Shown piece after piece: positions 1 to 64,000 of a DNA stretch of 64,000 nucleotides. A program made the translations under genes and the position numbers. This stretch comes from Desulfatitalea tepidiphila (GTDB lineage: Bacteria; Desulfobacterota; Desulfobacteria; Desulfobacterales; Desulfosarcinaceae). The stretch lies in NCBI RefSeq assembly GCF_001293685.1, contig NZ_BCAG01000003.1, positions 2,170,001-2,234,000 on the forward strand. The letters are read 5' to 3'. Under the pieces are notes generated by a model. It was not told where the DNA came from, did not search any database, and worked only from the letters and a program-made list of their open reading frames with translations. The first letter of the stretch is position 1, and every line of letters begins with the position of its first letter.

Positions 1-139
1 CCCCTGACCTAATCTCTACCCGATGTACAGCCCGCACAATCCATGATACAGAGGTGTTTTTTAAATCGGAGCCAAGGTGGCCGTCGATTCGGCACCGTCT
101 CCGCGATCATCTTTTTTTTAATTGCCAAAAAGGAGCACG

Positions 140-901
140 ATGATCATGGATACCGCCAAACCTTCCACCCGGCCCATCATGGTACGGGTCCTTTTTTTCA
201 GCTTACTCTCCGCCGCGGCCGTGGCCGGAGCTGTTTTTTGGGGCCTTAAGGAGATGTCAGTCCGCGCCAGCCTGCTGGTGCAGGCGCATCCCGAACTGGC
301 CGAAGCCCAGACCCTGGCCGGTTGGGTCGAAACGCTCCGTCGGGGTTTCTGGTCTTACGGCGTGCCGACGCTCCTGGTCTTTTTCCTGATCATGGCCGTG
401 TTGACCTGGTGGTCCCTGCGCAGCCCCTTCCTTCGGCGACCCGTTCCAACGGCACCGCGCCGACCCGCGCCGGCGAAGGCCAAGCCGCAAACGGAAGCAG
501 CGCCATCCAGCGCCGAAACGGACCGGCGGCTTTACCTGCACCTGATCGCCGTGCTGCAAAAGGAGGGACGGCTGCTCGATTTCTTCTCCGAGGACCTGGC
601 CCAATACAACGACGGCCAGATCGGCGCGGCCGTGCGCAGCATTCACGAAAGCTGCAAAAAGGTGCTGGACCGGCACATCGCGCCCCAATCCGTGCTCGAG
701 GTCCAGGAGGGTGAAGAGATCGCGGTGCAAAAGGATTTCGATCCCAACACATTGAAACTGGTCGGCAATGTCACCGGCGAACCACCGTTCAAGGGAGTCG
801 TGCGCCACCGCGGCTGGCGGGCCCGCAAGGTCGATCTGCCGACCTTCTCCGGCCGGCAACCCCATGACATCATCGCCCCGGCCGAAGTCGAAGTGCAGTA
901 A
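140..901 (+). CDS. DUF2760 domain-containing protein, membrane-anchored
   Basis: Protein of about 253 residues with an N-terminal hydrophobic segment (about residues 12-35), a second one near residues 75-95 (LLVFFLIMAVLTWWSL), then a Pro/Ala/Lys-rich linker and a soluble C-terminal domain of about 130 residues. That domain matches DUF2760, a family of unknown function that usually sits next to Hsp70 homologues. The C-terminal part is rich in acidic and hydrophobic positions but I see no catalytic motif. I chose the ATG at 140 because AGGAG lies just upstream at 131; the ATG at 146 is equally possible and a TTG at 122 is less likely. Only 11 bases separate it from the following Hsp70 gene, so the three genes are probably one operon and this protein may be a partner or membrane anchor of the chaperones (inference). 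Confidence 0.85.
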   Translation: MIMDTAKPSTRPIMVRVLFFSLLSAAAVAGAVFWGLKEMSVRASLLVQAHPELAEAQTLAGWVETLRRGFWSYGVPTLLVFFLIMAVLTWWSLRSPFLRRPVPTAPRRPAPAKAKPQTEAAPSSAETDRRLYLHLIAVLQKEGRLLDFFSEDLAQYNDGQIGAAVRSIHESCKKVLDRHIAPQSVLEVQEGEEIAVQKDFDPNTLKLVGNVTGEPPFKGVVRHRGWRARKVDLPTFSGRQPHDIIAPAEVEVQ

Positions 902-912
902 GGAGTATCGGC

Positions 913-2745
913 ATGTCTGATGCGCAATACATCATCGGCATCGACCTGGGCACCACCAACAGCGTCGTGGCCTATGTTTCGGCAGATACCCCAACGGTCG
1001 AGGAGGCCCATATCCGCCTGTTCGAGATCCCCCAACTGGTGGATAACGGCGTGGTGGAAACGCGCCCGGTGCTGCCGTCGTTCGTGCTCATGCCGCCGGC
1101 CGAAGGGATGCCCTGCGAAGAGCTGGCCCTGCCCTGGGATACGTCACCGCACTATGCGGTGGGGGAATACGCCCGGCGGCGCGGAGAAGAAATCCCGCAG
1201 CGACTGATCGCCTCGTCCAAATCGTGGCTGTGCAATACCTTGGTCGACCGCAAAGCGGCGATTCTTCCATGGGAAGGCGCCCCTTCAGGTCCATCGGCTG
1301 GTCCCGCTTCCCGCAAGCTGTCGCCGGTGGAAGCGTCGGCCGCCATCCTGCGCCACCTGCGCCAAGCCTGGAATCACGTCATGGCCCGAAGCGATGATGG
1401 CGCCGACGGCCCCATGGACGACCGGCTCAAGATGGAAAACCAACTGGTTTACCTCACCGTGCCGGCCTCGTTCGACGCCGTGGCCCGCGAGCTGACCGTC
1501 GAGGCCGCCCAAATGGCCGGATTGCCGCGCGTCACGCTGCTCGAAGAGCCTCAGGCGGCCTTCTACGCCTGGATCGCCGGCCGCACCAGGAAATGGCGCG
1601 ACGCGGTCGAACCGGGCGACCTGGTCCTGGTCTGCGATGTGGGCGGCGGCACCAGCGATTTCAGCCTGATCCAGGTGGCCGAAAAAGAGGGCGCCCTAGA
1701 CCTGGAGCGCGTGGCCGTGGGCAACCATCTGCTGGTGGGCGGCACCAATATGGATTTGACCCTGGCCTATGCCCTGGCCCGTCAACTGGCCGAATCCGGC
1801 ACGACGCTGGACAACTGGCAGATGAACGGATTGTGGCACAGTTGCCGAGGCGCCAAGGAGCGCCTGCTGGCGGACCCGGATTGCGACCGCGTACCGATCA
1901 CCGTCCTGGGCCGGGGCAGCCGCCTGATCGGGGGCACCATCACCACCGAACTGACCCGGGCCACCGTGGAAAGCCTCCTGAAAGACGGCTTTTTCCCGGA
2001 TTGCGGCCGCGACACCCGGCCCCAGGGCACCCGGCGCAGCGGCATCCAGGAGTTCGGCCTGGCTTTCGAAGCCGACCCGGCCATCACCCATCACCTGGCC
2101 GCCTTCGTCGAACGTCCCGCGGCCGATGGCCGTCCGGTCAGTCCCACGGCCGTACTCTTCAACGGCGGGGTCATGAAGTCGGCCCTGTTCCGCCGGCAGG
2201 TCGTGTCGATCCTCAACGCTTGGTCGCCCCAAACCGGCGTGCGGGAAATCGAAGGCGCCGATTTCGACCTGGCCGTGGCACGCGGGGCGGCCTGCTATGG
2301 CCTGGCACGGCAGGGCAAGGGCGTGCGCATTCGCGGCGGCCTGGGCCGCTCGTATTATATCGGCGTGGCCGCCGCCATGCCGGCCGTACCGGGCCTGCCG
2401 GCCCCGACCAAGGCCCTCTGCGTGGCCGCCTTCGGCATGGAAGAAGGCACCACGGCCGCCATCCGGGACCGCGAATTCATGCTGCTCGTGGGCCAACCGG
2501 TGGCCTTCGATTTCCTGGGTGCCACCACGCGCCAGGAAGACCAGGTCGGCACCATCGTCGAAGACTGGCAGGGGAACATCCAGCCGATCACGACCCTGGA
2601 AACCACCCTGGACGGCGATGCCGGCCAGACCCTCCCGGTCACCCTGGAACTGCATGTCACCGAAGTCGGTACCCTGGAGGTGTGGTGCGTATCAAAAAAC
2701 GATGACCGCCGGTGGAAATTGGAATGGAACGTGAGGGAGCAATAG
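913..2745 (+). CDS. Hsp70 family protein (divergent DnaK-like ATPase)
   Basis: 610 residues with the Hsp70 actin-like ATPase fold. Visible signatures are the phosphate-1 loop GIDLGTTNS near residue 10, the phosphate-2 motif CDVGGGTSDF near residue 240, and the adenosine motif LFNGGVMKS near residue 417. The sequence after the ATPase domain (about 490-610) is short and ends in a beta-rich stretch (LEVWCVSKNDDRRWKLEW), so the usual DnaK substrate-binding domain and lid are reduced or replaced. It is not a housekeeping DnaK: no DnaJ or GrpE gene is nearby and the length differs. It lies between a DUF2760 gene and a second Hsp70 whose N-terminal half is clearly paralogous (both have SAKSWLC/SSKSWLC and SFDxVARELTxEAA), which suggests an ancestral duplication. 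Substrate unknown. Confidence 0.92.
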   Translation: MSDAQYIIGIDLGTTNSVVAYVSADTPTVEEAHIRLFEIPQLVDNGVVETRPVLPSFVLMPPAEGMPCEELALPWDTSPHYAVGEYARRRGEEIPQRLIASSKSWLCNTLVDRKAAILPWEGAPSGPSAGPASRKLSPVEASAAILRHLRQAWNHVMARSDDGADGPMDDRLKMENQLVYLTVPASFDAVARELTVEAAQMAGLPRVTLLEEPQAAFYAWIAGRTRKWRDAVEPGDLVLVCDVGGGTSDFSLIQVAEKEGALDLERVAVGNHLLVGGTNMDLTLAYALARQLAESGTTLDNWQMNGLWHSCRGAKERLLADPDCDRVPITVLGRGSRLIGGTITTELTRATVESLLKDGFFPDCGRDTRPQGTRRSGIQEFGLAFEADPAITHHLAAFVERPAADGRPVSPTAVLFNGGVMKSALFRRQVVSILNAWSPQTGVREIEGADFDLAVARGAACYGLARQGKGVRIRGGLGRSYYIGVAAAMPAVPGLPAPTKALCVAAFGMEEGTTAAIRDREFMLLVGQPVAFDFLGATTRQEDQVGTIVEDWQGNIQPITTLETTLDGDAGQTLPVTLELHVTEVGTLEVWCVSKNDDRRWKLEWNVREQ

Positions 2746-2747
2746 CA

Positions 2748-5618
2748 GTGGAACCCGCGAACGAACCGGCGGCCGACAGCATCGCCGGCCGGCGCTTCAT
2801 CATTGGTATCGACCTGGGCACCACCAACTCGGCCGTGGCCTTTGCCGATCTGACCGCACCGCCGAGAAACGACCCCATCCGCCTCTTCGATGTGCCCCAG
2901 CTCACCGCGGCCGGTACTTTTCAACCGCTTCCGGTGCTGCCATCGTTTCTCTATATTCCCGGCAGCTACGATATCGATGCCTCGGCCATGGTCCATCCAT
3001 GGAAAAAGAGCGATGACGCCTTCGCGGGGGCCTGGGCCCGCGACCAGGGCGCACTGGTGCCGGGCCGCCTGGTGGCCTCGGCCAAGAGCTGGCTGTGCCA
3101 TGCCGGGGTGGACCGGCGCGGCCGTATTCTGCCCTGGGGTGCGCCGGCCGAGGTGCGTAAGATCTCCCCGGTGCAGGCCAGTGCCGCTTATCTGGCTCAT
3201 ATCCGCAAGGCCTGGAATCATCGTCACGGCGACGAGGAGGAGCTCTTTTTAGAAAATCAGAACGTGGTGCTCACGGTACCGGCCTCGTTCGACGAGGTGG
3301 CCCGCGAGCTGACCCTCGAAGCGGCCACAGCGGCCGGCTACCGCCAGGTCACCCTGCTGGAAGAACCCCTGGCCGCATTCTACAGCTGGCTCGTCCGGCA
3401 CGAGCGCCGCTGGCAAGAGCTGGTGCAGCCCGGACAATTGATTCTGATTTGCGATGTCGGCGGCGGCACCACCGACTTCACCCTCGTCTCGCTCACCTGC
3501 GAAGCGGGCGGCAGCCCGCGTTTCGAACGCATCGCGGTGGGCGACCACCTGCTCCTCGGCGGCGATAACATGGACCTGGCGCTGGCGCGCGGCGTGGAAG
3601 CCCAATGGCATGGCGGACGGCCGGCCGGGCTGGATACCCAACGCTGGCAGGCCCTGTGCCACCAGTGCCGACAGGCCAAGGAGCGGATTCTTTCGGGCCA
3701 GGCCGAGACCCATCGGGTCACCCTGATGGGCAGCGGCAGCCGCCTCATCGCCGGCACCATGAGCGCCGAACTGGCCCGCGGCACCATCGAGCAGACCATT
3801 CTGGAAGGCTTTTTCCCGGTGGTCGATTCGGATAGTTTAGGGTCGGATGGTTTTGGGTCGGATAGCGTAGGCTCGGGCAGTATAGGGAAGGTCGTGACAC
3901 GAGCTGCTATCAGCGAATTCGGCCTTCCCTACGAACCGGAACCCGCCATCACCCGGCACCTGATGCGCTTTCTGGAACACCATCGCGAGGAGGTGGCCGA
4001 CATCCTGGACAAACGCGATCCATTTCCCGACATGGTGCTCTTCAACGGCGGGGCTCTCAAACCCGAATCCATTCAGCAGCGTATCGTCGACGCCTTGTGT
4101 CACTGGTTCGGCCGGTCGACGGCCGAGCGGCCGGGCATCCTCGAAAATCGGCATCACGACCTGGCCGTGGGCCTGGGAGCGGCCTACTACGGACTGGTCA
4201 AAAGCGGCCGGGGCGTGCGAGTCGGCAGCGGCAGCCCCCGCAGCTATTACCTGGGCGTAAGCCGGAAAGAGCAGGACGCTTTCGGGCCGCAACAGGCCAT
4301 CTGCCTGGTGGAACGCGGTTTGGATGAAGGCAGCACCATCGAACTGGGCGACCAAAGGTTTCAGGTTCTGGCGAACCAGCCGGTACGCTTCGACCTGTTC
4401 AGCTCGAGTTTCCGCAGCCGGGATCGCATGGGGGCGCTGGTCGGGATCGACGACACCTTCATGCGCCTGCCGCCCTTGCAGACCGTCATCCAGTATGGCA
4501 AACGGGGTGCGAAAACAAAAATCCCGGTGCGCGTCGAAGCCGAATATACCGAGATGGGAACCCTCTCGCTGTGGTGCCGTTCGCTGATCAGCGACCATCG
4601 CTGGCAACTGCAATTTCAATTGCGGGAAAGCGCAGAGGCGGCGGAGGTTCGCGAGGAGATCGTCCTCGAAGACACCGTGATCGAAAAGGCCCGACAGACC
4701 CTGGACGCGGCCCTGGACAGTACGGACCAGACCCGATTGGACGGGGTCGTCAAGCAGATCTCGGCGGTCGCGGACCTGCCCCGCGACCAGTGGCCCCTGA
4801 GGCTGCTGCGCGAACTGGCCGACCGCCTGTTGGCCCGCACCGATGCACGCCAGCGCGGGCCGACCCACGAAACGCGCTGGATGAACCTGGCCGGTTTCTG
4901 TCTGCGACCCGGCTTCGGGGACAGCCTCGATGCCGAGCGCATCAAACAGGCCTGGAAAATCTACACCCAGGGGCCGGTCCATGCCAACCAGAACCAGGTC
5001 CAGATCGAATGGTGGATCATGTGGCGGCGGTTGGCCGGCGGATTGACCCCGGGACAGCAGCGTCAACTGAGCCAGGACGCGGCCCGCCTGCTGCAACCCA
5101 AGAAAGGCAAGAAGCCGCGGCTATCCCCCCAGCTGCAACTCGAGCTGTGGATGGCCGTGGCCAACCTCGAGCGGCTTTACGTGAAAGACAAAGTTCAGTG
5201 GGGACACCTGCTGCTCTCCCAGCTCAATCCAAAACAGGCCCGCCCCCAGCAACTGTGGTCCCTGGCGCGCATCGGCGCCCGGGCACTGCTCTACGGCTCC
5301 ACCGATCGGGTCATCCCCCCCCAGGAGGCCGCCCGTTGGATCGACGATCTGCTCGGACGCCAATGGCCGCACCCCAAAATGGTCGGAACGGCAATGGCTC
5401 AGCTGGCCCGCAAGACCGGAGACCGCACCCGGGATGTGGGTGCCGCGGTGGCCGACCGGGTATTGGCGTGGATGGCCCCCCACACCGAACTGACCGATCA
5501 GCAGACGCTTCTGAAAGAGGTCGTCCCCATCGCCCGCCAGGAGGAGCAGGCCCTCTTCGGCGAGTCCCTGCCCGTGGGCCTGATCCTTCATGATCAACCC
5601 AACGGGGAAAACCGATGA
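2748..5618 (+). CDS. Hsp70 family protein with C-terminal DUF3731 region
   Basis: 956 residues. The N-terminal two thirds is an Hsp70 ATPase (GIDLGTTNS near residue 19, CDVGGGTTDF near 236, LFNGGALKPES near 430). The last ~330 residues, after a beta-rich segment, are helical with many Arg/Leu/Gln and fit the DUF3731 family found fused to such Hsp70s. I prefer the GTG at 2748, two bases after the upstream stop, because GAGGGAG sits 9-15 bases before it; in-frame GTG 2712 and ATG 2724 would overlap the previous gene. The ATPase domain carries a low-complexity Gly/Ser/Asp insertion (residues 360-379) made of 15-base repeats. Paralogue of the preceding gene, co-transcribed with it and the DUF2760 gene; role presumably a specialised chaperone system (inference). 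Confidence 0.92.
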   Translation: MEPANEPAADSIAGRRFIIGIDLGTTNSAVAFADLTAPPRNDPIRLFDVPQLTAAGTFQPLPVLPSFLYIPGSYDIDASAMVHPWKKSDDAFAGAWARDQGALVPGRLVASAKSWLCHAGVDRRGRILPWGAPAEVRKISPVQASAAYLAHIRKAWNHRHGDEEELFLENQNVVLTVPASFDEVARELTLEAATAAGYRQVTLLEEPLAAFYSWLVRHERRWQELVQPGQLILICDVGGGTTDFTLVSLTCEAGGSPRFERIAVGDHLLLGGDNMDLALARGVEAQWHGGRPAGLDTQRWQALCHQCRQAKERILSGQAETHRVTLMGSGSRLIAGTMSAELARGTIEQTILEGFFPVVDSDSLGSDGFGSDSVGSGSIGKVVTRAAISEFGLPYEPEPAITRHLMRFLEHHREEVADILDKRDPFPDMVLFNGGALKPESIQQRIVDALCHWFGRSTAERPGILENRHHDLAVGLGAAYYGLVKSGRGVRVGSGSPRSYYLGVSRKEQDAFGPQQAICLVERGLDEGSTIELGDQRFQVLANQPVRFDLFSSSFRSRDRMGALVGIDDTFMRLPPLQTVIQYGKRGAKTKIPVRVEAEYTEMGTLSLWCRSLISDHRWQLQFQLRESAEAAEVREEIVLEDTVIEKARQTLDAALDSTDQTRLDGVVKQISAVADLPRDQWPLRLLRELADRLLARTDARQRGPTHETRWMNLAGFCLRPGFGDSLDAERIKQAWKIYTQGPVHANQNQVQIEWWIMWRRLAGGLTPGQQRQLSQDAARLLQPKKGKKPRLSPQLQLELWMAVANLERLYVKDKVQWGHLLLSQLNPKQARPQQLWSLARIGARALLYGSTDRVIPPQEAARWIDDLLGRQWPHPKMVGTAMAQLARKTGDRTRDVGAAVADRVLAWMAPHTELTDQQTLLKEVVPIARQEEQALFGESLPVGLILHDQPNGENR
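3825..3884 (+). repeat. Four 15-bp tandem repeats inside the second Hsp70 gene
   Basis: Four consecutive 15-base units of the type GGGTCGGATAGTTTA, in frame, encode DSDSL-GSDGF-GSDSV-GSGSI. The stretch is locally less GC-rich than the surrounding gene. It inserts a flexible acidic Gly/Ser loop into the ATPase domain at a position where the upstream paralogue has none (there the text goes from FFPDCGRD directly to the GIQEFGL motif after about 12 residues). The 15-base period keeps the frame, so copy number could vary without breaking the gene. Confidence 0.8.
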
Positions 5619-5656
5619 TTCAACGCCTTGAACCTTAATGGGTTTTTCACAAGCCC

Positions 5657-5784
5657 TTGCCGGACGGCGCTGTAAGACGTTCAAGATCAAGGCGCTCGAA
5701 ATTCCGTGTCCTGAGGCGTATGGGTCGTACGCCGCAAGGACCACGGGATGAGCGCAACGCAGATATTGGACGTTTTACGGTGAC
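5657..5784. repeat. 128-bp dispersed intergenic repeat, copy 1
   Basis: This stretch matches positions 46695-46822 without gaps and with about 10 mismatches over 128 bases (about 92%). It contains a hairpin in which GGCGTA.. and its complement TACGCC flank a short loop, within TGAGGCGTATGGGTCGTACG. It lies between two convergent genes (Hsp70 on plus, aldolase on minus) and takes up nearly all of that gap. It encodes no convincing protein; it looks like a non-autonomous dispersed element or structured intergenic repeat. Confidence 0.85.
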
Positions 5785-5791
5785 TCCAGCC

Positions 5792-6811
5792 CTAAGCAGC
5801 TTCCTCCATGGCTCGGCTGTAGGCGCCTTTGCGCGCCGCACCGTTGCACTTGGCGCGATGGTAGAAGGCGCGCTGGGCGGCGGCTGCGTTGGCACGCTGG
5901 CCCTTCCAGGCCTTGAGGGTATCGGCCTGCAGGGCGCGTCCATAAGAGAAACTCAACTCCCAGGGCTGAGGTCCCATGGCGTTCATGGCATTCAGATTCT
6001 CGGTGGCCTGTTGCGAACTCTGGCCGCCGGAGAGAAAGACGATGCCCGGAACGGCCGCCGGAACGACTTGACGGAAGCAGGCTACCGTGGCCGCAGCCAC
6101 CTCTTCGGGGCCGGCCTGTTGGGGGCACGCCTTGCCAGAGATGACCATGTTGGGTTTGAGCAGTGTCCCTTCCAGGTACACACAATGCTCGAACAGCGCC
6201 GAATAGACCCGTTTCAGCGTCTCTGCGGTGACGTCGCGGCAGCGGGCGATGTCGTGACCACCGTCCATGAGCACTTCGGGTTCCACGATCGGCACGATGC
6301 CGGCCTCTTGACAGAGCGCCGCGTAACGGGCCAGGGCGTGGGCATTGGCCTCCAGGCAGAAACGTGTGGGAATGCCGTCGCCGATGGTGATCACGGCCCG
6401 CCACTTGGCGAATTGGGCACCCAACTCGCGATACTCGGCCAGGCGCTCGCGCAGACCGTCCAGTCCCTCCGTCACCTTTTCCCCGGCAAAACCGGCCAGC
6501 GCCTTGGCCCCCTTGTCCACCTTGATGCCCGGTATGATCCCCTTTTCGGCCAATAGCCGGGGGAAAGGCGTACCCTGCTCGGAGGATTGGCGAAGGGTTT
6601 CGTCGAACAGAATCACCCCGCTGATGAAGGCCTCGGCCCCTTCGGTCGTAAAGAGCAGTTCACGGTAAGCCCGGCGATTCGCTTCGGTGGACTCGACCCC
6701 GATGCTGTCGAACCGTTTCTTGATGGTCGGCGAGCTTTCATCCGCCGCCAGGATCCCTTTGCCGGTTTGAACGATGGCGCGCGCTACCTCTTCAAGCCTC
6801 TGTTTGTCCAT
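5792..6811 (-). CDS. fda: class I fructose-bisphosphate aldolase
   Basis: 339 residues, the usual length of class I aldolases. It catalyses reversible cleavage of fructose 1,6-bisphosphate to DHAP and glyceraldehyde 3-phosphate through a Schiff base. Family marks visible: GKGILAADES near the N-terminus, the Schiff-base lysine in LLKPNMVISG, and the FLSGGQS phosphate-binding loop. The C-terminus (RAMEEAA) lacks the terminal Tyr of animal enzymes. I start at the ATG at 6811 because GGAGG lies 5 bases upstream of it; the ATG four codons earlier (6823) overlaps that GGAGG. Stand-alone gene, convergent with the Hsp70 operon and divergent from the IclR gene. Confidence 0.95.
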   Translation of the reverse strand: MDKQRLEEVARAIVQTGKGILAADESSPTIKKRFDSIGVESTEANRRAYRELLFTTEGAEAFISGVILFDETLRQSSEQGTPFPRLLAEKGIIPGIKVDKGAKALAGFAGEKVTEGLDGLRERLAEYRELGAQFAKWRAVITIGDGIPTRFCLEANAHALARYAALCQEAGIVPIVEPEVLMDGGHDIARCRDVTAETLKRVYSALFEHCVYLEGTLLKPNMVISGKACPQQAGPEEVAAATVACFRQVVPAAVPGIVFLSGGQSSQQATENLNAMNAMGPQPWELSFSYGRALQADTLKAWKGQRANAAAAQRAFYHRAKCNGAARKGAYSRAMEEAA

Positions 6812-7114
6812 TTCGACCTCCATTGGGTGGGTAATGAGTGTATCCGATGGAACTAACGGCGATGACGGGTCTGGCTTAGGAGAGGGGTTCTGCCGGAGAA
6901 TGCATCCTCCCCGGACCTCGACAGCTGGCGTGGCAGAAGAAAACTTCTATAGGTAGTGTTCAGCGCATGTGACTCGGGAGAGGACCCGTCATGGAACCTC
7001 GACAGGAGCATATATTTTATATTCTGCATTGTTCGACAAACTGTCAAGATGACGGCCTGACAAGCAACCCCTTGAAGGTGCGGCGCAGGCCGGTCCGTCC
7101 CTTCGTTTGAATTT

Positions 7115-7151
7115 TTCCATATTATGAAACTGTTAATTTTATATCATGAAA
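7115..7151. promoter_or_regulatory. two operator-like sites upstream of the IclR gene
   Basis: The gap between the aldolase start and the IclR start (6812-7299) holds no gene. Its centre is AT-rich, against GC-rich surroundings. Two 15-base sites with the same pattern occur there: TTCCATATTATGAAA (7115-7129) and TTTTATATCATGAAA (7137-7151), 12 of 15 bases identical and 22 bases (two helical turns) apart. The first is a near-perfect palindrome (TTcCATA-t-TATGaAA), the form typical of IclR-family operators. I infer binding by the adjacent IclR regulator and control of its own operon. A TTGACT element at about 7159 could be a -35 box but no clear -10 follows. Confidence 0.5.
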
Positions 7152-7299
7152 ATTTTTATTGACTATTTTCTAAATTCGCTTCACTAAGTGGACCCAAGTC
7201 CAGACACTCGTCTGATGGCACGTAACGACCTGTATGACGCGGCATCATCCCGCGGAAAAAGCAGGTCTAATTTTTGTCATGCGCCCAGGGGAGAGCCCC

Positions 7300-8073
7300 A
7301 TGGCCAGGGAAACGCCACTGCAGCACCACTCCAAAATCCAGGATGGCGCCCAGAGCATCCACAGGGCCATGGCCATCATCCGGATCGTGGCCGAGCACAA
7401 TTATGCCGGTGTCAAATTGTCCAAGGTGGCCAGAGACGTGCAGCTGCCTTCCAGCACGACCCATCGCATGCTATCGGTTCTCGTCGAAGAGGGCATGCTC
7501 AGCTACGATGCCATGGCCAAGCGCTACCATCTGGGCATTTCCCTGGCGCGACTTGGATTGGAAGCCCGCCAGTATGAACTCAGGCATGCTTACCGCGACA
7601 TCCTCGAACGAATCGCCCGCCACACCGAGGACACGGCCTACCTGTTGATGCAATCGGGATATGACGTGCTTTGCGTGGACCGCGTGGTGGATTCCACCCC
7701 GATCCAGGTGCTCACCTTCGATGTGGGCAAACGCCGCCCCCTGGGCGTCGGCCCCGGCAGCCTGGCGATCCTGGCCTCCCTGCCCCAGGAGGAGATGCAG
7801 CGTATATTGCGGCACAATGCGCGCCGATATGCCGGTTTCGTCGGCTTTGGGCCCGACGATATGCAGCGCATGATCGATACCTACCGCAGGCAAGGGTATA
7901 TCGTGAACAGCGTGACGCCTTACACCATGGGCGTCGGGGTGGCGCTGCACGATAAGGCCGGCAAACTCGTCGGCGCCATGAGCGTCAATGCCATCGTTTC
8001 TAAAATGGACGAAAAACGGCAACAGGAGATCGCGCACCTGATTCGATCCGAAATTTCGGGTGGGCGCATATGA
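7300..8073 (+). CDS. IclR family transcriptional regulator
   Basis: 257 residues from the ATG at 7300, which has AGGGGAGAG 5-8 bases upstream; in-frame starts at 7234 and 7279 exist but have weaker upstream signals. N-terminal winged helix-turn-helix (about residues 14-65; KLSKVARDVQLPSSTTHRML) followed by an IclR effector-binding domain (RLGLEARQ, then GPGSLAILASLP and the C-terminal region with VGVALHDKAGKLVGAMSV). Such proteins bind a small carboxylate or aromatic effector and control neighbouring catabolic genes. It lies just upstream of, and on the same strand as, the CoA-transferase/TAXI-TRAP genes (stop codon 27 bases before the next start), so it is very likely their local regulator. 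Confidence 0.93.
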   Translation: MARETPLQHHSKIQDGAQSIHRAMAIIRIVAEHNYAGVKLSKVARDVQLPSSTTHRMLSVLVEEGMLSYDAMAKRYHLGISLARLGLEARQYELRHAYRDILERIARHTEDTAYLLMQSGYDVLCVDRVVDSTPIQVLTFDVGKRRPLGVGPGSLAILASLPQEEMQRILRHNARRYAGFVGFGPDDMQRMIDTYRRQGYIVNSVTPYTMGVGVALHDKAGKLVGAMSVNAIVSKMDEKRQQEIAHLIRSEISGGRI

Positions 8074-8099
8074 CCACGGATCGAGACGGAGATGTGCCT

Positions 8100-9146
8100 A
8101 TGAACGATAACAGCAACAAAGTGATGAGCGCCAGCGAAGCGGTCCGCCGCTTCATCCAGGATGGAGATGAGTTGATCATCGGCAACTACACGGTCGGCAC
8201 CTGCACCGAATTGATCTACGAAATCTGCCGGCAGAACAAAAAGGGTTTCACTCTATATTCCCAATCCGGAATTCTCGACGTGGACATTATGGTCAACGCC
8301 GGATGTGTCGACCGCCTGGTCACCACCTACGTGATGCGTTCGGGCGGCAAGGCGGGCGGCGGGGCCGTGGAGCGCGCTCTTCAGGCCGGCACCATCGAGA
8401 TGGAGGATTACACCAACTTCAACTACAACGCGCGCCTGGTGGCCGGCATGCACGGGCTGACATTCATCCAGGTGCTGGAAGGGGTGATGGCCACCGACCT
8501 GTTCCGCAAGCGCGGCTTCATGGGCGAAGACAAATATCGGGTCATCAAATGCCCCTATACGGGCAAGGAGATCCTCACCGTCCCGGCCGTGAACCCGGAT
8601 GTGTGCATCGTGCACGTTCAGCGGGCCGATAAATACGGCAATGCCCAGTACTGGGGAGCCCTGGGAAGCGTGGCCGCAGCGGCCCTGTGCAGCAAACGCA
8701 TCATCGTCTCGTGCGAGGAGATCGTCGAGCACGACGTGGTGCGCCAGAGTCCGCATTTTACCATCATCCCCGCGTTTCGCGTCAACGCCGTGGTCGAAGT
8801 GCCCTGGGGCGCGCATCCGACGGAAGTGCTGGGCCACTACAACCGCGACCAGTTCTTCTATGGCATGTTCACAAAAGCCAACACCCGGGCCGACTCTGTC
8901 AAGGCCTGGATGGACGAATGGGTTTACGGCTGCAAGGACCGTGAAGCCTACATCGACCGCTACGCCGCCAAGTTCGGTATGGGCATGCTCGATCGGCTGC
9001 GCGCCAGGGCCTTCTATTCCGCCCCGGCCAACTATGGCGCGGCCTTTACGTCGGCCTGGGATGAGAGAGGCCGGGAGCGCTCCATGGGCCTGACCCTGGA
9101 GGAGATCGAACAACGCCTGGCGGAAAGGGGGATGCTCTATGAGTAA
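8100..9146 (+). CDS. CoA-transferase subunit A (family I, glutaconate CoA-transferase type)
   Basis: 348 residues. Matches the alpha subunit of family I CoA-transferases of the glutaconate type (GctA): MSASEAVRRFIQDGDELIIG at the start, then SGGKAGGGAVERAL and VHVQRADKYGNAQYWG. It transfers CoA between acyl-CoA and a free carboxylate with the beta subunit encoded next. The start at 8100 has GGAG 8 bases upstream; an in-frame ATG at 8070 overlaps the IclR stop (ATGA). The 3' end overlaps the B-subunit gene by 8 bases, indicating translational coupling. The acid substrate cannot be read from sequence; the adjacent TAXI-TRAP importer suggests that it is taken up from outside. Confidence 0.9.
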   Translation: MNDNSNKVMSASEAVRRFIQDGDELIIGNYTVGTCTELIYEICRQNKKGFTLYSQSGILDVDIMVNAGCVDRLVTTYVMRSGGKAGGGAVERALQAGTIEMEDYTNFNYNARLVAGMHGLTFIQVLEGVMATDLFRKRGFMGEDKYRVIKCPYTGKEILTVPAVNPDVCIVHVQRADKYGNAQYWGALGSVAAAALCSKRIIVSCEEIVEHDVVRQSPHFTIIPAFRVNAVVEVPWGAHPTEVLGHYNRDQFFYGMFTKANTRADSVKAWMDEWVYGCKDREAYIDRYAAKFGMGMLDRLRARAFYSAPANYGAAFTSAWDERGRERSMGLTLEEIEQRLAERGMLYE

Positions 9147-9963
9147 AGGATACACACTGAATGAACTGTTGATCATCACCTGCGCCAAGGAGATCAAGGA
9201 CTACCAGAATGTCATCCTCGGGGTGGGCCTGCCCACCACGGCCGGCGCCCTGGCAAAGGCGCTCTTTGCCCCCCACGCCACCTTGATGATGGAATCGGGG
9301 ATCATCGATTTCGAACCCCTGGTGCCGCTCAACCACATCGCCGATGCGCACTCGTGCCGCGGATTTTCTTACGCCACCGATCTGTTCACGGCCTTTACCA
9401 TGACTTATCGCGGGTTTGTCGATGTGTGCTTTCTCGGTGTGGGCCAGATCGACAAGTTCGGAAACCTCAACACCACCTGCATCGGCGATTACTATCATCC
9501 GACCCTGCGACTGCCCGGTTCCGGCGGCGCGGCCGATTTCATCGCCTATGCCAAGAAGACTGTGCTGACCCTTCGCGGAGGCCAGTTCGTGGAAAAACTG
9601 GACTACTTTACGTCGGCCGGCTACCTGGACGGCGGCGACAGCCGGGACCGGTCGGGACTCTTCCCAATAGGGTCGGGTCCATCCATGCTGCTCACTACCA
9701 AGGGGGTCTTCCGATTCCATCCGGAAACCAAGGAGATGTACCTGGCCCAGATTCATCCCGGTGTCACGGTCGAAGATATCCGCAAGGACGTTCCCTGGGA
9801 TCTGAAAGTATCGCCCGATCTCACCCAGACCGACCGGCCGACGGATGAAGAGATCGAATTCGTGCGGCGGTTCGCCCCCACGGAAAGCGTGGGCCGCAAC
9901 CTGCGCACCGAGCTGGCCATCGAGCATGCGCTCAACAGAGCCAAAAGGAGAGGCAAAGCATAA
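9139..9963 (+). CDS. CoA-transferase subunit B (family I, glutaconate CoA-transferase type)
   Basis: 274 residues, beta subunit of the preceding CoA-transferase. The catalytic glutamate of family I enzymes lies in a conserved ESG/ENG turn; here it is Glu52 in MMESGIIDFEP. Further family marks are GLPTTAGALA and the FLGVGQIDKFGNLNT motif near residues 99-113. Starts at ATG 9139 inside the end of the A-subunit gene. Followed after 27 bases by the TAXI-TRAP binding-protein gene with a strong Shine-Dalgarno sequence, so uptake and activation are probably co-expressed. Confidence 0.9.
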   Translation: MSKGYTLNELLIITCAKEIKDYQNVILGVGLPTTAGALAKALFAPHATLMMESGIIDFEPLVPLNHIADAHSCRGFSYATDLFTAFTMTYRGFVDVCFLGVGQIDKFGNLNTTCIGDYYHPTLRLPGSGGAADFIAYAKKTVLTLRGGQFVEKLDYFTSAGYLDGGDSRDRSGLFPIGSGPSMLLTTKGVFRFHPETKEMYLAQIHPGVTVEDIRKDVPWDLKVSPDLTQTDRPTDEEIEFVRRFAPTESVGRNLRTELAIEHALNRAKRRGKA

Positions 9964-9990
9964 ACACCATCAAAAAGAGGGAGGGGAAGT

Positions 9991-10959
9991 ATGAAGACAT
10001 TTATGAAATGTACCTTAATCGCGGTGGGTTTGATTTCTCTTGTGGTTATCGGGATGACGCAGCCGGCGGTCGCCGCCGACGAGCGCCTGGCCATAGGCAC
10101 GGCCTCCACGGGCGGCACCTGGTATCCCCTGGGCGGCGGCGTCGCCAACATGATCAACACCCATATCAAGGGATACTACGCGGCCGCCCATCCTTCGGGG
10201 GCATCGATCGAGAATATCCGGGCGATCTCCAAAAAGCAGGATGCCCTGGCGCTCTCCATGCCGGACACAGCGTTTCAGGCTTACCAAGGCCTGGAAGCCT
10301 TCGCCAAGAATCCGGTCAAGGAGCTGCGCGGCCTGATGTCCACCTATCCGATTGACATCCAGTTCTACACCCTGGCCAACGGCAAGATCAAAAGCATCGA
10401 GGACCTGAAGGGAAAGAAAGTCGCCGTGGGCGCGCCGGGCAGCGGCACCGAGGCCATGGCGCGCTACGTGCTCAATGTGTTCAAAATGACCTATGACGAT
10501 ATCGACGAGCAGTTCCTCTCCGCCACCGAAACGGCTGAAGCGTTGAAGGACGGCAACATCGACGCCGGCATCGTGACCCTCGGCACGCCGGCGCCGGCCT
10601 TAATCGATCTGGCCACCCAGCGGGACATTCTCTTCTTGGACATCGAACCTGGCATCGCCGAAAAAATCAACAAGGAGTTTCCGGCCTACTTTCCAACCAC
10701 CATTCCGGCCGGCACCTATAAAGGCCAGGACAAACCCCACCACACGCTTTCATGGATGGGGATCTTCGTGGTGCACCAGGACATGAGTGAAAAACTGGCC
10801 TATGACATCTTGAAGGCGGTCTTCGATCACAAGGCGGATTTGGATAAAATTCACGCCCAGTTCAAGAACATCACCCTGGAAAACGCGGTCAAGGGGATGC
10901 CCATTCCATTTCATCCCGGGGCCGAAAAATTCTTCAAGGAAAAAGGTTTGATCAAGTAA
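9991..10959 (+). CDS. TAXI family TRAP transporter solute-binding protein
   Basis: 322 residues with a Sec signal peptide (hydrophobic core about residues 9-24, cleavage likely after PAVAA). The mature start GTASTGGTWYPLGGG is the signature of TAXI (TRAP-associated extracytoplasmic immunogenic) binding proteins; AVGAPGSGTEAMAR and WMGIFVVHQDMSE are further typical stretches. It captures a carboxylate ligand in the periplasm and passes it to the fused permease encoded two genes downstream. Ribosome site GGGAGGGG lies 6 bases before the ATG. Ligand unknown; neighbouring CoA-transferases argue for a short organic acid. Confidence 0.95.
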   Translation: MKTFMKCTLIAVGLISLVVIGMTQPAVAADERLAIGTASTGGTWYPLGGGVANMINTHIKGYYAAAHPSGASIENIRAISKKQDALALSMPDTAFQAYQGLEAFAKNPVKELRGLMSTYPIDIQFYTLANGKIKSIEDLKGKKVAVGAPGSGTEAMARYVLNVFKMTYDDIDEQFLSATETAEALKDGNIDAGIVTLGTPAPALIDLATQRDILFLDIEPGIAEKINKEFPAYFPTTIPAGTYKGQDKPHHTLSWMGIFVVHQDMSEKLAYDILKAVFDHKADLDKIHAQFKNITLENAVKGMPIPFHPGAEKFFKEKGLIK

Positions 10960-10960
10960 C

Positions 10961-11485
10961 ATGCACCGTGTTCCACCGGACCGAAAACACCTGAAACGCA
11001 GAGGCCGCCGGTCGATCCGGACGGCGGCCGCGGCGATCCTGCTGTTCGCCATCACCCTCTGCTTCCCGGTCGTCGGGTCGCGGGCGCATTCCGGACTGCG
11101 GCTGGAAGTGACCGCGTGCGATACGGGAGACGTGCTGCTGCGGATGGAGGTCACCGCGGGGGCAGAATTTTCCGTCTGGTTTCTGCACTCCTATGACCGG
11201 GCCCCTTTCGAGGAGCACTATCGCGTTCTCGGCCGCGAGCACATCCGTTTGACCCATATGACCTTCAAAGGCAGCCTGAACGGCCAAGGCTTCGTCCTGG
11301 GCACCTATCGGTCGCTGCCGGATGGTTCCGCGGAACTGGCCGACATCGATCAGGAACTCGAACGGGTCACCTTTCGTCTGGGGTCGCCCGATATGGCCGA
11401 TCACACCCTGTCGATTGGCGGACGGCGGCTGCGCCTTCTCGACTACGCGGAGGCCGGCACGCTGCTTTGCATCCGGGTGAGATAG
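10961..11485 (+). CDS. DUF1850 domain-containing protein of the TAXI-TRAP system
   Basis: 174 residues, beginning one base after the TAXI binding-protein stop codon. A basic N-terminus and hydrophobic segment (about residues 20-42, AAAILLFAITLCFPVVGS) form a signal or anchor; the rest is a beta-rich domain with the FxHSYDRAPFEEHYRV pattern typical of DUF1850. This family almost always lies between TAXI binding proteins and TRAP permease fusions; its function is not established. The invariant context (binding protein, DUF1850, permease) makes an accessory role in transport likely. Confidence 0.85.
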   Translation: MHRVPPDRKHLKRRGRRSIRTAAAAILLFAITLCFPVVGSRAHSGLRLEVTACDTGDVLLRMEVTAGAEFSVWFLHSYDRAPFEEHYRVLGREHIRLTHMTFKGSLNGQGFVLGTYRSLPDGSAELADIDQELERVTFRLGSPDMADHTLSIGGRRLRLLDYAEAGTLLCIRVR

Positions 11486-11531
11486 AAAATGGCACGCAAG
11501 GCGAAACCGCCGTAGGGATGGGAGATAGAAA

Positions 11532-13433
11532 ATGGAAGTGACCAAGGAAACTGACAATCGAATCTCGTTGATCGCTCAAATCGTCCGGATCGTGGCCATT
11601 GCCATGGCCGTGTTTCAGATCTACACGGCCCAATTCGGCCTCTTTTCCGCCTTGGTGCAGCGCTCGATCCACCTGGCCTTCGCCTGCACCCTGGTATTTT
11701 TGATCTATCCCTTGAGCAAGCGCTTTGCCGAGGCCTATTCCTGGCGGCTCCGCATGATCGATTGGGGACTGGCGGCCGTGGCCATCACGACGCTCGTTCA
11801 TCTATCCATGACCTACAAGACCTTGGCCATGCGCGGTGGGGAAGCTTCCACCGCGGATCTTTGGCTGGGGGGGATCCTGCTGCTGCTCGTTCTGGAGTGC
11901 ACGCGCCGGCTCATGGGCCCGGCCCTGCCGATCATCACCCTGATCGCCATTCTCTATACCCTCCTGGGCGACCGGATCCCGGGCATGTGGGGCCACTTTC
12001 CCATCGATCACGAACAGTTCATCAGCTACCAGTATCTGACCACCGAGGGACTTTTCGGCATCCCCCTGGGCGTGAGCGCCAGCTTCATCTTCGTCTTCAT
12101 CATGTTCGGCGCGTTCCTCGTCAGCTCGGGCACCGGCGAGTTCTTCATCAAATTCTCCAACGCCCTGGCCGGGCACTTTCGGGGCGGGCCCGCCAAGGTC
12201 GCCGTGGTGAGCAGCGGTTTCTTCGGCACGATCAGCGGATCGGCCGTGGCCAACGTGGTCAGCACAGGTTCCTTCACCATTCCATTGATGAAAAAGATCG
12301 GTTACCGCGGGGTCTTTGCCGGCGCCGTGGAATCGGTCTCCTCCACCGGCGGCCAGTTCATGCCGCCGGTCATGGGCGCCGGCGCTTTCATCATGGCCGA
12401 CATGCTCGGCGTGGGGTACCTGGAGGTGGTCAAGGCGGCCATCCTGCCCGGCGTCCTCTATTTCCTGGCGCTCTTCTGGATGGTGCACATGGAGGCCCTC
12501 AAACTGGGACTGCGCGGGCTCAACCGCGAAGAACTGCCGCCGCTGTGGGCCACCATCAAGGCCGGCGGCCACCTTATGATCCCGGCCTTTCTGCTCATCG
12601 GTTTTCTGATCATGGGCTATTCGCCCATGAAGGCCGGCCTATGGGCCATCATTTCGGTGTGGGTGATCAGCGCCATCCGCAAGGCCACCCGCATGGGATT
12701 CCGGGCGGTCCTCAACGCCATGGAAAAGGGCGCCACCGGTTGCCTGGAAGTGGCCCTGGCGTGCGCCTGCGCCGGCATCGTCATCGGCTGTGTCACCCAG
12801 ACCGGCCTGGGGCTCAAGTTCTCTGGGCTCATCATCGATGCGGCCGGCGGCAACCTGATTCTGTCGCTGATCTTCGTCATGTTCGCCTCGATCATCCTGG
12901 GCATGGGCCTGACCACCTCGGCCGCCTATATCCTGACCGTCATCCTGGGCGGACCGGTGCTCATCGAACTGGGCGTCAACCCGCTGGCCGCGCACATGTT
13001 CGTCTTCTACTACGCCTGCTTGTCCACGGTGACCCCGCCCGTGGCCCTGGCCTCGTTTGCCGGCGCCGCCATCGCCGGTTCCAAGCCGTTCGCCACCGGC
13101 TTCGAATCCATGCGCCTGGCCGCCGTCGCCTACCTTGTGCCCTACTTCTTCGTCTTCAGCCCGGAGCTGATCTGGAAAGGATCGCTCGGCGCCATCGGCC
13201 TGGCCGCCTTTTCGGCCACCATCGGCACCATCGCCCTGGGTTCGGGATTGATGGGGTATCTCGTGGACCGGTTGAACTGGATTTTCCGCTTGCTGCTGCT
13301 GGCGGCCGGCGTGGCCCTCATTCAGCCGGGCTTGTGGAGCGATATCTTCGGCGTGATCGTGCTCGGCGGGCTGGCCCTCTACCAGCGCTGGCAGGGCCGC
13401 AAGACAGTTTCAGCGGACGCCGTAACGATATGA
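11532..13433 (+). CDS. TRAP transporter permease, TAXI-associated 4TM/12TM fusion
   Basis: 633 residues, almost entirely hydrophobic. The N-terminal ~170 residues carry the small 4-helix (DctQ-like) part and the remainder the 12-helix (DctM-like) part, the fused form usual for TAXI systems. Typical large-subunit motifs are GTISGSAVANVVSTG near residues 236-250, SSTGGQFMPPVMGAGAF near 270-286 and STVTPPVALASFAGA near 497-511. It imports the ligand delivered by the TAXI binding protein using a sodium or proton gradient. Same strand and direction as the CoA-transferase genes on both sides. Confidence 0.95.
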   Translation: MEVTKETDNRISLIAQIVRIVAIAMAVFQIYTAQFGLFSALVQRSIHLAFACTLVFLIYPLSKRFAEAYSWRLRMIDWGLAAVAITTLVHLSMTYKTLAMRGGEASTADLWLGGILLLLVLECTRRLMGPALPIITLIAILYTLLGDRIPGMWGHFPIDHEQFISYQYLTTEGLFGIPLGVSASFIFVFIMFGAFLVSSGTGEFFIKFSNALAGHFRGGPAKVAVVSSGFFGTISGSAVANVVSTGSFTIPLMKKIGYRGVFAGAVESVSSTGGQFMPPVMGAGAFIMADMLGVGYLEVVKAAILPGVLYFLALFWMVHMEALKLGLRGLNREELPPLWATIKAGGHLMIPAFLLIGFLIMGYSPMKAGLWAIISVWVISAIRKATRMGFRAVLNAMEKGATGCLEVALACACAGIVIGCVTQTGLGLKFSGLIIDAAGGNLILSLIFVMFASIILGMGLTTSAAYILTVILGGPVLIELGVNPLAAHMFVFYYACLSTVTPPVALASFAGAAIAGSKPFATGFESMRLAAVAYLVPYFFVFSPELIWKGSLGAIGLAAFSATIGTIALGSGLMGYLVDRLNWIFRLLLLAAGVALIQPGLWSDIFGVIVLGGLALYQRWQGRKTVSADAVTI

Positions 13434-13515
13434 AGGATGTGAAGGTTTAAAGAGTAACCTCGATTGGCATATAGCGACAGATCCAACCCGTTCATTTCAA
13501 CAAAGGAGCAGACAC

Positions 13516-14910
13516 ATGGAAAACGCCCGACTGGCCGAAGAGTACCAACGCAAGCTGATATCCGCCGAAGCCGCGGCCGGGCTCGTTCAATCCGGGATGA
13601 GCATCTTTCTCGGCATTTCAGCCAACATGGCCCACATCGTCGACAAGCACCTGGCGCGGCGCAAGGACGAATTGCGCGACGTCAATGTTCAAACCTCGCT
13701 CGATACCTCCGAACACGAGTTTCTCAAGGCCGATCCCGAAGGCAAGGTGTTCAAATGGCACAGCGGCTTTTTTCTGCATTCGGTCCGAAACCAGGTGGCC
13801 GCGCGCGGCTGCGGGGTCTATTGGGCCCAATCCTGGCACCTGGCGCCGGGCGTGATCCGCGAACAATCGCAAAAAGATATCTCCTTCATCGTCACCGCGC
13901 CCATGGATGCCCATGGCTACTTCAACTTCGGCCTGTCAGTGACCGAGCTCCAGGCGTTCTGCGAAGTCTCTAAAAAGATCGTGGTCGTGGTCAAGGAAGA
14001 CATGCCCGTGGTGTGCGGCGGCCAGGAAGAGGCGATTCACATCTCCAAGGTCGATCACATCGTCGAAGATCGCGAGTTCAAGACCTTCTGCCTGCCGACC
14101 GTGCCGGTCAAGGAAGAGGACCGCATGATCGCCCACAACATCGTTTCGGCCGGCCTGATCGGCGACGGCACCACCTTGCAGATCGGCATCGGCGGACTGC
14201 CCAATTCGGTGCTCGATGCCCTGGTCGATGCCGGCGTCCACCACCTGGGCATCCACTCGGAGATGCTGACCGACAAGATGTACGATCTGATCGAGGCCGG
14301 AGTCGTGGACAACACCCGCAAGAAGGTAGACCGCTACAAGTCGACCTTCTCGTTCTGCCTGGGCAGCCGCCGGCTGTACGATTTTCTGGATCGCAACCCC
14401 ATGTTCGCCTCCTACCCCGTGGACTACGTCAACAATCCTTTGATCATCGCCCAGCAGCCGCGCATGTTCTCCCTGAACACCACCATGCAGGTCGACCTGA
14501 TGGGCCAGGTGGCCTCCGAACAGGTCGGGGGCGAGCGGCCCCGCCAGATCAGCGGCACCGGCGGCCAGCTCGACTTCGTCATGGGCACCATGCTCTCCCA
14601 CGACCGCGCCGGCGTGAGCGTGCTGGCCCTCTACTCCCAGTACAAGGGCCGGTCGCGCATCGTGCCGATCCTTGAAAAGGGCACCAACGTGACCGTGCCG
14701 CGCTCGCTGGTGGATTACGTGGCCACCGAGTGGGGCCTGGTGCGATCGAGGGGCTTGTCGATCAATGAACGCGCCCAGGCCCTGATCCGCATCGCCCATC
14801 CCGACCATCGCGAAGCGCTGATGCGCCAGGCGGTGGATGCGGGATTCGTACCCTACCGCCACACAGCAGGCGACAAACTGCCCCGCGGCGTGATCAACTG
14901 CCGCGATTAG
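13516..14910 (+). CDS. acetyl-CoA hydrolase/transferase family CoA-transferase (4-hydroxybutyrate CoA-transferase type)
   Basis: 464 residues of the family that includes 4-hydroxybutyrate and butyryl-CoA:acetate CoA-transferases. The catalytic glutamate is expected in GIHSEMLTD, here at about Glu249, and the CoA-binding glycine-rich motifs GIGGLPNSVLDAL and SGTGGQLDFVMG are present. Ribosome site AAAGGAG lies upstream of ATG 13516. It is unrelated in fold arrangement to the GctAB-type pair upstream, so this locus has two independent CoA-transfer activities. A plausible arrangement is that one activates the imported acid and the other recycles CoA from a pathway intermediate (inference). Confidence 0.92.
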   Translation: MENARLAEEYQRKLISAEAAAGLVQSGMSIFLGISANMAHIVDKHLARRKDELRDVNVQTSLDTSEHEFLKADPEGKVFKWHSGFFLHSVRNQVAARGCGVYWAQSWHLAPGVIREQSQKDISFIVTAPMDAHGYFNFGLSVTELQAFCEVSKKIVVVVKEDMPVVCGGQEEAIHISKVDHIVEDREFKTFCLPTVPVKEEDRMIAHNIVSAGLIGDGTTLQIGIGGLPNSVLDALVDAGVHHLGIHSEMLTDKMYDLIEAGVVDNTRKKVDRYKSTFSFCLGSRRLYDFLDRNPMFASYPVDYVNNPLIIAQQPRMFSLNTTMQVDLMGQVASEQVGGERPRQISGTGGQLDFVMGTMLSHDRAGVSVLALYSQYKGRSRIVPILEKGTNVTVPRSLVDYVATEWGLVRSRGLSINERAQALIRIAHPDHREALMRQAVDAGFVPYRHTAGDKLPRGVINCRD

Positions 14911-15035
14911 CCGTTTCGTTCACATAGCCCGATTTCCCGGCCGGGGTTCGGACCGCATTTGACCCGGCCCGGGAGATGGGCAAGGCCTGTCCCCGACCCC
15001 TGGCATTCACAGTGGGCTTGTGATATTTGCATGGC

Positions 15036-15940
<905 letters not shown>

Positions 15941-15944
<4 letters not shown>

Positions 15945-16732
15945 GCCGCATTCAGCTGTCCGCCATATCGACCCGCTTCCGCCACATCTGGTTCCGGAAC
16001 CTGATCACCTACCGCCGCATCTGGCGGGTCAATTTTCTCGTGCCGCTGCTCGAACCCGGCTTCTACATCCTCGCCTTCGGCCTGGGATTCTCGGGCCTGA
16101 TCGGCGCTGTGGATTATGCCGGTATGCAACTGGCCTATACCCGCTTCATGGCCCCTGCCCTGGTGGCCACGGCCTGCATGTGGAACGCCTTTTTCGAGAC
16201 CACCTACACCTCCTTCGTGCGAATGTACTACCAGAAGACCTTCGACGGCATTCTGGCCACGCCCATGAGCATGGAGGAGATCATCGTTGCGGAAATCGTC
16301 TGGGCCGCCTCCAAGGCCGCCGCAGCCGTGGCGGTCATGCTGGCCGTGCTCATCCCCATCGGCTATGCCAACTTCCCCGGGGCGCTCGTTTGCATTCCCA
16401 TCGCTTTCCTGGGCGGACTGGCCTTTGCCGCCATCGGCATGTTCTTCACAGGTGTCATTCCCACCATCGACATGTTCAACCTGCCCATATTCTTGTTCAT
16501 CACCCCGATGTTCCTCTTCTCGGGCACCTTTTTTCCAGTCTCGGGCATACCCGATTGGGCCGGCATCTTCACGCTCATCTTCCCGCTCTACCACCTGGTG
16601 GAGTTGATGCGCTTTTTCTGCATCGGCGCCATGGAGTCCGATCCGCTTCTCAATCTTGCCTACCTGGTGGGATTCACTGTGCTCTTCGGATTTCTCGCCT
16701 TGCTGACCATGAAGCGGCGGATCATCAAGTAG
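15941..16732 (+). CDS. ABC-2 type transporter permease (NodJ-like)
   Basis: 263 residues with six predicted membrane segments and an ABC-2 type architecture. Conserved features: FLVPLLEPGFYILAFGLG near the first helix, ETTYTSFVRMYYQKTFDGIL in the first cytoplasmic loop (the region that couples to the ATPase), and the late helix ITPMFLFSGTFFPVSGIPDW. The start at 15941 overlaps the ATPase stop (ATGA). Works as a dimer with the preceding ATPase in export or outer-leaflet translocation of an unknown compound. Confidence 0.92.
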
Positions 16733-16826
16733 CACGGCGTCATCGACTTCCCGCAAACCGCGCCTCGGACGGCACAATCGATTGCTTGCTCCACTGTTGA
16801 TGAACCCGTAAAAGTCGCAGATGCGT

Positions 16827-16949
16827 GATGCCGGCGAACGCCGGCATCCAGAATATATTGAAAATACTGGAGCCCGGCGTTCGCCGGGATGAGGTGAAAA
16901 GCGAATTTCGGACTTCTTAGGAAGCGTCATGCTTTTGGGCCGCTTCCTA
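16827..16949. repeat. cluster of inverted repeats in a 500-bp gene-free stretch
   Basis: The gap 16733-17232 contains no gene that I can support. It holds three hairpins: GATGCCGGC-gaac-GCCGGCATC (16827-16848), CCCGGCG-tt-CGCCGGG (16873-16888) and TAGGAAGCG with CGCTTCCTA (16918-16949, 14-base loop). The first two, separated by a short AT-rich spacer, resemble the GC-palindrome pairs of dispersed intergenic elements in related genomes. At 16985 an 18-base match (CTTTTTACGAATCCATCA) to the flank of the 128-bp repeat copy near 46.68 kb is seen in reverse orientation. One or more hairpins may also end transcription of the ABC operon. Confidence 0.65.
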
Positions 16950-17232
16950 TGTTCAAATGTTTCGCCGCGAAACGGGGCAAGCCGCTTTTTACGAATCCAT
17001 CACTGTTGGTTCTGCACAAAAGTGCACTCCGCGATGACCAAAACAGCGCACATTTTCATCACGCCGGATGGTATCGCATGGGCCTTTGAATAACGGTAAC
17101 GCTAACCCAATGGAACAATACTGTAAATTTCATCACCGGATCATCCCTCGATCATGGTCCGGTTTTTGCTGGTCCCAAACCGGAGTCATCAGCAAATCCC
17201 GTTAGGAACCCATCATCCAGAAGGTAGAAAAC

Positions 17233-18378
17233 TTGATCAGAAAAACCAAGTGGCTTTGGTGTGCGATAGGTGCCGCCCTGTTGTTGATCCTGCCATGGGG
17301 TTGCGGCTCCGGCGGTTCGGGCGGCGACCCGGAACCCTCTTCCGGTCAGACCATCTATTTCCCGCCCGTCAATCCGGATGGCGGCCCACCGGCCGGCAAT
17401 CCGGATGGAACGGCGCCTATCCCGGCCGGCGCAGGCCTGGCGGACGTGTCTTTCCCCGATCACATCATCGGGACCGGCACACCTGAAAGCTGCACCGCCG
17501 ATGCGTTCATCGACGCCGTTGCCCAGGGCGGCATCATCATATTCGACTGCGGTCCCGATCCGATCACGCTCACCCTCGACGAACCGGCCAAGATTTTCAA
17601 CGACGCCGATCCCGATATCGTCATCGATGGCGGCGGGTTGGTCTCCCTCAGCGGCGGCGGACACACCCGCATCTTGTACATGAACACCTGCGATTACGAT
17701 CAGAACTGGACCACTTCCCATTGCCAGGATCAGGATCACCCCCGGCTGACCGTGCAGAACCTCACCTTTGCCAATGGCAACGCCGCGGCGGAAACCGAAT
17801 ATGACGGCGGCGGCGCCATATGGGTGCGCGGCGGGCGCTTCAGAGCGGTCAACTGCCGCTTTTTCAACAATGTGTGCGCGGACACGGGCCCGGACGTCGG
17901 CGGCGGGGCCATCCGGGTGTTCGACCAGTATCAGGATCAACCCGTATACATCGTGCATTGCACATTTGGCGGAATCGATGGATTCGGCAACGTCGGATCG
18001 AACGGCGGCGCCATCAGCAGCATCGGCGTCTCCTGGACCATCATCAACAGTCTCTTTTCCTACAATCGCGCCATCGGGTACGGCGCCAACCCGGCCGATC
18101 CCGGAACACCCGGCGGCGGCAGCGGCGGTGCCATTTACAACGACGGCAACACCATGACACTGAGCGTTGCCGGCACGCGCATCGAATACAACGAGGTCAA
18201 CGAACACGGCTCGGCCATCTTCTTCGTCACCAACGATCATTCCGGCAACATCGTCATCGACGATTCGGTGATCACTGACAACATCGGCGGTTCCTGGTAC
18301 CCCGTTTACGACGGCATCTCCATGCACGCTGACACGGATATTTCGGTGACCGGCTCGTTGATCGAAAACAATTCTTAA
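17233..18378 (+). CDS. secreted lipoprotein with right-handed beta-helix repeats
   Basis: 381 residues. A lipoprotein signal peptide is visible: basic MIRKTK, hydrophobic core, and Cys24 after LPWG. A Gly/Pro/Ser-rich linker (about 25-70) leads to a domain with recurrent short beta patterns and many Asn/Gly turns (GGGAIWVRGGRF, GGGAIRVFDQ, NGGAISSIG, GGSGGAIYNDGN), typical of parallel beta-helix proteins such as choice-of-anchor Q or pectate-lyase-like surface proteins. Start TTG 17233 is preceded by AAGG about 9 bases upstream. It likely lies on the outer membrane; no catalytic residues are recognised. An 8-bp inverted repeat (TCCGGTTT/AAACCGGA) precedes it at about 17157-17183. Confidence 0.75.
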   Translation: MIRKTKWLWCAIGAALLLILPWGCGSGGSGGDPEPSSGQTIYFPPVNPDGGPPAGNPDGTAPIPAGAGLADVSFPDHIIGTGTPESCTADAFIDAVAQGGIIIFDCGPDPITLTLDEPAKIFNDADPDIVIDGGGLVSLSGGGHTRILYMNTCDYDQNWTTSHCQDQDHPRLTVQNLTFANGNAAAETEYDGGGAIWVRGGRFRAVNCRFFNNVCADTGPDVGGGAIRVFDQYQDQPVYIVHCTFGGIDGFGNVGSNGGAISSIGVSWTIINSLFSYNRAIGYGANPADPGTPGGGSGGAIYNDGNTMTLSVAGTRIEYNEVNEHGSAIFFVTNDHSGNIVIDDSVITDNIGGSWYPVYDGISMHADTDISVTGSLIENNS

Positions 18379-18475
18379 AATGCGTCTGATCCGGGGATTA
18401 GCTTGGCATAATTAGCCGTTCGCACCCTCCATTTTTTTGATTCTTTCCGACCGGCCGGGGACTACCGCACACCTC

Positions 18476-21400
18476 TCACCTTCCCGCAAACAACGCCTCG
18501 GACTTGGCGATCAACTGCTCGTCGGTGTAGTGCTTGAGTTCGATGGCCTTGCCCGGGCACTCGGCGGCGCAGATCCCGCACCCGTGGCACTGGGCCGGGT
18601 CGATGACGGCGTAGTCGTGCTCGCCGATCCGGGGGATGCCGTAAGGGCAGGTGCGCACACAGGTGAGGCAGGCGGCGCAGCGGCCGGGCGTCACCTCGGC
18701 CACGACGCCGCCCACCCGCAAGGCATCCTTGGCCAGCAGGGTCATGGCCCGCGAGGCGGCGGCCTTGGCCTGGGCGATGGTCTCCTCGATGGGTTTGGGA
18801 TAGTGGGCCAGGCCGGCCAAAAAAATGCCTTCAGAAGCGAAGTCCACCGGCCGCAGCTTGGCGTGCGCTTCGACCAGAAAGCCTTCGGCGTTGATCGGCA
18901 CCTTGAATTGTTCGAAGAGCGCCCGGTTGTCGTTAGGAACGATGCCGGCGGCCAGCACGAGCAGGTCGGGCTTGATGCGGATAGGCCGGCGCAGCACATG
19001 ATCGTTGACCGTGAGAAGCAAGGTATCTTCTCCCCGTATGGCCACGCTGGGCTTTTGGGTCAGGTCGTAGCGGATGAAGACAACGCCCTTCTCCCTGGCC
19101 TCCTTGTAGATCTCTTCGCGGAACCCGTAGGCGCGGATATCCCGGTAGATGACGTAGAGTTTAACCTTGGGATTGAGTGTCTTGAGCGCCAGGGCCGCCT
19201 TGAGGCTGTGGGTGCAGCAGGTCTTGCTGCAGTAAGGCCTGTCTGCGTCGCGCGAGCCCACGCACTGGATGAATACGACGCTGCCTGCCCGTTCCAGCCG
19301 TTTGTCTTCGCGGTTCAAAGCCTCGTCGAAATCCAGATGGGTCATGACGTTGGGGTGTTTGGCGTAGAGGTATTCGGTGGGCTTGAACTCCCGGCCGCCG
19401 GTGGCCAGTATGGTCGCCCCGTGGAAGGCCTCCAATCCCGCGCCGTTGTCCTGCTCCAGCGTCGTCGTGAAGTTGCCGATCGACCCACTGGTCCGCTTCA
19501 CCTGGGTGTTGAGATACAGATCGATATTGGGATGTGTTCGCACGCGCGCGGTCAACTGCTTCAGGTAGGGCGCCAGGGCCTCGCCCTGCCAAGTGGCGCG
19601 CAGATGGACGGCATTGCCGCCCAGCTCTTCTGAACGCTCCACCAGGTACACGCGGCATCCCTGGTCGGCCACGCCGAGGGCGGCCTCCATGCCGGCCACC
19701 CCGCCCCCACGACGAGGGCGGCCTTGGTGATGGGCACCGACACGTGGTAGAGCGGTTCGATGCGGGCCGCCTTGGCAACGGCCATGCGCACCAGGTCCTT
19801 GGCCTTGGCGGTGGCCAGCGGGGGATTGTTCATGTGGACCCAGGTGTTCTGGTCGCGGATATTGGCCATTTCAAAAAGATACTTGTTCAGGCCGGCCTCC
19901 CGGATCGTCTCCTGGAAGAGCGGCTCGTGAGTGCGCGGCGAGCATGAGGCCACCACCACCCGGTTGATCTGCTTTTCGACGATCACCTGTTTGATATGCT
20001 CCTGGTTGTCCTGGGAACAGGTAAAGAGGTTGTCTTCCACGTGCACCACACCGGGCAGTGTTCGGGCGTAGTCGCGCACGGCCGGCACGTCGGCCACACC
20101 GCCGATGTTGATGCCGCAATTGCAGACGAAAACGCCGATGCGTGGCGCCTGCCCCCGCGTGTCCTGCTCCGGTGGGAGCGCCTTTTCCTGCGTCAATGAC
20201 CAGCGCGAAGCAGCCAGTGGTCCGGTGGCGCAGGCCGCCGCCGCCGAGGCTTCCATGACCGAATGGGGAATGTCCTTGGGTTCCTGGAAGGCGCCGCAGA
20301 CATAGATCCCTTCGCGGGAAGTCTTCACCGGCGCCAGACTGCTGGTGCGCGCAAAACCATTGCCATTGAGGTCGATCCCCAGCCGACCGGCCAATTCCGC
20401 AGCCGCGGGGTCGGCGTTCAGGCCCACGGAGAGCACTACCAGATCGAAGATCTCTTCGGCCGTTCGGCCCCCCTCGGTGGCGTAAACGATGCGCAGCCGA
20501 TCTTCCGCGCAGGGATAGACCGAGTGGATACGCGAGCGTACGAAGCGCACGCCGTGGTCGTCGGCGGCCCGCAGGTTGTACTTGTCGAAATCTTTGCCGA
20601 AAGTGCGCATGTCCATGAAAAAAATGGTGGTATCCAGGGATCCGTCGCTGTGCTCCTTGGCGATGACGGCCTGCTTGTTGGCGTACATGCAGCACACCGA
20701 AGAGCAGTACCCGTTGTCGCAGTGGTTGATGTCCCGCGATCCGACGCACTGCAGCCAGGCGATCCTTTTGGGCTCCTTGTGATCGGAAGGTCGCATCAGG
20801 TGTCCGGCGTAAGGACCGGAAGCCGACAGCATGCGCTCGAACTCGATGCTGGTCACCACGTTGGGATGGGCGGCGTAGCTGTAAGTGCTGTACAGGGTCG
20901 GATCGTAGGGTACGAAACCCGGGGCCAGAATAAGGGCCCCCACCTGCACCCGCTGCTCCGTTGCGTGGGACTCATGAACGACTGCACCTGCCAGGCAGGC
21001 ATCCACGCATCGGTAGCACTCCGAGCAGAGCCCGCACGCCAGGCATCGTTCGGCTTCGCGCGCGGCACTCTTGGCGCCATAGCCCAACTGCACCTCGTTG
21101 AAATTATCGATGCGTCTGGCGACGGCGGCATGGCGCATCTTCTGACGTGCCAGGGGCTGGCGGCCCCTCAGGGGGATGTCCTCGGCCACCTCGATCTGCT
21201 TCTCCCGATCCTCCTTCAGATCGACGCCCCGCAGAAAACGGTCCATGGAGATGGCGGCCCGTTTGCCGGCCGCGATGGCCTCCACCACTGTCGCGGGACC
21301 GCTGACCGCATCGCCGCCTGCGAAGATGTCCGGATCGTCGGTCTGCAGTGTGACCGGGTCGACATTCAGCGTGCCCCACTCGCTCAGGGTGCAGGCGCAC

Positions 21401-22905
21401 TCGTCGGTCAAACAGGCCCAATCGCTCTCCTGGCCGATGGCCGGCACCAAGGCGTCGATGGCGATGGTGAATTCACTGCCTGCGACGGGCATCGGCCGGC
21501 GCCTCCCGCTCGCGTCCGGCTCACCCAGCGCCATGCGCACGCATTCGATACCCGTCGCCCGGCCATCTTCAGAGACGACCCGCACCGGGTTGGTCAATGT
21601 CATGATCTCGATGCCCTCCTCCCGGCATTCCGCAATTTCTTCGGCGCTGGCGGGCATCTCCGCCTCGCTGCGGCGATAGATGATGAACGGCCGGGACGAT
21701 CCGCTGCGCAGGGCCGTGCGTACGGCATCCATGGCCACGTTGCCGCCTCCGATCACGGCCACGCGCTCGCCGAGGGACACCTTTTCGCCCAGGTTGATGC
21801 GCCGCAAAAAGTCCACTCCCGGCACCACGCCCTGCAGATCTTCTCCCTCGATGCCCAGCGCCTTGCACTCCTGGGACCCTACGGCCATGAAAATGCTCTT
21901 GAACCCTTGGTCGCGCAGCCGGCCGATGGTCACCTCTTTTCCAATGGCCACGCCGGTCTTGAACTCGACGCCCAGGTCCCGGATGGTCTGGATCTCGGCA
22001 TCGATCACATCGCGCGGCAGCCGGTAGGCGGGGATTCCGACGCGCAGCATGCCGCCGAGCACGTCATGCTGCTCGAATACCGTGACCTCGTACCCTTCGA
22101 TGGCCAGGAAATAGGCGCAGGCCAATCCGGCCGGCCCCGACCCGATGATCGCCACCCTGGTTTGGTTCGACGGTTTGCGCTCGGGCACATAAGGCGAAGC
22201 GGAGCGACGGTCCAGGTCGGCCAGGTAGCGGTGCAGGTATTGAATGCCCAGCGGCGCTTCGAGTTTCCCGCGGGTACAGGCCGCTTCGCATGGATGGTGG
22301 CAGACCCGGCCGCAGATACCCGGAAAGGGGTGCTCCTTCTTGAACAGCGCGATGGCCTCTTCGAAGCGCCCCTGGTTCATCAGGGCGATCCAGCCCTGGA
22401 CGCTCACCTGGGCCGGGCAGGCGGCCTTGCAGGGCGCCGTGCCGCGCTTTTCGATGGCATATGCGCCGGGCATGGCCTGGGGATAGAGCTTATAGGCCGC
22501 CTTGCGCTGCCCCAACCCCTGATCGAAGCGGTTGGGCAGGCTGATCGGGCACACCTTGGCGCACTCGCCACAGGCCGTGCACTTTTCAGGATCGATGAAG
22601 CGGGGCCTGGACCGCAGGGTCACACTGAAATTGCCCGGTTCGCCCTCGACACGCCGCACGTCGGTCAGGGTGTGCAGATCGATATTGAGGTGCCGCCCGG
22701 CCTCCACCAGCTTGGGCGATATGATGCACATGGAACAGTCGTTGGTCGGGAAGGTCTTGTCCAATTGGGCCATGGTCCCGCCGATGGCCGAATTGCGCTC
22801 GACCAGGTAGACCTTGTAGCCCGATTCGGCCAGGTCCAGGGAGGCCTGTATGCCGGCGATCCCGCCGCCGACCACCATCACCGCGCCGATGATTGGTTGT
22901 GTCAT
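18476..22905 (-). CDS. hdrA: HdrA-like iron-sulfur flavoprotein with inserted GltD-like domain (one-base frameshift)
   Basis: Heterodisulfide reductase subunit A-like protein, about 1476 residues if the frame is repaired. Order: FAD-binding GGGIAG at the start; CTACGECAKVCP cluster motif near 113; a glutamate-synthase-small-subunit-like insertion (Cys-rich GICGRVCHHPCEAAC, then GSGPAGLACAYF and GGGNVAMDAV); CLACGLCSECYRC; a second HdrA region (QCVGSRD, CCMYANK); a further HdrA module (FVCNCGINIGG, SCSPRTHEP); a third FAD motif; and two C-terminal ferredoxin clusters (CAACLTCVRTCP, CHGCGICAAECP). The frame breaks at about 19700-19710: the glycine-rich nucleotide motif needs six G where five are present, so the product would split into an 1114-residue part and a 407-residue part. 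Start 22905 has GGAGG 5 bases upstream. Last gene of the MetF-Hdr cluster; likely electron-bifurcating or -confurcating core (family knowledge). Confidence 0.85.
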
Positions 22906-23099
22906 GGGTCCCTCCTTGCTTGCCGCATTTTTTTTGCTTTTGAAACGGTCTCCTGTTCAGTGCCCATCCAGAAACGGAAGATTGTGGTTCAGATCAAGGC
23001 CCGATCATTTTGAAACCGCAGGCGTGGCATGTCTACGCTGAGTTCTTCAAAAATGGGAGAACGCAAATCCGGGCCGCAAGATGTCGTTTCAGATGGACG

Positions 23100-24386
23100 C
23101 TACAGCCCTATCGCCGCCAGGTCCGGCCCCAGATAGGTCCTCTCGTTCTCCCCCAGGATGCCCATAGCCAGGCAGATGAAAGTCCAGATGTGGGCCACAT
23201 GGTAGTTTCCGCCGTAAAACTCGCCGATGTCTTCGATCTGTGAGTGGCAGTTGTGGCACGGCGCCAAGACGTATTGGGCGCCTGTGGCCTGGATCTGGTC
23301 GAACTTTACTCTTCCGTAAGCCCGGCGCTGATCGGTGTACCCGGCCTGCAGGGCCCCGCCGCCCCCGCCGCAGCAGTAATTGTTGGCGCCGCACGGCACC
23401 ATGTCGACGAAGTTCTCCTCGCCCACCACCGACTTGACCACGAAGCGCATGTCGTCGGCCATCTCTTCGCCCCAGGTCTTGCGCACGATGTTGCACGGGT
23501 CCTGAAGGGTGAACTTGACTTTCAGGTCCCTGTTCCAGTCGTAGTTGACCTTAAGGCGCCCCTCCCGGATCCATTGGGCGTAAAGGGTGATGATGCTGGT
23601 GAATTCAAACTTGTGGGGGATGTTGAATTTTTTCAATCCTTCCAGGATTGCAAAGAAGGAGTGCCCTCACTCCGTGTTGACCACCTGCTTGCACCCCAGG
23701 TTGTTGTCGATATGGTAGACGAACTCTTCCAGGATGTAGCGCCAGCCCTCTTCATCGGCCAGAAATAGACAGTAATTCTCCCCGGCCCACATCACCGACG
23801 GGTAGGTCCAGTCGGCCCCGACGATATGCAGGATCTTCCACAGGGGGCCCAGTTCGTCCGGCTCGGTCACCGGTTCGCGTGAATTCTGGTTGATGGCCAT
23901 GAAGGCGCCCTTGCGGTCTACCGTTGCCTTCAGGTCTTTGAAGCGCGGTTGGGACGCACGGATCTCTTCGGCCACATCCTCCACGGTCCAGACGAAGTCA
24001 TCGGTTGGCACGCCCATGGCGTTTCCTGCCCGGATGTGCTGGTCGCACGACCCGCGGATGCCTTTGGGGCGCTTGTCTCTATCCCAGTTGTGGCGCATAT
24101 TGTAGACCAGTCGGGGGATGTCGATGGACATGGGACACTGCTTGATGCAGCGAGCGCACATGGTGCAGACCCAGGCCCAAGGCGTTCGTTTGACCTCCTC
24201 GTCCAGACCCAGCACCAGCATGCGCACCAGCTTGCGCGGATCCATATCGAAAATCTCGGAGGCCGGACATCCGCCGGTGCACGTCCCGCACGTCAGGCAC
24301 AAATCGAATGCGCCGGCCGGGACCCTCTCCAATACCGTGGTTTTGAACTCGCGATCCAATTCATCGACTTCGATGGGTATTGTCAT
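23100..24386 (-). CDS. HdrC-HdrB fusion (HdrD/DsrK-like), apparent selenoprotein with in-frame UGA
   Basis: 428 residues if UGA at 23669-23667 is read as selenocysteine (Sec240). N-terminal HdrC part has two [4Fe-4S] motifs: CLTCGTCTGGCP and CTMCARCIKQCP. The C-terminal part is HdrB/HdrD-like with a CCG domain (DPCN, NYCCGGGGG, CHNCHSQ). Between them the frame reads VVNTE-UGA-GHSFFAILEG; relatives such as DsrK have ECGH here, so UGA replaces a conserved Cys. The downstream segment continues in the same frame with no break in homology, and a SECIS-like hairpin follows the UGA. Start ATG 24386 has AGGAGGG 7 bases upstream. Expected role: transfer of electrons between HdrA and a thiol/disulfide or MetF partner. 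If UGA is a real stop, two separate pieces (23670-24386 and 23100-23636) would result. Confidence 0.82.
23634..23669 (-). promoter_or_regulatory. candidate bacterial SECIS element after the UGA codon
   Basis: Reading the minus strand, the UGA (23669-23667) is followed 16 bases later by a perfect stem CAATCC / GGATTG (23650-23645 with 23639-23634), extendable by one A-U pair, with a loop of UGGAA or GGA. The apical loop starts 23-24 bases after UGA and has G in its first two positions. That matches the published bacterial SECIS pattern: loop 16-37 bases after UGA, short upper stem, G at the loop start. It would recruit SelB for selenocysteine insertion. Confidence 0.65.
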
Positions 24387-24593
24387 AGCTTGCCCTCCTG
24401 TTAATCCGGGTTCTCACGTCTTCCCGGTCCTGCAGGCAGCGCCATGTCGGCGCCTCAATCGCCGCCGTGGGTCGGCTTCGGTGGAAAGGTTGGGCCTATG
24501 AAAAGGTGGGAGGCGGATGAGCGTTTCAGCTGATAGCCAGAACAAATTGAAGTCAAAAGGGAAAAATCGAATCGAGCCTCGCGGCCGGCGCGG

Positions 24594-25472
24594 TTAGCGG
24601 AGCCCGGCGGCATCCAGGTAAGCCTGCAGCCGATCCTCGCCACCCAGGGTGATGATGTGCACACCCCGGCAGACCTCCTTTAGACCTTTAACCAGATCGG
24701 CGAACAGTTCGATGCTGGCCTGTCGCTTGTCAGCCGCCTTGTCGAGCTTTTCGATAACCCACTCGGGCACCAGTCCGGATTTGAAATGCCGGTTGATGAA
24801 GCGGGCCATGGCCGGATTTCTCAGCAACAGCACCTCGGCAATCACCGGCACCCGGAAGGTGTTGACCTGGCGAGTGAACTTTTCGAATTGATCCAAGTCG
24901 AAGACCGGCGTGGTCAAAAAGTATCCGGTGCCCATTTCGCGCAAGATCTCCATCTCTTCCATGCCCTTTTTGGGGACGTTCTTGCCCCACAAGGACTCGA
25001 CACCGGAGCCCAGCGTGAAATCCATCGACTCGGGGAGATGCTCGCCGTCCACGGTCCGCCCCTCGCGGACGTGCTGCAGGACGGAGGCCAGTTTGCCCGA
25101 ATCCACATGAAAAAACATCGATTCCTGCAGGCTGTCGCCGGAGATGCGGTAGTCTTCGGTGAAGACCAGTAGGTTCTCCACCCCCGCCTGGTGGGCATTG
25201 GCCAAATCCTTTTGGAGCTGGATGCGGTTCTTGTCCCGGGTGGTGGTTTGATAGATCGAATTGAAGCGGCTGCGTTGAAGCAGCTCGCAAGCCCGGATGG
25301 TATCGCCGACCACCCCCTCGAGTTCCACATCGGTTACCGTGACGCCATCCATCCGACCGCGCACGCGCTGCAGGCATTCGACCAGGTCCTCCGGGGTGGC
25401 GTCGAACAGGGGCGCCTGGACTTCGGATGTGACGATGAATTTATGGGTCGACAGCGCTTCTTTCAATTTCAT
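24594..25472 (-). CDS. metF: methylenetetrahydrofolate reductase (MetF type)
   Basis: 292 residues with the MetF TIM-barrel: VTSEVQAPLFDATPEDL near the start (the Glu corresponds to the acid in the conserved SFEFFPP region of E. coli MetF), DGVTVTDVELEG, then the IYQTTTRDKNRIQLQKDL stretch with the folate-binding TTRDKNR, and LLVFTEDYRISGDS. It interconverts methylene-THF and methyl-THF in the methyl branch of the Wood-Ljungdahl pathway, used oxidatively by many complete-oxidising sulfate reducers. AAGGAGG lies 6 bases upstream of the ATG. Adjacent to the HdrC-HdrB and HdrA genes, an arrangement known from acetogens where MetF works in a complex with HdrABC. The stretch 24387-24593 between it and hdrCB holds nothing that I recognise. 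Confidence 0.92.
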   Translation of the reverse strand: MKLKEALSTHKFIVTSEVQAPLFDATPEDLVECLQRVRGRMDGVTVTDVELEGVVGDTIRACELLQRSRFNSIYQTTTRDKNRIQLQKDLANAHQAGVENLLVFTEDYRISGDSLQESMFFHVDSGKLASVLQHVREGRTVDGEHLPESMDFTLGSGVESLWGKNVPKKGMEEMEILREMGTGYFLTTPVFDLDQFEKFTRQVNTFRVPVIAEVLLLRNPAMARFINRHFKSGLVPEWVIEKLDKAADKRQASIELFADLVKGLKEVCRGVHIITLGGEDRLQAYLDAAGLR

Positions 25473-25514
25473 GGTATGCCTCCTTTCTCGAAATCCCGGC
25501 CCTGAAGGAAAAAT

Positions 25515-26087
25515 TTACGCCCTCTCCAACAGACGGGCGACCTCCTCCTTGAGCTGGGGCAGCGGCAATGGCTTTGAAAAGCACATGTCGGCGCCGTAGG
25601 ACTTCATCTCCTTGAACTTGTCATCGTCCAGGTAGGCCGACAACACGATGATCTTCGTCTCCCGAGTGTCTGGATTTTCCTTGATTTTACGGCACACCTC
25701 GTTCCCTTTGATATCGGGCATCATGATGTCCAGGATGATCAGGTCCGGCCGGAAATGGTTGACCTGCAGCCCGGCCTCGAATCCGTCGGCCGCCGAAATC
25801 ACCTCGTAGTCGTGCTCGTCCTCTTCGAGGGACTGGACGATGGTCTCGACGATGATGGGATCGTCGTCCACCACCAGGATTTTCCGGCGGGTATTGGCCG
25901 GCAGTTCGTCCGGAACGGGCATGCCCTGGCGCTGCATGAATGCGATCAGGTCCTCCCGCTTGATGCGCCGATGTCCGCCAACGGTTTTGTATGCCTTGAT
26001 GTGCCCCGCTTCGATCCAGTTGATGATCGATTTGGAGGAGGCCTTGCACATCTGGCTGGCTTTATAGACGGTGAGTGTGTCTTCCAT
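25515..26087 (-). CDS. response regulator with N-terminal MerR/excisionase-like DNA-binding domain
   Basis: 190 residues in an uncommon domain order. Residues 1-55 form a small winged helix of the excisionase/MerR type (YKASQMCKASSKSIINWIEAG then KTVGGHRRIKREDL). Residues 68-188 are a receiver domain: acidic pocket VVDDDP, phosphorylatable Asp in LIILDIMMPD, Thr/Ser in VLSAYL and Lys in CFSKPLP. Ribosome site GGAGGG 9 bases before the ATG. It lies between a histidine kinase gene and metF, all on the minus strand, so it probably forms a two-component pair with that kinase and controls the Hdr-MetF genes (inference). Confidence 0.9.
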   Translation of the reverse strand: MEDTLTVYKASQMCKASSKSIINWIEAGHIKAYKTVGGHRRIKREDLIAFMQRQGMPVPDELPANTRRKILVVDDDPIIVETIVQSLEEDEHDYEVISAADGFEAGLQVNHFRPDLIILDIMMPDIKGNEVCRKIKENPDTRETKIIVLSAYLDDDKFKEMKSYGADMCFSKPLPLPQLKEEVARLLERA

Positions 26088-26408
26088 GGCGAGTCCCTCC
26101 TTTCTAATCTTTGAGGAGCGTATAGTGTTCTATTACGCCGTCTCAATGGAGCTGTCAACTATAATTTTTATAATTTCTGTAATATTTAACTTTTTAACCC
26201 AGTTTTCGGCTAAGTTAATGGATGTATTTTTATTTATTATAGTTATTTTAGTTTTAAAGAGGTGGCTGAACGCTTCCGCATCGTGCAAGCCTTGGACGAA
26301 AGGCAATGGGGTGCAATCGGGAGTGCCGCCAAAGGCATGCGTAGGGCCGAGGCCGCCCAGCGGAATCCTGTTTCAGGAAGGAAGCATCTGGTGGATTCGA
26401 ACCGAGAT
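26088..26408. other. gene-free, strongly AT-rich spacer
   Basis: No gene is supported in this 321-base stretch between the kinase stop and the regulator start (both minus strand). About 26150-26270 is very AT-rich, with runs such as TATAATTTTTATAATTTC, against a GC-rich background. It is the natural place for the promoter of the regulator-metF-hdr genes, but no single -35/-10 pair stands out. Confidence 0.55.
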
Positions 26409-28268
26409 TCAGGCTGCAGCGCCCGGCTCGGGGCAGGTCAGCGGCTCGGTCGCGCTGGTGGTGGGCAGCAAAATGGTGAAGGTGGTCCCTTTGCCCACCT
26501 GGCTCTCCACCTTGATATCGCCGCCGTGGTCCTTGATGAAGCCGTAGCAGACCGAAAGCCCCAGTCCGACGCCCTTGGCACTGTCCGTCTTGGTGGTGAA
26601 GAAGGTGTCGAAAATCTTGTCGAGGTGTTCGGCCTTGATGCCCAGACCGGTGTCGGCAATCTGTACCCGGACGGTTTCGCCGTTTCCCTGGGTGCTGACC
26701 GTCAGTACACCCCCTTCGGGCATGGCATCCTTGGCGTTGGAGATCATGTTGAGGAACACCTGGCGGAGCTGGTTCTTGGAGGCCATCACGGGCCGCAAAG
26801 TCTCTCCGAAGGCGCTCACGATCTTGATGTCCACCTCGCGGAACTGCTTTTCGTGCAGCAGCAGGATTTCATCCAGAATGGTATTGATATCCACGACGCA
26901 GCGCTCCTCCTGGTCAGGCCTGGAAAAGGAGAGCATCTTGCGCAGCATGTCGGTCAGGCGCATGCTCTCGGACAGTGCCATGTCGAGCAGTTTACGCCGT
27001 TTGTTTGTGGGCGGCACCTCGGTCTTCATCAACTCCAGGGTGTTCATGATGCCGTAGAGCGGATTGTTGAGTTCGTGAGCCAGCTGTGAGGTGAGCCGCC
27101 CCATGGCCGCAAGTTTTTCCGACTGCAGCAGTTGCTCCTGGGTGCGGTGCAGCTTGCGCTCCATCTCCAGCCGCTCCTCCAGATCCACGAAAAAGCCGGC
27201 CGAGGCGATCTCCTGCCCCTTTTCATCATAGATGATGCTGGCCGACAGGGTGCCCTCCACCAGGGTCCCGTCGCGATGCCGGAAAGTCATGGGGAAAGCG
27301 CGCAATTTGCCGCTGCCGCCGTAATCCCGGCTGCGCATCTTGCGCATCAACTCGTAGGCCTGATCGCCCTCGTAAAGCTCGCGCACATCCATGCGGTTGA
27401 TCACGTCCTGCGCGGCATAGCCCAGCGTCTCTTCCGCGCCCTGGTTCCAGATGATGATCTTGCCTTCCATGTCGGCGCCGATGATGGCGTTTGGCGAACT
27501 CTGAATGATGTTGTTGAGAAAATCCAGCGTCTGCCGGATTTTGCGCTCCAGACGCACGATCTGGCTCTGATCCATGCAGATGCCTTCGTATCCGGAAACC
27601 TGCCCGCTGGGATCGGTGCGCAGATGGGCGGTGAGCAGCACCGGCAGACTGCTGCCGTCCTTGCGCTTGAAATCCACCGGATAGTTGACCACCCGGCCCT
27701 GACTTTCAATCAGGCGCTGAAAGACCGCCCGGTCTTCGGGGCGCAGATAAAGATCCCTCTGCAGGCTGATTTTCAACAACTCCTGCCGGTCCGTATAGCC
27801 GAGCATCTCCATCAAGGCGGGGTTCACGTCGAGGAAACGCCCCTCTTTACTGCTTACGTATACCCCTGCCCCGACATTTTCGAACAGGCGCCGATAGCTC
27901 TGTTCTGTGGAACGCAGTTTGAGCTCCTGATCGCGGCGGCGGGTAATATCCCGATATATATTGAGCTTCGACATGGTGCCGTCCAGGTTCCGGATGGGCA
28001 CCTCGATGATGCGGAAGGTGCGGTCCATCCGCGGCATGTAGACTTCCGAATGGGCGCTTTCGCCATGTTCGAACACTTCGCGCGCCTGACACCAGGGGCA
28101 CATCACCTCGCTGGCGTTGACCACCTCGTAGCATTTTTTGCCCACAGCCTCGCCGAACATCGAAATCATGGCCCGATTCATGAACTCGACGGTGTAGTCC
28201 TCGCGGGTGATATAGATGCCGTCCTCCATGGCATCCAGTATATGGCCGAGTTCCTGTATGGTTTTCAT
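26409..28268 (-). CDS. PAS-domain sensor histidine kinase
   Basis: 619 residues, soluble (no membrane segments). Three PAS domains in a row: about 3-110 (DAMEDGIYITREDYTVEFMN), 125-240 (FENVGAGVYVSSKEGRFLDVN) and 255-370 (SSPNAIIGADMEGKIIIWN), then HisKA with the phospho-acceptor His in QLAHELNNPLYG (about 400) and a HATPase domain with N-box NMISNAKDAM and G-boxes DTGLGI and GVGLGLSVCYG. The first PAS domain carries a CPWC pair, a feature of several redox-linked PAS domains. The ATG at 28268 has AGGA 5 bases upstream; a longer start at 28349 is possible but lacks a signal. Probably partners the HTH-receiver protein downstream. Confidence 0.93.
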   Translation of the reverse strand: MKTIQELGHILDAMEDGIYITREDYTVEFMNRAMISMFGEAVGKKCYEVVNASEVMCPWCQAREVFEHGESAHSEVYMPRMDRTFRIIEVPIRNLDGTMSKLNIYRDITRRRDQELKLRSTEQSYRRLFENVGAGVYVSSKEGRFLDVNPALMEMLGYTDRQELLKISLQRDLYLRPEDRAVFQRLIESQGRVVNYPVDFKRKDGSSLPVLLTAHLRTDPSGQVSGYEGICMDQSQIVRLERKIRQTLDFLNNIIQSSPNAIIGADMEGKIIIWNQGAEETLGYAAQDVINRMDVRELYEGDQAYELMRKMRSRDYGGSGKLRAFPMTFRHRDGTLVEGTLSASIIYDEKGQEIASAGFFVDLEERLEMERKLHRTQEQLLQSEKLAAMGRLTSQLAHELNNPLYGIMNTLELMKTEVPPTNKRRKLLDMALSESMRLTDMLRKMLSFSRPDQEERCVVDINTILDEILLLHEKQFREVDIKIVSAFGETLRPVMASKNQLRQVFLNMISNAKDAMPEGGVLTVSTQGNGETVRVQIADTGLGIKAEHLDKIFDTFFTTKTDSAKGVGLGLSVCYGFIKDHGGDIKVESQVGKGTTFTILLPTTSATEPLTCPEPGAAA

Positions 28269-28599
28269 GGTATCCTCGCTCGCATCATCGAGAAAGTCGC
28301 TTGACAGGCCAGGCCGGCCCCGGCGACAAACGCCAGGATCGGGCTGCAAAAGAGGTGTCGACCCATGACCATCCTTATGATTACACCGGGAGATCTGTCA
28401 AGAGATGGGCCGAATGGCGGCTCGTGGATCCTTTGGGAACAGGTTCAACGGAAATCGTCCAGCCGGCCCGAAAACCGCCTGGCCGGGCGCCTGGCATTCG
28501 AGCCCAACTTGTGTTAAAAATGCACAATTTGGGCGAAATGAACGTGAGCCGTTCGGCAGCGCATGGTAACGACGACCCGATACGAAAGGCTTCTCTGAA

Positions 28600-30093
28600 A
28601 TGGTGACGACACAGTTCCCGGCGAAATTTGCCGCCGTCCTGGTATACAGCAGGCCCTTTCTGGTCTTCGGAGGGATGGTGTGCGCCCTGGCGGTCATCTG
28701 GGGAAAGGATCCGGCCGTTTACACGCTGGGGATATCGTTTCTGTTGATCTCCATGACGTTCGACCTCATCGACGGCTGGTTCGCCGCCCGCTTCCGACCC
28801 CAGGCACTGCTGGCGCCCCTGGCCGACCGGATCATGGACAAGCTCGTCTTTTCGATCATCTTTCCGGTGATCGCCGTCGGCACCATGTGGCGGCTGGTCG
28901 GCACCCAACCCAACCGCGCCCAGCTGCTGCACGCCATCTTCGTGCTGCTGCTGTGCGTGACCGTGCTGATCCGCGACAATTTCGCGGGATTCATGCGCGG
29001 CTTTTCTCTGCGCCAGGGCAGCGAACCCGAATCCAAGGAATATACCCGGCTGCGCACCATCGTGGCCGCTCCCATCAGCGTATTGCTATATGCCCACGCC
29101 TTCTACGTTCCCGAAGGGCCATCCTCCTGGATCTACCACTGGGTCTCCTGGATGGGCACCCTGCCGCTAAGGACCTTTTTCTTTATCGAAATCCTTTTCA
29201 TGATCATCAATTTCGGCTCCATAGCCGCCTATTGCCGCAAGTACGGCACCGTATGCCTGGATGAATTGTGCCTCGGCGATCAGGTCCTCAGGCGCAAAAT
29301 TCTGTCGGTGCTGCCTAATGCGCTCACGGTGATGAATGCCATGATGGGGATCATGGGGGTGATCTTCGCTTATCAGGGACGCTTCCGGGAGATGTACTTC
29401 ATGCTGATCGGGGCCGCCACGTTCGATAAGCTGGACGGTGCCGTGGCCCGCCGCCTGGGGCTGACCGAGCCGCTGCCCGAGGAGGAAAACGAGTCCGGGC
29501 GGAAAGTGAACATAGGCAATCTGATGGATGACTTTGCCGACGCTATCAGCTTCTGCATCGTGCCGGCCTGGATTTTCTACATCGCCCTGACCGATTTCGG
29601 ATACGGCCGTTTCAATGCCGCAGTCGTCGGATGGATCGCCGCGATCTACGCCCTCGCCGGTATAGGTCGTTTGATCTACTTCACCATCGATAAGCACCCG
29701 ATCCCCGGATTTTTCAAGGGGCTGCCCACGCCGGCGGCCGCCCTGCTGGTGCTCTCGCCCATCGTCATCTATGGACATGCCTTGGAAGCATTTCCCGGAT
29801 GGATCGGATTCTGGGGATATTTCTCCATCGTTCTGGTGCTCTTCAACGCCGTCATCATGAATTTTTACCCGGTCCATTACATCCATATGGGCCGGGCCAT
29901 GAGCCGCAATCCGTGGTTCGGCCGCGCGACCGCGCTCATCGTGATCGCATTCGCGTTCACGCCCTACCTGGGCCAGGCCAGCCTCTGCATCATGATCCTG
30001 TACCTCTTCTCGCCCCTGGTCACCTGGCGCATTCATCCAGACGATGCGGCCAGGGAAAGCCGCAGGGACACCCAACCGGCGATCAAATCATAG
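28600..30093 (+). CDS. two-domain CDP-alcohol phosphatidyltransferase family membrane protein
   Basis: 497 residues, many membrane helices, with two tandem CDP-alcohol phosphatidyltransferase domains. The family motif is DxxDGxxAR(x8)GxxxDxxxD. Domain 2 (from about residue 235) keeps it: DKLDGAVARR and later GNLMDDFADA, but with about 18 extra residues between the halves. Domain 1 (residues 1-200) is degenerate: DLIDGWFAARF has an extra residue and QALLAPLADRIMD has Gln for Gly and Ala for the first Asp. So only domain 2 is expected to be active, making a phospholipid head-group transfer such as phosphatidylserine-type synthesis (inference). The upstream gap 28350-28599 holds no gene. Weak ribosome site. 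Confidence 0.82.
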   Translation: MVTTQFPAKFAAVLVYSRPFLVFGGMVCALAVIWGKDPAVYTLGISFLLISMTFDLIDGWFAARFRPQALLAPLADRIMDKLVFSIIFPVIAVGTMWRLVGTQPNRAQLLHAIFVLLLCVTVLIRDNFAGFMRGFSLRQGSEPESKEYTRLRTIVAAPISVLLYAHAFYVPEGPSSWIYHWVSWMGTLPLRTFFFIEILFMIINFGSIAAYCRKYGTVCLDELCLGDQVLRRKILSVLPNALTVMNAMMGIMGVIFAYQGRFREMYFMLIGAATFDKLDGAVARRLGLTEPLPEEENESGRKVNIGNLMDDFADAISFCIVPAWIFYIALTDFGYGRFNAAVVGWIAAIYALAGIGRLIYFTIDKHPIPGFFKGLPTPAAALLVLSPIVIYGHALEAFPGWIGFWGYFSIVLVLFNAVIMNFYPVHYIHMGRAMSRNPWFGRATALIVIAFAFTPYLGQASLCIMILYLFSPLVTWRIHPDDAARESRRDTQPAIKS

Positions 30094-30199
30094 TAAAAAT
30101 ACTGTGCCGTATTTACTCTCCGGTCGAAGCGGCCTTATACGCGAAGAAAATGCGCCGGGGATTCATACGATCGGCAAATGGGGTTTTAACACAACCGCC

Positions 30200-30937
30200 C
30201 TATCGCTGAGACCCGAACACTTTCTTCAGGATGTCGGTCACCCGGGCCGCCGGATCGGTCCGGATCTTGGCCTCCTCCTGCGCCAGCATGACGAAAAGGC
30301 CGTCCAATGCCTTGTCGGTCACGTATTGGTCCAGGTCGACATCCATAAGGCCCTTTACCGGCAGCACGCGGATCTTGTCTTCCAGGGTCTGGTAATAGCG
30401 TGTCACACCGACCTCCGCCATGGCGTCGTGCACCAGCGGTTGGAAGCGCTGCCCCAGAGCATGGTAGGTTTTGTCCTTGAAGAAAAGGGTCGCCTCATTC
30501 TCGCGGCCGTTCAGGATCTTTTTGGCATCGGCAAAGGTCATCTGCTTGATGGCGCCCACGAAAAGCGCCTTGGCCTCCGGCGCGGCGCGCTCGGCTGCAC
30601 GGTTCATGCTCTGTTCAAAAGAGGTGACCTGCTGACCCAGACCCGCCATGCGCAGCACGTTTTCGACCTTACGGACGTTTTCCGGCAGGGGGATCTTGAT
30701 TTCAGGGTTGCTGTAATACCCGTTGAGCTTGGAGGTGACATCCACCGCATTTTCCGTCCCCACCCGGAGAGCCTCCTTGAGACCGGCGACAATATCGCTC
30801 TGGCCCAGGCCCTGGCTGGCCTGCAACTCCCTTGCGACCTGGCCGAGCACGCCGTCCATGCCGCCCTGGCAGGCAAAAACCGTCATTGCCAGCAGCAATG
30901 ATACCACCGCACAATACGCCGCTTTTCTTCTGGACAT
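30200..30937 (-). CDS. DUF4197 domain-containing lipoprotein
   Basis: 245 residues. Signal peptide with lipobox-like VFAC (Cys23), then a mostly helical DUF4197 domain: [18 protein letters not shown] near 45-65, [19 protein letters not shown] near 75-95, and C-terminal [16 protein letters not shown], the stretches most conserved in this family of unknown function. ATG 30937 has AAAGGA 6 bases upstream. Monocistronic by spacing; convergent with the phosphatidyltransferase gene. Confidence 0.88.
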
Positions 30938-30978
30938 GAAAGTTCCTTTCGTTTGATGATTCGCCCGCAATAGCGATC

Positions 30979-31755
30979 CTAGACGATCGTTTTCAGCTTG
31001 CTCCTTGCCTCCCGGAGGTCGGCCGATGCCTTTTTCGCCATGAATCCGCTGTCCGTTCCCAGCGTGACGAATTGAAATCCCTGTTCGAGGTATCGTCGGG
31101 TGAATGCCGCACTCCAGGTATGAATCCCCACGGCCAGGCCATGCGCTCGGCAGGCTTTGAAGATGCGGTCGACGGTCGCCACATGGGCGGGATCGTCGTT
31201 GTCCCCCACCGGCGCCAGTCCGATCGCCAACGCCAGGTCGGCCGGGCCGATGTAGATGCCATCCAGGCCGGGCGTCGTCACGATCTCCTCCAGGTTGTCG
31301 AGTCCCTGCCGGGTTTCGATCATGCCGATGCAGGCGACCTGTCGATTCGCTTCCGCGGCATAGCCCTCGCCGCTGTATAGCGCCGCACGAATGGGGCCGA
31401 AGGAGCGCTGCCCCTCGGGTGGGTAGCGGCAGGCCGAGACTGCTTTCAACGCTTCTTGCCGGTTGTTGATCATGGGCACGATGACGCCGTAGGCGCCGGC
31501 GTCCAGCACCTTCATGATCATGGCCGGGTGGTTCCAGGGCACGCGCACCAGCGGGATGACGCCGGTGGTGGACATGGCCGGCAGCATCTGTTTCAATTCG
31601 TGTTCGCCGATCATGCCGTGCTGCATATCGGCGCACAACCAATCGAACCCGAGGTGGGCCATGAGTTCGGCCGAATAGGCATTGCCGATGCTCAACCACC
31701 CGCCGATGGTCGGCCGTCCCTGCCGCCACGCTTCGAGCGCCTTGTTCGGTCTCAC
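30979..31755 (-). CDS. HpcH/HpaI family aldolase
   Basis: 258 residues, class II pyruvate-dependent aldolase family (2-keto-3-deoxy-rhamnonate/4-hydroxy-2-oxo-heptanedioate type). Visible residues: the catalytic His in DMQHGM (most members have DxEHG), Arg in VRVPWN, the metal-binding Glu in GMIETRQGL and Asp in IYIGPADLA. It cleaves or forms 2-keto-3-deoxy acid aldols with pyruvate. Lies upstream of DUF4197 with a 41-base gap, perhaps co-transcribed. The substitution Glu to Gln in DMQHG may alter specificity. Confidence 0.9.
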   Translation of the reverse strand: MRPNKALEAWRQGRPTIGGWLSIGNAYSAELMAHLGFDWLCADMQHGMIGEHELKQMLPAMSTTGVIPLVRVPWNHPAMIMKVLDAGAYGVIVPMINNRQEALKAVSACRYPPEGQRSFGPIRAALYSGEGYAAEANRQVACIGMIETRQGLDNLEEIVTTPGLDGIYIGPADLALAIGLAPVGDNDDPAHVATVDRIFKACRAHGLAVGIHTWSAAFTRRYLEQGFQFVTLGTDSGFMAKKASADLREARSKLKTIV

Positions 31756-31926
31756 CGGGTCACCTCCTGGTTCATAAAATTCGATTCACGATGCGGCAGC
31801 ACGACGAATGCTGACGACAGCATTTTTACGCTCGTGTTGTAACGCTTCTGGGCTGGTGTCGCGGTTCTTCGTCGGCCAGCCATCCATAGCAGAGCCGTAT
31901 CGGCGAAGCAAGCCAAGTGGACCGAC

Positions 31927-31965
31927 ACCAGCGATTCTAACTGAATGCCATTGCTTAGGCCCGGC
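31927..31965. repeat. 39-bp repeat related to the left flank of the foldback element at 63.4 kb
   Basis: ACCAGCG..CTAACTGAATGC and the following TTA..CCCGGC match positions 63440-63478 at about 32 of 39 bases. At 63.4 kb this module abuts a long inverted repeat; here the inverted repeat is missing, so this may be a remnant. Confidence 0.55.
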
Positions 31966-31991
31966 CCGGGGGTGTTGCACAATATCGCGCA

Positions 31992-32303
31992 ATGAAATAT
32001 GGATCTGAGATGTACGAATTCATCCCAGACATCCAACACCTCGTCGATCGACTGGCAGCACTGCCCCAGGCCGAACACGGCATCGAAGCGCAGGCATTGG
32101 CTCTGCTCGTCCCTCTGCAACAGGCATTGAAAACATGCAACACGCCCGCCGTGGCTCGGTATGAGGCCCGCCTTCGGACCTTCTGGCTGCAACGCGTGCC
32201 GTGGTGTTCGAGCCTGTCCAGGGAGCTCGAAAAAGTGTTGATCCAATTGGCAGAACTCAGTAGCGAGCCGCCCGGAAATCCCGTCGGCAGGCAACCCTTT
32301 TGA
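31992..32303 (+). CDS. hypothetical small protein
   Basis: Possible 103-residue protein, mostly predicted helical, Leu/Ala/Gln-rich (HLVDRLAALPQAEHGIEAQA). No recognised family. No good ribosome site precedes ATG 31992; an internal ATG at 32010 is an alternative. It is the only reasonable coding candidate in the stretch 31756-32541, whose remainder (31756-31926 and 32304-32541) I cannot assign. An antisense frame also stays open, so coding is uncertain. Confidence 0.3.
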   Translation: MKYGSEMYEFIPDIQHLVDRLAALPQAEHGIEAQALALLVPLQQALKTCNTPAVARYEARLRTFWLQRVPWCSSLSRELEKVLIQLAELSSEPPGNPVGRQPF

Positions 32304-32541
32304 ACGGCTGCCGCATCCCGACGGTCCATTCAGGCCCGCTTTGCGCCGCTCCCCATCTCTCCGCCCAGGCACCTATCCCCTTTTGCTGTTGATTTTTGAA
32401 GCTCACTCATGAAAAGAGTATTGACATAAGCTCTGTTTTTCTTTCTCGACCCGACGGTTCAAATGGAAACCATGCCAAGCTGCAAGCGATCGGAAACGAA
32501 AAATGCAAACACACCTCACCCGTCTCCCCTCGAGAACCAAC

Positions 32542-33660
32542 ATGCCGCGTGTCAACCGGAAGCACCATGGGCTTGGGTGTTCTATCTGCGTAACGGTGGT
32601 CCTCCTTATACCGTTTTTGTGCGGATCGATCGCTCTCGCCGGAATGCCGGATAAACCCACACTGCTTTCCGCAGCCGAACAGCGGGGCTTCAAACCATCC
32701 GTGGATGACCTCAAAAAGCTCACTCCAGTCATGTTGGCGGCCGACCGTTTCAAAGGCACAGCTCGCGTCGATTTCGAAAAAGCGCTCCTGATGTTTACCC
32801 GCGACCTGGGGCGGCAAAAGATGTGGGCATTGAATGAGGAATGGGGGCCCCCTGCACTTTCACAGTGGACCTGGATGCATTTTCTCGGGGCCGCCGTGCA
32901 GGTGACGAGCGGCCGACAGGGTGATTTCGGGCTGGTTGGATATTACAATCCTTACTGCGATGCCTTTCTCATCACTGCATGGGACCAGCGATCAGATATT
33001 CCCCAGATTGTCGATGCGGAAATGCTCATGGGCGATTGGGTGCGCAACGACAACGATACATTAGACCCGACCCCGCTCTGGCTCAGAGAAGAGATCCATC
33101 GTCCCCTGGCCCTGGGGTTGTCTGTGGCCGAATCCCTCATTTCCTTCGAACGCATGCTCGATGGGGCCACACCAAACGACTGGCGGATGAATCTCCCGAT
33201 TCTGCAAAGCGAGGAGGCACTCCAATATCTCAACTATCCGGGCCTGGCCCTGATGCTCAACCAGCATCTCAGCGGCATCAATGCATTGCTCGATGCCGAG
33301 GATCCGGCCCTGGCTGCCTGCCGTCAGCTGGCCGGCCGGGTGCTCGCAGAGGCGGCCGCGGGGAGAATCGCCACGAGCCTCTCCACGGCCACCGACACCC
33401 TGCCCGACACGAAGACCGCCCTCTTAGGCACACCGCCCGAATGGTTCAAAGACCTCAAGATGACAGCCGCACGCACCGGACCTGACGGAGCCCTGATCTT
33501 CTTCTCTCCGGCCCGACGCACCACATCCAGCCTCGGTCTCTATTTCAGCGGCACACCTAAGCACTACACCCTGCGGCGCGTGGATCTGGTGGACTACCAG
33601 GCCTTCTACAACCGGCTCAAGTATTACCAATACGAGACCGCTAAAGGAGGTCGGCCATGA
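32542..33660 (+). CDS. uncharacterised secreted protein
   Basis: 372 residues from ATG 32542. A signal peptide is visible (basic NRKHHG, hydrophobic CVTVVLLIPFLCG, cleavage near IALA-G). The mature part is mixed alpha/beta with no recognised motif; stretches of note are WTWMHFLGAAVQVTSGRQGDFGLVGYYNP and LSAAEQRGF at the N-terminus. The stop overlaps the next gene's start (ATGA), so the two are translationally coupled and probably act together in the periplasm or at the outer membrane. An AAAGGAGG ribosome site for the next gene lies inside its 3' end. Confidence 0.75.
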   Translation: MPRVNRKHHGLGCSICVTVVLLIPFLCGSIALAGMPDKPTLLSAAEQRGFKPSVDDLKKLTPVMLAADRFKGTARVDFEKALLMFTRDLGRQKMWALNEEWGPPALSQWTWMHFLGAAVQVTSGRQGDFGLVGYYNPYCDAFLITAWDQRSDIPQIVDAEMLMGDWVRNDNDTLDPTPLWLREEIHRPLALGLSVAESLISFERMLDGATPNDWRMNLPILQSEEALQYLNYPGLALMLNQHLSGINALLDAEDPALAACRQLAGRVLAEAAAGRIATSLSTATDTLPDTKTALLGTPPEWFKDLKMTAARTGPDGALIFFSPARRTTSSLGLYFSGTPKHYTLRRVDLVDYQAFYNRLKYYQYETAKGGRP

Positions 33661-35927
33661 AGCGAAATCTTAAGAGGTGGTCCAAGCGCCTGGTTCTATC
33701 CGCTATCGGGCTGCTGGCCTCCGTAATGGCCGCCTCGGCCACCACGAATGATTTTAAATATCTGAGAGTTCCAGAACACTATGACGACGGAAAGGATAAC
33801 ATCGAGCATTTTGTTGACTTGATGGAGGGGTGCGGGCCGACTTTCAACGCAGCCGAGCCGATGGGCGAAAAAATGATTGCTCATTTAGGCAAACTGTCGA
33901 TCAACCAGCGGGTCAAGCTGCTGCAAAACCTGGGATTGAACCAGAAACAGGCCCACGCCATTGCCTCCAACTTAGGTAAAAACATCAAAGACCTCACCAA
34001 AAAGCTGGGCAGGCTGGACCAGACGGCCACATTGTCCGAAGCCGCCGGCGCCCTCTCGGGCGGGGATATCGTGGGTGCCGGTCAGGCGGGCACCAATAGT
34101 CTATTTTCAGGCGCAGCGGCGGCAGGCGGCGCCTGGCTGGGGGCCAAAACCGGGGCGGCCGTCGGCGCCCTGGCCGGTCCGGCAGGAGCTGCCGTGGGCT
34201 GCAGCGTGGGAGCCGTTGGCGGCGCCGTGTTGAGCTCCTATCTCTATGACTGGCAGGGCAGGCCGATCGTCGACGATGTGGCTCAAATTGTTTCTGACGA
34301 CATCAGCACCAAAGAGGAACAAACCGAAAAATTCAGGCGGCGTGTCCGCGTGGATATCGCGACGGTCTATCCCAACGGTGTGATCGTATCACCGGAGAAC
34401 CCCCTGCCCCCACCCAGCGAAATTCACCGCCAGGCCCAGGAGATTCGCCGGCAGCGCCAAAATGACAGGGTAAACCGCCTCGCCGGCATCGACGAATGCC
34501 CGCACGACCCGCAAAAGACCAAGCCGGGCATCTGCGGTTGCGGCCTGGCGGACATCGACACCGACGGCGATCTGGTCCCGGACTGCATCGACGAGTGTCC
34601 CCATAACCCCAAGCGATATGAAACGGGCCCCAACGGCTGCGGCAACAAAGCGACGGTGCCCGCTGTCATCGGCAAAAAGTTAGATCAGGCGGTATCCGAA
34701 ATCGCCGCGGCCGAATTGGCCCCTGCGGTCAGCGGCGGCGACCCGGCACCCGAAAAGAACCGGGCCTTCACCATCCAGTCCCAGAGCCCACCGGCCGGCG
34801 ACCAGGTCGACGTCGGATCGCCGGTGCGCATCCGGGTGCACAGCGACTATAAACCGACCGTTCCCAATGTCATCGGCATGAAGGCTCAGGATGCAGCGGC
34901 GGCCATAACGGCGGCGGGCTTCGAACCGATTGTGATCCAAGACGCAACCGCGCCACGGGCCGACCTGAACGGCCGAGTCCAGGCTCAATCGCCGCCCCAA
35001 GGCCAAAAAGTCACCCTCACCGTATACAAGGACTTCAAGAATACAACAGCGACCGTCGACGATTGCACGGCGCTGCTCGATCGCTTTCTGGCGGCCATGT
35101 CGGCAGAGGATGAAACCCGGGCCAGGGAGGTTCTTTCCCATAGTCAAAACTGCAGTTTTTACGCCGAGGGATCGGCACAGGTGAAAAAGATGGTGTGCCT
35201 GAAAAACGCTGCGGCATTCCTGGAGGCAATGAAACAAGGCAACCACACGCTCGCGCGTGCACTCCTGGCAGCCAGCGGCGACTGCGACTTTCACGACCGA
35301 TATGCCATGAAACTTGACTGCGACGAAAACCTCAACCAAATGTCGGCCGCATTGCAGGTCAACGACATCTCCCGCTACCGCGCGCTTCTGGATCTCAGCC
35401 GCAACTGCGGCTATTATGCCTCCCTGTCCGCGGCGCTGCAGGATGCAGAGCGCCAGGCCGCCGAGCAGCGCCAGCGCAACGAACAGCTGGCCCATACCCT
35501 CGGCCAGGTGCTTGGGGGCGTGCTGCGCGAAATGGCGTCGGGGTCAGGGGCTGGATCGGGGACGGGAAGCGGCACGGCTTCCGGCAGTTCGCGAAGAGGC
35601 CAGCCATCTGGACCGCCGGTGATCAAGCACGGCACCTGCAACGATGTGCGCAAGGCTGGAGCCAATCAGCCCGAACGCCACATCATGGATTTGGGTAGCG
35701 GGAGCGGTATGTTCGTATTCGAATACGAAACCTATACCGAAGAAGACCAGATCATCGTCTCGCAGGGCGGCAGCACCCTGTTCAACAGCGGCTGCGTGGG
35801 AACCAACGGACGAAAATCGGTCAGACTCAAAAAAGGCTTCCGTTCCGAGGTGACCGTGGATGTTCGCCCCAACTGCGCCGATGGGACCAATACGCAGTGG
35901 GAATTCATCGTGCATTGTCCCAATTGA
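33657..35927 (+). CDS. secreted multidomain protein with glycine zipper, thrombospondin type 3-like and PASTA domains
   Basis: 756 residues. Signal peptide 1-28 (cleavage near ASA-T). About 145-205: an Ala/Gly-rich, glycine-zipper-like stretch (GAWLGAKTGAAVGALAGPAG) that could insert in a membrane. About 280-325: calcium-binding thrombospondin type 3-like repeats (DTDGDLVPDCIDECP flanked by Cys pairs). About 330-400 and 400-465: two PASTA domains (VPAVIGKKLDQAVSEI; VPNVIGMKAQDAAAAITAAGF). Then Cys-containing helical repeats (NCSFYAEGSAQ, DCDFHDRYAM, NCGYYASLSA) and a Gly/Ser linker before a C-terminal beta domain of about 100 residues (FVFEYETYTEEDQIIVSQGG). PASTA without a kinase or transpeptidase is unusual. 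Coupled to the preceding gene. Function unknown. Confidence 0.8.
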   Translation: MKRNLKRWSKRLVLSAIGLLASVMAASATTNDFKYLRVPEHYDDGKDNIEHFVDLMEGCGPTFNAAEPMGEKMIAHLGKLSINQRVKLLQNLGLNQKQAHAIASNLGKNIKDLTKKLGRLDQTATLSEAAGALSGGDIVGAGQAGTNSLFSGAAAAGGAWLGAKTGAAVGALAGPAGAAVGCSVGAVGGAVLSSYLYDWQGRPIVDDVAQIVSDDISTKEEQTEKFRRRVRVDIATVYPNGVIVSPENPLPPPSEIHRQAQEIRRQRQNDRVNRLAGIDECPHDPQKTKPGICGCGLADIDTDGDLVPDCIDECPHNPKRYETGPNGCGNKATVPAVIGKKLDQAVSEIAAAELAPAVSGGDPAPEKNRAFTIQSQSPPAGDQVDVGSPVRIRVHSDYKPTVPNVIGMKAQDAAAAITAAGFEPIVIQDATAPRADLNGRVQAQSPPQGQKVTLTVYKDFKNTTATVDDCTALLDRFLAAMSAEDETRAREVLSHSQNCSFYAEGSAQVKKMVCLKNAAAFLEAMKQGNHTLARALLAASGDCDFHDRYAMKLDCDENLNQMSAALQVNDISRYRALLDLSRNCGYYASLSAALQDAERQAAEQRQRNEQLAHTLGQVLGGVLREMASGSGAGSGTGSGTASGSSRRGQPSGPPVIKHGTCNDVRKAGANQPERHIMDLGSGSGMFVFEYETYTEEDQIIVSQGGSTLFNSGCVGTNGRKSVRLKKGFRSEVTVDVRPNCADGTNTQWEFIVHCPN

Positions 35928-35952
35928 GCGTCGGCCATCTCCTGAAACTCTT

Positions 35953-35994
35953 CTGGGATGGCAACGGTGGGATGCTTTTTTATCTCCATCCCAG
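35953..35994. terminator. possible bidirectional terminator hairpin
   Basis: CTGGGATGG (35953-35961) pairs with CCATCCCAG (35986-35994) between two convergent genes, overlapping the last codons of the minus-strand gene. The loop is 24 bases and contains CTTTTTTA. The long loop and the lack of a T-run after the stem lower confidence. Confidence 0.35.
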
Positions 35995-37239
35995 CCGGCT
36001 CAGAGCTTCGCGTGCCTTCTCATATCCTTGTCCTGCGGCGAGGCGATACCAGCGAACGGCCTCATCCTGGTTTTGGTTCACGCCGAGCCCTGCTTCATAC
36101 TTGGTTCCCAGCACGAACTGGGCCTGGGGATCGCCCTGGTCAGCGGCTTTTCGGTACCATTCAGCGGCAATTTTTGGATCGCTGGGCACCCCGCGCCCTT
36201 TGGCATACATGACCCCCATGTTGAATTGGGCCTCGCCATCGCCCTGCTCGGCAGCGTATCGATACCAACGCAGAGCCTCCTCCTCATCCCGGGCAACTCC
36301 CTTGCCCTTTTCATACAGAAAGCCAAGGGTTGCAGCGGATCGAATGTCCCCCTGATCGGCGGCCTTGCGAAACCATATCGCCGCCTCACCGAAATCCTGT
36401 GCCACACCATGGCCGTTATAGTATTTTCGGGCCAGGTTGGCTTGGGCGCTGGCATTCCCCGCCTCAGCCGCCTGTCGGTACCAGCGGATCGCTTCCTCAT
36501 AGTCGACGGCCACACCCTGGCCGTAAAAATACATGAGTCCCAAACTGTTCTGGGCCTGGGGCAGCCCTTGATCGGCCGCTTTGCGGAACCACATCAGCGC
36601 CTGCGCATAATCCGGATCCACGCCGCGTCCCTCGCGATAGAGGCTCCCAAGGTTGTGCTGGGCCTTGGCAAAACCGAGATCCGCCGCCCGGCGATACCAT
36701 TTCAGCGCTTCGGCCGGATCCGCAGACACGCCCTCTCCTCTGCTGTACATAAACCCGATGCTGTACTGCGCTTCGGCGGACCCCAAATCGGCCGCCTCAC
36801 GGTAGGCCGCCAAGGCTTTACGGTAATCCCGTGAAACGCCGTTGCGGCCATAATAATAATTCTCACCGCGGTTGTACGCCTCGTCAGCCGCTTGAGGCTT
36901 TTCAACGAGCCTTCGGGGTTGGTCGCTATAGATGCTGACAAGTTGGCCGACCTGGGGCCGCGCCACGGCGCCGACCGGCTCCGCCTCGATCGTTTCGGCG
37001 CCGACAAAGGATACCTGCCATCTGCCTTCGAGCGGCACCACACCCGTGCCTGGCACGGCGAAGCCGATGGTCACAGGATCACCGACCTGGGGAATCAGCG
37101 CCTCTTCCAGTTGAACCTGCACCGCAAAGCCATTCACTGACGTTACCTTGCCTTTAAGCTCCGCCGCCGAGGCCTCTTGGTAAGAGGTCAACAACAGTAC
37201 GAAAAAAAGAATCGGTATCCAGATGCGATCCGGCTTCAT
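35980..37239 (-). CDS. Sel1-like repeat protein with signal peptide
   Basis: 419 residues: signal peptide (ILFFVLLLTSYQEASA), an N-terminal beta domain of about 90 residues (GKVTSVNGFAVQVQLEEALIPQVGD), then about eight Sel1-like repeats of 36 residues from residue 135 to the end, each with the pattern A..WYR.AADQG...AQ..LG..Y..G.GV. Such proteins are helical scaffolds for protein-protein contacts in the periplasm. The start at 37239 has AAGGAG 6 bases upstream. Convergent with the PASTA-domain gene. Confidence 0.92.
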   Translation of the reverse strand: MKPDRIWIPILFFVLLLTSYQEASAAELKGKVTSVNGFAVQVQLEEALIPQVGDPVTIGFAVPGTGVVPLEGRWQVSFVGAETIEAEPVGAVARPQVGQLVSIYSDQPRRLVEKPQAADEAYNRGENYYYGRNGVSRDYRKALAAYREAADLGSAEAQYSIGFMYSRGEGVSADPAEALKWYRRAADLGFAKAQHNLGSLYREGRGVDPDYAQALMWFRKAADQGLPQAQNSLGLMYFYGQGVAVDYEEAIRWYRQAAEAGNASAQANLARKYYNGHGVAQDFGEAAIWFRKAADQGDIRSAATLGFLYEKGKGVARDEEEALRWYRYAAEQGDGEAQFNMGVMYAKGRGVPSDPKIAAEWYRKAADQGDPQAQFVLGTKYEAGLGVNQNQDEAVRWYRLAAGQGYEKAREALSRLGWR

Positions 37240-37345
37240 GGCAGCTCCTTTTTGTGGTCCGAATAGCCATTGACTTTGCCAGAATAATCCGGTTTGCTGG
37301 ATTTCACAACAGTTTGAAAGCGAACGAAAAGCGGACCAGGCGGCG

Positions 37346-38092
37346 ATGACGACAGTAACTGACGAGAGCATTATTTCGGCGGTCGATCGATATTTCGAAA
37401 ATCCGGACATCGCCCGCAACCTGACCGCCCTGTGCCGACGCCTTCCCGTCGAGGCCCGGGTGGTGGTGGCCGGCGGCGCCATCCGGAACATCATCATCGA
37501 TCTTGTCCATGGCAGCGCACCCCCCACGCCGGACATCGATATTTTCATCGGCGGGCTGCCGCGCGACTTTTCCCTGCCACACGCTCTGGCCGATCAACTC
37601 ATCGAACATACCGATCTAAAAGGGTTTCGCTGGCATCCTGAGGGATCGCAACTGGCCTATGACTTGTGCCTTCTTCCAGATTTCGTGATCATCGAGGCCT
37701 GCCATCTCGAACCGACCATGGACAACCTGCTGAGCAGCATCGACTTCACGGTCAACGCCATTGTATTCGACGTGCGCGACCGCTCGTTGGCGGAAAACGG
37801 GTGTACGGCGGACATTCGAGCGCGGCGCATCGATTTCAACTGCCACGTGATTCCCAACAGGGAATTGATCGCCTATCGCGTCTTGCTGATGGGTCACAAG
37901 ACCGGGTTCACCCTGTCCGAAACGGTGTTCGATTTCCTCAAGCATCGCCTCGAGTTGGACGCCGTGACCCATCTGCTGAAAATTATCAGGTCCAAACTGG
38001 ATAAGGAGACGGCCGACACGGTCACGGCGGAATACGACGCCCTGTGCCGCTGCCGCGACTATGTAACGTATCTCGCCGGACTGGGCCGGTGA
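37346..38092 (+). CDS. nucleotidyltransferase-fold protein related to CCA-adding enzyme / poly(A) polymerase head
   Basis: 248 residues. The N-terminal region has the class II nucleotidyltransferase signature: VVVAGGAIRNIIID followed by DIDIFIGG, giving the two metal-binding Asp, and later SIDFTVNAIVFD, equivalent to the RDFTxNA stretch of CCA-adding enzymes. The C-terminal 90 residues are short compared with true tRNA nucleotidyltransferases (about 400), and no HD or RNA-binding domain is seen. So a truncated or specialised relative rather than the housekeeping CCA enzyme; substrate unknown. Starts 106 bases after the divergent Sel1 gene. Confidence 0.75.
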   Translation: MTTVTDESIISAVDRYFENPDIARNLTALCRRLPVEARVVVAGGAIRNIIIDLVHGSAPPTPDIDIFIGGLPRDFSLPHALADQLIEHTDLKGFRWHPEGSQLAYDLCLLPDFVIIEACHLEPTMDNLLSSIDFTVNAIVFDVRDRSLAENGCTADIRARRIDFNCHVIPNRELIAYRVLLMGHKTGFTLSETVFDFLKHRLELDAVTHLLKIIRSKLDKETADTVTAEYDALCRCRDYVTYLAGLGR

Positions 38093-38123
38093 ATTGAACT
38101 TGATCCGCACAAGGAGGCAAACG

Positions 38124-38774
38124 ATGACGAAAAAAAACTTCCCCTGCCTGGCCGCGGCCGTGGCCGTCCTTTTGATTTCCGCATGCCAGAGCGCCTACTA
38201 CTCGGTGTGGGAATCCCTGGGGAAAGAGAAGCGCCACTTGCTGCGCGATCAGATCGAAGCGGTCCAGGACGATCAAAAGGAGGCCTCCGAAGAGTTCAAC
38301 GACGCCTTGACCAGCCTGAAAATGGTCTACCATTTCGACGGCGGCGACCTCGAAAAGATCTATAATCGGGTATCGGGCGATTACGAGGTCTGCCGGCAGC
38401 GCGCGGGGATGATCGATGAGCGCATCGCCAAGGTCGAGCGCATTTCGGACGACCTGTTCAAGGAGTGGCGCGCTGAAATCGACCAGATCCAGAACCCGAG
38501 CTTCAAGTCCAGGAGCGCCCAGAAACTCAAAGAAACCCAGGTCCGCTATGCCCGGCTGGAAAGTTCCATGCACGCCTCGCGCAAACGCATGACCCCGGTA
38601 TTGACAAAACTCAACGACTACGTGCTGTATCTGAAACACAACCTGAATGCCCAGGCCATCGGCGCGTTGAAAGCGGAAATGAGCAGCATCGAGGCCGACA
38701 TCGGGACATTGATTCAGGACATCAACCGCTCTGTCCAGGAAGCGGACGCCTTCCTGGCGCAACTGGAAGAGTAG
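38124..38774 (+). CDS. DUF2959 domain-containing lipoprotein
   Basis: 216 residues with a lipoprotein signal (LLISAC, Cys21) and a long coiled-coil-rich DUF2959 domain: SAYYSVWESLGKEKRHLL near the start, DDQKEASEEFNDAL, MVYHFDGGDLEKIYN, and helical heptads to the end. The YxxxWExxGxxKR start is characteristic of this family of unknown function. Strong AAGGAGG 7 bases before ATG 38124. Confidence 0.9.
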   Translation: MTKKNFPCLAAAVAVLLISACQSAYYSVWESLGKEKRHLLRDQIEAVQDDQKEASEEFNDALTSLKMVYHFDGGDLEKIYNRVSGDYEVCRQRAGMIDERIAKVERISDDLFKEWRAEIDQIQNPSFKSRSAQKLKETQVRYARLESSMHASRKRMTPVLTKLNDYVLYLKHNLNAQAIGALKAEMSSIEADIGTLIQDINRSVQEADAFLAQLEE

Positions 38775-38784
38775 TTCCGACGAC

Positions 38785-39729
<945 letters not shown>

Positions 39730-39742
39730 AAAGGACAGGCGA

Positions 39743-40990
39743 ATGAAGATTGCAGTGATCGGTACGGGCATCTCGGGGCTCGTTGCGGCGTATCTGCTCA
39801 GCGAGGCCCACGATATCTCCGTATTCGAAGCCAACGACTACATCGGCGGGCATACCCATACCGTAGAGGTGCCATCCGCCGGCGGAACGGTAGCCGTGGA
39901 TACGGGTTTCATCGTCTTCAATGCCAAGACCTACCCCAACTTCATCCGGCTCATGGAAAGGCTCGGTGTGCCCTGGCAGCCATCCAACATGAGTTTCAGC
40001 GTGCAATGTGAACGAACCGGGTTGATCTTCTCGCCGAGCACCTTCGCATCTCTCTTTGCCCAGCGCAAAAACCTGGTGCACCCCGCTTTCTACAGGATGC
40101 TGGCCGACGCCCTGCGATTTCGAAGCCGGGCCGCGGCGATTATGGAACAGGGCGACGACCGGACCACCCTGGCCGCCTACCTGAAGCGAGAGAAGTACAG
40201 CCGCGGCTTCATCGAGCACTTCATCGTGCCCATGGGCGCGGCCATATGGTCGGCCGACCCCCGACGATTCATGGATTTTCCGGCCCGCTATTTCATCACC
40301 TTTTTTCATCACCACGGCTTTCTCAACCTCCGCGACCAGCCCGAGTGGCGGACCATCAAAGGCGGTTCGAGCCGGTACATCGCACCCCTCACCCGCCCGT
40401 TCCGGGACAACATCTATCTGAACACCCCGGTTCGCAGCGTCCAGCGCCATTCAGACCACATCGAACTGACCACCGCGGATGACACCCGCCATCGCTTCGA
40501 CCAGGTGGTCATCGCCGCCCACAGCGACCAGGCCCTTGGCATGCTGGTAGATGCATCTCCAGAGGAGACGGAGATTCTGGGCGCCATCGCCTACCAGGAA
40601 AACTTCACGGTGTTGCACCGCGACGTCTCCCTGATGCCCTCGCTGAGGGCCGCCTGGGCCAGCTGGAACTACCGCATTCCGCGCCAGGCGATGAACCGGG
40701 TGGCGTTGACCTACAACATGAACCTGCTGCAAAACCTTCCGCCCCACGATCCTTTCTGCGTCACCCTGAACATGGCCGGCGCCATCGATCCGGCCAAGAA
40801 GATAAAGGAGATCGTCTATCACCACCCCATCTACGACCCCGTCGGTCTGGCCGCCCGCAAGCGTCGCGAAGAGATCAGCGGCGTCAACCGCACCTGGTAC
40901 TGCGGCGCCTACTGGGGCTATGGGTTCCACGAAGACGGTGTGAACAGTGCGTTGGCGGTCGCCCGACATTTTGGCTTGGATCTCGATTGA
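39743..40990 (+). CDS. FAD-dependent oxidoreductase (flavin amine oxidase/desaturase-like) of the CFA cluster
   Basis: 415 residues with a Rossmann FAD motif GTGISGLVAAYLL at the N-terminus, FEANDYIGGHTHTV, and a C-terminal FAD contact region (YCGAYWGYGFHEDG). Members of this family lie next to DUF1365 and cyclopropane-fatty-acyl synthase genes in many Proteobacteria. In actinobacteria a flavoprotein partner (BfaA/TmsA) reduces the methylene intermediate made by a CFA-like methyltransferase to a 10-methyl chain; whether this protein does so is inference. Ribosome site AAGGACAGG upstream of ATG 39743. Confidence 0.9.
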   Translation: MKIAVIGTGISGLVAAYLLSEAHDISVFEANDYIGGHTHTVEVPSAGGTVAVDTGFIVFNAKTYPNFIRLMERLGVPWQPSNMSFSVQCERTGLIFSPSTFASLFAQRKNLVHPAFYRMLADALRFRSRAAAIMEQGDDRTTLAAYLKREKYSRGFIEHFIVPMGAAIWSADPRRFMDFPARYFITFFHHHGFLNLRDQPEWRTIKGGSSRYIAPLTRPFRDNIYLNTPVRSVQRHSDHIELTTADDTRHRFDQVVIAAHSDQALGMLVDASPEETEILGAIAYQENFTVLHRDVSLMPSLRAAWASWNYRIPRQAMNRVALTYNMNLLQNLPPHDPFCVTLNMAGAIDPAKKIKEIVYHHPIYDPVGLAARKRREEISGVNRTWYCGAYWGYGFHEDGVNSALAVARHFGLDLD

Positions 40991-41068
40991 GACCTGGCCG
41001 ACAATGCAAAGCCAGGATACATTTTCATCTGACAAAGCCCGCATAATATCTGGAAACGATGGAATCTC

Positions 41069-41848
41069 TCAGGTTTCATACTTCGGATGCGTATGGACCG
41101 GCGCCTCCTTGACGACTAACCTGAGCGCCTGCCAGTAGATGAGGAAGATCACCTTTGCCGTCATTGCCGGAAAAAGCAGCAGCGCCCGGGTGAGGTTGTC
41201 ACGGGTCAAGGGCCGGCGTGCCAGGGAGAGGCTGGCATCGAAGATGCGCTTGTCGTTCCGGTAGTTGATCATGTGGACGCCGAGGCGTTCGCCGGGCAAC
41301 CGGAAACGCCAGTCGTATTGAATGTCCATCTCCATGAAGGGGGACACGTGGAATTCCTTGGCAAAGCGATGGCGCCGCCATTCGACGGATGCATGACGGC
41401 TTTGATCCGCCGGAAGGATGTAGAGATGCTCTTCGCCCCAGGGCGTGTTGTGGATCTCGGTCACGATGGTCTCCACGGAGTGGTCGTGGACATCGTAACA
41501 GTAATAAAAGCTCACCGGATTGAAGCAGTGCCCGAAATAGCGCAGGTGGGTGAGCATGCGCACCGGCCCGGCCGGTCGGTGGCCGGTTGCGGCCTGGACC
41601 CGATCCCTGATCGCCTGGTCCAGGGGCACGCGGGGGTCGCCTGTGTGGTCGCGGCGCCGGAAGTAGGCCAGGTTCACCCCACGGCCCGACCAGAGGGGAT
41701 GAATGCCCGAAAGGGCGTCGATGCGGGCCAGGTCGAGAAACACCAGAAAGAGCCGGTACTCGAAATGGTTCTCCACCGGGTGAAAGCGGCGGTGCCGGAT
41801 GGTGCCTTCGTAGAGGGCGTGCAAGGGGGCTCGCGTGGGGTCCACCAT
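41069..41848 (-). CDS. DUF1365 domain-containing protein
   Basis: 259 residues with typical DUF1365 stretches: LYEGTIRHRRFHPVENHFEYRLF at the N-terminus, FNPVSFYYCYD in the middle and KEFHVSPFMEMDIQYDWRF. The family is of unknown biochemical function but is nearly always next to the FAD oxidoreductase and CFA synthase genes. Last gene of the minus-strand run; convergent with the FAD oxidoreductase. Starts 3 bases after the CFA synthase stop with AAGGAG upstream. Confidence 0.92.
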   Translation of the reverse strand: MVDPTRAPLHALYEGTIRHRRFHPVENHFEYRLFLVFLDLARIDALSGIHPLWSGRGVNLAYFRRRDHTGDPRVPLDQAIRDRVQAATGHRPAGPVRMLTHLRYFGHCFNPVSFYYCYDVHDHSVETIVTEIHNTPWGEEHLYILPADQSRHASVEWRRHRFAKEFHVSPFMEMDIQYDWRFRLPGERLGVHMINYRNDKRIFDASLSLARRPLTRDNLTRALLLFPAMTAKVIFLIYWQALRLVVKEAPVHTHPKYET

Positions 41849-41851
41849 GGT

Positions 41852-43141
41852 TCAGCTCCTTTCTCCGGCCGTCCGGCCGACCCACGGCATGCGGGCCAGC
41901 GGCTTGGTAAAGATCATTTGCACGCTGCCCAGGTATCGTTCTTCGAATCCGGCCTCGCAATAGTGCAGGTAGTAGATCCACATACGCTGAAATGCGTCGG
42001 AAAAGCCGAGGCCCTGCACCTGGTCGAGATTAAGGTGGAAATTGCCGCGCCAGCGGCGCAGGGTTTCGGCATAGTGGGGCGTCATGTCCTCCAGATCGAA
42101 TAGGCGCAGGTCGGTACGCCTGGCCGCGGCGTTGCCGATGGCGGACACCGAAGGGATGCAGCTGCCCGGAAAGATATAGCGTTTGATGAAATCCACGCTC
42201 CGCTTGTGCGTCTCGAAGGCCCAGTCGGCGATGGTGATGGCCTGCAGCGCCATGCTGCCCTCGGGCCGCAGCAGTCGCGCGCACTGGGCCATGAACGTCT
42301 CCAGGTAGTGATGACCGACGGCCTCTATCATCTCGATGGAGACCAGCTTGTCGTATTGGCCCCGCAGAGCGCGGTAGTCCGATTTCAGCAGGGTGATCCG
42401 GTCGGCGACCCCGGCCGCTGCGATCCGTTCCCGGGCAAGCGCGTATTGCGCGTCGGAAATGGTGGTGGTGGTCACCCGGCAGCCGTAATGCTGCACGGCG
42501 TGCAAGGCGAAGCCGCCCCAGCCCGTACCGATTTCGAGCACATGGTCTTTTTCCGAGAGCTGCAGTTTCCGGCAGATCCGGTCGTACTTGGCGACGGATG
42601 CCTGGGCGAGGGTGGCGTCCGGGGTGTCGAAATAGCCGGCCGAATAGGTCAGGGTCTCATCGAGAAAAAGCCGGTAGAACTCGTTGCCCAGGTCGTAGTG
42701 GGCCACGATGTTCTTGCGGCTGCCGGAAACGGTGTTGCGCCGCATGAAGTGGAACAGTTGGTAAAATGGGCTGGCCAGCCGCGCCGGGCCGCTTTCCAGC
42801 TCCCGGAAAACCACCTGGTTGCGCAGCACGATGCGCACCAGGGCGGTCAGGTCGTCGCTCTCCCATTCGTGCCGCATATAGGCCTCGGCCGCGCCGATGC
42901 TGCCGCCGAAGACGATTCCCGTGTAGGCCCGCCGGTCGCGAATGCGCACTTCCGCTTCGAGTGGAAAGTCGTTCGCGGCGTGCCCGAAACAGCGGCGGAC
43001 GTCGCCGTCGTAGACGCAGACCCGGCCGTTTTCCAATTTGGACAAGAGCCTGAACAAGATCTTTCGGGCCAGGCCCGCGGCCGGAACCGCTGCGGCCTGC
43101 ACCGGCCAGCGCGTTTGGTAAGGCGTCAAGGTTTCGTTCAT
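41852..43141 (-). CDS. cfa: cyclopropane-fatty-acyl-phospholipid synthase family protein
   Basis: 429 residues. SAM-binding motif [15 protein letters not shown] near residue 205, [28 protein letters not shown] just before it, and late motifs FPGSCIPSV and [11 protein letters not shown] typical of CFA synthases. It adds a methylene from S-adenosylmethionine across a cis double bond in membrane phospholipids. The N-terminal ~130 residues are the usual non-catalytic domain. Start ATG 43141 overlaps the upstream gene's stop (ATGA); a longer upstream start would run through that gene. Confidence 0.94.
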
Positions 43142-44187
43142 ACGCACCCCCTGTGCGGTCGATGGGTCAGCAGATAGTGGGATACCAGCCATTCCCGTCC
43201 CCGGCGATATCCCCAGAGCTCGGCGCAGGCCATAAAAAAGATCCGCCAGCGCTGATACCACATGTCGGCATGTTCGCGACCATAGGTCGCCTCCAGGATG
43301 GGCATGACAAGGCTCTTGCCGGCATCCAGGTTGGCCAGCCAGGCTTCGGCCGTCTTCTGGTAGTGGCGTCCGTCCAGGCGCCAGTGGCGCTCCACCACGA
43401 GATCCTGCTGGAAATAGAGCAGCAGGTCGTCCGAGGGCATCATCCCGCCGGTGAAGAAGTGACGGCCCATCCAGTCGTCGTCGCTGGTGGTTTCATAGAG
43501 ATACGCCGCATCGCGGTGGGTGAAGATGTGGATGAAGAGACGGCCGTCGGGTTTCAGCCAGCCGGCCATCCGGTCCAGCAACTTTTCCCAGTTGCGCATG
43601 TGCTCGAACATCTCCACCGAAACGATGCGATCGTAACGCCCCTGGGCTGTGAAATGATTCATGTCCGCGGTCACCACTTCCAAGTTGTCCAGGTTGCGCC
43701 GACGGGCCTGGGCAGTGATGAATTCGCGCTGGGAAGAAGCGTTGGAGACGGCCGTGATCCGGGCACGGTGAAAGCGCTCGGCAGCCCACAGGGAAAACGA
43801 TCCCCATCCGCAGCCCAGCTCCAGGATTCGCTGGCCGTCCAACAGCTCGGCGCGCGCGGCGACCAGCTCGAGGGCCCGCGCCTCGGCCGCGTCCAGGCTG
43901 TCGACCCCATCAGGCCAATAACAGGCACTGTATTTAAGGTGTTTGCCCAGTACGTGCCTGAAAAAGTCCGGCGGCAATTCGTAGTGCTGCGTGTTGGCCA
44001 CATCGGTCGCCAGCGCGATGGGGCTTTGCCGCATCGCTTGTATAAAACTTTGCTTACGGGACATCTGCCGTTCCGGACCGCCCTTGCCTTCTACGGCCAG
44101 GCGCTGGAAATCCAGAATTTTGATTCCCAGTCGGATCAGCGGATCGGGCAGCCGGCCCTGGTCCGCCAGGTCAATCAAGGTCTTCAT
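43138..44187 (-). CDS. second CFA-synthase-like SAM-dependent methyltransferase
   Basis: 349 residues, same superfamily as the following gene but clearly divergent: no N-terminal CFA domain, SAM motif [18 protein letters not shown] near residue 122, substrate-side motif [24 protein letters not shown], and [17 protein letters not shown]. Close in arrangement to methyltransferases that make methylated or furan fatty acids (UfaM) in addition to the true CFA synthase. GGAGGATC 6 bases before ATG 44187; overlaps the DUF1295 gene by 17 bases upstream and the CFA synthase by 4 bases downstream. Confidence 0.9.
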
Positions 44188-44989
44188 GGGGATCCTCCGT
44201 TGGTCGTCGCTCCCGGGGCATCCAGGGAATGAAGGCGGACGTCCGTTCGATGTAGCGTCGATAGGCCGGCCGCTTTTCGATCAGTAGTTTTTCCGTCAGC
44301 GGCACGCCCGTCATTTTGAGAAGGACGAGGGTCAGGACCAGGGGGCTGATGATGCTCCAGCCATTCTCAACCTGGGATAACCCGACGACAAACACGCCCC
44401 ACCATAGCAGGCATTCGCCAAAGTAATTGGGGTGGCGGCTGTAGCGCCAAAGGCCGCGGTCCATGACCCGACCCCGGTTGGCGGGATCGGATTTGAAGCG
44501 GGCCAACTGCCAGTCGCCCACGCTCTCGAAAACGAAACCCACAAGCCAGAGCCCTGCGCCGATGGCATCCAGGATGCCCAATCGAGACGGTTCGCTTGCG
44601 GCCATGCCGGCCTGAAGCGCCAGGGCGATGACCCAGAGAAACAGCGCCTGCAACAGGAACACCTTGAACAGGCTGGTCCACCAGAAAGCGGCGCCGCTCG
44701 ATCGGCGCCATGCGGCATAGCGCGGATCTTCGCCTTTGCCGCGACTGCGCCAGGTCATGTATGCGGCCAGACGAACCCCCCAAACCGTTGTCAACCCGAG
44801 CAGCAGAGCCTGGCGCAGCGCATATCCGTCGGTCCGGGACCATGTGAGCCAGGCAATCATAACGAAACCAAGTCCCCAGAGTGCGTCCACGTGGGTCACA
44901 TCCCGGCGGACGAGACTCACCACCCATCCCAGGCCCATCAAAAGCATCGCGGCCAACAAATTTTCCATATAGAACGATGCCAATATCAT
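44171..44989 (-). CDS. DUF1295 domain-containing membrane protein (steroid 5-alpha-reductase fold)
   Basis: 272 residues, about seven membrane helices. Family motifs are [19 protein letters not shown] near residues 190-210 and the C-terminal [27 protein letters not shown]1295 proteins belong to the steroid-5-alpha-reductase/ICMT superfamily and often act on lipids with NADPH; several lie in CFA clusters. I start at the ATG near 44989, with AGGAGG 8 bases upstream; a GTG three codons earlier is in frame. Overlaps the methyltransferase gene. Confidence 0.9.
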
Positions 44990-45029
44990 GTCGATCACCT
45001 CCTGAAGCTATCTGGCCGACGCCGAAGCG

Positions 45030-46457
45030 TCAGATCACGCACGCCATGCGGTCTCGGCACACCAGTACCCCGGGCCGGAGCGGATCCGCCGCCGCGCCGC
45101 CCGCCCGGACACGGTCGATGGCCGCGATCACTTCCCCATGGCGCTCGCCGCTGAGCGGATAACGCAGTGCGATGGCGATGGCCGCAACGTTGCAAAGCGA
45201 GGGAATAAGGGCGTAGAAAACCCGGATGGTCCACTCGACGGATGTGCCCTGGATCGCATTGGGCACGTATCCGGCCATACCCATGGCCGCCAGTCCGACC
45301 CCCACCCCCACGGCTGCGGTCATCTTTTTGGCCACGGACCAGAGGCCCATGTATTGGCCTTCACGACGCTGTCCGGTAATCAGCTCATCGTAATCGATCA
45401 CGTCGGCCTGCAACGCCGACGGCAGGGCCAGCACGGCCCCAAACCCCACGCCGGAAACAACCACCAGCACCCCATAGGCGACCACGTCGCCCGGCCCGAG
45501 AAAAAAGATCATCAGAGAGACGATGGCATTCACACCCAGGGAGATCAACCAGGCGTGCTTCTTGCCGAGTCTACCGGCCACCCGCCGCCATAACGGCAGA
45601 AAAGCGATGCCAGTGACAAAAAAGAGAAGAAGAAACAGTTCCGCACCGGATGTCCGGAGCACGTACTGCACGTAATACAGGATCAGGGCCGCCGGCAGGT
45701 TGCTTCCCAATGCGCTGACGGTAAAGGCCGCCAGCAGGATCAGGAACGGCCGGTTGCGCCGCATGCCGCGCAGGCTCTCGGACAACCGAATCCGTGCGGC
45801 CTCAGTTAACTGCCTCCGCTCGCGCAGGCGATACACGCACCAGGCACAAGCACCTACCAAAGCCGGGGCATAGAGCAGGCCCATGATCAGAAAGGCCGTG
45901 CGCTCCTCTCCAGGACTACCATCCAACCCCCATGCCCATCTGACAATGGCCGGCGAGGCGGCGGCCACCAGCGTACCGCCGATGAGAAATCCGTCCCGCA
46001 GCATGAACAGCGTGGTCCGGTCATCGTAGTGTCGGCTCAGCTCCGGGCCTAATGACTCATAGGGGACGGCCGTTACGGTCCAGAACAAGAAAACCGCATA
46101 GATCCAGAAGGCAAACCAGACGGTGCTGGTCCGAGCCTCGGCGGCCATAGGGGGCCGGAACAAAAAGAAAACGCCAACGGCGAGCAGTACGGCACCGAAG
46201 AGGATGAAGGGCCGGCGCCGGCCCATGGCTGTGTGGATGCGATCCGACCACAAACCCATCATCGGATCCGTGATCGCGTCGAAAATGCGCACCCCGAAGA
46301 GCAGGAATCCCACCACGGCGATGTCCACCCCTACCACATCGGTATAGAACTTGGGAATGAACACATAGACCGGAATGCCCACCATGGCCAACGCAAAAGC
46401 GGGCATGGCGTATGCCAGTTTGAGGTTCATGGGGAGTACATTCTGGTCTGTCCGCAT
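45030..46457 (-). CDS. MFS transporter, GPH (glycoside-pentoside-hexuronide:cation symporter) family
   Basis: 475 residues with 12 membrane segments. GPH family features: early FxxxFYTDVVG stretch, DPMMGLWSDRIHTAMGRRRPFILFG (residues about 60-85), and DVIDYDELITGQRREGQYMG near 375. The ATG at 46457 has AGGAG 7 bases upstream. Within this lipid cluster it may act as a lipid- or lyso-lipid-related carrier rather than a sugar symporter, since GPH-type carriers recur in CFA/DUF1295 gene groups (inference). Confidence 0.9.
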   Translation of the reverse strand: MRTDQNVLPMNLKLAYAMPAFALAMVGIPVYVFIPKFYTDVVGVDIAVVGFLLFGVRIFDAITDPMMGLWSDRIHTAMGRRRPFILFGAVLLAVGVFFLFRPPMAAEARTSTVWFAFWIYAVFLFWTVTAVPYESLGPELSRHYDDRTTLFMLRDGFLIGGTLVAAASPAIVRWAWGLDGSPGEERTAFLIMGLLYAPALVGACAWCVYRLRERRQLTEAARIRLSESLRGMRRNRPFLILLAAFTVSALGSNLPAALILYYVQYVLRTSGAELFLLLFFVTGIAFLPLWRRVAGRLGKKHAWLISLGVNAIVSLMIFFLGPGDVVAYGVLVVVSGVGFGAVLALPSALQADVIDYDELITGQRREGQYMGLWSVAKKMTAAVGVGVGLAAMGMAGYVPNAIQGTSVEWTIRVFYALIPSLCNVAAIAIALRYPLSGERHGEVIAAIDRVRAGGAAADPLRPGVLVCRDRMACVI

Positions 46458-46694
46458 CGGGTATCTCCTGCCGCGTTCGATTCTGTTTGATCGTGTATCT
46501 TCAATTTGCATAGGAAGTTATGGAGCCCCCGCCACAAAGACAACCAGGTAAGACTCGGTGGTCAATGGCAGGATAAAACTACCCATAAGCGTTTTCTGTC
46601 ATGCATGGGCGCGCTTCATCAGCCATAAGAATTTGAAAACGAGAAATCGAAGCCTATTTTGAGGAAGCAAGTTTGATGGATTCGTAAAAAGTTG

Positions 46695-46822
46695 TTGCCG
46701 GACGGCGCCGTAAAAGGTTCAAGATCAAGGCGCGCGAAATTCCGTGTCCTGAGGCGTACTTGTCGTACGCCGCAAGGACTACGGAATGAGCGCAACGCAG
46801 ATATTGGACCTTTTACGGTGAC
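46695..46822. repeat. 128-bp dispersed intergenic repeat, copy 2
   Basis: Gap-free match to 5657-5784 with about 92% identity. It contains the hairpin GGCGTAC-ttgtc-GTACGCC. The gap 46458-46877 lies between divergent genes (GPH transporter and tautomerase) and otherwise holds no gene. Upstream of this copy the sequence GATGGATTCGTAAAAAG occurs; its complement reappears near 16985. Confidence 0.85.
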
Positions 46823-46877
46823 GTCAAGTTTGACAAAATGGCAGCGATTCATCTGACAACCGAAAGGAGCTATACCC

Positions 46878-47072
46878 ATGCCCGTCATCATCGTGAAAGC
46901 ACGCGAAACCGAAATCGATACCCGAGAGAAAAAGAGCGCCCTCATCGAGGCCCTCTCCGATGCCTATGCCAGGGTCGCCGGCGACACGGAATACAAGGAT
47001 CAGGCCATGGTCGTGATCGAAACGTTCCCGGACGAAAACTGGGGCCGCGGCGGGGGAAAGCCGCTACCTTGA
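46878..47072 (+). CDS. 4-oxalocrotonate tautomerase family small protein
   Basis: 64 residues, the usual size of 4-oxalocrotonate tautomerase monomers. Pro2, which becomes the catalytic N-terminal proline after Met removal, is present in MPVIIVKARE. Followed by the TREKKSALIEALSDAY helix and AMVVIETFPDENWGRGG, which matches the family's C-terminal strand. It tautomerises keto-enol acids as a hexamer. Ribosome site AAGGAG 8 bases upstream. Its end overlaps the end of the convergent exporter gene by 9 bases. Confidence 0.88.
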   Translation: MPVIIVKARETEIDTREKKSALIEALSDAYARVAGDTEYKDQAMVVIETFPDENWGRGGGKPLP

Positions 47073-48672
47073 GGGGTGCCCCCGCAGGGGAATCTCCTTC
47101 AGCCAGAAATTGATGAGCCATGCCCCGGCAACGACCACCAGGGCGACCAGAAAAACTTGAAATAAAGCCGCCTGAAGCGCCTGCCGAAGGCTCGTCATGG
47201 TTGCGTCGAAAAGGGCCGTGGCATGTGGCCCCAAATCGGAGAAGAGGTCGCGCAGCAGCTGACGGTGCTCGGCACTGACCAGCGCCTGGGGGGTTGCGGG
47301 CCAGCGCCGAAAGTCGTGGCGCGTCGATGATGCCCTGTAACGCCTTGGGAAGGTAATCACGGAAACCGGCGGTCAGGCGAAGGTTCATCACCGTCCCCAA
47401 CACGGCAAGGCCGATGGCGCCGCCGAGGGAGCGGACAAAAGCGGTGGATGAGGTCGCCGCACCGAGAAACCTGTGAGAAACCGCATTCTGCACCGCGATG
47501 GTGTAGATCGGCAATGTCGCGCCCAGACCGATGCCGACGACCGAGATGTACATGACCGCACGGGCATACCCGGTGTTCATGTCCAAGCCTGCAAGCATCG
47601 CCAGCCCTGCAGCCATCAGTCCGAGTCCCAACATCCCCTGGATTTTGTAATGCCCGCCCATGCGCGAGAGCGACTGCCCAGAAAAAAAGCTGCCGAAGAC
47701 CATGCCCAGCATCATGGGGGTTAAAAAGCTCCCGCTGATCGTGGCCGTGACCCCCAGCACCCCCTGGAAAAACAGGGGAATGAAAATAATGCTGCCGAAC
47801 ATGCCGAAACCGATGAGAAATGTGACGATCAACGATACCGCCACGATACGGTCCCGGAACATTGCCAGGGGCACGATAGGGGCCTTGCACCTGCTCTCGA
47901 TCCATAAGAACCATACCACCATAGCCCCGGAAAAGCAGAACATGCCGAGGATGCGGACCGACCGCCAGGAATGGTCGCTCCACCAGGTCAGGGCGAGCAT
48001 GGCCGGCACGATGGCCAGCGCCAGGGTCGTCATACCGGCCCAATCGATGCGACGGCGTTCACGCTTGGGCCGAACATTCGGAAAGTACAGCGCAAAAAGC
48101 GTAATGATGGTGACACAGAGCGGGATATTGATGAAAAAGACCCAGTGCCAGGAAAGCGTGTCGGTAATGTAACCGCCCAGGGTCGGTCCGATGATGGAGG
48201 ACAGGCCATACACGGCGCTGCCGGTGCCGATGTATTTGCCGCGCTCGGCCGGCGGAAAGAGATCTCCGATCACCGCAAAACCGGTCGCCATCATGATGCC
48301 GGCGCCCAACCCCTTGGCGGCGCGGCTGACGATCAACTGCCACATGGTCTGGCTCAGGCCGCAGGCGATCGACGTGACCAGGAACAGGCTTAAACCGATC
48401 ATGTAAAAGGGTTTGCGTCCATACGAATCGGTCAGGCTTCCGGTAATGGGCATGATCACCGCCGAGGAGATGATGTAGGCGGATGAGATCCAGGTGTAAT
48501 GGCTGAAGCCCCCCAGATCGGCGATGATGCGCGGCATGGCGGTGCCGATGATGGTCTGATCCAGAGAGCCGAGAAACATGGCCAACAGCACCCCGGCAAA
48601 GGTCATCGCTTTCTTGCGGCGCGGCAGGACGTGAAGGCCGGAAGGGGCGGCATGAAAAGCATCGGAAGGCAT
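47064..48672 (-). CDS. MFS transporter, DHA2 (EmrB/QacA) family, frameshifted near the C-terminus
   Basis: About 535 residues with 14 membrane segments if one base is removed. N-terminal LGSLDQTIIGTAMPRIIADL is the classical DHA2 motif; GSLTDSYGRKPFYMIGL follows, and WHWVFFINIPLC marks helix 5-6. The frame breaks at about 47303-47310: a run of six C (minus strand) where five give continuity (ARNP then QALVSAEHRQLLRDL). In the present sequence the first frame runs into Arg/Pro-rich nonsense to 46942, while the proper C-terminus (FQVFLVALVVVAGAWLI, ending at 47064) is in another frame. It may be a sequencing error or a recent mutation. Exports drugs or toxic compounds in known relatives. Confidence 0.85.
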
Positions 48673-48853
48673 GTGTTGTCTTTATTGATCCCTTGAATCC
48701 ATGGTGAGATTCTTATTCAGCCCATTTCGCTATCCACGGCCCTTTTGCGAGCCATCGCAACCTTTTAAAAAGGCGTTGACGGAAAAGTCCCGGAGACGTA
48801 AACAAAGCAGGTTTACAGACGGTTACTGTTTATCCACTTTTAAGGGGTTTTTC

Positions 48854-49819
48854 ATGAGAGTTCTGTCCGGCATTCAACCTTCCGGTTCACTGCACCTCGG
48901 CAACTACTTCGGCATGATGAAAAAGATGATCGAATACCAGGAGAGAGCCGATCTTTTCTGTTTCATCGCCAACTATCACGCCATGACCAGCCTGCGCAAC
49001 GGCAAGATGCTCGCCCAGGGGACCCTCGAGGCGGCCGCCAACTTCCTGGCCATGGGCATGGACCCCGAAAAATCGACGTTCTGGGTGCAATCCGACCTGC
49101 CGGAAGTACAGGAACTCACCTGGGTGCTTTCCAATTTCACCCCCATGGGCTTGCTCGAGCGCTGCCACAGCTACAAGGACAAGGTCGCCAAGGGCATCGC
49201 GGCCAATCACGGCCTGTTCGCCTACCCGGTCCTGATGAGCGCCGACATTCTGATGTTCCAGAGCAACATCGTACCGGTGGGCAAGGACCAGAAACAGCAT
49301 GTGGAGGTCACCCGGGACATCGCCATCCGGTTCAACAACGAATACGGCGAGGTTTTCACCCTGCCCGAGCCGGAAATCGACGAGGAGGTGGCCACCGTGC
49401 CCGGCCTCGACGGCCAGAAGATGAGCAAGAGCTACGGCAACACCATCGATCTGTTTCTCGACGACAAAGCGTTGCGCAAACAGATCATGCGCATCGTGAC
49501 CGACGCCACGCCGGTGGCCGAACCCAAAGACCCGGACCGCTGCAATGTATTCCAGATCTATCGGCTTTTTCTCGACAAAGAGCAACAGGACGCCCTGCGC
49601 CGACGCTACCTGGCCGGCGGCATGGGCTACGCCGAGGTCAAGGAAGAGCTGTATGAGACCGTGCGCGCCTTTTTCGCGCCCTTCACGGAAAGACGTCGGG
49701 AGCTGATGGCCGACAGGGAGGGCATCCGCCGCACCCTGGCCCAGGGCGCCGAAAAGGCCCGCTACGTGGCCCGCAAAACCATGGGTAAGGTTAAAAAGAA
49801 GGTGGGGGTGATTTACTGA
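48854..49819 (+). CDS. trpS: tryptophan--tRNA ligase
   Basis: 321 residues, class I aminoacyl-tRNA synthetase of the compact bacterial TrpRS type. The HIGH equivalent is SLHLGNYFG near residues 12-20 and the KMSKS loop is QKMSKSYGN near 190. Other family marks: GIQPSGSLH, SADILMFQSNIVPVGKDQKQH. Charges tRNA-Trp. I start at ATG 48854 after AAGGGG; upstream in-frame sequence has no homology. The stop codon is immediately followed by a long foldback element. Gap 48673-48853 holds the promoter region between this gene and the divergent exporter. Confidence 0.96.
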   Translation: MRVLSGIQPSGSLHLGNYFGMMKKMIEYQERADLFCFIANYHAMTSLRNGKMLAQGTLEAAANFLAMGMDPEKSTFWVQSDLPEVQELTWVLSNFTPMGLLERCHSYKDKVAKGIAANHGLFAYPVLMSADILMFQSNIVPVGKDQKQHVEVTRDIAIRFNNEYGEVFTLPEPEIDEEVATVPGLDGQKMSKSYGNTIDLFLDDKALRKQIMRIVTDATPVAEPKDPDRCNVFQIYRLFLDKEQQDALRRRYLAGGMGYAEVKEELYETVRAFFAPFTERRRELMADREGIRRTLAQGAEKARYVARKTMGKVKKKVGVIY

Positions 49820-49960
49820 GTGTCCGTCCACAAACGGCCAATTGGCCCGATATCGGCGTTGCGCGAAAAATTCAATCCTCGGAATATCGACCATATGCCT
49901 GCGGTTAAATTTTTCGTGCGCCTTGATCTCGACCCAATTCGCCTGTTTGTGGACGGACAC
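49820..49960. repeat. 141-bp foldback (long inverted repeat) element directly after trpS
   Basis: The element starts at the base after the trpS stop. Ends are perfect 16-bp inverted repeats (GTGTCCGTCCACAAAC at 49820-49835 and its complement at 49945-49960). Pairing continues inward imperfectly (GGC.AATTGG, GA.ATC, CGAAAAATT) to give arms of about 65 bases around a short centre. It could serve as the trpS terminator and has the form of a small non-autonomous inverted-repeat element. The rest of the gap to 50243 holds no gene; a strong ribosome site for the next gene is at 50231. Confidence 0.8.
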
Positions 49961-50243
49961 GACTGAGTATCGCCCTTTTTTCGATCGGACTTCTTGACAC
50001 CGGACGACAAGCGTTTATCGTTTTTCTCAAGTGTGACAATTCCCCGTGTGAACATCTGCTGCTTCGGTAGCAGATAAATTCAGGACATACAAAAAAACGA
50101 ACACCGTGTATCTCCATTTCTTTTTTTAACCGGTGATTTCAGACCGGTGCGAGCGTTCATTCCGGAAGGATCAGAAGCCCACCCTTCCCGCCTATCCCGC
50201 CTTATAGACATTGCCAACCCATCAATTTCAAAGGAGATTGGCC

Positions 50244-51341
50244 ATGAATAAGTCCAAAACCACTGTCCGTGCGTTTATGCTGTTCGCTGCGCTTGCCGCG
50301 ATCGGCGGCGGTCTCGCCATGTGGAAACATGCCGCCACCGAGGAGGCCAATGCCGCCACTGCCAGCCAAGCTGAGCCGATGGAGACGGTGATGGCGGCCG
50401 TCGCGAAACCGTTAGAGCACCGGCAGACCGCCACCGCCATCGGGACGGTTCTGGCGTTGCGCTCGATCACCTTGCGCAACGAACTTGCCGGCACCGTGCA
50501 AATAGTGATGCTCACACCCGGACAGATCGTCGAGCCAGGTGCTGTCCTGGTTAAACTCGACGTCTCCGTCGAACAGGCCGAGTTGAAAGCCCAGGAAGCC
50601 CAGGCCGCACTGGCGCGAACCACCCTCAGGCGCATGAAGCAGGCCCACCGGAATCGGGCCGCGTCCGAAATCGAAGTCGATCGCGCGGCCGCTGAACTGG
50701 ACATCGCCCTGGCCCAGATCGCCCGCAACCAGGCGATCATCGCCCGCAAGACCATCCGCGCACCGTTTCGCGCGCGGGTGGGCCTGGCCGACGTGCACGT
50801 AGGCCAATATCTGAACGAAGGGACCCAATTGACCACGCTGCAAGGCGTGGACGACGCCGTGCATGTGGACTTCAGGGTGGCGCAGCAGGTAGCCGAGGGA
50901 TTGACGGTCGATCAGTGGGTGGATGTGTTTCCCGCCAGTGACGCGCAGCCGACCAAAGCCAGGATCGTGGCCCTCGATGCGCGCATCGATCCCGAGACCC
51001 GCAATGCGATGGTGCGTGCCAGGATGGACGGCGCCGCCCAATCGCCGGCTCCGGGCGCCTCGGTGCGCATCCGGATTCCCATCGGCCCAACTCGAGAGGT
51101 CGTGGCCGTTCCGGTGAACGCCCTGCGCAAGGGGCCGGACGGGGACTTCGTGTTCATCATCGAGCCGGACCAGCACGGCCGGTTCCGCGCCCGGTTGCGG
51201 ACGGTGCGAAGCGGGGCTGTGCAGGGCGACGAGATCGCGATCTACGAAGGGCTTTCCCCAGGGGACCGAATTGCGGCTGCGGGCTCGTTCAAGCTGCGCG
51301 AAAACACGCTCGTGGCGCTCGCCAACGGGAATGGTGAATAG
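50244..51341 (+). CDS. RND efflux periplasmic adaptor subunit (membrane fusion protein)
   Basis: 365 residues. N-terminal membrane anchor (FMLFAALAAIGGGLAMW), then the split lipoyl/barrel-sandwich domain (TVQIVMLTPGQIVEPGAVLVKLDV), a short alpha-hairpin (about 100-150), the return lipoyl half (RAPFRARVGLADVHVGQYL) and beta-barrel and membrane-proximal domains to the end. Links the inner-membrane pump to the outer-membrane channel encoded next. AAGGAG 7 bases upstream of ATG 50244, and 12 bases separate it from the pump gene. Confidence 0.93.
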   Translation: MNKSKTTVRAFMLFAALAAIGGGLAMWKHAATEEANAATASQAEPMETVMAAVAKPLEHRQTATAIGTVLALRSITLRNELAGTVQIVMLTPGQIVEPGAVLVKLDVSVEQAELKAQEAQAALARTTLRRMKQAHRNRAASEIEVDRAAAELDIALAQIARNQAIIARKTIRAPFRARVGLADVHVGQYLNEGTQLTTLQGVDDAVHVDFRVAQQVAEGLTVDQWVDVFPASDAQPTKARIVALDARIDPETRNAMVRARMDGAAQSPAPGASVRIRIPIGPTREVVAVPVNALRKGPDGDFVFIIEPDQHGRFRARLRTVRSGAVQGDEIAIYEGLSPGDRIAAAGSFKLRENTLVALANGNGE

Positions 51342-51353
51342 AGGAGGTGATCT

Positions 51354-54300
51354 ATGGAGACACCATCTGGGGAGACACCATCTGGGGAGACACCATCAGA
51401 GGCAAAAACAGGCAATCAGGATGTAACCCGGCGTTCTTTTACCGACCTCTTTATCAAACACCCGGTTCTGGCCGTGGTCGTCAACCTTGCGCTCGTCTTC
51501 GGCGGGTGGCGGGCGCTGACGGCCCTGCCGGTGCAGCAGTATCCGGACCTCCAGAGTTCCTCGGTCGTGATCACGACCGTATACACCGGCGCCAGCGCCG
51601 AGACCATCCGCGGTTTTCTCACCACCCCCATCGAACGGGTCGTGTCGGCGATCAGCGGTGTCGACCACATCGAGTCCTCCAGCCGCGCCGGCCTCAGCAC
51701 GGTCACGGTGCGCCTTAAACTGAATCATGACAGCACGGCGGCGCTGGCGGAGGTGACCGCCCGACTGCAGCAGGTTCGATCCGAGCTGCCGGCCGAAGCA
51801 GAGCCGCCGGTGGTGGAGGTGCAGCGCGCCGACCGGCCGTATGCATCGTTCTATTTGAGCTTTACCTCCACCGAGCGAACTGTTCCGGCCATTACCGACT
51901 GGCTGACCCGCACGCTGCAACCGCAGCTTGCGACCCTGGCGGGTGTCCAGCGGGTCACCATCGAGGGCGGCCGCGCCATCGCCATGCGGGTCTGGATCGA
52001 CCCCGAGCGCCTGGCCGCGCTCAACCTCTCCCCTGGTGATGTGCATGCGGCCTTGCAGCGCAACAACTACCTGGCGGCCGTGGGCCGGACTAAAGGCAAC
52101 CTGGTGCAGGTCAACCTGCTGGCCAACACCGACCTGCGCTCTGCCGAGGAGTTCAGGGAGTTGATCGTGGCCGAGCGCAACGGCGCCATGGTGCGCCTGA
52201 GGGACGTGGCGCGGGTCGAACTGGGCGCCGAGGAAGCCGAAATGGTCGCCAAGTACAACACATCCAAGGCCGTCTACCTGGGCATCTGGCCCCTGGTCGG
52301 CTCCAACGAAATCGAGGTGGCCGAACGCCTGCGCGACGAGATGGCGCGCATCCGGATAACCCTGCCCAAGGACATCGACATGCGTCTGGTGTGGGACGGC
52401 ACGATGTTCATGCGCGACGCGCTGGCGGAGATCACCAAGACCCTGGGCGAGACCATCCTGATCGTGGGCGTGGCCGTGTTCCTCTTCATGGGCTCGATAC
52501 GCACGGCGCTGGTGCCGCTGTTCGCCATGCCCGTTTCGCTGGTCGGGGCCGCCCTGGTGATGCTGGCCTTCGGGTTCAGCCTGAACCTGTTGACCATCCT
52601 GGCCATCGTCCTCTCGGTAGGCCTGGTGGTCGACGATGCCATCGTGGTGGTGGAAAATGTCGAGCGCCACGTGCGCCTGGGCAAATCGCGGATCGAGGCC
52701 GCCCTGGTCGGGGCGCGCGAGCTGGTGGGTCCCATCCTGGCGATGACCATCACCTTGGCCGTGGTTTACGCTCCCATCGGATTTCAGGGGGGCCTGACCG
52801 GCTCGCTGTTCCTGGAATTTGCCATCACCCTGGCCGCAGCGGTCGTGGTGTCGGGCATCGTCGCCGTCACCCTGTCACCGGTGATGAGTTCCCGCTTCAT
52901 CCACCCCCAGGGTCGGGAGGGCCGCCTGACCGCCCTGGTCAACCGCGGTTTCGCCCATGTGCAGCGTGTCTATGCATGGCTGCTCGACCGCGCCCTCGAG
53001 ATGCGGTGGGCGATCGTCACGGCCGCCCTGCTGATCACGGCGGCCGCCGGGCCCCTGTACCAGCAATCCCAGCGAGAGCTGGCGCCCGTGGAGGACCAGA
53101 GCCACATCAGCCTCTTTCTCGAAGCCTCTCCCGATGCCAGTCTCGAAGCGGTGGATCGCGAATCGCTCGATGTGATCGGCAACATCACGGCCTTTCCCGA
53201 GGCGGATTTCATGTGGTCGTTGACCACCCCCTGGGGCGGCTTCGGCGGCATGGTCACCCGCAACTGGAAGGAACGTGAGCGCTCCACCGCCGAGATGTAC
53301 GGCGATGTGTTCGCGACGGTGTCCCAGGTGCCCGGCCTGCGGGTGTTCCCGCGCCTCGACCCGCCCCTGCCCACGCCGGGCCAGTACGACGTCGAGCTCG
53401 TGCTCCAAAACGATGCGTCGACCGGGGAGCTGCTGGACACGGTGGCATCGGTGGTGAACGCCGGATGGCAGAGCGGCAAGTTTCTGTATGTCGATACGGA
53501 TCTGAAAATCGACCTGCCCCAGGCGCACGTGGTCCTCGACCGTGAACGGCTCTCCGACCTCGGGCTCGATCTGGCCGGTGTGGGTCAGGAACTGGGCACA
53601 CTGCTCGGCGGGGCTTACGTGAATCGTTTCAACTACTTCGATCGCAGTTACAAGGTGATCCCGCAAATCGGCGACGAGGACCGTGCCACACTCCAGCCGC
53701 TGCTCGATCTCAAGGTCAAGACCCCGAGCGGCGAGCTGGTACCGGTATCGACCTTCACCCGGATTGACACCGGCACGGCGCCGCGTGTGTTGAACCGTTT
53801 CCAGCAACGCAATGCGGCTCGGGTTTTCGGCGGCCTGCAGCCCGGTGTCACCAAGGAGGAGGGATTGCGGGTGCTCGAAGCCGCCGCGGCCGCAGTGGGC
53901 AGCCCCGGCATGTCTGTCGACTACGCGGGAGAATCCCGGCAGATCCGCCAGGAAGGCGAGGCGCTCACCGTCACCCTCGGGTTCGCCCTCGTGCTCATCT
54001 ACATGGTGCTTTCCGCCCAGTTCCAGAGCTTCCGCGATCCCCTGATCGTGCTGCTGGGCTCGGTGCCGCTGGCCATATCGGGTGCGCTGGTGTTCACCTT
54101 CCTGGATCTGACCACCATCAATATCTACTCCCAGGTCGGCCTGATCACGCTGGTGGGACTGGTGGCCAAAAACGGCATCCTGATCGTGGAGTTCGCCAAC
54201 CGGATGCAGGACCGCGGCCTCTCCAAGTCCGCCGCATTGCGCGAGGCGGCGTTGACGCGACTGCGACCGGTGATGATGACCTCGGCCGCCACGGTCTTCG

Positions 54301-56132
54301 GCCATCTGCCCCTGGTTCTGGTGTCCGGACCCGGCGCCGCCGCCCGCAACAGCATCGGGACGGTCCTTGTGGCCGGCATGTTTCTGGGGACGACGTTTAC
54401 CCTGTTCATCGTGCCGGTGTTCTACTCCCTGATTGCGGCCGGACACCGGCGGGAACGGGTAGCGGAACAGCCCATCGACAGTTTTCGCCCGGTGGCGGTG
54501 CCCGTCGGTGCGGATACCGACGTACGGGAACGGCGCCGGACGCATGGGGGCCTTGCCGGTACTGCCGCCCGTGTCGGTGACGGCCACACTGACGTCATCC
54601 ACCTGCCGGTGCAGGGCCGGGGGGTTCACGCCGGCCGACCGTTGCACCAGGTGTCGGGCCACCGGAACTGGCGGGCGCGCATGAAGCGGTGGCTGGTCTC
54701 ACATCTCTCATTGTTCATCTTGCTGACCGGCTGCACGCTGGGGCCGGACTACCGGCGTCCGGATGTGCCTGCCCCCGACGGGTGGCGGCAGGGCAAGGCC
54801 GAGGCGGCCTCGCTGGCCGACCTCACCTGGTGGGAACTGTTCAAGGACGAAGAGCTTCGCCGGCTGGTGAGGATTGCGCTGGACGCCAACAAGGACCTAG
54901 GGATCGCTGTAGCGCGGGTGGATCAGGCGCGCGCCCAACTGGGCATTGTCCGGGCGGCGCAGCTGCCGGGAATCAACGCCGGCGCCGGCGCTACTACCAA
55001 CAGGTTCTCGGAAAATGTATCTTTGCAGGGTCAGGGCGGAGAAATGGAGTTGCTGTCCACGACAGTGGATCTGACCTTTGAAATCGACATCTGGGGACGG
55101 CTCCGGCGGGCCAGCGAGGCCGCCCGGGCGGAACTCCTGGCCAGCGAAGAGGCCCGGCATACGGTGGTGATGACCCTCGTCAGCGACGTCGCCGCCACCT
55201 ATCTCCAACTCCGCCAGCTCGATCTGGAACTCGAAACCACCCGACGCAGCGTCGCATCACGCCGGGACTCCATGGATATCGTGCGTGAGCGCCTGGCGGC
55301 CGGTCTGACCTCTCCGCTCGATCTGCGCCAGGCCGAGGCCGCGCTGGCGGGCACGAGCGCCCAGATTCCTGAACTGGAACGCCGGATCGCGCAGACGGAA
55401 AACCGGCTCAGCCTTCTGCTCGGCCGTTATCCGGGCGGCATCGACCGCGGCCGGCCCCTCATCGGGCAGATTGCGCCGCCCGCCGTTCCGGCCGGGTTAC
55501 CTTCGGTGCTCCTCGAACGCCGTCCCGACCTCCGCCAGGCCGAAGCCGGGCTCGTGGCCGCCAACGCGCGCATCGGCGTGGCCAAGGCGGCTTTTTTCCC
55601 CCGAATCTCCCTGACCGGATATTTCGGGGTGGAGAGTGAGTCGCTCTCGAATCTTTTCGAGGGGCCGTCGCGCATCTGGCGGTTCGGCCCGAGCATCACC
55701 CTGCCGATCTTCACAGCGGGCCGCAACCAGGCCACCCTCGAACTGGCCGAAGCCCGACAGCGGGAAAGCCTGCTGCACTACGAGCAGGCCATCCAGCAAG
55801 CCTTCCGGGAAGCGGAAGACGCCCTCATCGCCCACCGCAAGGCCCGGGACGCACTGACCGAGCGGCACGCCGCGGTCCAGGCCTCACGGGAAGCCCTGGG
55901 CATCGCTGAGTATCGTTACGCGAGCGGCCTTTCCAACTATCTCAACGTCCTGGACGCCCAGCGCACCCTGCTCGCCGAGGAGGTGGCCGAAAGCCGGACG
56001 CTGCTGGACCAGGTCGTGGCCGTGGTGCAACTCTACCGCGCGTTGGGCGGCGGCTGGGAAGACGAACAGGTCGATACACGGTCATCGGCCGGTCGACGAC
56101 CGATTTCTATGCAAGCTGACGCAAGGAGGTAA
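51354..56132 (+). CDS. RND efflux permease fused in frame to an outer-membrane efflux lipoprotein (NodT/OprM type)
   Basis: One uninterrupted frame of 1592 codons. Residues about 25-1040 are a complete AcrB-type pump (FIKHPVLAVVVNLALV; TM4 region SVGLVVDDAIVVVENVE with its two Asp; TM10 region VGLVAKNGILIVEFANRM). About 1041-1109 is an Arg/Gly/His-rich linker without homology. Residues 1110-1592 (from ATG 54681) are a full outer-membrane channel: lipoprotein signal FILLTGCTLGPDYRRP, two efflux repeats, RRPDLRQAEAGLVAANARIGVAKAAFFP and YRYASGLSNYLNVLDAQRTLL. Normally these are two genes. Either the pump lost its stop or frame near 54450, or translation restarts at 54681 (only a weak GGAA ribosome site). 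AGGAGGTGA upstream of 51354 is strong. Confidence 0.88.
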   Translation: METPSGETPSGETPSEAKTGNQDVTRRSFTDLFIKHPVLAVVVNLALVFGGWRALTALPVQQYPDLQSSSVVITTVYTGASAETIRGFLTTPIERVVSAISGVDHIESSSRAGLSTVTVRLKLNHDSTAALAEVTARLQQVRSELPAEAEPPVVEVQRADRPYASFYLSFTSTERTVPAITDWLTRTLQPQLATLAGVQRVTIEGGRAIAMRVWIDPERLAALNLSPGDVHAALQRNNYLAAVGRTKGNLVQVNLLANTDLRSAEEFRELIVAERNGAMVRLRDVARVELGAEEAEMVAKYNTSKAVYLGIWPLVGSNEIEVAERLRDEMARIRITLPKDIDMRLVWDGTMFMRDALAEITKTLGETILIVGVAVFLFMGSIRTALVPLFAMPVSLVGAALVMLAFGFSLNLLTILAIVLSVGLVVDDAIVVVENVERHVRLGKSRIEAALVGARELVGPILAMTITLAVVYAPIGFQGGLTGSLFLEFAITLAAAVVVSGIVAVTLSPVMSSRFIHPQGREGRLTALVNRGFAHVQRVYAWLLDRALEMRWAIVTAALLITAAAGPLYQQSQRELAPVEDQSHISLFLEASPDASLEAVDRESLDVIGNITAFPEADFMWSLTTPWGGFGGMVTRNWKERERSTAEMYGDVFATVSQVPGLRVFPRLDPPLPTPGQYDVELVLQNDASTGELLDTVASVVNAGWQSGKFLYVDTDLKIDLPQAHVVLDRERLSDLGLDLAGVGQELGTLLGGAYVNRFNYFDRSYKVIPQIGDEDRATLQPLLDLKVKTPSGELVPVSTFTRIDTGTAPRVLNRFQQRNAARVFGGLQPGVTKEEGLRVLEAAAAAVGSPGMSVDYAGESRQIRQEGEALTVTLGFALVLIYMVLSAQFQSFRDPLIVLLGSVPLAISGALVFTFLDLTTINIYSQVGLITLVGLVAKNGILIVEFANRMQDRGLSKSAALREAALTRLRPVMMTSAATVFGHLPLVLVSGPGAAARNSIGTVLVAGMFLGTTFTLFIVPVFYSLIAAGHRRERVAEQPIDSFRPVAVPVGADTDVRERRRTHGGLAGTAARVGDGHTDVIHLPVQGRGVHAGRPLHQVSGHRNWRARMKRWLVSHLSLFILLTGCTLGPDYRRPDVPAPDGWRQGKAEAASLADLTWWELFKDEELRRLVRIALDANKDLGIAVARVDQARAQLGIVRAAQLPGINAGAGATTNRFSENVSLQGQGGEMELLSTTVDLTFEIDIWGRLRRASEAARAELLASEEARHTVVMTLVSDVAATYLQLRQLDLELETTRRSVASRRDSMDIVRERLAAGLTSPLDLRQAEAALAGTSAQIPELERRIAQTENRLSLLLGRYPGGIDRGRPLIGQIAPPAVPAGLPSVLLERRPDLRQAEAGLVAANARIGVAKAAFFPRISLTGYFGVESESLSNLFEGPSRIWRFGPSITLPIFTAGRNQATLELAEARQRESLLHYEQAIQQAFREAEDALIAHRKARDALTERHAAVQASREALGIAEYRYASGLSNYLNVLDAQRTLLAEEVAESRTLLDQVVAVVQLYRALGGGWEDEQVDTRSSAGRRPISMQADARR
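51357..51401 (+). repeat. three 15-bp tandem repeats at the start of the RND pump gene
   Basis: GAGACACCATCTGGG is repeated three times right after the ATG (last copy slightly changed), encoding ETPSG-ETPSG-ETPSE. Other RND pumps lack such an N-terminal extension. Because the unit is 15 bases, copy number changes would keep the frame. Confidence 0.85.
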
Positions 56133-56134
56133 GA

Positions 56135-56572
56135 ATGAAAAAAATGCAATTTTCCAACCTCATCGATGCTCCGAAGGAGAGAGTCTGGCAGACCATGCTT
56201 GACCCGGAAGGCTTTAAGATCTGGACCACACCGTTCTGCGATGGTTCCTATTTTGAAGGTTCCTGGAACAAAGGCGAGAAAATCCGGTTTCTGACACCCG
56301 ATGGCAATGGCATGACTTCCATAATCGCCGAAAACAAGCCATTTGAATTCATATCGATCCAACATCTCGGCATGATCAAGGACAGCATGGAGGCTCGGGA
56401 CGGTCCGGATAGTCAAACCTGGGTGAACATGTTTGAAAATTACACCTTCAGTGAACGCGATGGCGCGACTGAAGTGATAGTGGACATGGATGTACCGCCG
56501 GAGTATGAGGAATTTATGAATCGTACCTGGCCAGAGGCATTGGCCAGGCTGAAAGAAATCTGCGAGAAGTAG
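56135..56572 (+). CDS. SRPBCC (START-like) domain protein, AHSA1-like
   Basis: 145 residues forming a single START/AHSA1-type domain: FSNLIDAPKERVWQTMLDP at the start, then KIWTTPFCDGSYFEGSWNKGEKIRFL and the long C-terminal helix EFMNRTWPEALARLKEIC. Such proteins bind hydrophobic ligands. Strong AAGGAGG before ATG 56135, two bases after the efflux gene stop, so it is probably part of the efflux operon. Role there unknown. Confidence 0.88.
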   Translation: MKKMQFSNLIDAPKERVWQTMLDPEGFKIWTTPFCDGSYFEGSWNKGEKIRFLTPDGNGMTSIIAENKPFEFISIQHLGMIKDSMEARDGPDSQTWVNMFENYTFSERDGATEVIVDMDVPPEYEEFMNRTWPEALARLKEICEK

Positions 56573-56624
56573 GGCCGTCACAAACGGCATTGCGGCGCAT
56601 CCGAGCACCGCGAGCAAGGCGTGC

Positions 56625-56665
56625 CAGGGCCCTGTTCACTCCCGATGCACGTGAACAGGGCCCTG
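56625..56665. terminator. bidirectional terminator-like hairpin
   Basis: Perfect 15-bp inverted repeat CAGGGCCCTGTTCAC (56625-56639) with GTGAACAGGGCCCTG (56651-56665) and an 11-base loop. It lies between two convergent genes (SRPBCC on plus, hisF on minus). No T-run follows on either side, so this is a strong hairpin rather than a textbook Rho-independent terminator. Confidence 0.65.
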
Positions 56666-56671
56666 CGACGA

Positions 56672-57427
56672 TTATGCCACCTGCACGCCACGTTCCTTGA
56701 GATAGGCCTTGAGCTCTCCGATTCCGATGATGTTGAAATGGAACACCGAGGCGGCCAGCAGAATGGTGGCCCCTGCCTGCACGGCGTCGTAGAAATGTTC
56801 GAGTTTGCCCGCGCCGCCCGAGGCCACCACCTCGGCTGAGGTCGCCTCCTTGATCTTGCGGATCAGGGGCAAATCGTAACCGGTTTTCACACCGTCGGTG
56901 GTCTTGCTGGTGGGCAGAATGGTGGCCACGCCATAGCCGTCGACCCGCTTGGCCCACTCCACGGCGTCGGCGCCGGTGGGCGTGCGGCCGCCGTCGATGT
57001 ACACTTCATGGCCCGAGGGCATGGCGGCATTGACCGAGGCGTCGATGGCCACGGTGACCCGATCCGGTCCAAATTCGGCCACCATCTCCTTGATGATCTC
57101 CGGCTTTCGGAAGGCGGCGCTGCTGGTGGATATCTTGTCTGCGCCGGCTTTCAGAACGGCCGCCGCCGAGGCCACGTCATTGATGCCGCCGCCGACCGTA
57201 AACGGCACGGTGGCCGCATCGGCCACCTTCCTGACCACATCCAGCATGGTGGCACGGCCCTCGACCGTGGCGGTGATGTCGAGCAGTGCGATTTCGTCCG
57301 CACCGGCCTGGCAGTAGGCCAGGCAGCATGCCACCGGATCACCGGCATCGCGGATGTTGACGAATTGGACGCCCTTGACCACCCGTCCGTTCTGCATGTC
57401 CAGGCAGGGCATGATTTTGACCGTCAT
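56672..57427 (-). CDS. hisF: imidazole glycerol phosphate synthase cyclase subunit HisF
   Basis: 251 residues, TIM barrel. Catalytic Asp near the N-terminus in IMPCLDMQNGRVVKGVQF and second catalytic Asp in VTVAIDASVN are present, as are phosphate loops VGGGIND and ASGGAGKLEHF. Makes imidazole glycerol phosphate and AICAR from PRFAR and ammonia supplied by HisH. No hisH or other his gene is nearby. The ATG at 57427 is 8 bases after AAGGAG; ATGs at 57433 and 57445 are less well placed. ILPTSKTTDG deviates from the usual LLTSMDxDG. Last gene of the aspS-gat-guaA-hisF run. Confidence 0.92.
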   Translation of the reverse strand: MTVKIMPCLDMQNGRVVKGVQFVNIRDAGDPVACCLAYCQAGADEIALLDITATVEGRATMLDVVRKVADAATVPFTVGGGINDVASAAAVLKAGADKISTSSAAFRKPEIIKEMVAEFGPDRVTVAIDASVNAAMPSGHEVYIDGGRTPTGADAVEWAKRVDGYGVATILPTSKTTDGVKTGYDLPLIRKIKEATSAEVVASGGAGKLEHFYDAVQAGATILLAASVFHFNIIGIGELKAYLKERGVQVA

Positions 57428-57481
57428 TGCCATATCTCCTTTCATTGAAAGCGATTTTGCTGCTGGGTTCGTTCCGGATGT

Positions 57482-58447
57482 CTACACCGCCTCTATGGTG
57501 GACGGCGGCTTGCTCGTGACGTTATACGTGACGCTCACCACGCCGGGCACCTCCGTGGTGATCCGATCCGCCATTTTGCGGAGCAACTCGAAAGAGAGCC
57601 GGGTCGGCGAGGCCGTCACGGCGTCCTGGCTGTCCCAGCAGCGGATTTCGATCTGAAAACCATACTGCCGCTTGCCGTCGCGCATGCCGGTGACCCGGTC
57701 CCCGTGCAGGATGGCCATGTACTGGAAGGCGTCGACGGCTTCGAGTTCCTCTTCGACCACGACCGTGGCCTTGCGGACCAGCTCGATCCGTTCCGGCGTC
57801 GCCTCGCCGATCACCCGTGCGGCCAGGGCCGGGCCGGGAAACGGCGGCCGATGGTACATTTCTTTCGGCATGCCCAGGGTCTTGCCGATCGTCCGGACCC
57901 CTGTCTTGCGCAGTTGAATCAACGGCTCGATGACGGTGTAGCCATAGGCGGCTTGGGTATCGATGCCCAACTGGGCCAGGATGTTATGCTGGCGTTTGAT
58001 GCCGGCCACGGTCTCTTCCACATCCGTGAAGATGGTGCCCTGAAGCAGGAACGGCGCGCCGCTTTCCCTGACCAGCCGGCCGAAAACGGTTTTGTAAAAG
58101 GTGTCGGTGATGGCCTGGCGCTTCTCTTCCGGATCCGCCTTGCCCTCGAGGGCCGAAAAAAACGCCTGGCGGGCATCCACCCGTTGGACGGGCACCCCCA
58201 ATGCTTTCATGGCCGATACGACGGCCTCCGGCTCGCCTTGGCGCATGAGGCCGTTGTCGATAAAGTACGTGAGCAGCCGGTCTCCCAACGCCCGATGGGC
58301 CAGCATGGTGGTCACCGACGAATCCACGCCCCCCGACAGGGCGTTGACCGCCCTGGCGTCCCCGACCTGCTCGGAAACAAGGCGGCACTGCTCGTCGATA
58401 AAGGCCTGGGGATCCAGATCTTTCAACAGGATTTCCTGGATGGTCAT
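57482..58447 (-). CDS. guaA: stand-alone GMP synthase ATP-pyrophosphatase (C-terminal) subunit
   Basis: 321 residues corresponding to the C-terminal two thirds of ordinary GuaA. PP-loop ALSGGVDSSV near residue 44, dimerisation-domain motif RPPFPGPALAARVIGE, and the C-terminal YNVTSKPPSTIE are all present. The N-terminal glutamine amidotransferase domain is missing, as in the two-subunit enzymes best known from archaea. It aminates XMP to GMP but needs ammonia or a separate glutaminase subunit; none is in the window. AAGGAG upstream of ATG 58447. Confidence 0.9.
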   Translation of the reverse strand: MTIQEILLKDLDPQAFIDEQCRLVSEQVGDARAVNALSGGVDSSVTTMLAHRALGDRLLTYFIDNGLMRQGEPEAVVSAMKALGVPVQRVDARQAFFSALEGKADPEEKRQAITDTFYKTVFGRLVRESGAPFLLQGTIFTDVEETVAGIKRQHNILAQLGIDTQAAYGYTVIEPLIQLRKTGVRTIGKTLGMPKEMYHRPPFPGPALAARVIGEATPERIELVRKATVVVEEELEAVDAFQYMAILHGDRVTGMRDGKRQYGFQIEIRCWDSQDAVTASPTRLSFELLRKMADRITTEVPGVVSVTYNVTSKPPSTIEAV

Positions 58448-58538
58448 GATGCAATCTCCTTGTCCCTTGTTCATGGTGATGCGCGTCGACCGGCGGGACG
58501 CAACCTGTTCCTCGCCCGTCGATGCCGGATGATCGGTT

Positions 58539-59966
58539 TCAGCCCAGCCGTTCGGCCAGCAAGGCCTTGAGCACCTTGGGATTGGCCTTACCCTGGGAGG
58601 CCTTCATGGCCTGCCCCATGAGGAATCCCAACACCTTGGGGTTGCCGTTGCGATAGTCGGCCACATCGGCGGCGTGGTCCGCCAGCACTCCATCGACCAA
58701 CGTCTCCAGGTCGCCGGTTGCGGAGAGCTGGCGGAAACCGCCATTCTGTATGATCTCTTCCAGGGCGGCCGGGCTGTCCAGCAGCTGCACCAGTATCTCC
58801 CGGGCGGATTGGGTGTTGATGATCTCCTTCTCCAATGTGTCCAGCAAGCCGGCGAAACGCTCGGTCGTCAGATGGGTTTGGCCGATACCCTGGTTGCGAT
58901 CCCGCAGCGCCGGGATCAGTTGCGAAACGATCCAGCCGGCCGTTTTCCGCGGCGGCAAATCCTGTGCGACGACGGATTCGAAAAATTCCGACAGATCGCG
59001 CTCGGCGCTCATGGCCGCGGCTTCGTCCGGCGTCAGGCCGTAGGTTTCCATGAAACGCGCGGATTTGCGGGCGGGCATCTCGGGCAGCCGGCCTCGGATG
59101 CCTTCCAGCCAGGCATCGGTCACCACGATGGGCGCCACCGAAGGGTCCGGGACGCAGGGCCCCTCGAACTTGGCCCGCATGGGTGCGGTCACGCGCCGCT
59201 CCGGGTCCCACAAACGGGTATGCAGGACGATGGGTTCGCCCTTTTCCAGGCACTCGGTCTGGCGGACGATTTCGTAGGCAATGGCATCGCCCACGTTGTG
59301 GATGGAGTTCATGTTCTTGACCTCCACCTTGGTGTTCAACCCCTCGGTGCCGGCCGGCCGCAGGGAGATGTTGGCATCCACCCGCAGGGTGCCCTGCTCG
59401 AGACTGCATTCGGCGCTTCCTGTATAGCGCAACTGGGCCCGCAAGGCTTTGACATATTCCATGGCGTCGTGGGGGGTGCGCATGTCCGGCTCGCTGACAA
59501 TCTCGATGAGCGGGGTGCCGGCGCGGTTGAAATCCACCAGGCTGATCGGGGTGCGGCCTTCCGTTTCATGCACCAGCTTGGCCACATCCTCTTCCAGGTG
59601 GATATGGTGGATGCGGAGCCGCTTCAGACCACCGTCCGCCCCCACGATGTCCACCCAACCATTGCGCGCCAAGGGTTTATGGTGCTGGGAAAGCTGGTAT
59701 CCCTTGGGCAGATCGGGGTAGTAATAGACCTTCTGGTCGAAGGCGCTTTCGTTCTGGATGGTGCAGTTCAGGGCCAGGCAGGCCAGCACGGCCTTTTCCA
59801 AGGCCTCCTGGCTCAATCGGGGCAGCGACCCAGGCAGCCAGAGACAAACCGGACAGACATTGCGGTTGGGCGCATCACCGGGCCGGTTGGGGCAATCGCA
59901 GAACAATTTGGTGGCGGCGTTGAGTTGTACGTGGATTTCGAGACCAATGACGGCTTCGTATGTCAT
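58539..59966 (-). CDS. gatB: Asp/Glu-tRNA amidotransferase subunit B (GatB), divergent
   Basis: 475 residues. GatB marks: AVIGLEIHVQL at the N-terminus, Zn-binding pairs FCDCPN and CPVCLWLPG, YYYPDLPKGYQLSQ, RIHHIHLEEDVAKL, VDFNRAGTPLIEIVSEPDM, and a C-terminal helical tail domain for tRNA. It phosphorylates misacylated tRNA before amidation. Unusual: the normally near-invariant HDYRYFPEPD motif reads KFEGPCVPDPS (about 266-276). Starts one base after the GatA-like gene stop. Its GatC partner is fused to AspRS upstream. Confidence 0.92.
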   Translation of the reverse strand: MTYEAVIGLEIHVQLNAATKLFCDCPNRPGDAPNRNVCPVCLWLPGSLPRLSQEALEKAVLACLALNCTIQNESAFDQKVYYYPDLPKGYQLSQHHKPLARNGWVDIVGADGGLKRLRIHHIHLEEDVAKLVHETEGRTPISLVDFNRAGTPLIEIVSEPDMRTPHDAMEYVKALRAQLRYTGSAECSLEQGTLRVDANISLRPAGTEGLNTKVEVKNMNSIHNVGDAIAYEIVRQTECLEKGEPIVLHTRLWDPERRVTAPMRAKFEGPCVPDPSVAPIVVTDAWLEGIRGRLPEMPARKSARFMETYGLTPDEAAAMSAERDLSEFFESVVAQDLPPRKTAGWIVSQLIPALRDRNQGIGQTHLTTERFAGLLDTLEKEIINTQSAREILVQLLDSPAALEEIIQNGGFRQLSATGDLETLVDGVLADHAADVADYRNGNPKVLGFLMGQAMKASQGKANPKVLKALLAERLG

Positions 59967-59967
59967 G

Positions 59968-61182
59968 TTAGCGTCCCTCCCGTGCCGCTGACGACAGGTG
60001 CTGACCGATGGCGAGCAGCCGGCCGTCGTCCAGCCGCCGGCCGATGAGTTGCAGGCCCGTATCCCGATCCGCGGCCACTCCCGGGTTCGGCACCTGCAGG
60101 GCCGGATGGCCGGTGACGCTGGCCGGCAGGGTCAGTGCAAAGACCGCATAGGTCGCTTGGATCGTGGCCGCCTGCGCCGGATCTGAAGCCGGGCGCCGGG
60201 TGGGCAAGACGAGGATGTCCACCTTCCCGAGCAGATCGTCGACCGCCCGCACCAACCGGCAGCGGAGACGGCAGGCGTTCTCAAAGGCAAGGTAACGTTC
60301 GAACTGGAAATAGGCGCCTTGGAAAAGAAAAGGTTTGAGCAGCGGCCCGAAGCTTTCCGCCCGGGTGTTCAGGTACATGTCGTTCCAGTTTTTGCCGACC
60401 GCACTGCGGTGACCGTAACGCACGCCGTCGAATTTTCCTGCACTTGAAGAGGCCTCCACTGCGGCGATCAGGTGGTGCACATCCTTAAATAGCCCGTAAT
60501 CGGCCAGGTTGACCGTCTGGATGGTGACGCCGGCGGTCTCGAGACACGCCGTACCCGCATCGAAGGCGAGGCGTTCCTCCGGATCGAGGCTGCTCAAGCT
60601 CTCTTCGATGACCCCGGCCGTCAATGATTCTGTGCCGGACGGCGGCGCCGCGCTGAAACCGGCCGTGCAATCGTCGGGCATGGAGGGGTCGTCGGGGTCT
60701 GCGCCGGCCATGACCGCCAGAATTTCTGCGATCATGCGAGGATCTGCAGCGGCCAGGCCGATACTCTCCATGGAAGGCACCAGGCCGGCCAGGCCGTGCC
60801 GCGAGACGAGGCCGTGGGTGGGTTTCAGGCCGAAAAGACCGGAACCGGCAGCGGCCAGACGGACCTCGCCCATGGTGTCGGTGATCAGGGCCACGTCTGC
60901 GTGGCCGTCGACGAGGGTCCGGGCCGATGTGTCGCCGGCCAGTCCGAAACCCAATTCGGCCATGCGCGAACTGCCGCTCAACACGGCGCCGGCCTTGACC
61001 AGGCGGGCGACGACCGTGGCATCCTGCAGGGCGGTATAGCCGGACAAGGCGCGCGAACCGGCCTCGCAAGGCCATCCCCGCACCGCCAGATTGGGTTGTA
61101 CCGCCACCCGCAGGTCCGCGAGTGTTCCCTCCGGGGTGATTCGGGATGGTGACGCGTTACTGTAAGTGTAAACCTCGTGCAT
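59968..61182 (-). CDS. GatA-like amidase homologue lacking the catalytic Lys-Ser-Ser triad
   Basis: 404 residues versus about 485 for GatA. Homology is clear: DATVVARLVKAGAV, LFGLKPTHGLVSRHGL, AEASSSAGKFDGVRYGHR, and RRLDDGRLLAIGQHL. But the residues of the amidase triad are gone. VAIKDN of GatA is VAVQPN here (Gln29 for Lys); the glycine/serine-rich GGSSGGS segment with the bridging Ser is deleted (about 18 residues); and TDTGGSIR is TDTMGEVR (Glu106 for the nucleophile Ser). The N-terminal ~60 residues are also shortened. So it should not hydrolyse glutamine; a structural role in GatCAB is possible (inference). GAGG 8 bases before the ATG; between aspS-gatC and gatB in the operon. Confidence 0.85.
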   Translation of the reverse strand: MHEVYTYSNASPSRITPEGTLADLRVAVQPNLAVRGWPCEAGSRALSGYTALQDATVVARLVKAGAVLSGSSRMAELGFGLAGDTSARTLVDGHADVALITDTMGEVRLAAAGSGLFGLKPTHGLVSRHGLAGLVPSMESIGLAAADPRMIAEILAVMAGADPDDPSMPDDCTAGFSAAPPSGTESLTAGVIEESLSSLDPEERLAFDAGTACLETAGVTIQTVNLADYGLFKDVHHLIAAVEASSSAGKFDGVRYGHRSAVGKNWNDMYLNTRAESFGPLLKPFLFQGAYFQFERYLAFENACRLRCRLVRAVDDLLGKVDILVLPTRRPASDPAQAATIQATYAVFALTLPASVTGHPALQVPNPGVAADRDTGLQLIGRRLDDGRLLAIGQHLSSAAREGR

Positions 61183-61194
61183 CCGTATGACCTC

Positions 61195-63315
61195 TCAATC
61201 CAGGACGGCGGCCGTCTTGAAGAAACCGCCTTTTTCTGCGGGTGCGTTTTTAAACAGCTCGCCGTTTTCCGACAGGGAATGGATACGTGCCTCGCGGCCT
61301 TCCCGGAACCGGTTGGATACGGCCGCGACCCGGAAGAGCGGCGCATCCTGCGGGGAGGCCTGCCGATTGACCCGGTCGGCACAGGCGGCGGCCTGTGCCA
61401 GTGCATCGGCGATGGCCGGCCGTTCCGGGTCGCCGATGCCGATGCGCGACACCCACGATAAGGTCTCGATCTGGTCCTTCTTCGCATGGGCGCCGGGCAG
61501 CGGGCGGTCCCCCCCCAGATCGAGCAGGCCCAACTCCTCCAACTGCGCGGAGGCCACCGTCGATGGGGCCTGGGTCAGGGGGCAAAAGGCGCTGCGATTC
61601 TTGGGAAAGGCGATCACCTCGCGGATCGAGGCGGCGCCCAGAATCATGGCCACGACCCGGTCGATGCCCAGGGCGATGCCACCGTGCGGCGGGGCGCCGA
61701 ATTCCAGCGCCTTGAGGAAGAAACCGAATTTTTCAGCCACCTCCTGCTCACCCAGCCCTAGGGCCTGCAAAATGCGCTGTTGCAGGCCGCGATCGTTGAT
61801 GCGGATGCTGCCGCCCCCCAGCTCTTCGCCGTTCATCACCAGATCGTAGGCGCGCGAGCGCAGGGCAAGCAATTCGTCTATGTTTCCGGGATCGAAATCG
61901 GTCCGGTCCGGCATGGTAAACGGGTGGTGGCTGGACGTAACGCCCTCGTCCGCGGCCTCGAACAGGGGAAAATCGGTGACCCACAGCGGGTAATAGACGC
62001 CTTGGGGAATCATATCCAAACGGTGGGCCAGGTGCAGGCGCAACTGCCCCAAGGCCGTGCAGACCAGGGACCAGGAGGGATCGGCGATCATGAGAATGAC
62101 GTCTCCCGGCTTGGCGTCGAAGCGTTCGAGAATCCCCATGCGCTCCGCTTCGCTGAAGAACTGCACGATATTGGATTCCAGTCCGCCGTCCATCACCCGC
62201 ATCCAGGTCATGCCCTTGGCCCCGAATCCCGGCACGATCTCCTTGGCATATTCGTTCTGCAGCACATTCTTGCTCAACCGTTCGGACGCGCCTTGGACGT
62301 TGATCCCCTTGATGCAGCCGCCGCGTTCGAGAATCTGTTTGAAAATACCGTAGCGGGTTTGGGTGAAGAGATCGGTGGCGTCCTGGAAAGTCATGCCGAA
62401 GCGCAGGTCGGGGCGGTCCGAACCGCTGCTGTTCATGGCATCCTGCCAGGTCATGCGGGGAAAGGGACGCGACAGGTCGATACCGCCGATCTTGAACATG
62501 CGGGCGGTGAGCTCCTCGAAAAGCGTGTAGAGGTACGCCTCGTCGATGAACGAGGCCTCCAGGTCCAGCTGGGTGAATTCCGGCTGCCGGTTGGGCCGCA
62601 GATCCTCGTCCCGGAAACAGCGCACGATCTGGAAATAGCGCTCCATGCCGCCCACCATGAGCAGTTGTTTGAATAACTGCGGCGATTGGGGCAGTGCGTA
62701 GAAATTCTTTGGAAAATGGCGGCTGGGCACGAGATAGTCCCTGGCCCCCTCGGGGGTGCTCCGGGTCAGCATGGGGGTTTCCACCTCGACAAACCCCTGC
62801 TCGTCCAGAAAATCTCGTATGGACTTGACGATGCGATGACGCCGGATCAAGTGCTCCTGCATGTTGGGACGCCGCAAATCCAGGTAGCGGTATTGCAGCC
62901 GCAAATCCTCTCCCACCGTCTCTTCGCGCTTGACGGCGGCGCCGGCAGTCATGGATTTTTCCGAGATCTGAAACGGAAGGGCAGCGCACCGGCCGAGAAT
63001 ATCCAGGTCCGCGGCCACCACCTCGATGCCACCGGTGGCGATGCCGGGATTGTCGGTGCCTTCGGCCCGCTCGATCACCCGGCCGGTGACCTGCACGCAG
63101 AATTCGCTTTTCAGCTCGGCGGCCTTGTCGCAAACCGCCTGGGGCGTGCTTTCGGGGGTAAATACGACCTGCACGATACCGCTGCGGTCGCGCAGGTGAA
63201 TGAAGAGAACCTCTCCGTGATCCCGGAGGGCGTCCACCCAGCCGGCCAGGGTGACCTCTTTCCCGGCATCGGCCAGACGCAGCTCTCCACAGCTGGATCG
63301 GTCATGGTGTGGCAT
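61195..63315 (-). CDS. aspS: aspartate--tRNA ligase fused to GatC (AspRS-GatC)
   Basis: 706 residues. Residues 1-~600 are a complete bacterial AspRS: anticodon-binding OB fold (TLAGWVDALRDHGEVLFIHLRDR), class II motif 2 (FRDEDLRPNRQPEFTQLD), GAD insertion domain and motif 3 (GIALGIDRVVAMILG). Residues ~617-706 are GatC-like (TLSWVSRIGI near its start, LSENGELFKNAPAEKGGFFKTAAVLD at its end). The His in RDHG is the residue found in non-discriminating AspRS, which also charges tRNA-Asn with Asp. Fusion with GatC would hold the amidotransferase on the synthetase. The ATG at 63315 has AAAGG 8 bases upstream; a longer start at 63405 adds 30 non-homologous residues. First gene of the gat-guaA-hisF run. 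Confidence 0.92.
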   Translation of the reverse strand: MPHHDRSSCGELRLADAGKEVTLAGWVDALRDHGEVLFIHLRDRSGIVQVVFTPESTPQAVCDKAAELKSEFCVQVTGRVIERAEGTDNPGIATGGIEVVAADLDILGRCAALPFQISEKSMTAGAAVKREETVGEDLRLQYRYLDLRRPNMQEHLIRRHRIVKSIRDFLDEQGFVEVETPMLTRSTPEGARDYLVPSRHFPKNFYALPQSPQLFKQLLMVGGMERYFQIVRCFRDEDLRPNRQPEFTQLDLEASFIDEAYLYTLFEELTARMFKIGGIDLSRPFPRMTWQDAMNSSGSDRPDLRFGMTFQDATDLFTQTRYGIFKQILERGGCIKGINVQGASERLSKNVLQNEYAKEIVPGFGAKGMTWMRVMDGGLESNIVQFFSEAERMGILERFDAKPGDVILMIADPSWSLVCTALGQLRLHLAHRLDMIPQGVYYPLWVTDFPLFEAADEGVTSSHHPFTMPDRTDFDPGNIDELLALRSRAYDLVMNGEELGGGSIRINDRGLQQRILQALGLGEQEVAEKFGFFLKALEFGAPPHGGIALGIDRVVAMILGAASIREVIAFPKNRSAFCPLTQAPSTVASAQLEELGLLDLGGDRPLPGAHAKKDQIETLSWVSRIGIGDPERPAIADALAQAAACADRVNRQASPQDAPLFRVAAVSNRFREGREARIHSLSENGELFKNAPAEKGGFFKTAAVLD

Positions 63316-63439
63316 CGTCGCCGCCTTTCTTTGGTGACAGTTGACCCCATTGTCATGGTCGGCCCTGCGGCCGTCCCGTCCCAAAAAACGTCGGGACGTT
63401 ACCATCGCGCTCCGGGCGGGTCAACGCAATTATCGACAT

Positions 63440-63658
63440 ACCAGCGGATCTAACTGAATGCGATTCATTAAACCCGGCGAGGATAGGACAGGTAGCCGAT
63501 GCCACACGCCAAGCGGTCAAGTGCCGGTAAAATGCACGGCGGGCGGCCCAGAAACTCGCTGCGCTCAAACAGTCTGGGTCACTTGTCCGCCGTTTGCATT
63601 CAACCGGCACTAGCGACCGCAGGCGTATGTGGCCCTGGCCACCTGCCCTATCCTCGCC
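63440..63658. repeat. long foldback element with 39-bp flank module
   Basis: The gap 63316-63774 holds no gene. Positions 63476-63658 form an imperfect inverted repeat with arms of about 70 bases: GGCGAGGATAGG at 63476 matches the complement of CCTATCCTCGCC ending at 63658, followed inward by CAGGT.GCC, GCGGTC, AGTGCCGGT, AATGCA and CGGCGG in both arms; an inner CCCAGA/TCTGGG pair closes the loop. The left flank 63440-63478 repeats at 31927-31965. Looks like a non-autonomous foldback element. Confidence 0.75.
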
Positions 63659-63774
63659 TGCCATGCCCATTGCCCTGCGTTTTTTTATCAAACAACCTCT
63701 GAAAATTACCCTTCAAGGTGAATCACGTTGAGTGAGAGTTGCTGGCGACATATGCCGAAGAGGGTATGAATTGA

Positions 63775-64000
63775 TCAGGTGTGCAGGATCCGTTCGGAGG
63801 CCGCCGCACAATCGCGGGTTCCCGTCAACACCATAGCCGACTGCAACTCCGATGCGATCTGCTTCAGATATGTCTCGACCCCCGCTTTGCCGCCGCCGAT
63901 GGCGGCCACGCTGATCGGACGGCCGATCATCACGGCATCGGCGCCCAGGGCCAACATTTTGAGGACATCGGCGCCGCTGCGCACGCCGCCGTCGGCGAGG
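63775..64000 (-). CDS. FMN-dependent alpha-hydroxy-acid dehydrogenase, C-terminal part (runs off the window)
   Basis: The last ~74 residues of a lactate/glycolate-oxidase-type FMN enzyme; the gene continues beyond base 64000. ADGGVRSGADVLKMLALGADAVMIGRP is the phosphate-binding region of FMN (GG and the Arg contact), and GVETYLKQIASELQSAMVLTG is the typical C-terminal helix region. Oxidises an L-2-hydroxy acid such as lactate. Only the 3' part is visible, so the exact substrate type cannot be decided. Confidence 0.88.
   Translation of the reverse strand, partial: LADGGVRSGADVLKMLALGADAVMIGRPISVAAIGGGKAGVETYLKQIASELQSAMVLTGTRDCAAASERILHT

Follow-up and report, generated by a model that had tools for sequence, protein, structure and literature searches.

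Published accounts describe the synthesis of tRNA-bound Asn and Gln by GatCAB as dependent on glutamine, GatA being the source of the ammonia. What would a GatA do if its glutaminase were gone? The question is raised by a gene in the window (the whole stretch of DNA that was analysed, 64,000 nt), which an earlier note, made from the sequence alone, described as a GatA homologue that has lost all three amidase residues. The explanations offered there were a structural pseudo-GatA, the use of free ammonia, or a new role. The gene and its product are called pGatA (pseudo-GatA) below.

The losses in pGatA and its relatives

The frame of pGatA is intact, as had been claimed, but it lies on the minus strand (61182..59968). 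It begins with ATG and encodes 404 aa with zero internal stops; the plus-strand reading of the same stretch contains stops. The reported gene order of AspRS-GatC, GatA and GatB also holds. On the minus strand AspRS2-GatC' is followed after 12 nt by pGatA and after 1 nt by GatB2, and then come a GuaA-like and a HisF-like gene (Table 1). The first three genes are referred to as the cassette.

Table 1. Positions of the cassette genes, of selected parts of them and of the two genes that follow, in window coordinates
Feature	Coordinates	Strand	Basis
pGatA, pseudo-GatA, 404 aa, glutaminase residues gone	59968..61182	minus	TIGR00132 219 bits, 82/82 loci, AlphaFold2 model, PDB matches
Gln29 codon, replaces catalytic Lys of GatA	61096..61098	minus	alignment
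Glu106 codon, replaces nucleophile Ser of GatA	60865..60867	minus	alignment
AspRS2-GatC', 736-aa bacterial-type aspartyl-tRNA synthetase with C-terminal GatC-like domain	61195..63405	minus	NCBIfam, Pfam, tree
GatC-like tail of the fusion (final 110 codons and stop)	61195..61527	minus	PF02686, hhalign
GatB2, 475 aa, kinase/transamidase subunit, remodelled DYRYFPDPD loop	58539..59966	minus	PF02934, PF02637
GuaA-like ATP-PPase and C-terminal domains, without GATase domain, 330 aa	57482..58474	minus	TIGR00884
HisF-like stand-alone protein, 257 aa	56672..57445	minus	TIGR00735

Alignment bears out each of the three losses. Gln29 takes the place of the catalytic Lys and Glu106 that of the nucleophile Ser, and after Asp84 there are 22 missing alignment columns that span most of the GGSSGGS segment. 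The N-terminus is also about 49 residues shorter, ahead of the Lys position, than that of GatA1, the canonical GatA of the same genome. pGatA passes the Pfam Amidase model PF01425 (169.9 bits against a cut-off of 27), and its 219 bits with the GatA equivalog TIGR00132 lie under the curated cut-off of 481.1.

Are these losses peculiar to one genome? A search of 60 genomes, its own included, found pGatA orthologues in six others (48-90% identity). A collection of species genomes was then scanned with two peptide patterns taken from parts of pGatA other than the active site. Of the 104 relatives that this found, the best 80 were combined with one further locus (L043) and the window to give 82 loci, repeat genomes (L042, L044-L047) having been dropped. 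Selected in this way, the 82 loci represent the pGatA clade rather than every GatA at such loci. Their identity to the pGatA of the window is 42-90%. At the Lys position they have Gln (72), Glu (6), His (2), Trp (1) or Arg (1), so that none of the 82 keeps Lys. All 82 have gaps at the first five GGSSGGS residues and in the cis-Ser column, and all 82 have Glu at the nucleophile position. Throughout the set, the window included, the Ser-cis-Ser-Lys glutaminase triad is absent, which supports the view that glutaminase chemistry has been lost.

Other positions have become fixed in its place. Gly105, Glu106, Trp266, Asn267, Gln288 and Gln293 are specific to pGatA and invariant in all 82 loci, Asp102 is retained in 81, and 23 diverse pGatA sequences share 48 invariant columns. 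Compared with two relatives, pGatA has NG86 dN/dS values of 0.31 and 0.29; its neighbours give 0.09-0.22 by the same comparison, with AspRS2 and GatB2 at 0.14-0.22. Purifying selection acts on pGatA.

By a confident prediction the fold is still that of GatA. The AlphaFold2 model, for which 23 sequences were the input, has a mean pLDDT of 89.5 and a pTM of 0.91. Its top Foldseek match is the GatA of a transamidosome (3kfu_E, TMq 0.89), and structural alignment with 3kfu_H gives a VIA Z of 45.4 over 397 residues (rmsd 2.3). This agrees with the claim that the rest of the protein stays GatA-like, but the substrate side, which the claim had included, does not. Y310, R361/R362 and D429 of GatA1, which we take to bind glutamine, are retained in 0 of 82 pGatA, so this side cannot be called GatA-like. 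The literature consulted on GatA did not confirm the glutamine-binding identity of these Tyr, Arg and Asp positions.

Partners in the cassette and a fusion type that has an intact GatA

The AspRS part of AspRS2-GatC' scores 682.4 bits with TIGR00459 (cut-off 373.85), contains the synthetase, GAD and OB domains of Pfam and can be aligned over its full length with solved AspRS. The best model for the protein is NF009460 (PRK12820), bifunctional AspRS/amidotransferase subunit C, which matches residues 22-736 with 1207.4 bits. This is below the cut-off of 1379, a value exceeded in 0 of 395 genomes drawn from the phylum, and the model holds no information on a neighbouring GatA. The tail of the window fusion scores 19 bits with the GatC family PF02686 (E 0.0016; cut-off 23 bits). 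At E<=1 the family is matched by 16 of 16 fusion tails, the best at 2.9e-7.

One residue at the anticodon position of AspRS, either His or Leu, presumably governs the recognition of tRNA-Asn. AspRS2 has His there, like the Asp/Asn AspRS of P. aeruginosa (4wj3_M); the AspRS of T. thermophilus has Leu. The His is present in 69 of 69 readable AspRS2 (of 80). AspRS2 thus has the His of a non-discriminating AspRS, and judged by this residue it probably aspartylates tRNA-Asn. The His alone cannot set AspRS2 apart, because the stand-alone AspRS1 likewise has it in 43 of 49 sequences read.

GatB2 passes the curated cut-offs of NF004012 (564.4 bits against 338) and TIGR00133 (485.2 against 314.8). The residues that we take to be the active site and zinc site have been kept: E10, H12, K79, E125, E126, D127, D145, E155 and four Cys in 81 of 81 sequences and N147 in 80 of 81. 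The KEEAxDYRYFPDPD of canonical GatB1 has not. In its place eight of the nine GatB2 rows shown have KFxG-PC[VI]PDP, and the other (L125) has KFDV-PYIPEP. Given the loss of this loop, the chemistry of GatB2 may differ too.

A second group of fusions, at seven loci (L250-L256), scores 955-994 bits with NF009460. The order of its genes is that of the cassette, but the adjacent GatA has the triad and the presumed glutamine-site residues intact (7/7) and the adjacent GatB retains DYRYFPDPD (6/6 read), whereas in the cassette the triad is lost and the GatB2 loop is replaced. The tails of these fusions match GatC in 6/6, and a profile of pGatA-type tails matches them with an hhalign probability of 96.9%. 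Such loci appear to encode a covalently tethered, glutamine-competent transamidosome, and no description of a tethered AspRS-GatC fusion with intact GatA was noticed in the open-access literature. One genome (G313) carries both types of fusion.

How are the two types related? A midpoint-rooted tree of 49 AspRS rows (16 pGatA-type fusions, 6 intact-type fusions and 27 stand-alone enzymes) splits the fusions from the stand-alone AspRS (SH-aLRT 100), with both types on the same side of the split and supports of 97 for the pGatA type and 91 for the intact type. The GatA tree took in 17 of the 82 pGatA, 6 of the 7 intact-fusion and 16 of 31 canonical rows, and was rooted on three other amidases. 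In it pGatA forms one clade (support 100) on a branch of length 4.38, and because of this length the tree does not fix the exact sister of pGatA. Five rows of GatB2 are 34-40% identical to intact-fusion GatB and 41-43% to canonical GatB1. Since GatB2 is no nearer to the former than to the latter, common descent is supported for AspRS only; as sequences, GatA and GatB are too divergent to prove that the cassette descended as a unit.

Relatives therefore give a divided answer to the question, raised in the earlier note, of whether they share the losses: every pGatA orthologue examined does (82/82), but the related fusion clade has an intact GatA (7/7). With all pGatA dead while that clade is intact, the glutaminase loss can be read as an old, fixed change. 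The dead GatA looks like the derived state, and a single loss in the pGatA branch would be the simplest reading. The intact-GatA fusion and the pGatA fusion would then be a before-and-after pair.

An accessory cassette with a patchy distribution

The cassette is not the only gat set of the cell. Elsewhere in the same genome (5.6 Mb in 7 contigs, completeness 98%), contig C1 carries complete genes for GatC, GatA and GatB, and this second gatA, for which the earlier note had proposed a search, encodes a protein that carries GGSSGGS and GSDTGGS. A stand-alone AspRS (793.8 bits), an AsnRS (608.1 bits) and two AsnB-family matches are also present. The complete GatCAB, the stand-alone AspRS and the AsnRS make the cassette an accessory one.

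A companion survey covered 56 cassette genomes (7 genomes and 49 of the 80 loci). Canonical GatA occurs in 53 of them, so the idea of pGatA as sole GatA of the cell was dropped for these as well as for the genome at hand. At least two AspRS matches are found in 53 of 56; G007, G044 and G077 have only one. The search for AsnRS was positive in 27 genomes and negative in 29, and the positive ones rule out the cassette as a general replacement for AsnRS. The AsnB family also covers other amidotransferases. Matches to it occur in 35 of the 56, and the cassette was rejected as a general stand-in for asparagine synthetase on that count. In the AspRS1 comparison, which used loci from 50 of the 56 genomes (G094 without an ORF), six of the 27 genomes that lack an AsnRS match have Leu at the D/ND position, against none of the 22 with such a match (Fisher p 0.027, kinship uncorrected). 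A second position presumed to bear on discrimination is Gly in these six, and many of them are draft MAGs. Perhaps the cassette is the sole source of Asp-tRNA(Asn) in the six Leu genomes, although this is only suggestive.

Where pGatA occurs, the rest of the cassette nearly always does. AspRS2 was found at 78 of 80 loci, the exceptions being L125 and L128, and the contig of L128 begins only at pGatA. GatB2 was found at 79 of 80, the exception being L103, where the contig ends. L125, from a MAG labelled Lentisphaerae, has pGatA and GatB2, and AspRS2 was not found within 8 kb upstream. At L116 GatB2 lies in two frames.

The distribution itself is patchy. In the phylum survey, which scored at most four pGatA and two fusion candidates per genome, pGatA (E<=1e-95) was found in 17 of 395 genomes and the AspRS-GatC fusion (E<=1e-270) in 23, 17 of which reach at least 1070 bits. 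These two sets of 17 have 16 genomes in common. Of the unshared genomes, G175 has pGatA only as a 132-aa piece (L249) and in G494 AspRS2 is split over two frames (L257). The 80 loci are labelled Thermodesulfobacteriota (43), Deltaproteobacteria (22) or other (15), and 16 of the 22 labelled Deltaproteobacteria are filed under Myxococcota in the lineage table. The carriers are mainly relatives of sulfate-reducing bacteria. The 15 other-labelled loci may reflect transfer or mis-binning.

Probable use of free ammonia, and the alternatives

On balance we lean towards a reading in which pGatA is the conserved dead GatA subunit of a second, tethered Asn transamidosome that runs on free ammonia. This unites two explanations of the earlier note, the structural pseudo-GatA and the use of free ammonia, which jointly seem to explain the locus best in light of the fixed losses and the kept GatB2 residues. 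AspRS2 would charge tRNA with Asp, and the non-discriminating His at its anticodon-recognition position makes tRNA-Asn the probable substrate. GatC' and pGatA would hold GatB2 beside AspRS2. GatB2 would phosphorylate the side-chain carboxylate with ATP and then amidate the activated Asp using ammonia from solution rather than glutamine. pGatA would keep the complex assembled and would probably be the ammonia entrance, with Asp102 and Glu106 lining the former glutaminase pocket, perhaps as an acidic port. In this scheme we infer the formation of the complex, its tRNA specificity, the ammonia donor and the role of Glu106. The fixed losses, the purifying selection, the near-universal cassette, the kept GatB2 residues and the His of AspRS2 support it.

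There is a precedent for the chemistry. Yeast GatFAB in which GatF is truncated can use ammonium chloride for transamidation, the glutaminase step being bypassed (PMC4027206). Several observations count against the ammonia-driven transamidosome, however. The genome has its own AsnRS, a full GatCAB and two AsnB-family matches, which leave no evident need for the cassette, and the canonical GatA that accompanies it so often could supply a glutaminase. The patchy spread, the broken copies, the lost DYRYFPDPD loop of GatB2, an extra amidase gene at L062 and L067 and the sparse linkage of the GuaA-like (3/82) and HisF-like (9/82) genes do not favour it either.

What if the glutaminase is borrowed? 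GatA1, an unlinked amidase or a GATase could dock on pGatA as an adaptor and feed AspRS2-GatC'/GatB2. Canonical GatA is at hand in those 53 of 56 genomes, and the GatA fold with its own invariants W266, N267, Q288 and Q293 could form a docking surface. L062 and L067 also have a PF01425 amidase gene close to the cassette. However, pGatA fills the site where GatA1 would have to sit, and a neighbour scan, which took in representatives of clusters shared by at least four loci plus the L062/L067 amidase, found no glutaminase family in the eight clusters besides HisF (one of them without a Pfam hit). We think such borrowing unlikely. The amidase gene of L062 and L067 (12634-14106; 339.4 bits in L067) lies about 3.5 kb past the cassette, and it possibly encodes a separate amide hydrolase or glutaminase.

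A similarly improbable idea is that the set does not amidate at all, and that the complex binds Asp-tRNA or GatCAB partners and so tunes the canonical pathway. The full canonical set is there to be tuned, and pGatA evolves faster (dN/dS 0.31, 0.29) than AspRS2 and GatB2 (0.14-0.22). A role free of catalysis would not, however, demand that GatB2 keep the presumed active-site and zinc residues and that AspRS2 align throughout with solved AspRS. It is harder still to credit that another nucleophile, an amine or a sulfide, attacks the tRNA-bound Asp activated by GatB2 to give an unusual aminoacyl-tRNA. This would fit a set that has lost its glutaminase while retaining the presumed active-site residues of GatB, and in which GatB2 has class-specific changes (DYRYFPDPD to PCVPDP), but the recurrent neighbours that were scanned include no recognisable enzyme for making a donor, the window is without a tRNA gene, and ammonia is the simplest nucleophile. 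Finally, a decaying gene (which the earlier note would have seen here had relatives been intact) or an assembly deletion has next to nothing in its favour beyond the broken cassette genes of G175, G494 and L116: the same losses in 82/82 loci from many assemblies rule out assembly error as the cause of the missing segment, and together with a dN/dS of about 0.3 and an intact pGatA frame they speak against recent decay.

How does an ammonia-driven, tethered transamidosome compare with known systems? The Asn-transamidosome (PDB 4wj3 from P. aeruginosa, and 3kfu) is like the cassette in its AspRS with His, its GatC-like component, its GatA fold and its GatB residues. It differs in that the cassette AspRS and GatC are one polypeptide, the GatA glutaminase residues are lost, GatB is without the DYRYFPDPD loop and the cassette stands second beside a canonical set. 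The known complex is glutamine-dependent, whereas the pGatA of the cassette is without triad and presumed Gln-binding residues. The glutaminase-dead, synthetase-fused set is best seen as a variant of the known transamidosome. In the open-access literature we found no description of an AspRS-GatC fusion, a pseudo-GatA or an inactive GatA, and to our knowledge no other transamidosome has dropped glutamine.

There are also parallels outside the transamidosomes. CPS1 differs from GatCAB in fold and reaction, and AsnA produces free rather than tRNA-bound Asn, without GatB chemistry; Tse8, presumably, is not a gat-cassette gene. By analogy only, the cassette can be likened to mammalian CPS1, which retains an inactive glutaminase-like domain and draws its ammonia from the environment (PMC4655335). 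AsnA, the ammonia-dependent asparagine synthetase, makes Asn from ammonia, as proposed for the cassette (PMC4206432). Tse8 is an amidase-family protein, and transamidosome and GatCAB are mentioned in its paper (PMC12283126). Extra AspRSs were catalogued in a 2014 survey that covered 547 genera. Besides Deinococcus-Thermus it lists 15 genera that have them, mainly from Actinomycetales and Clostridiaceae, and the section on these enzymes does not name a fused AspRS-GatC/dead-GatA set (PMC4206432). If the ammonia reading is true, a transamidase can run on free ammonia in nature, the cassette is a bacterial counterpart of CPS1, and there is a ready system for studying roles of GatA besides glutamine splitting.

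The two genes that follow the cassette in the window have a bearing on this. The GuaA-like protein scores 305.2 bits with TIGR00884 (cut-off 338.75), and elsewhere the genome encodes a GuaA of 509 aa that has both the GATase and the GMP_synt_C domain. The HisF-like protein scores 280.3 bits with TIGR00735 (cut-off 294.55), and elsewhere a 535-aa ORF joins HisH and HisF. The GuaA-like gene is linked to the cassette only in the window and two relatives, and it is here and in two relatives that both genes form the tail of the operon. Three glutaminase-less synthases with glutamine-type doubles elsewhere point to free ammonia, which is circumstantial support. As evidence for ammonia the HisF linkage is weak, because HisF is a separate protein in most bacteria and four of the seven scored pass the ordinary HisF cut-off (L072, L082, L111 and L112; the window, L043 and L085 are just under). 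The only neighbour cluster commoner than the HisF-like one is a histidine-kinase cluster (11 loci).

A broader proposal, which we put forward tentatively and with some doubt, is that the whole operon is a glutamine-free module, in which an ammonia-only tRNA-dependent Asn synthase is joined by paralogues of GMP synthase and imidazole-glycerol-phosphate synthase that have no glutaminase. If true, the module would run its amidations on ammonium and the glutamine-dependent versions would be kept for other conditions.

The remainder of the window adds little to this. No tRNA genes were found in its 64,000 nt, and a scan for promoters and terminators was uninformative (one promoter-like site where 2.1 were expected; 10 terminator-like sites where 7.1 were). 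On the plus strand at 51354-56132 a frame of 1592 aa seems, by eye, to join an RND efflux pump to an outer-membrane-factor-like sequence, which may be either a genuine fusion or an effect of the frame.
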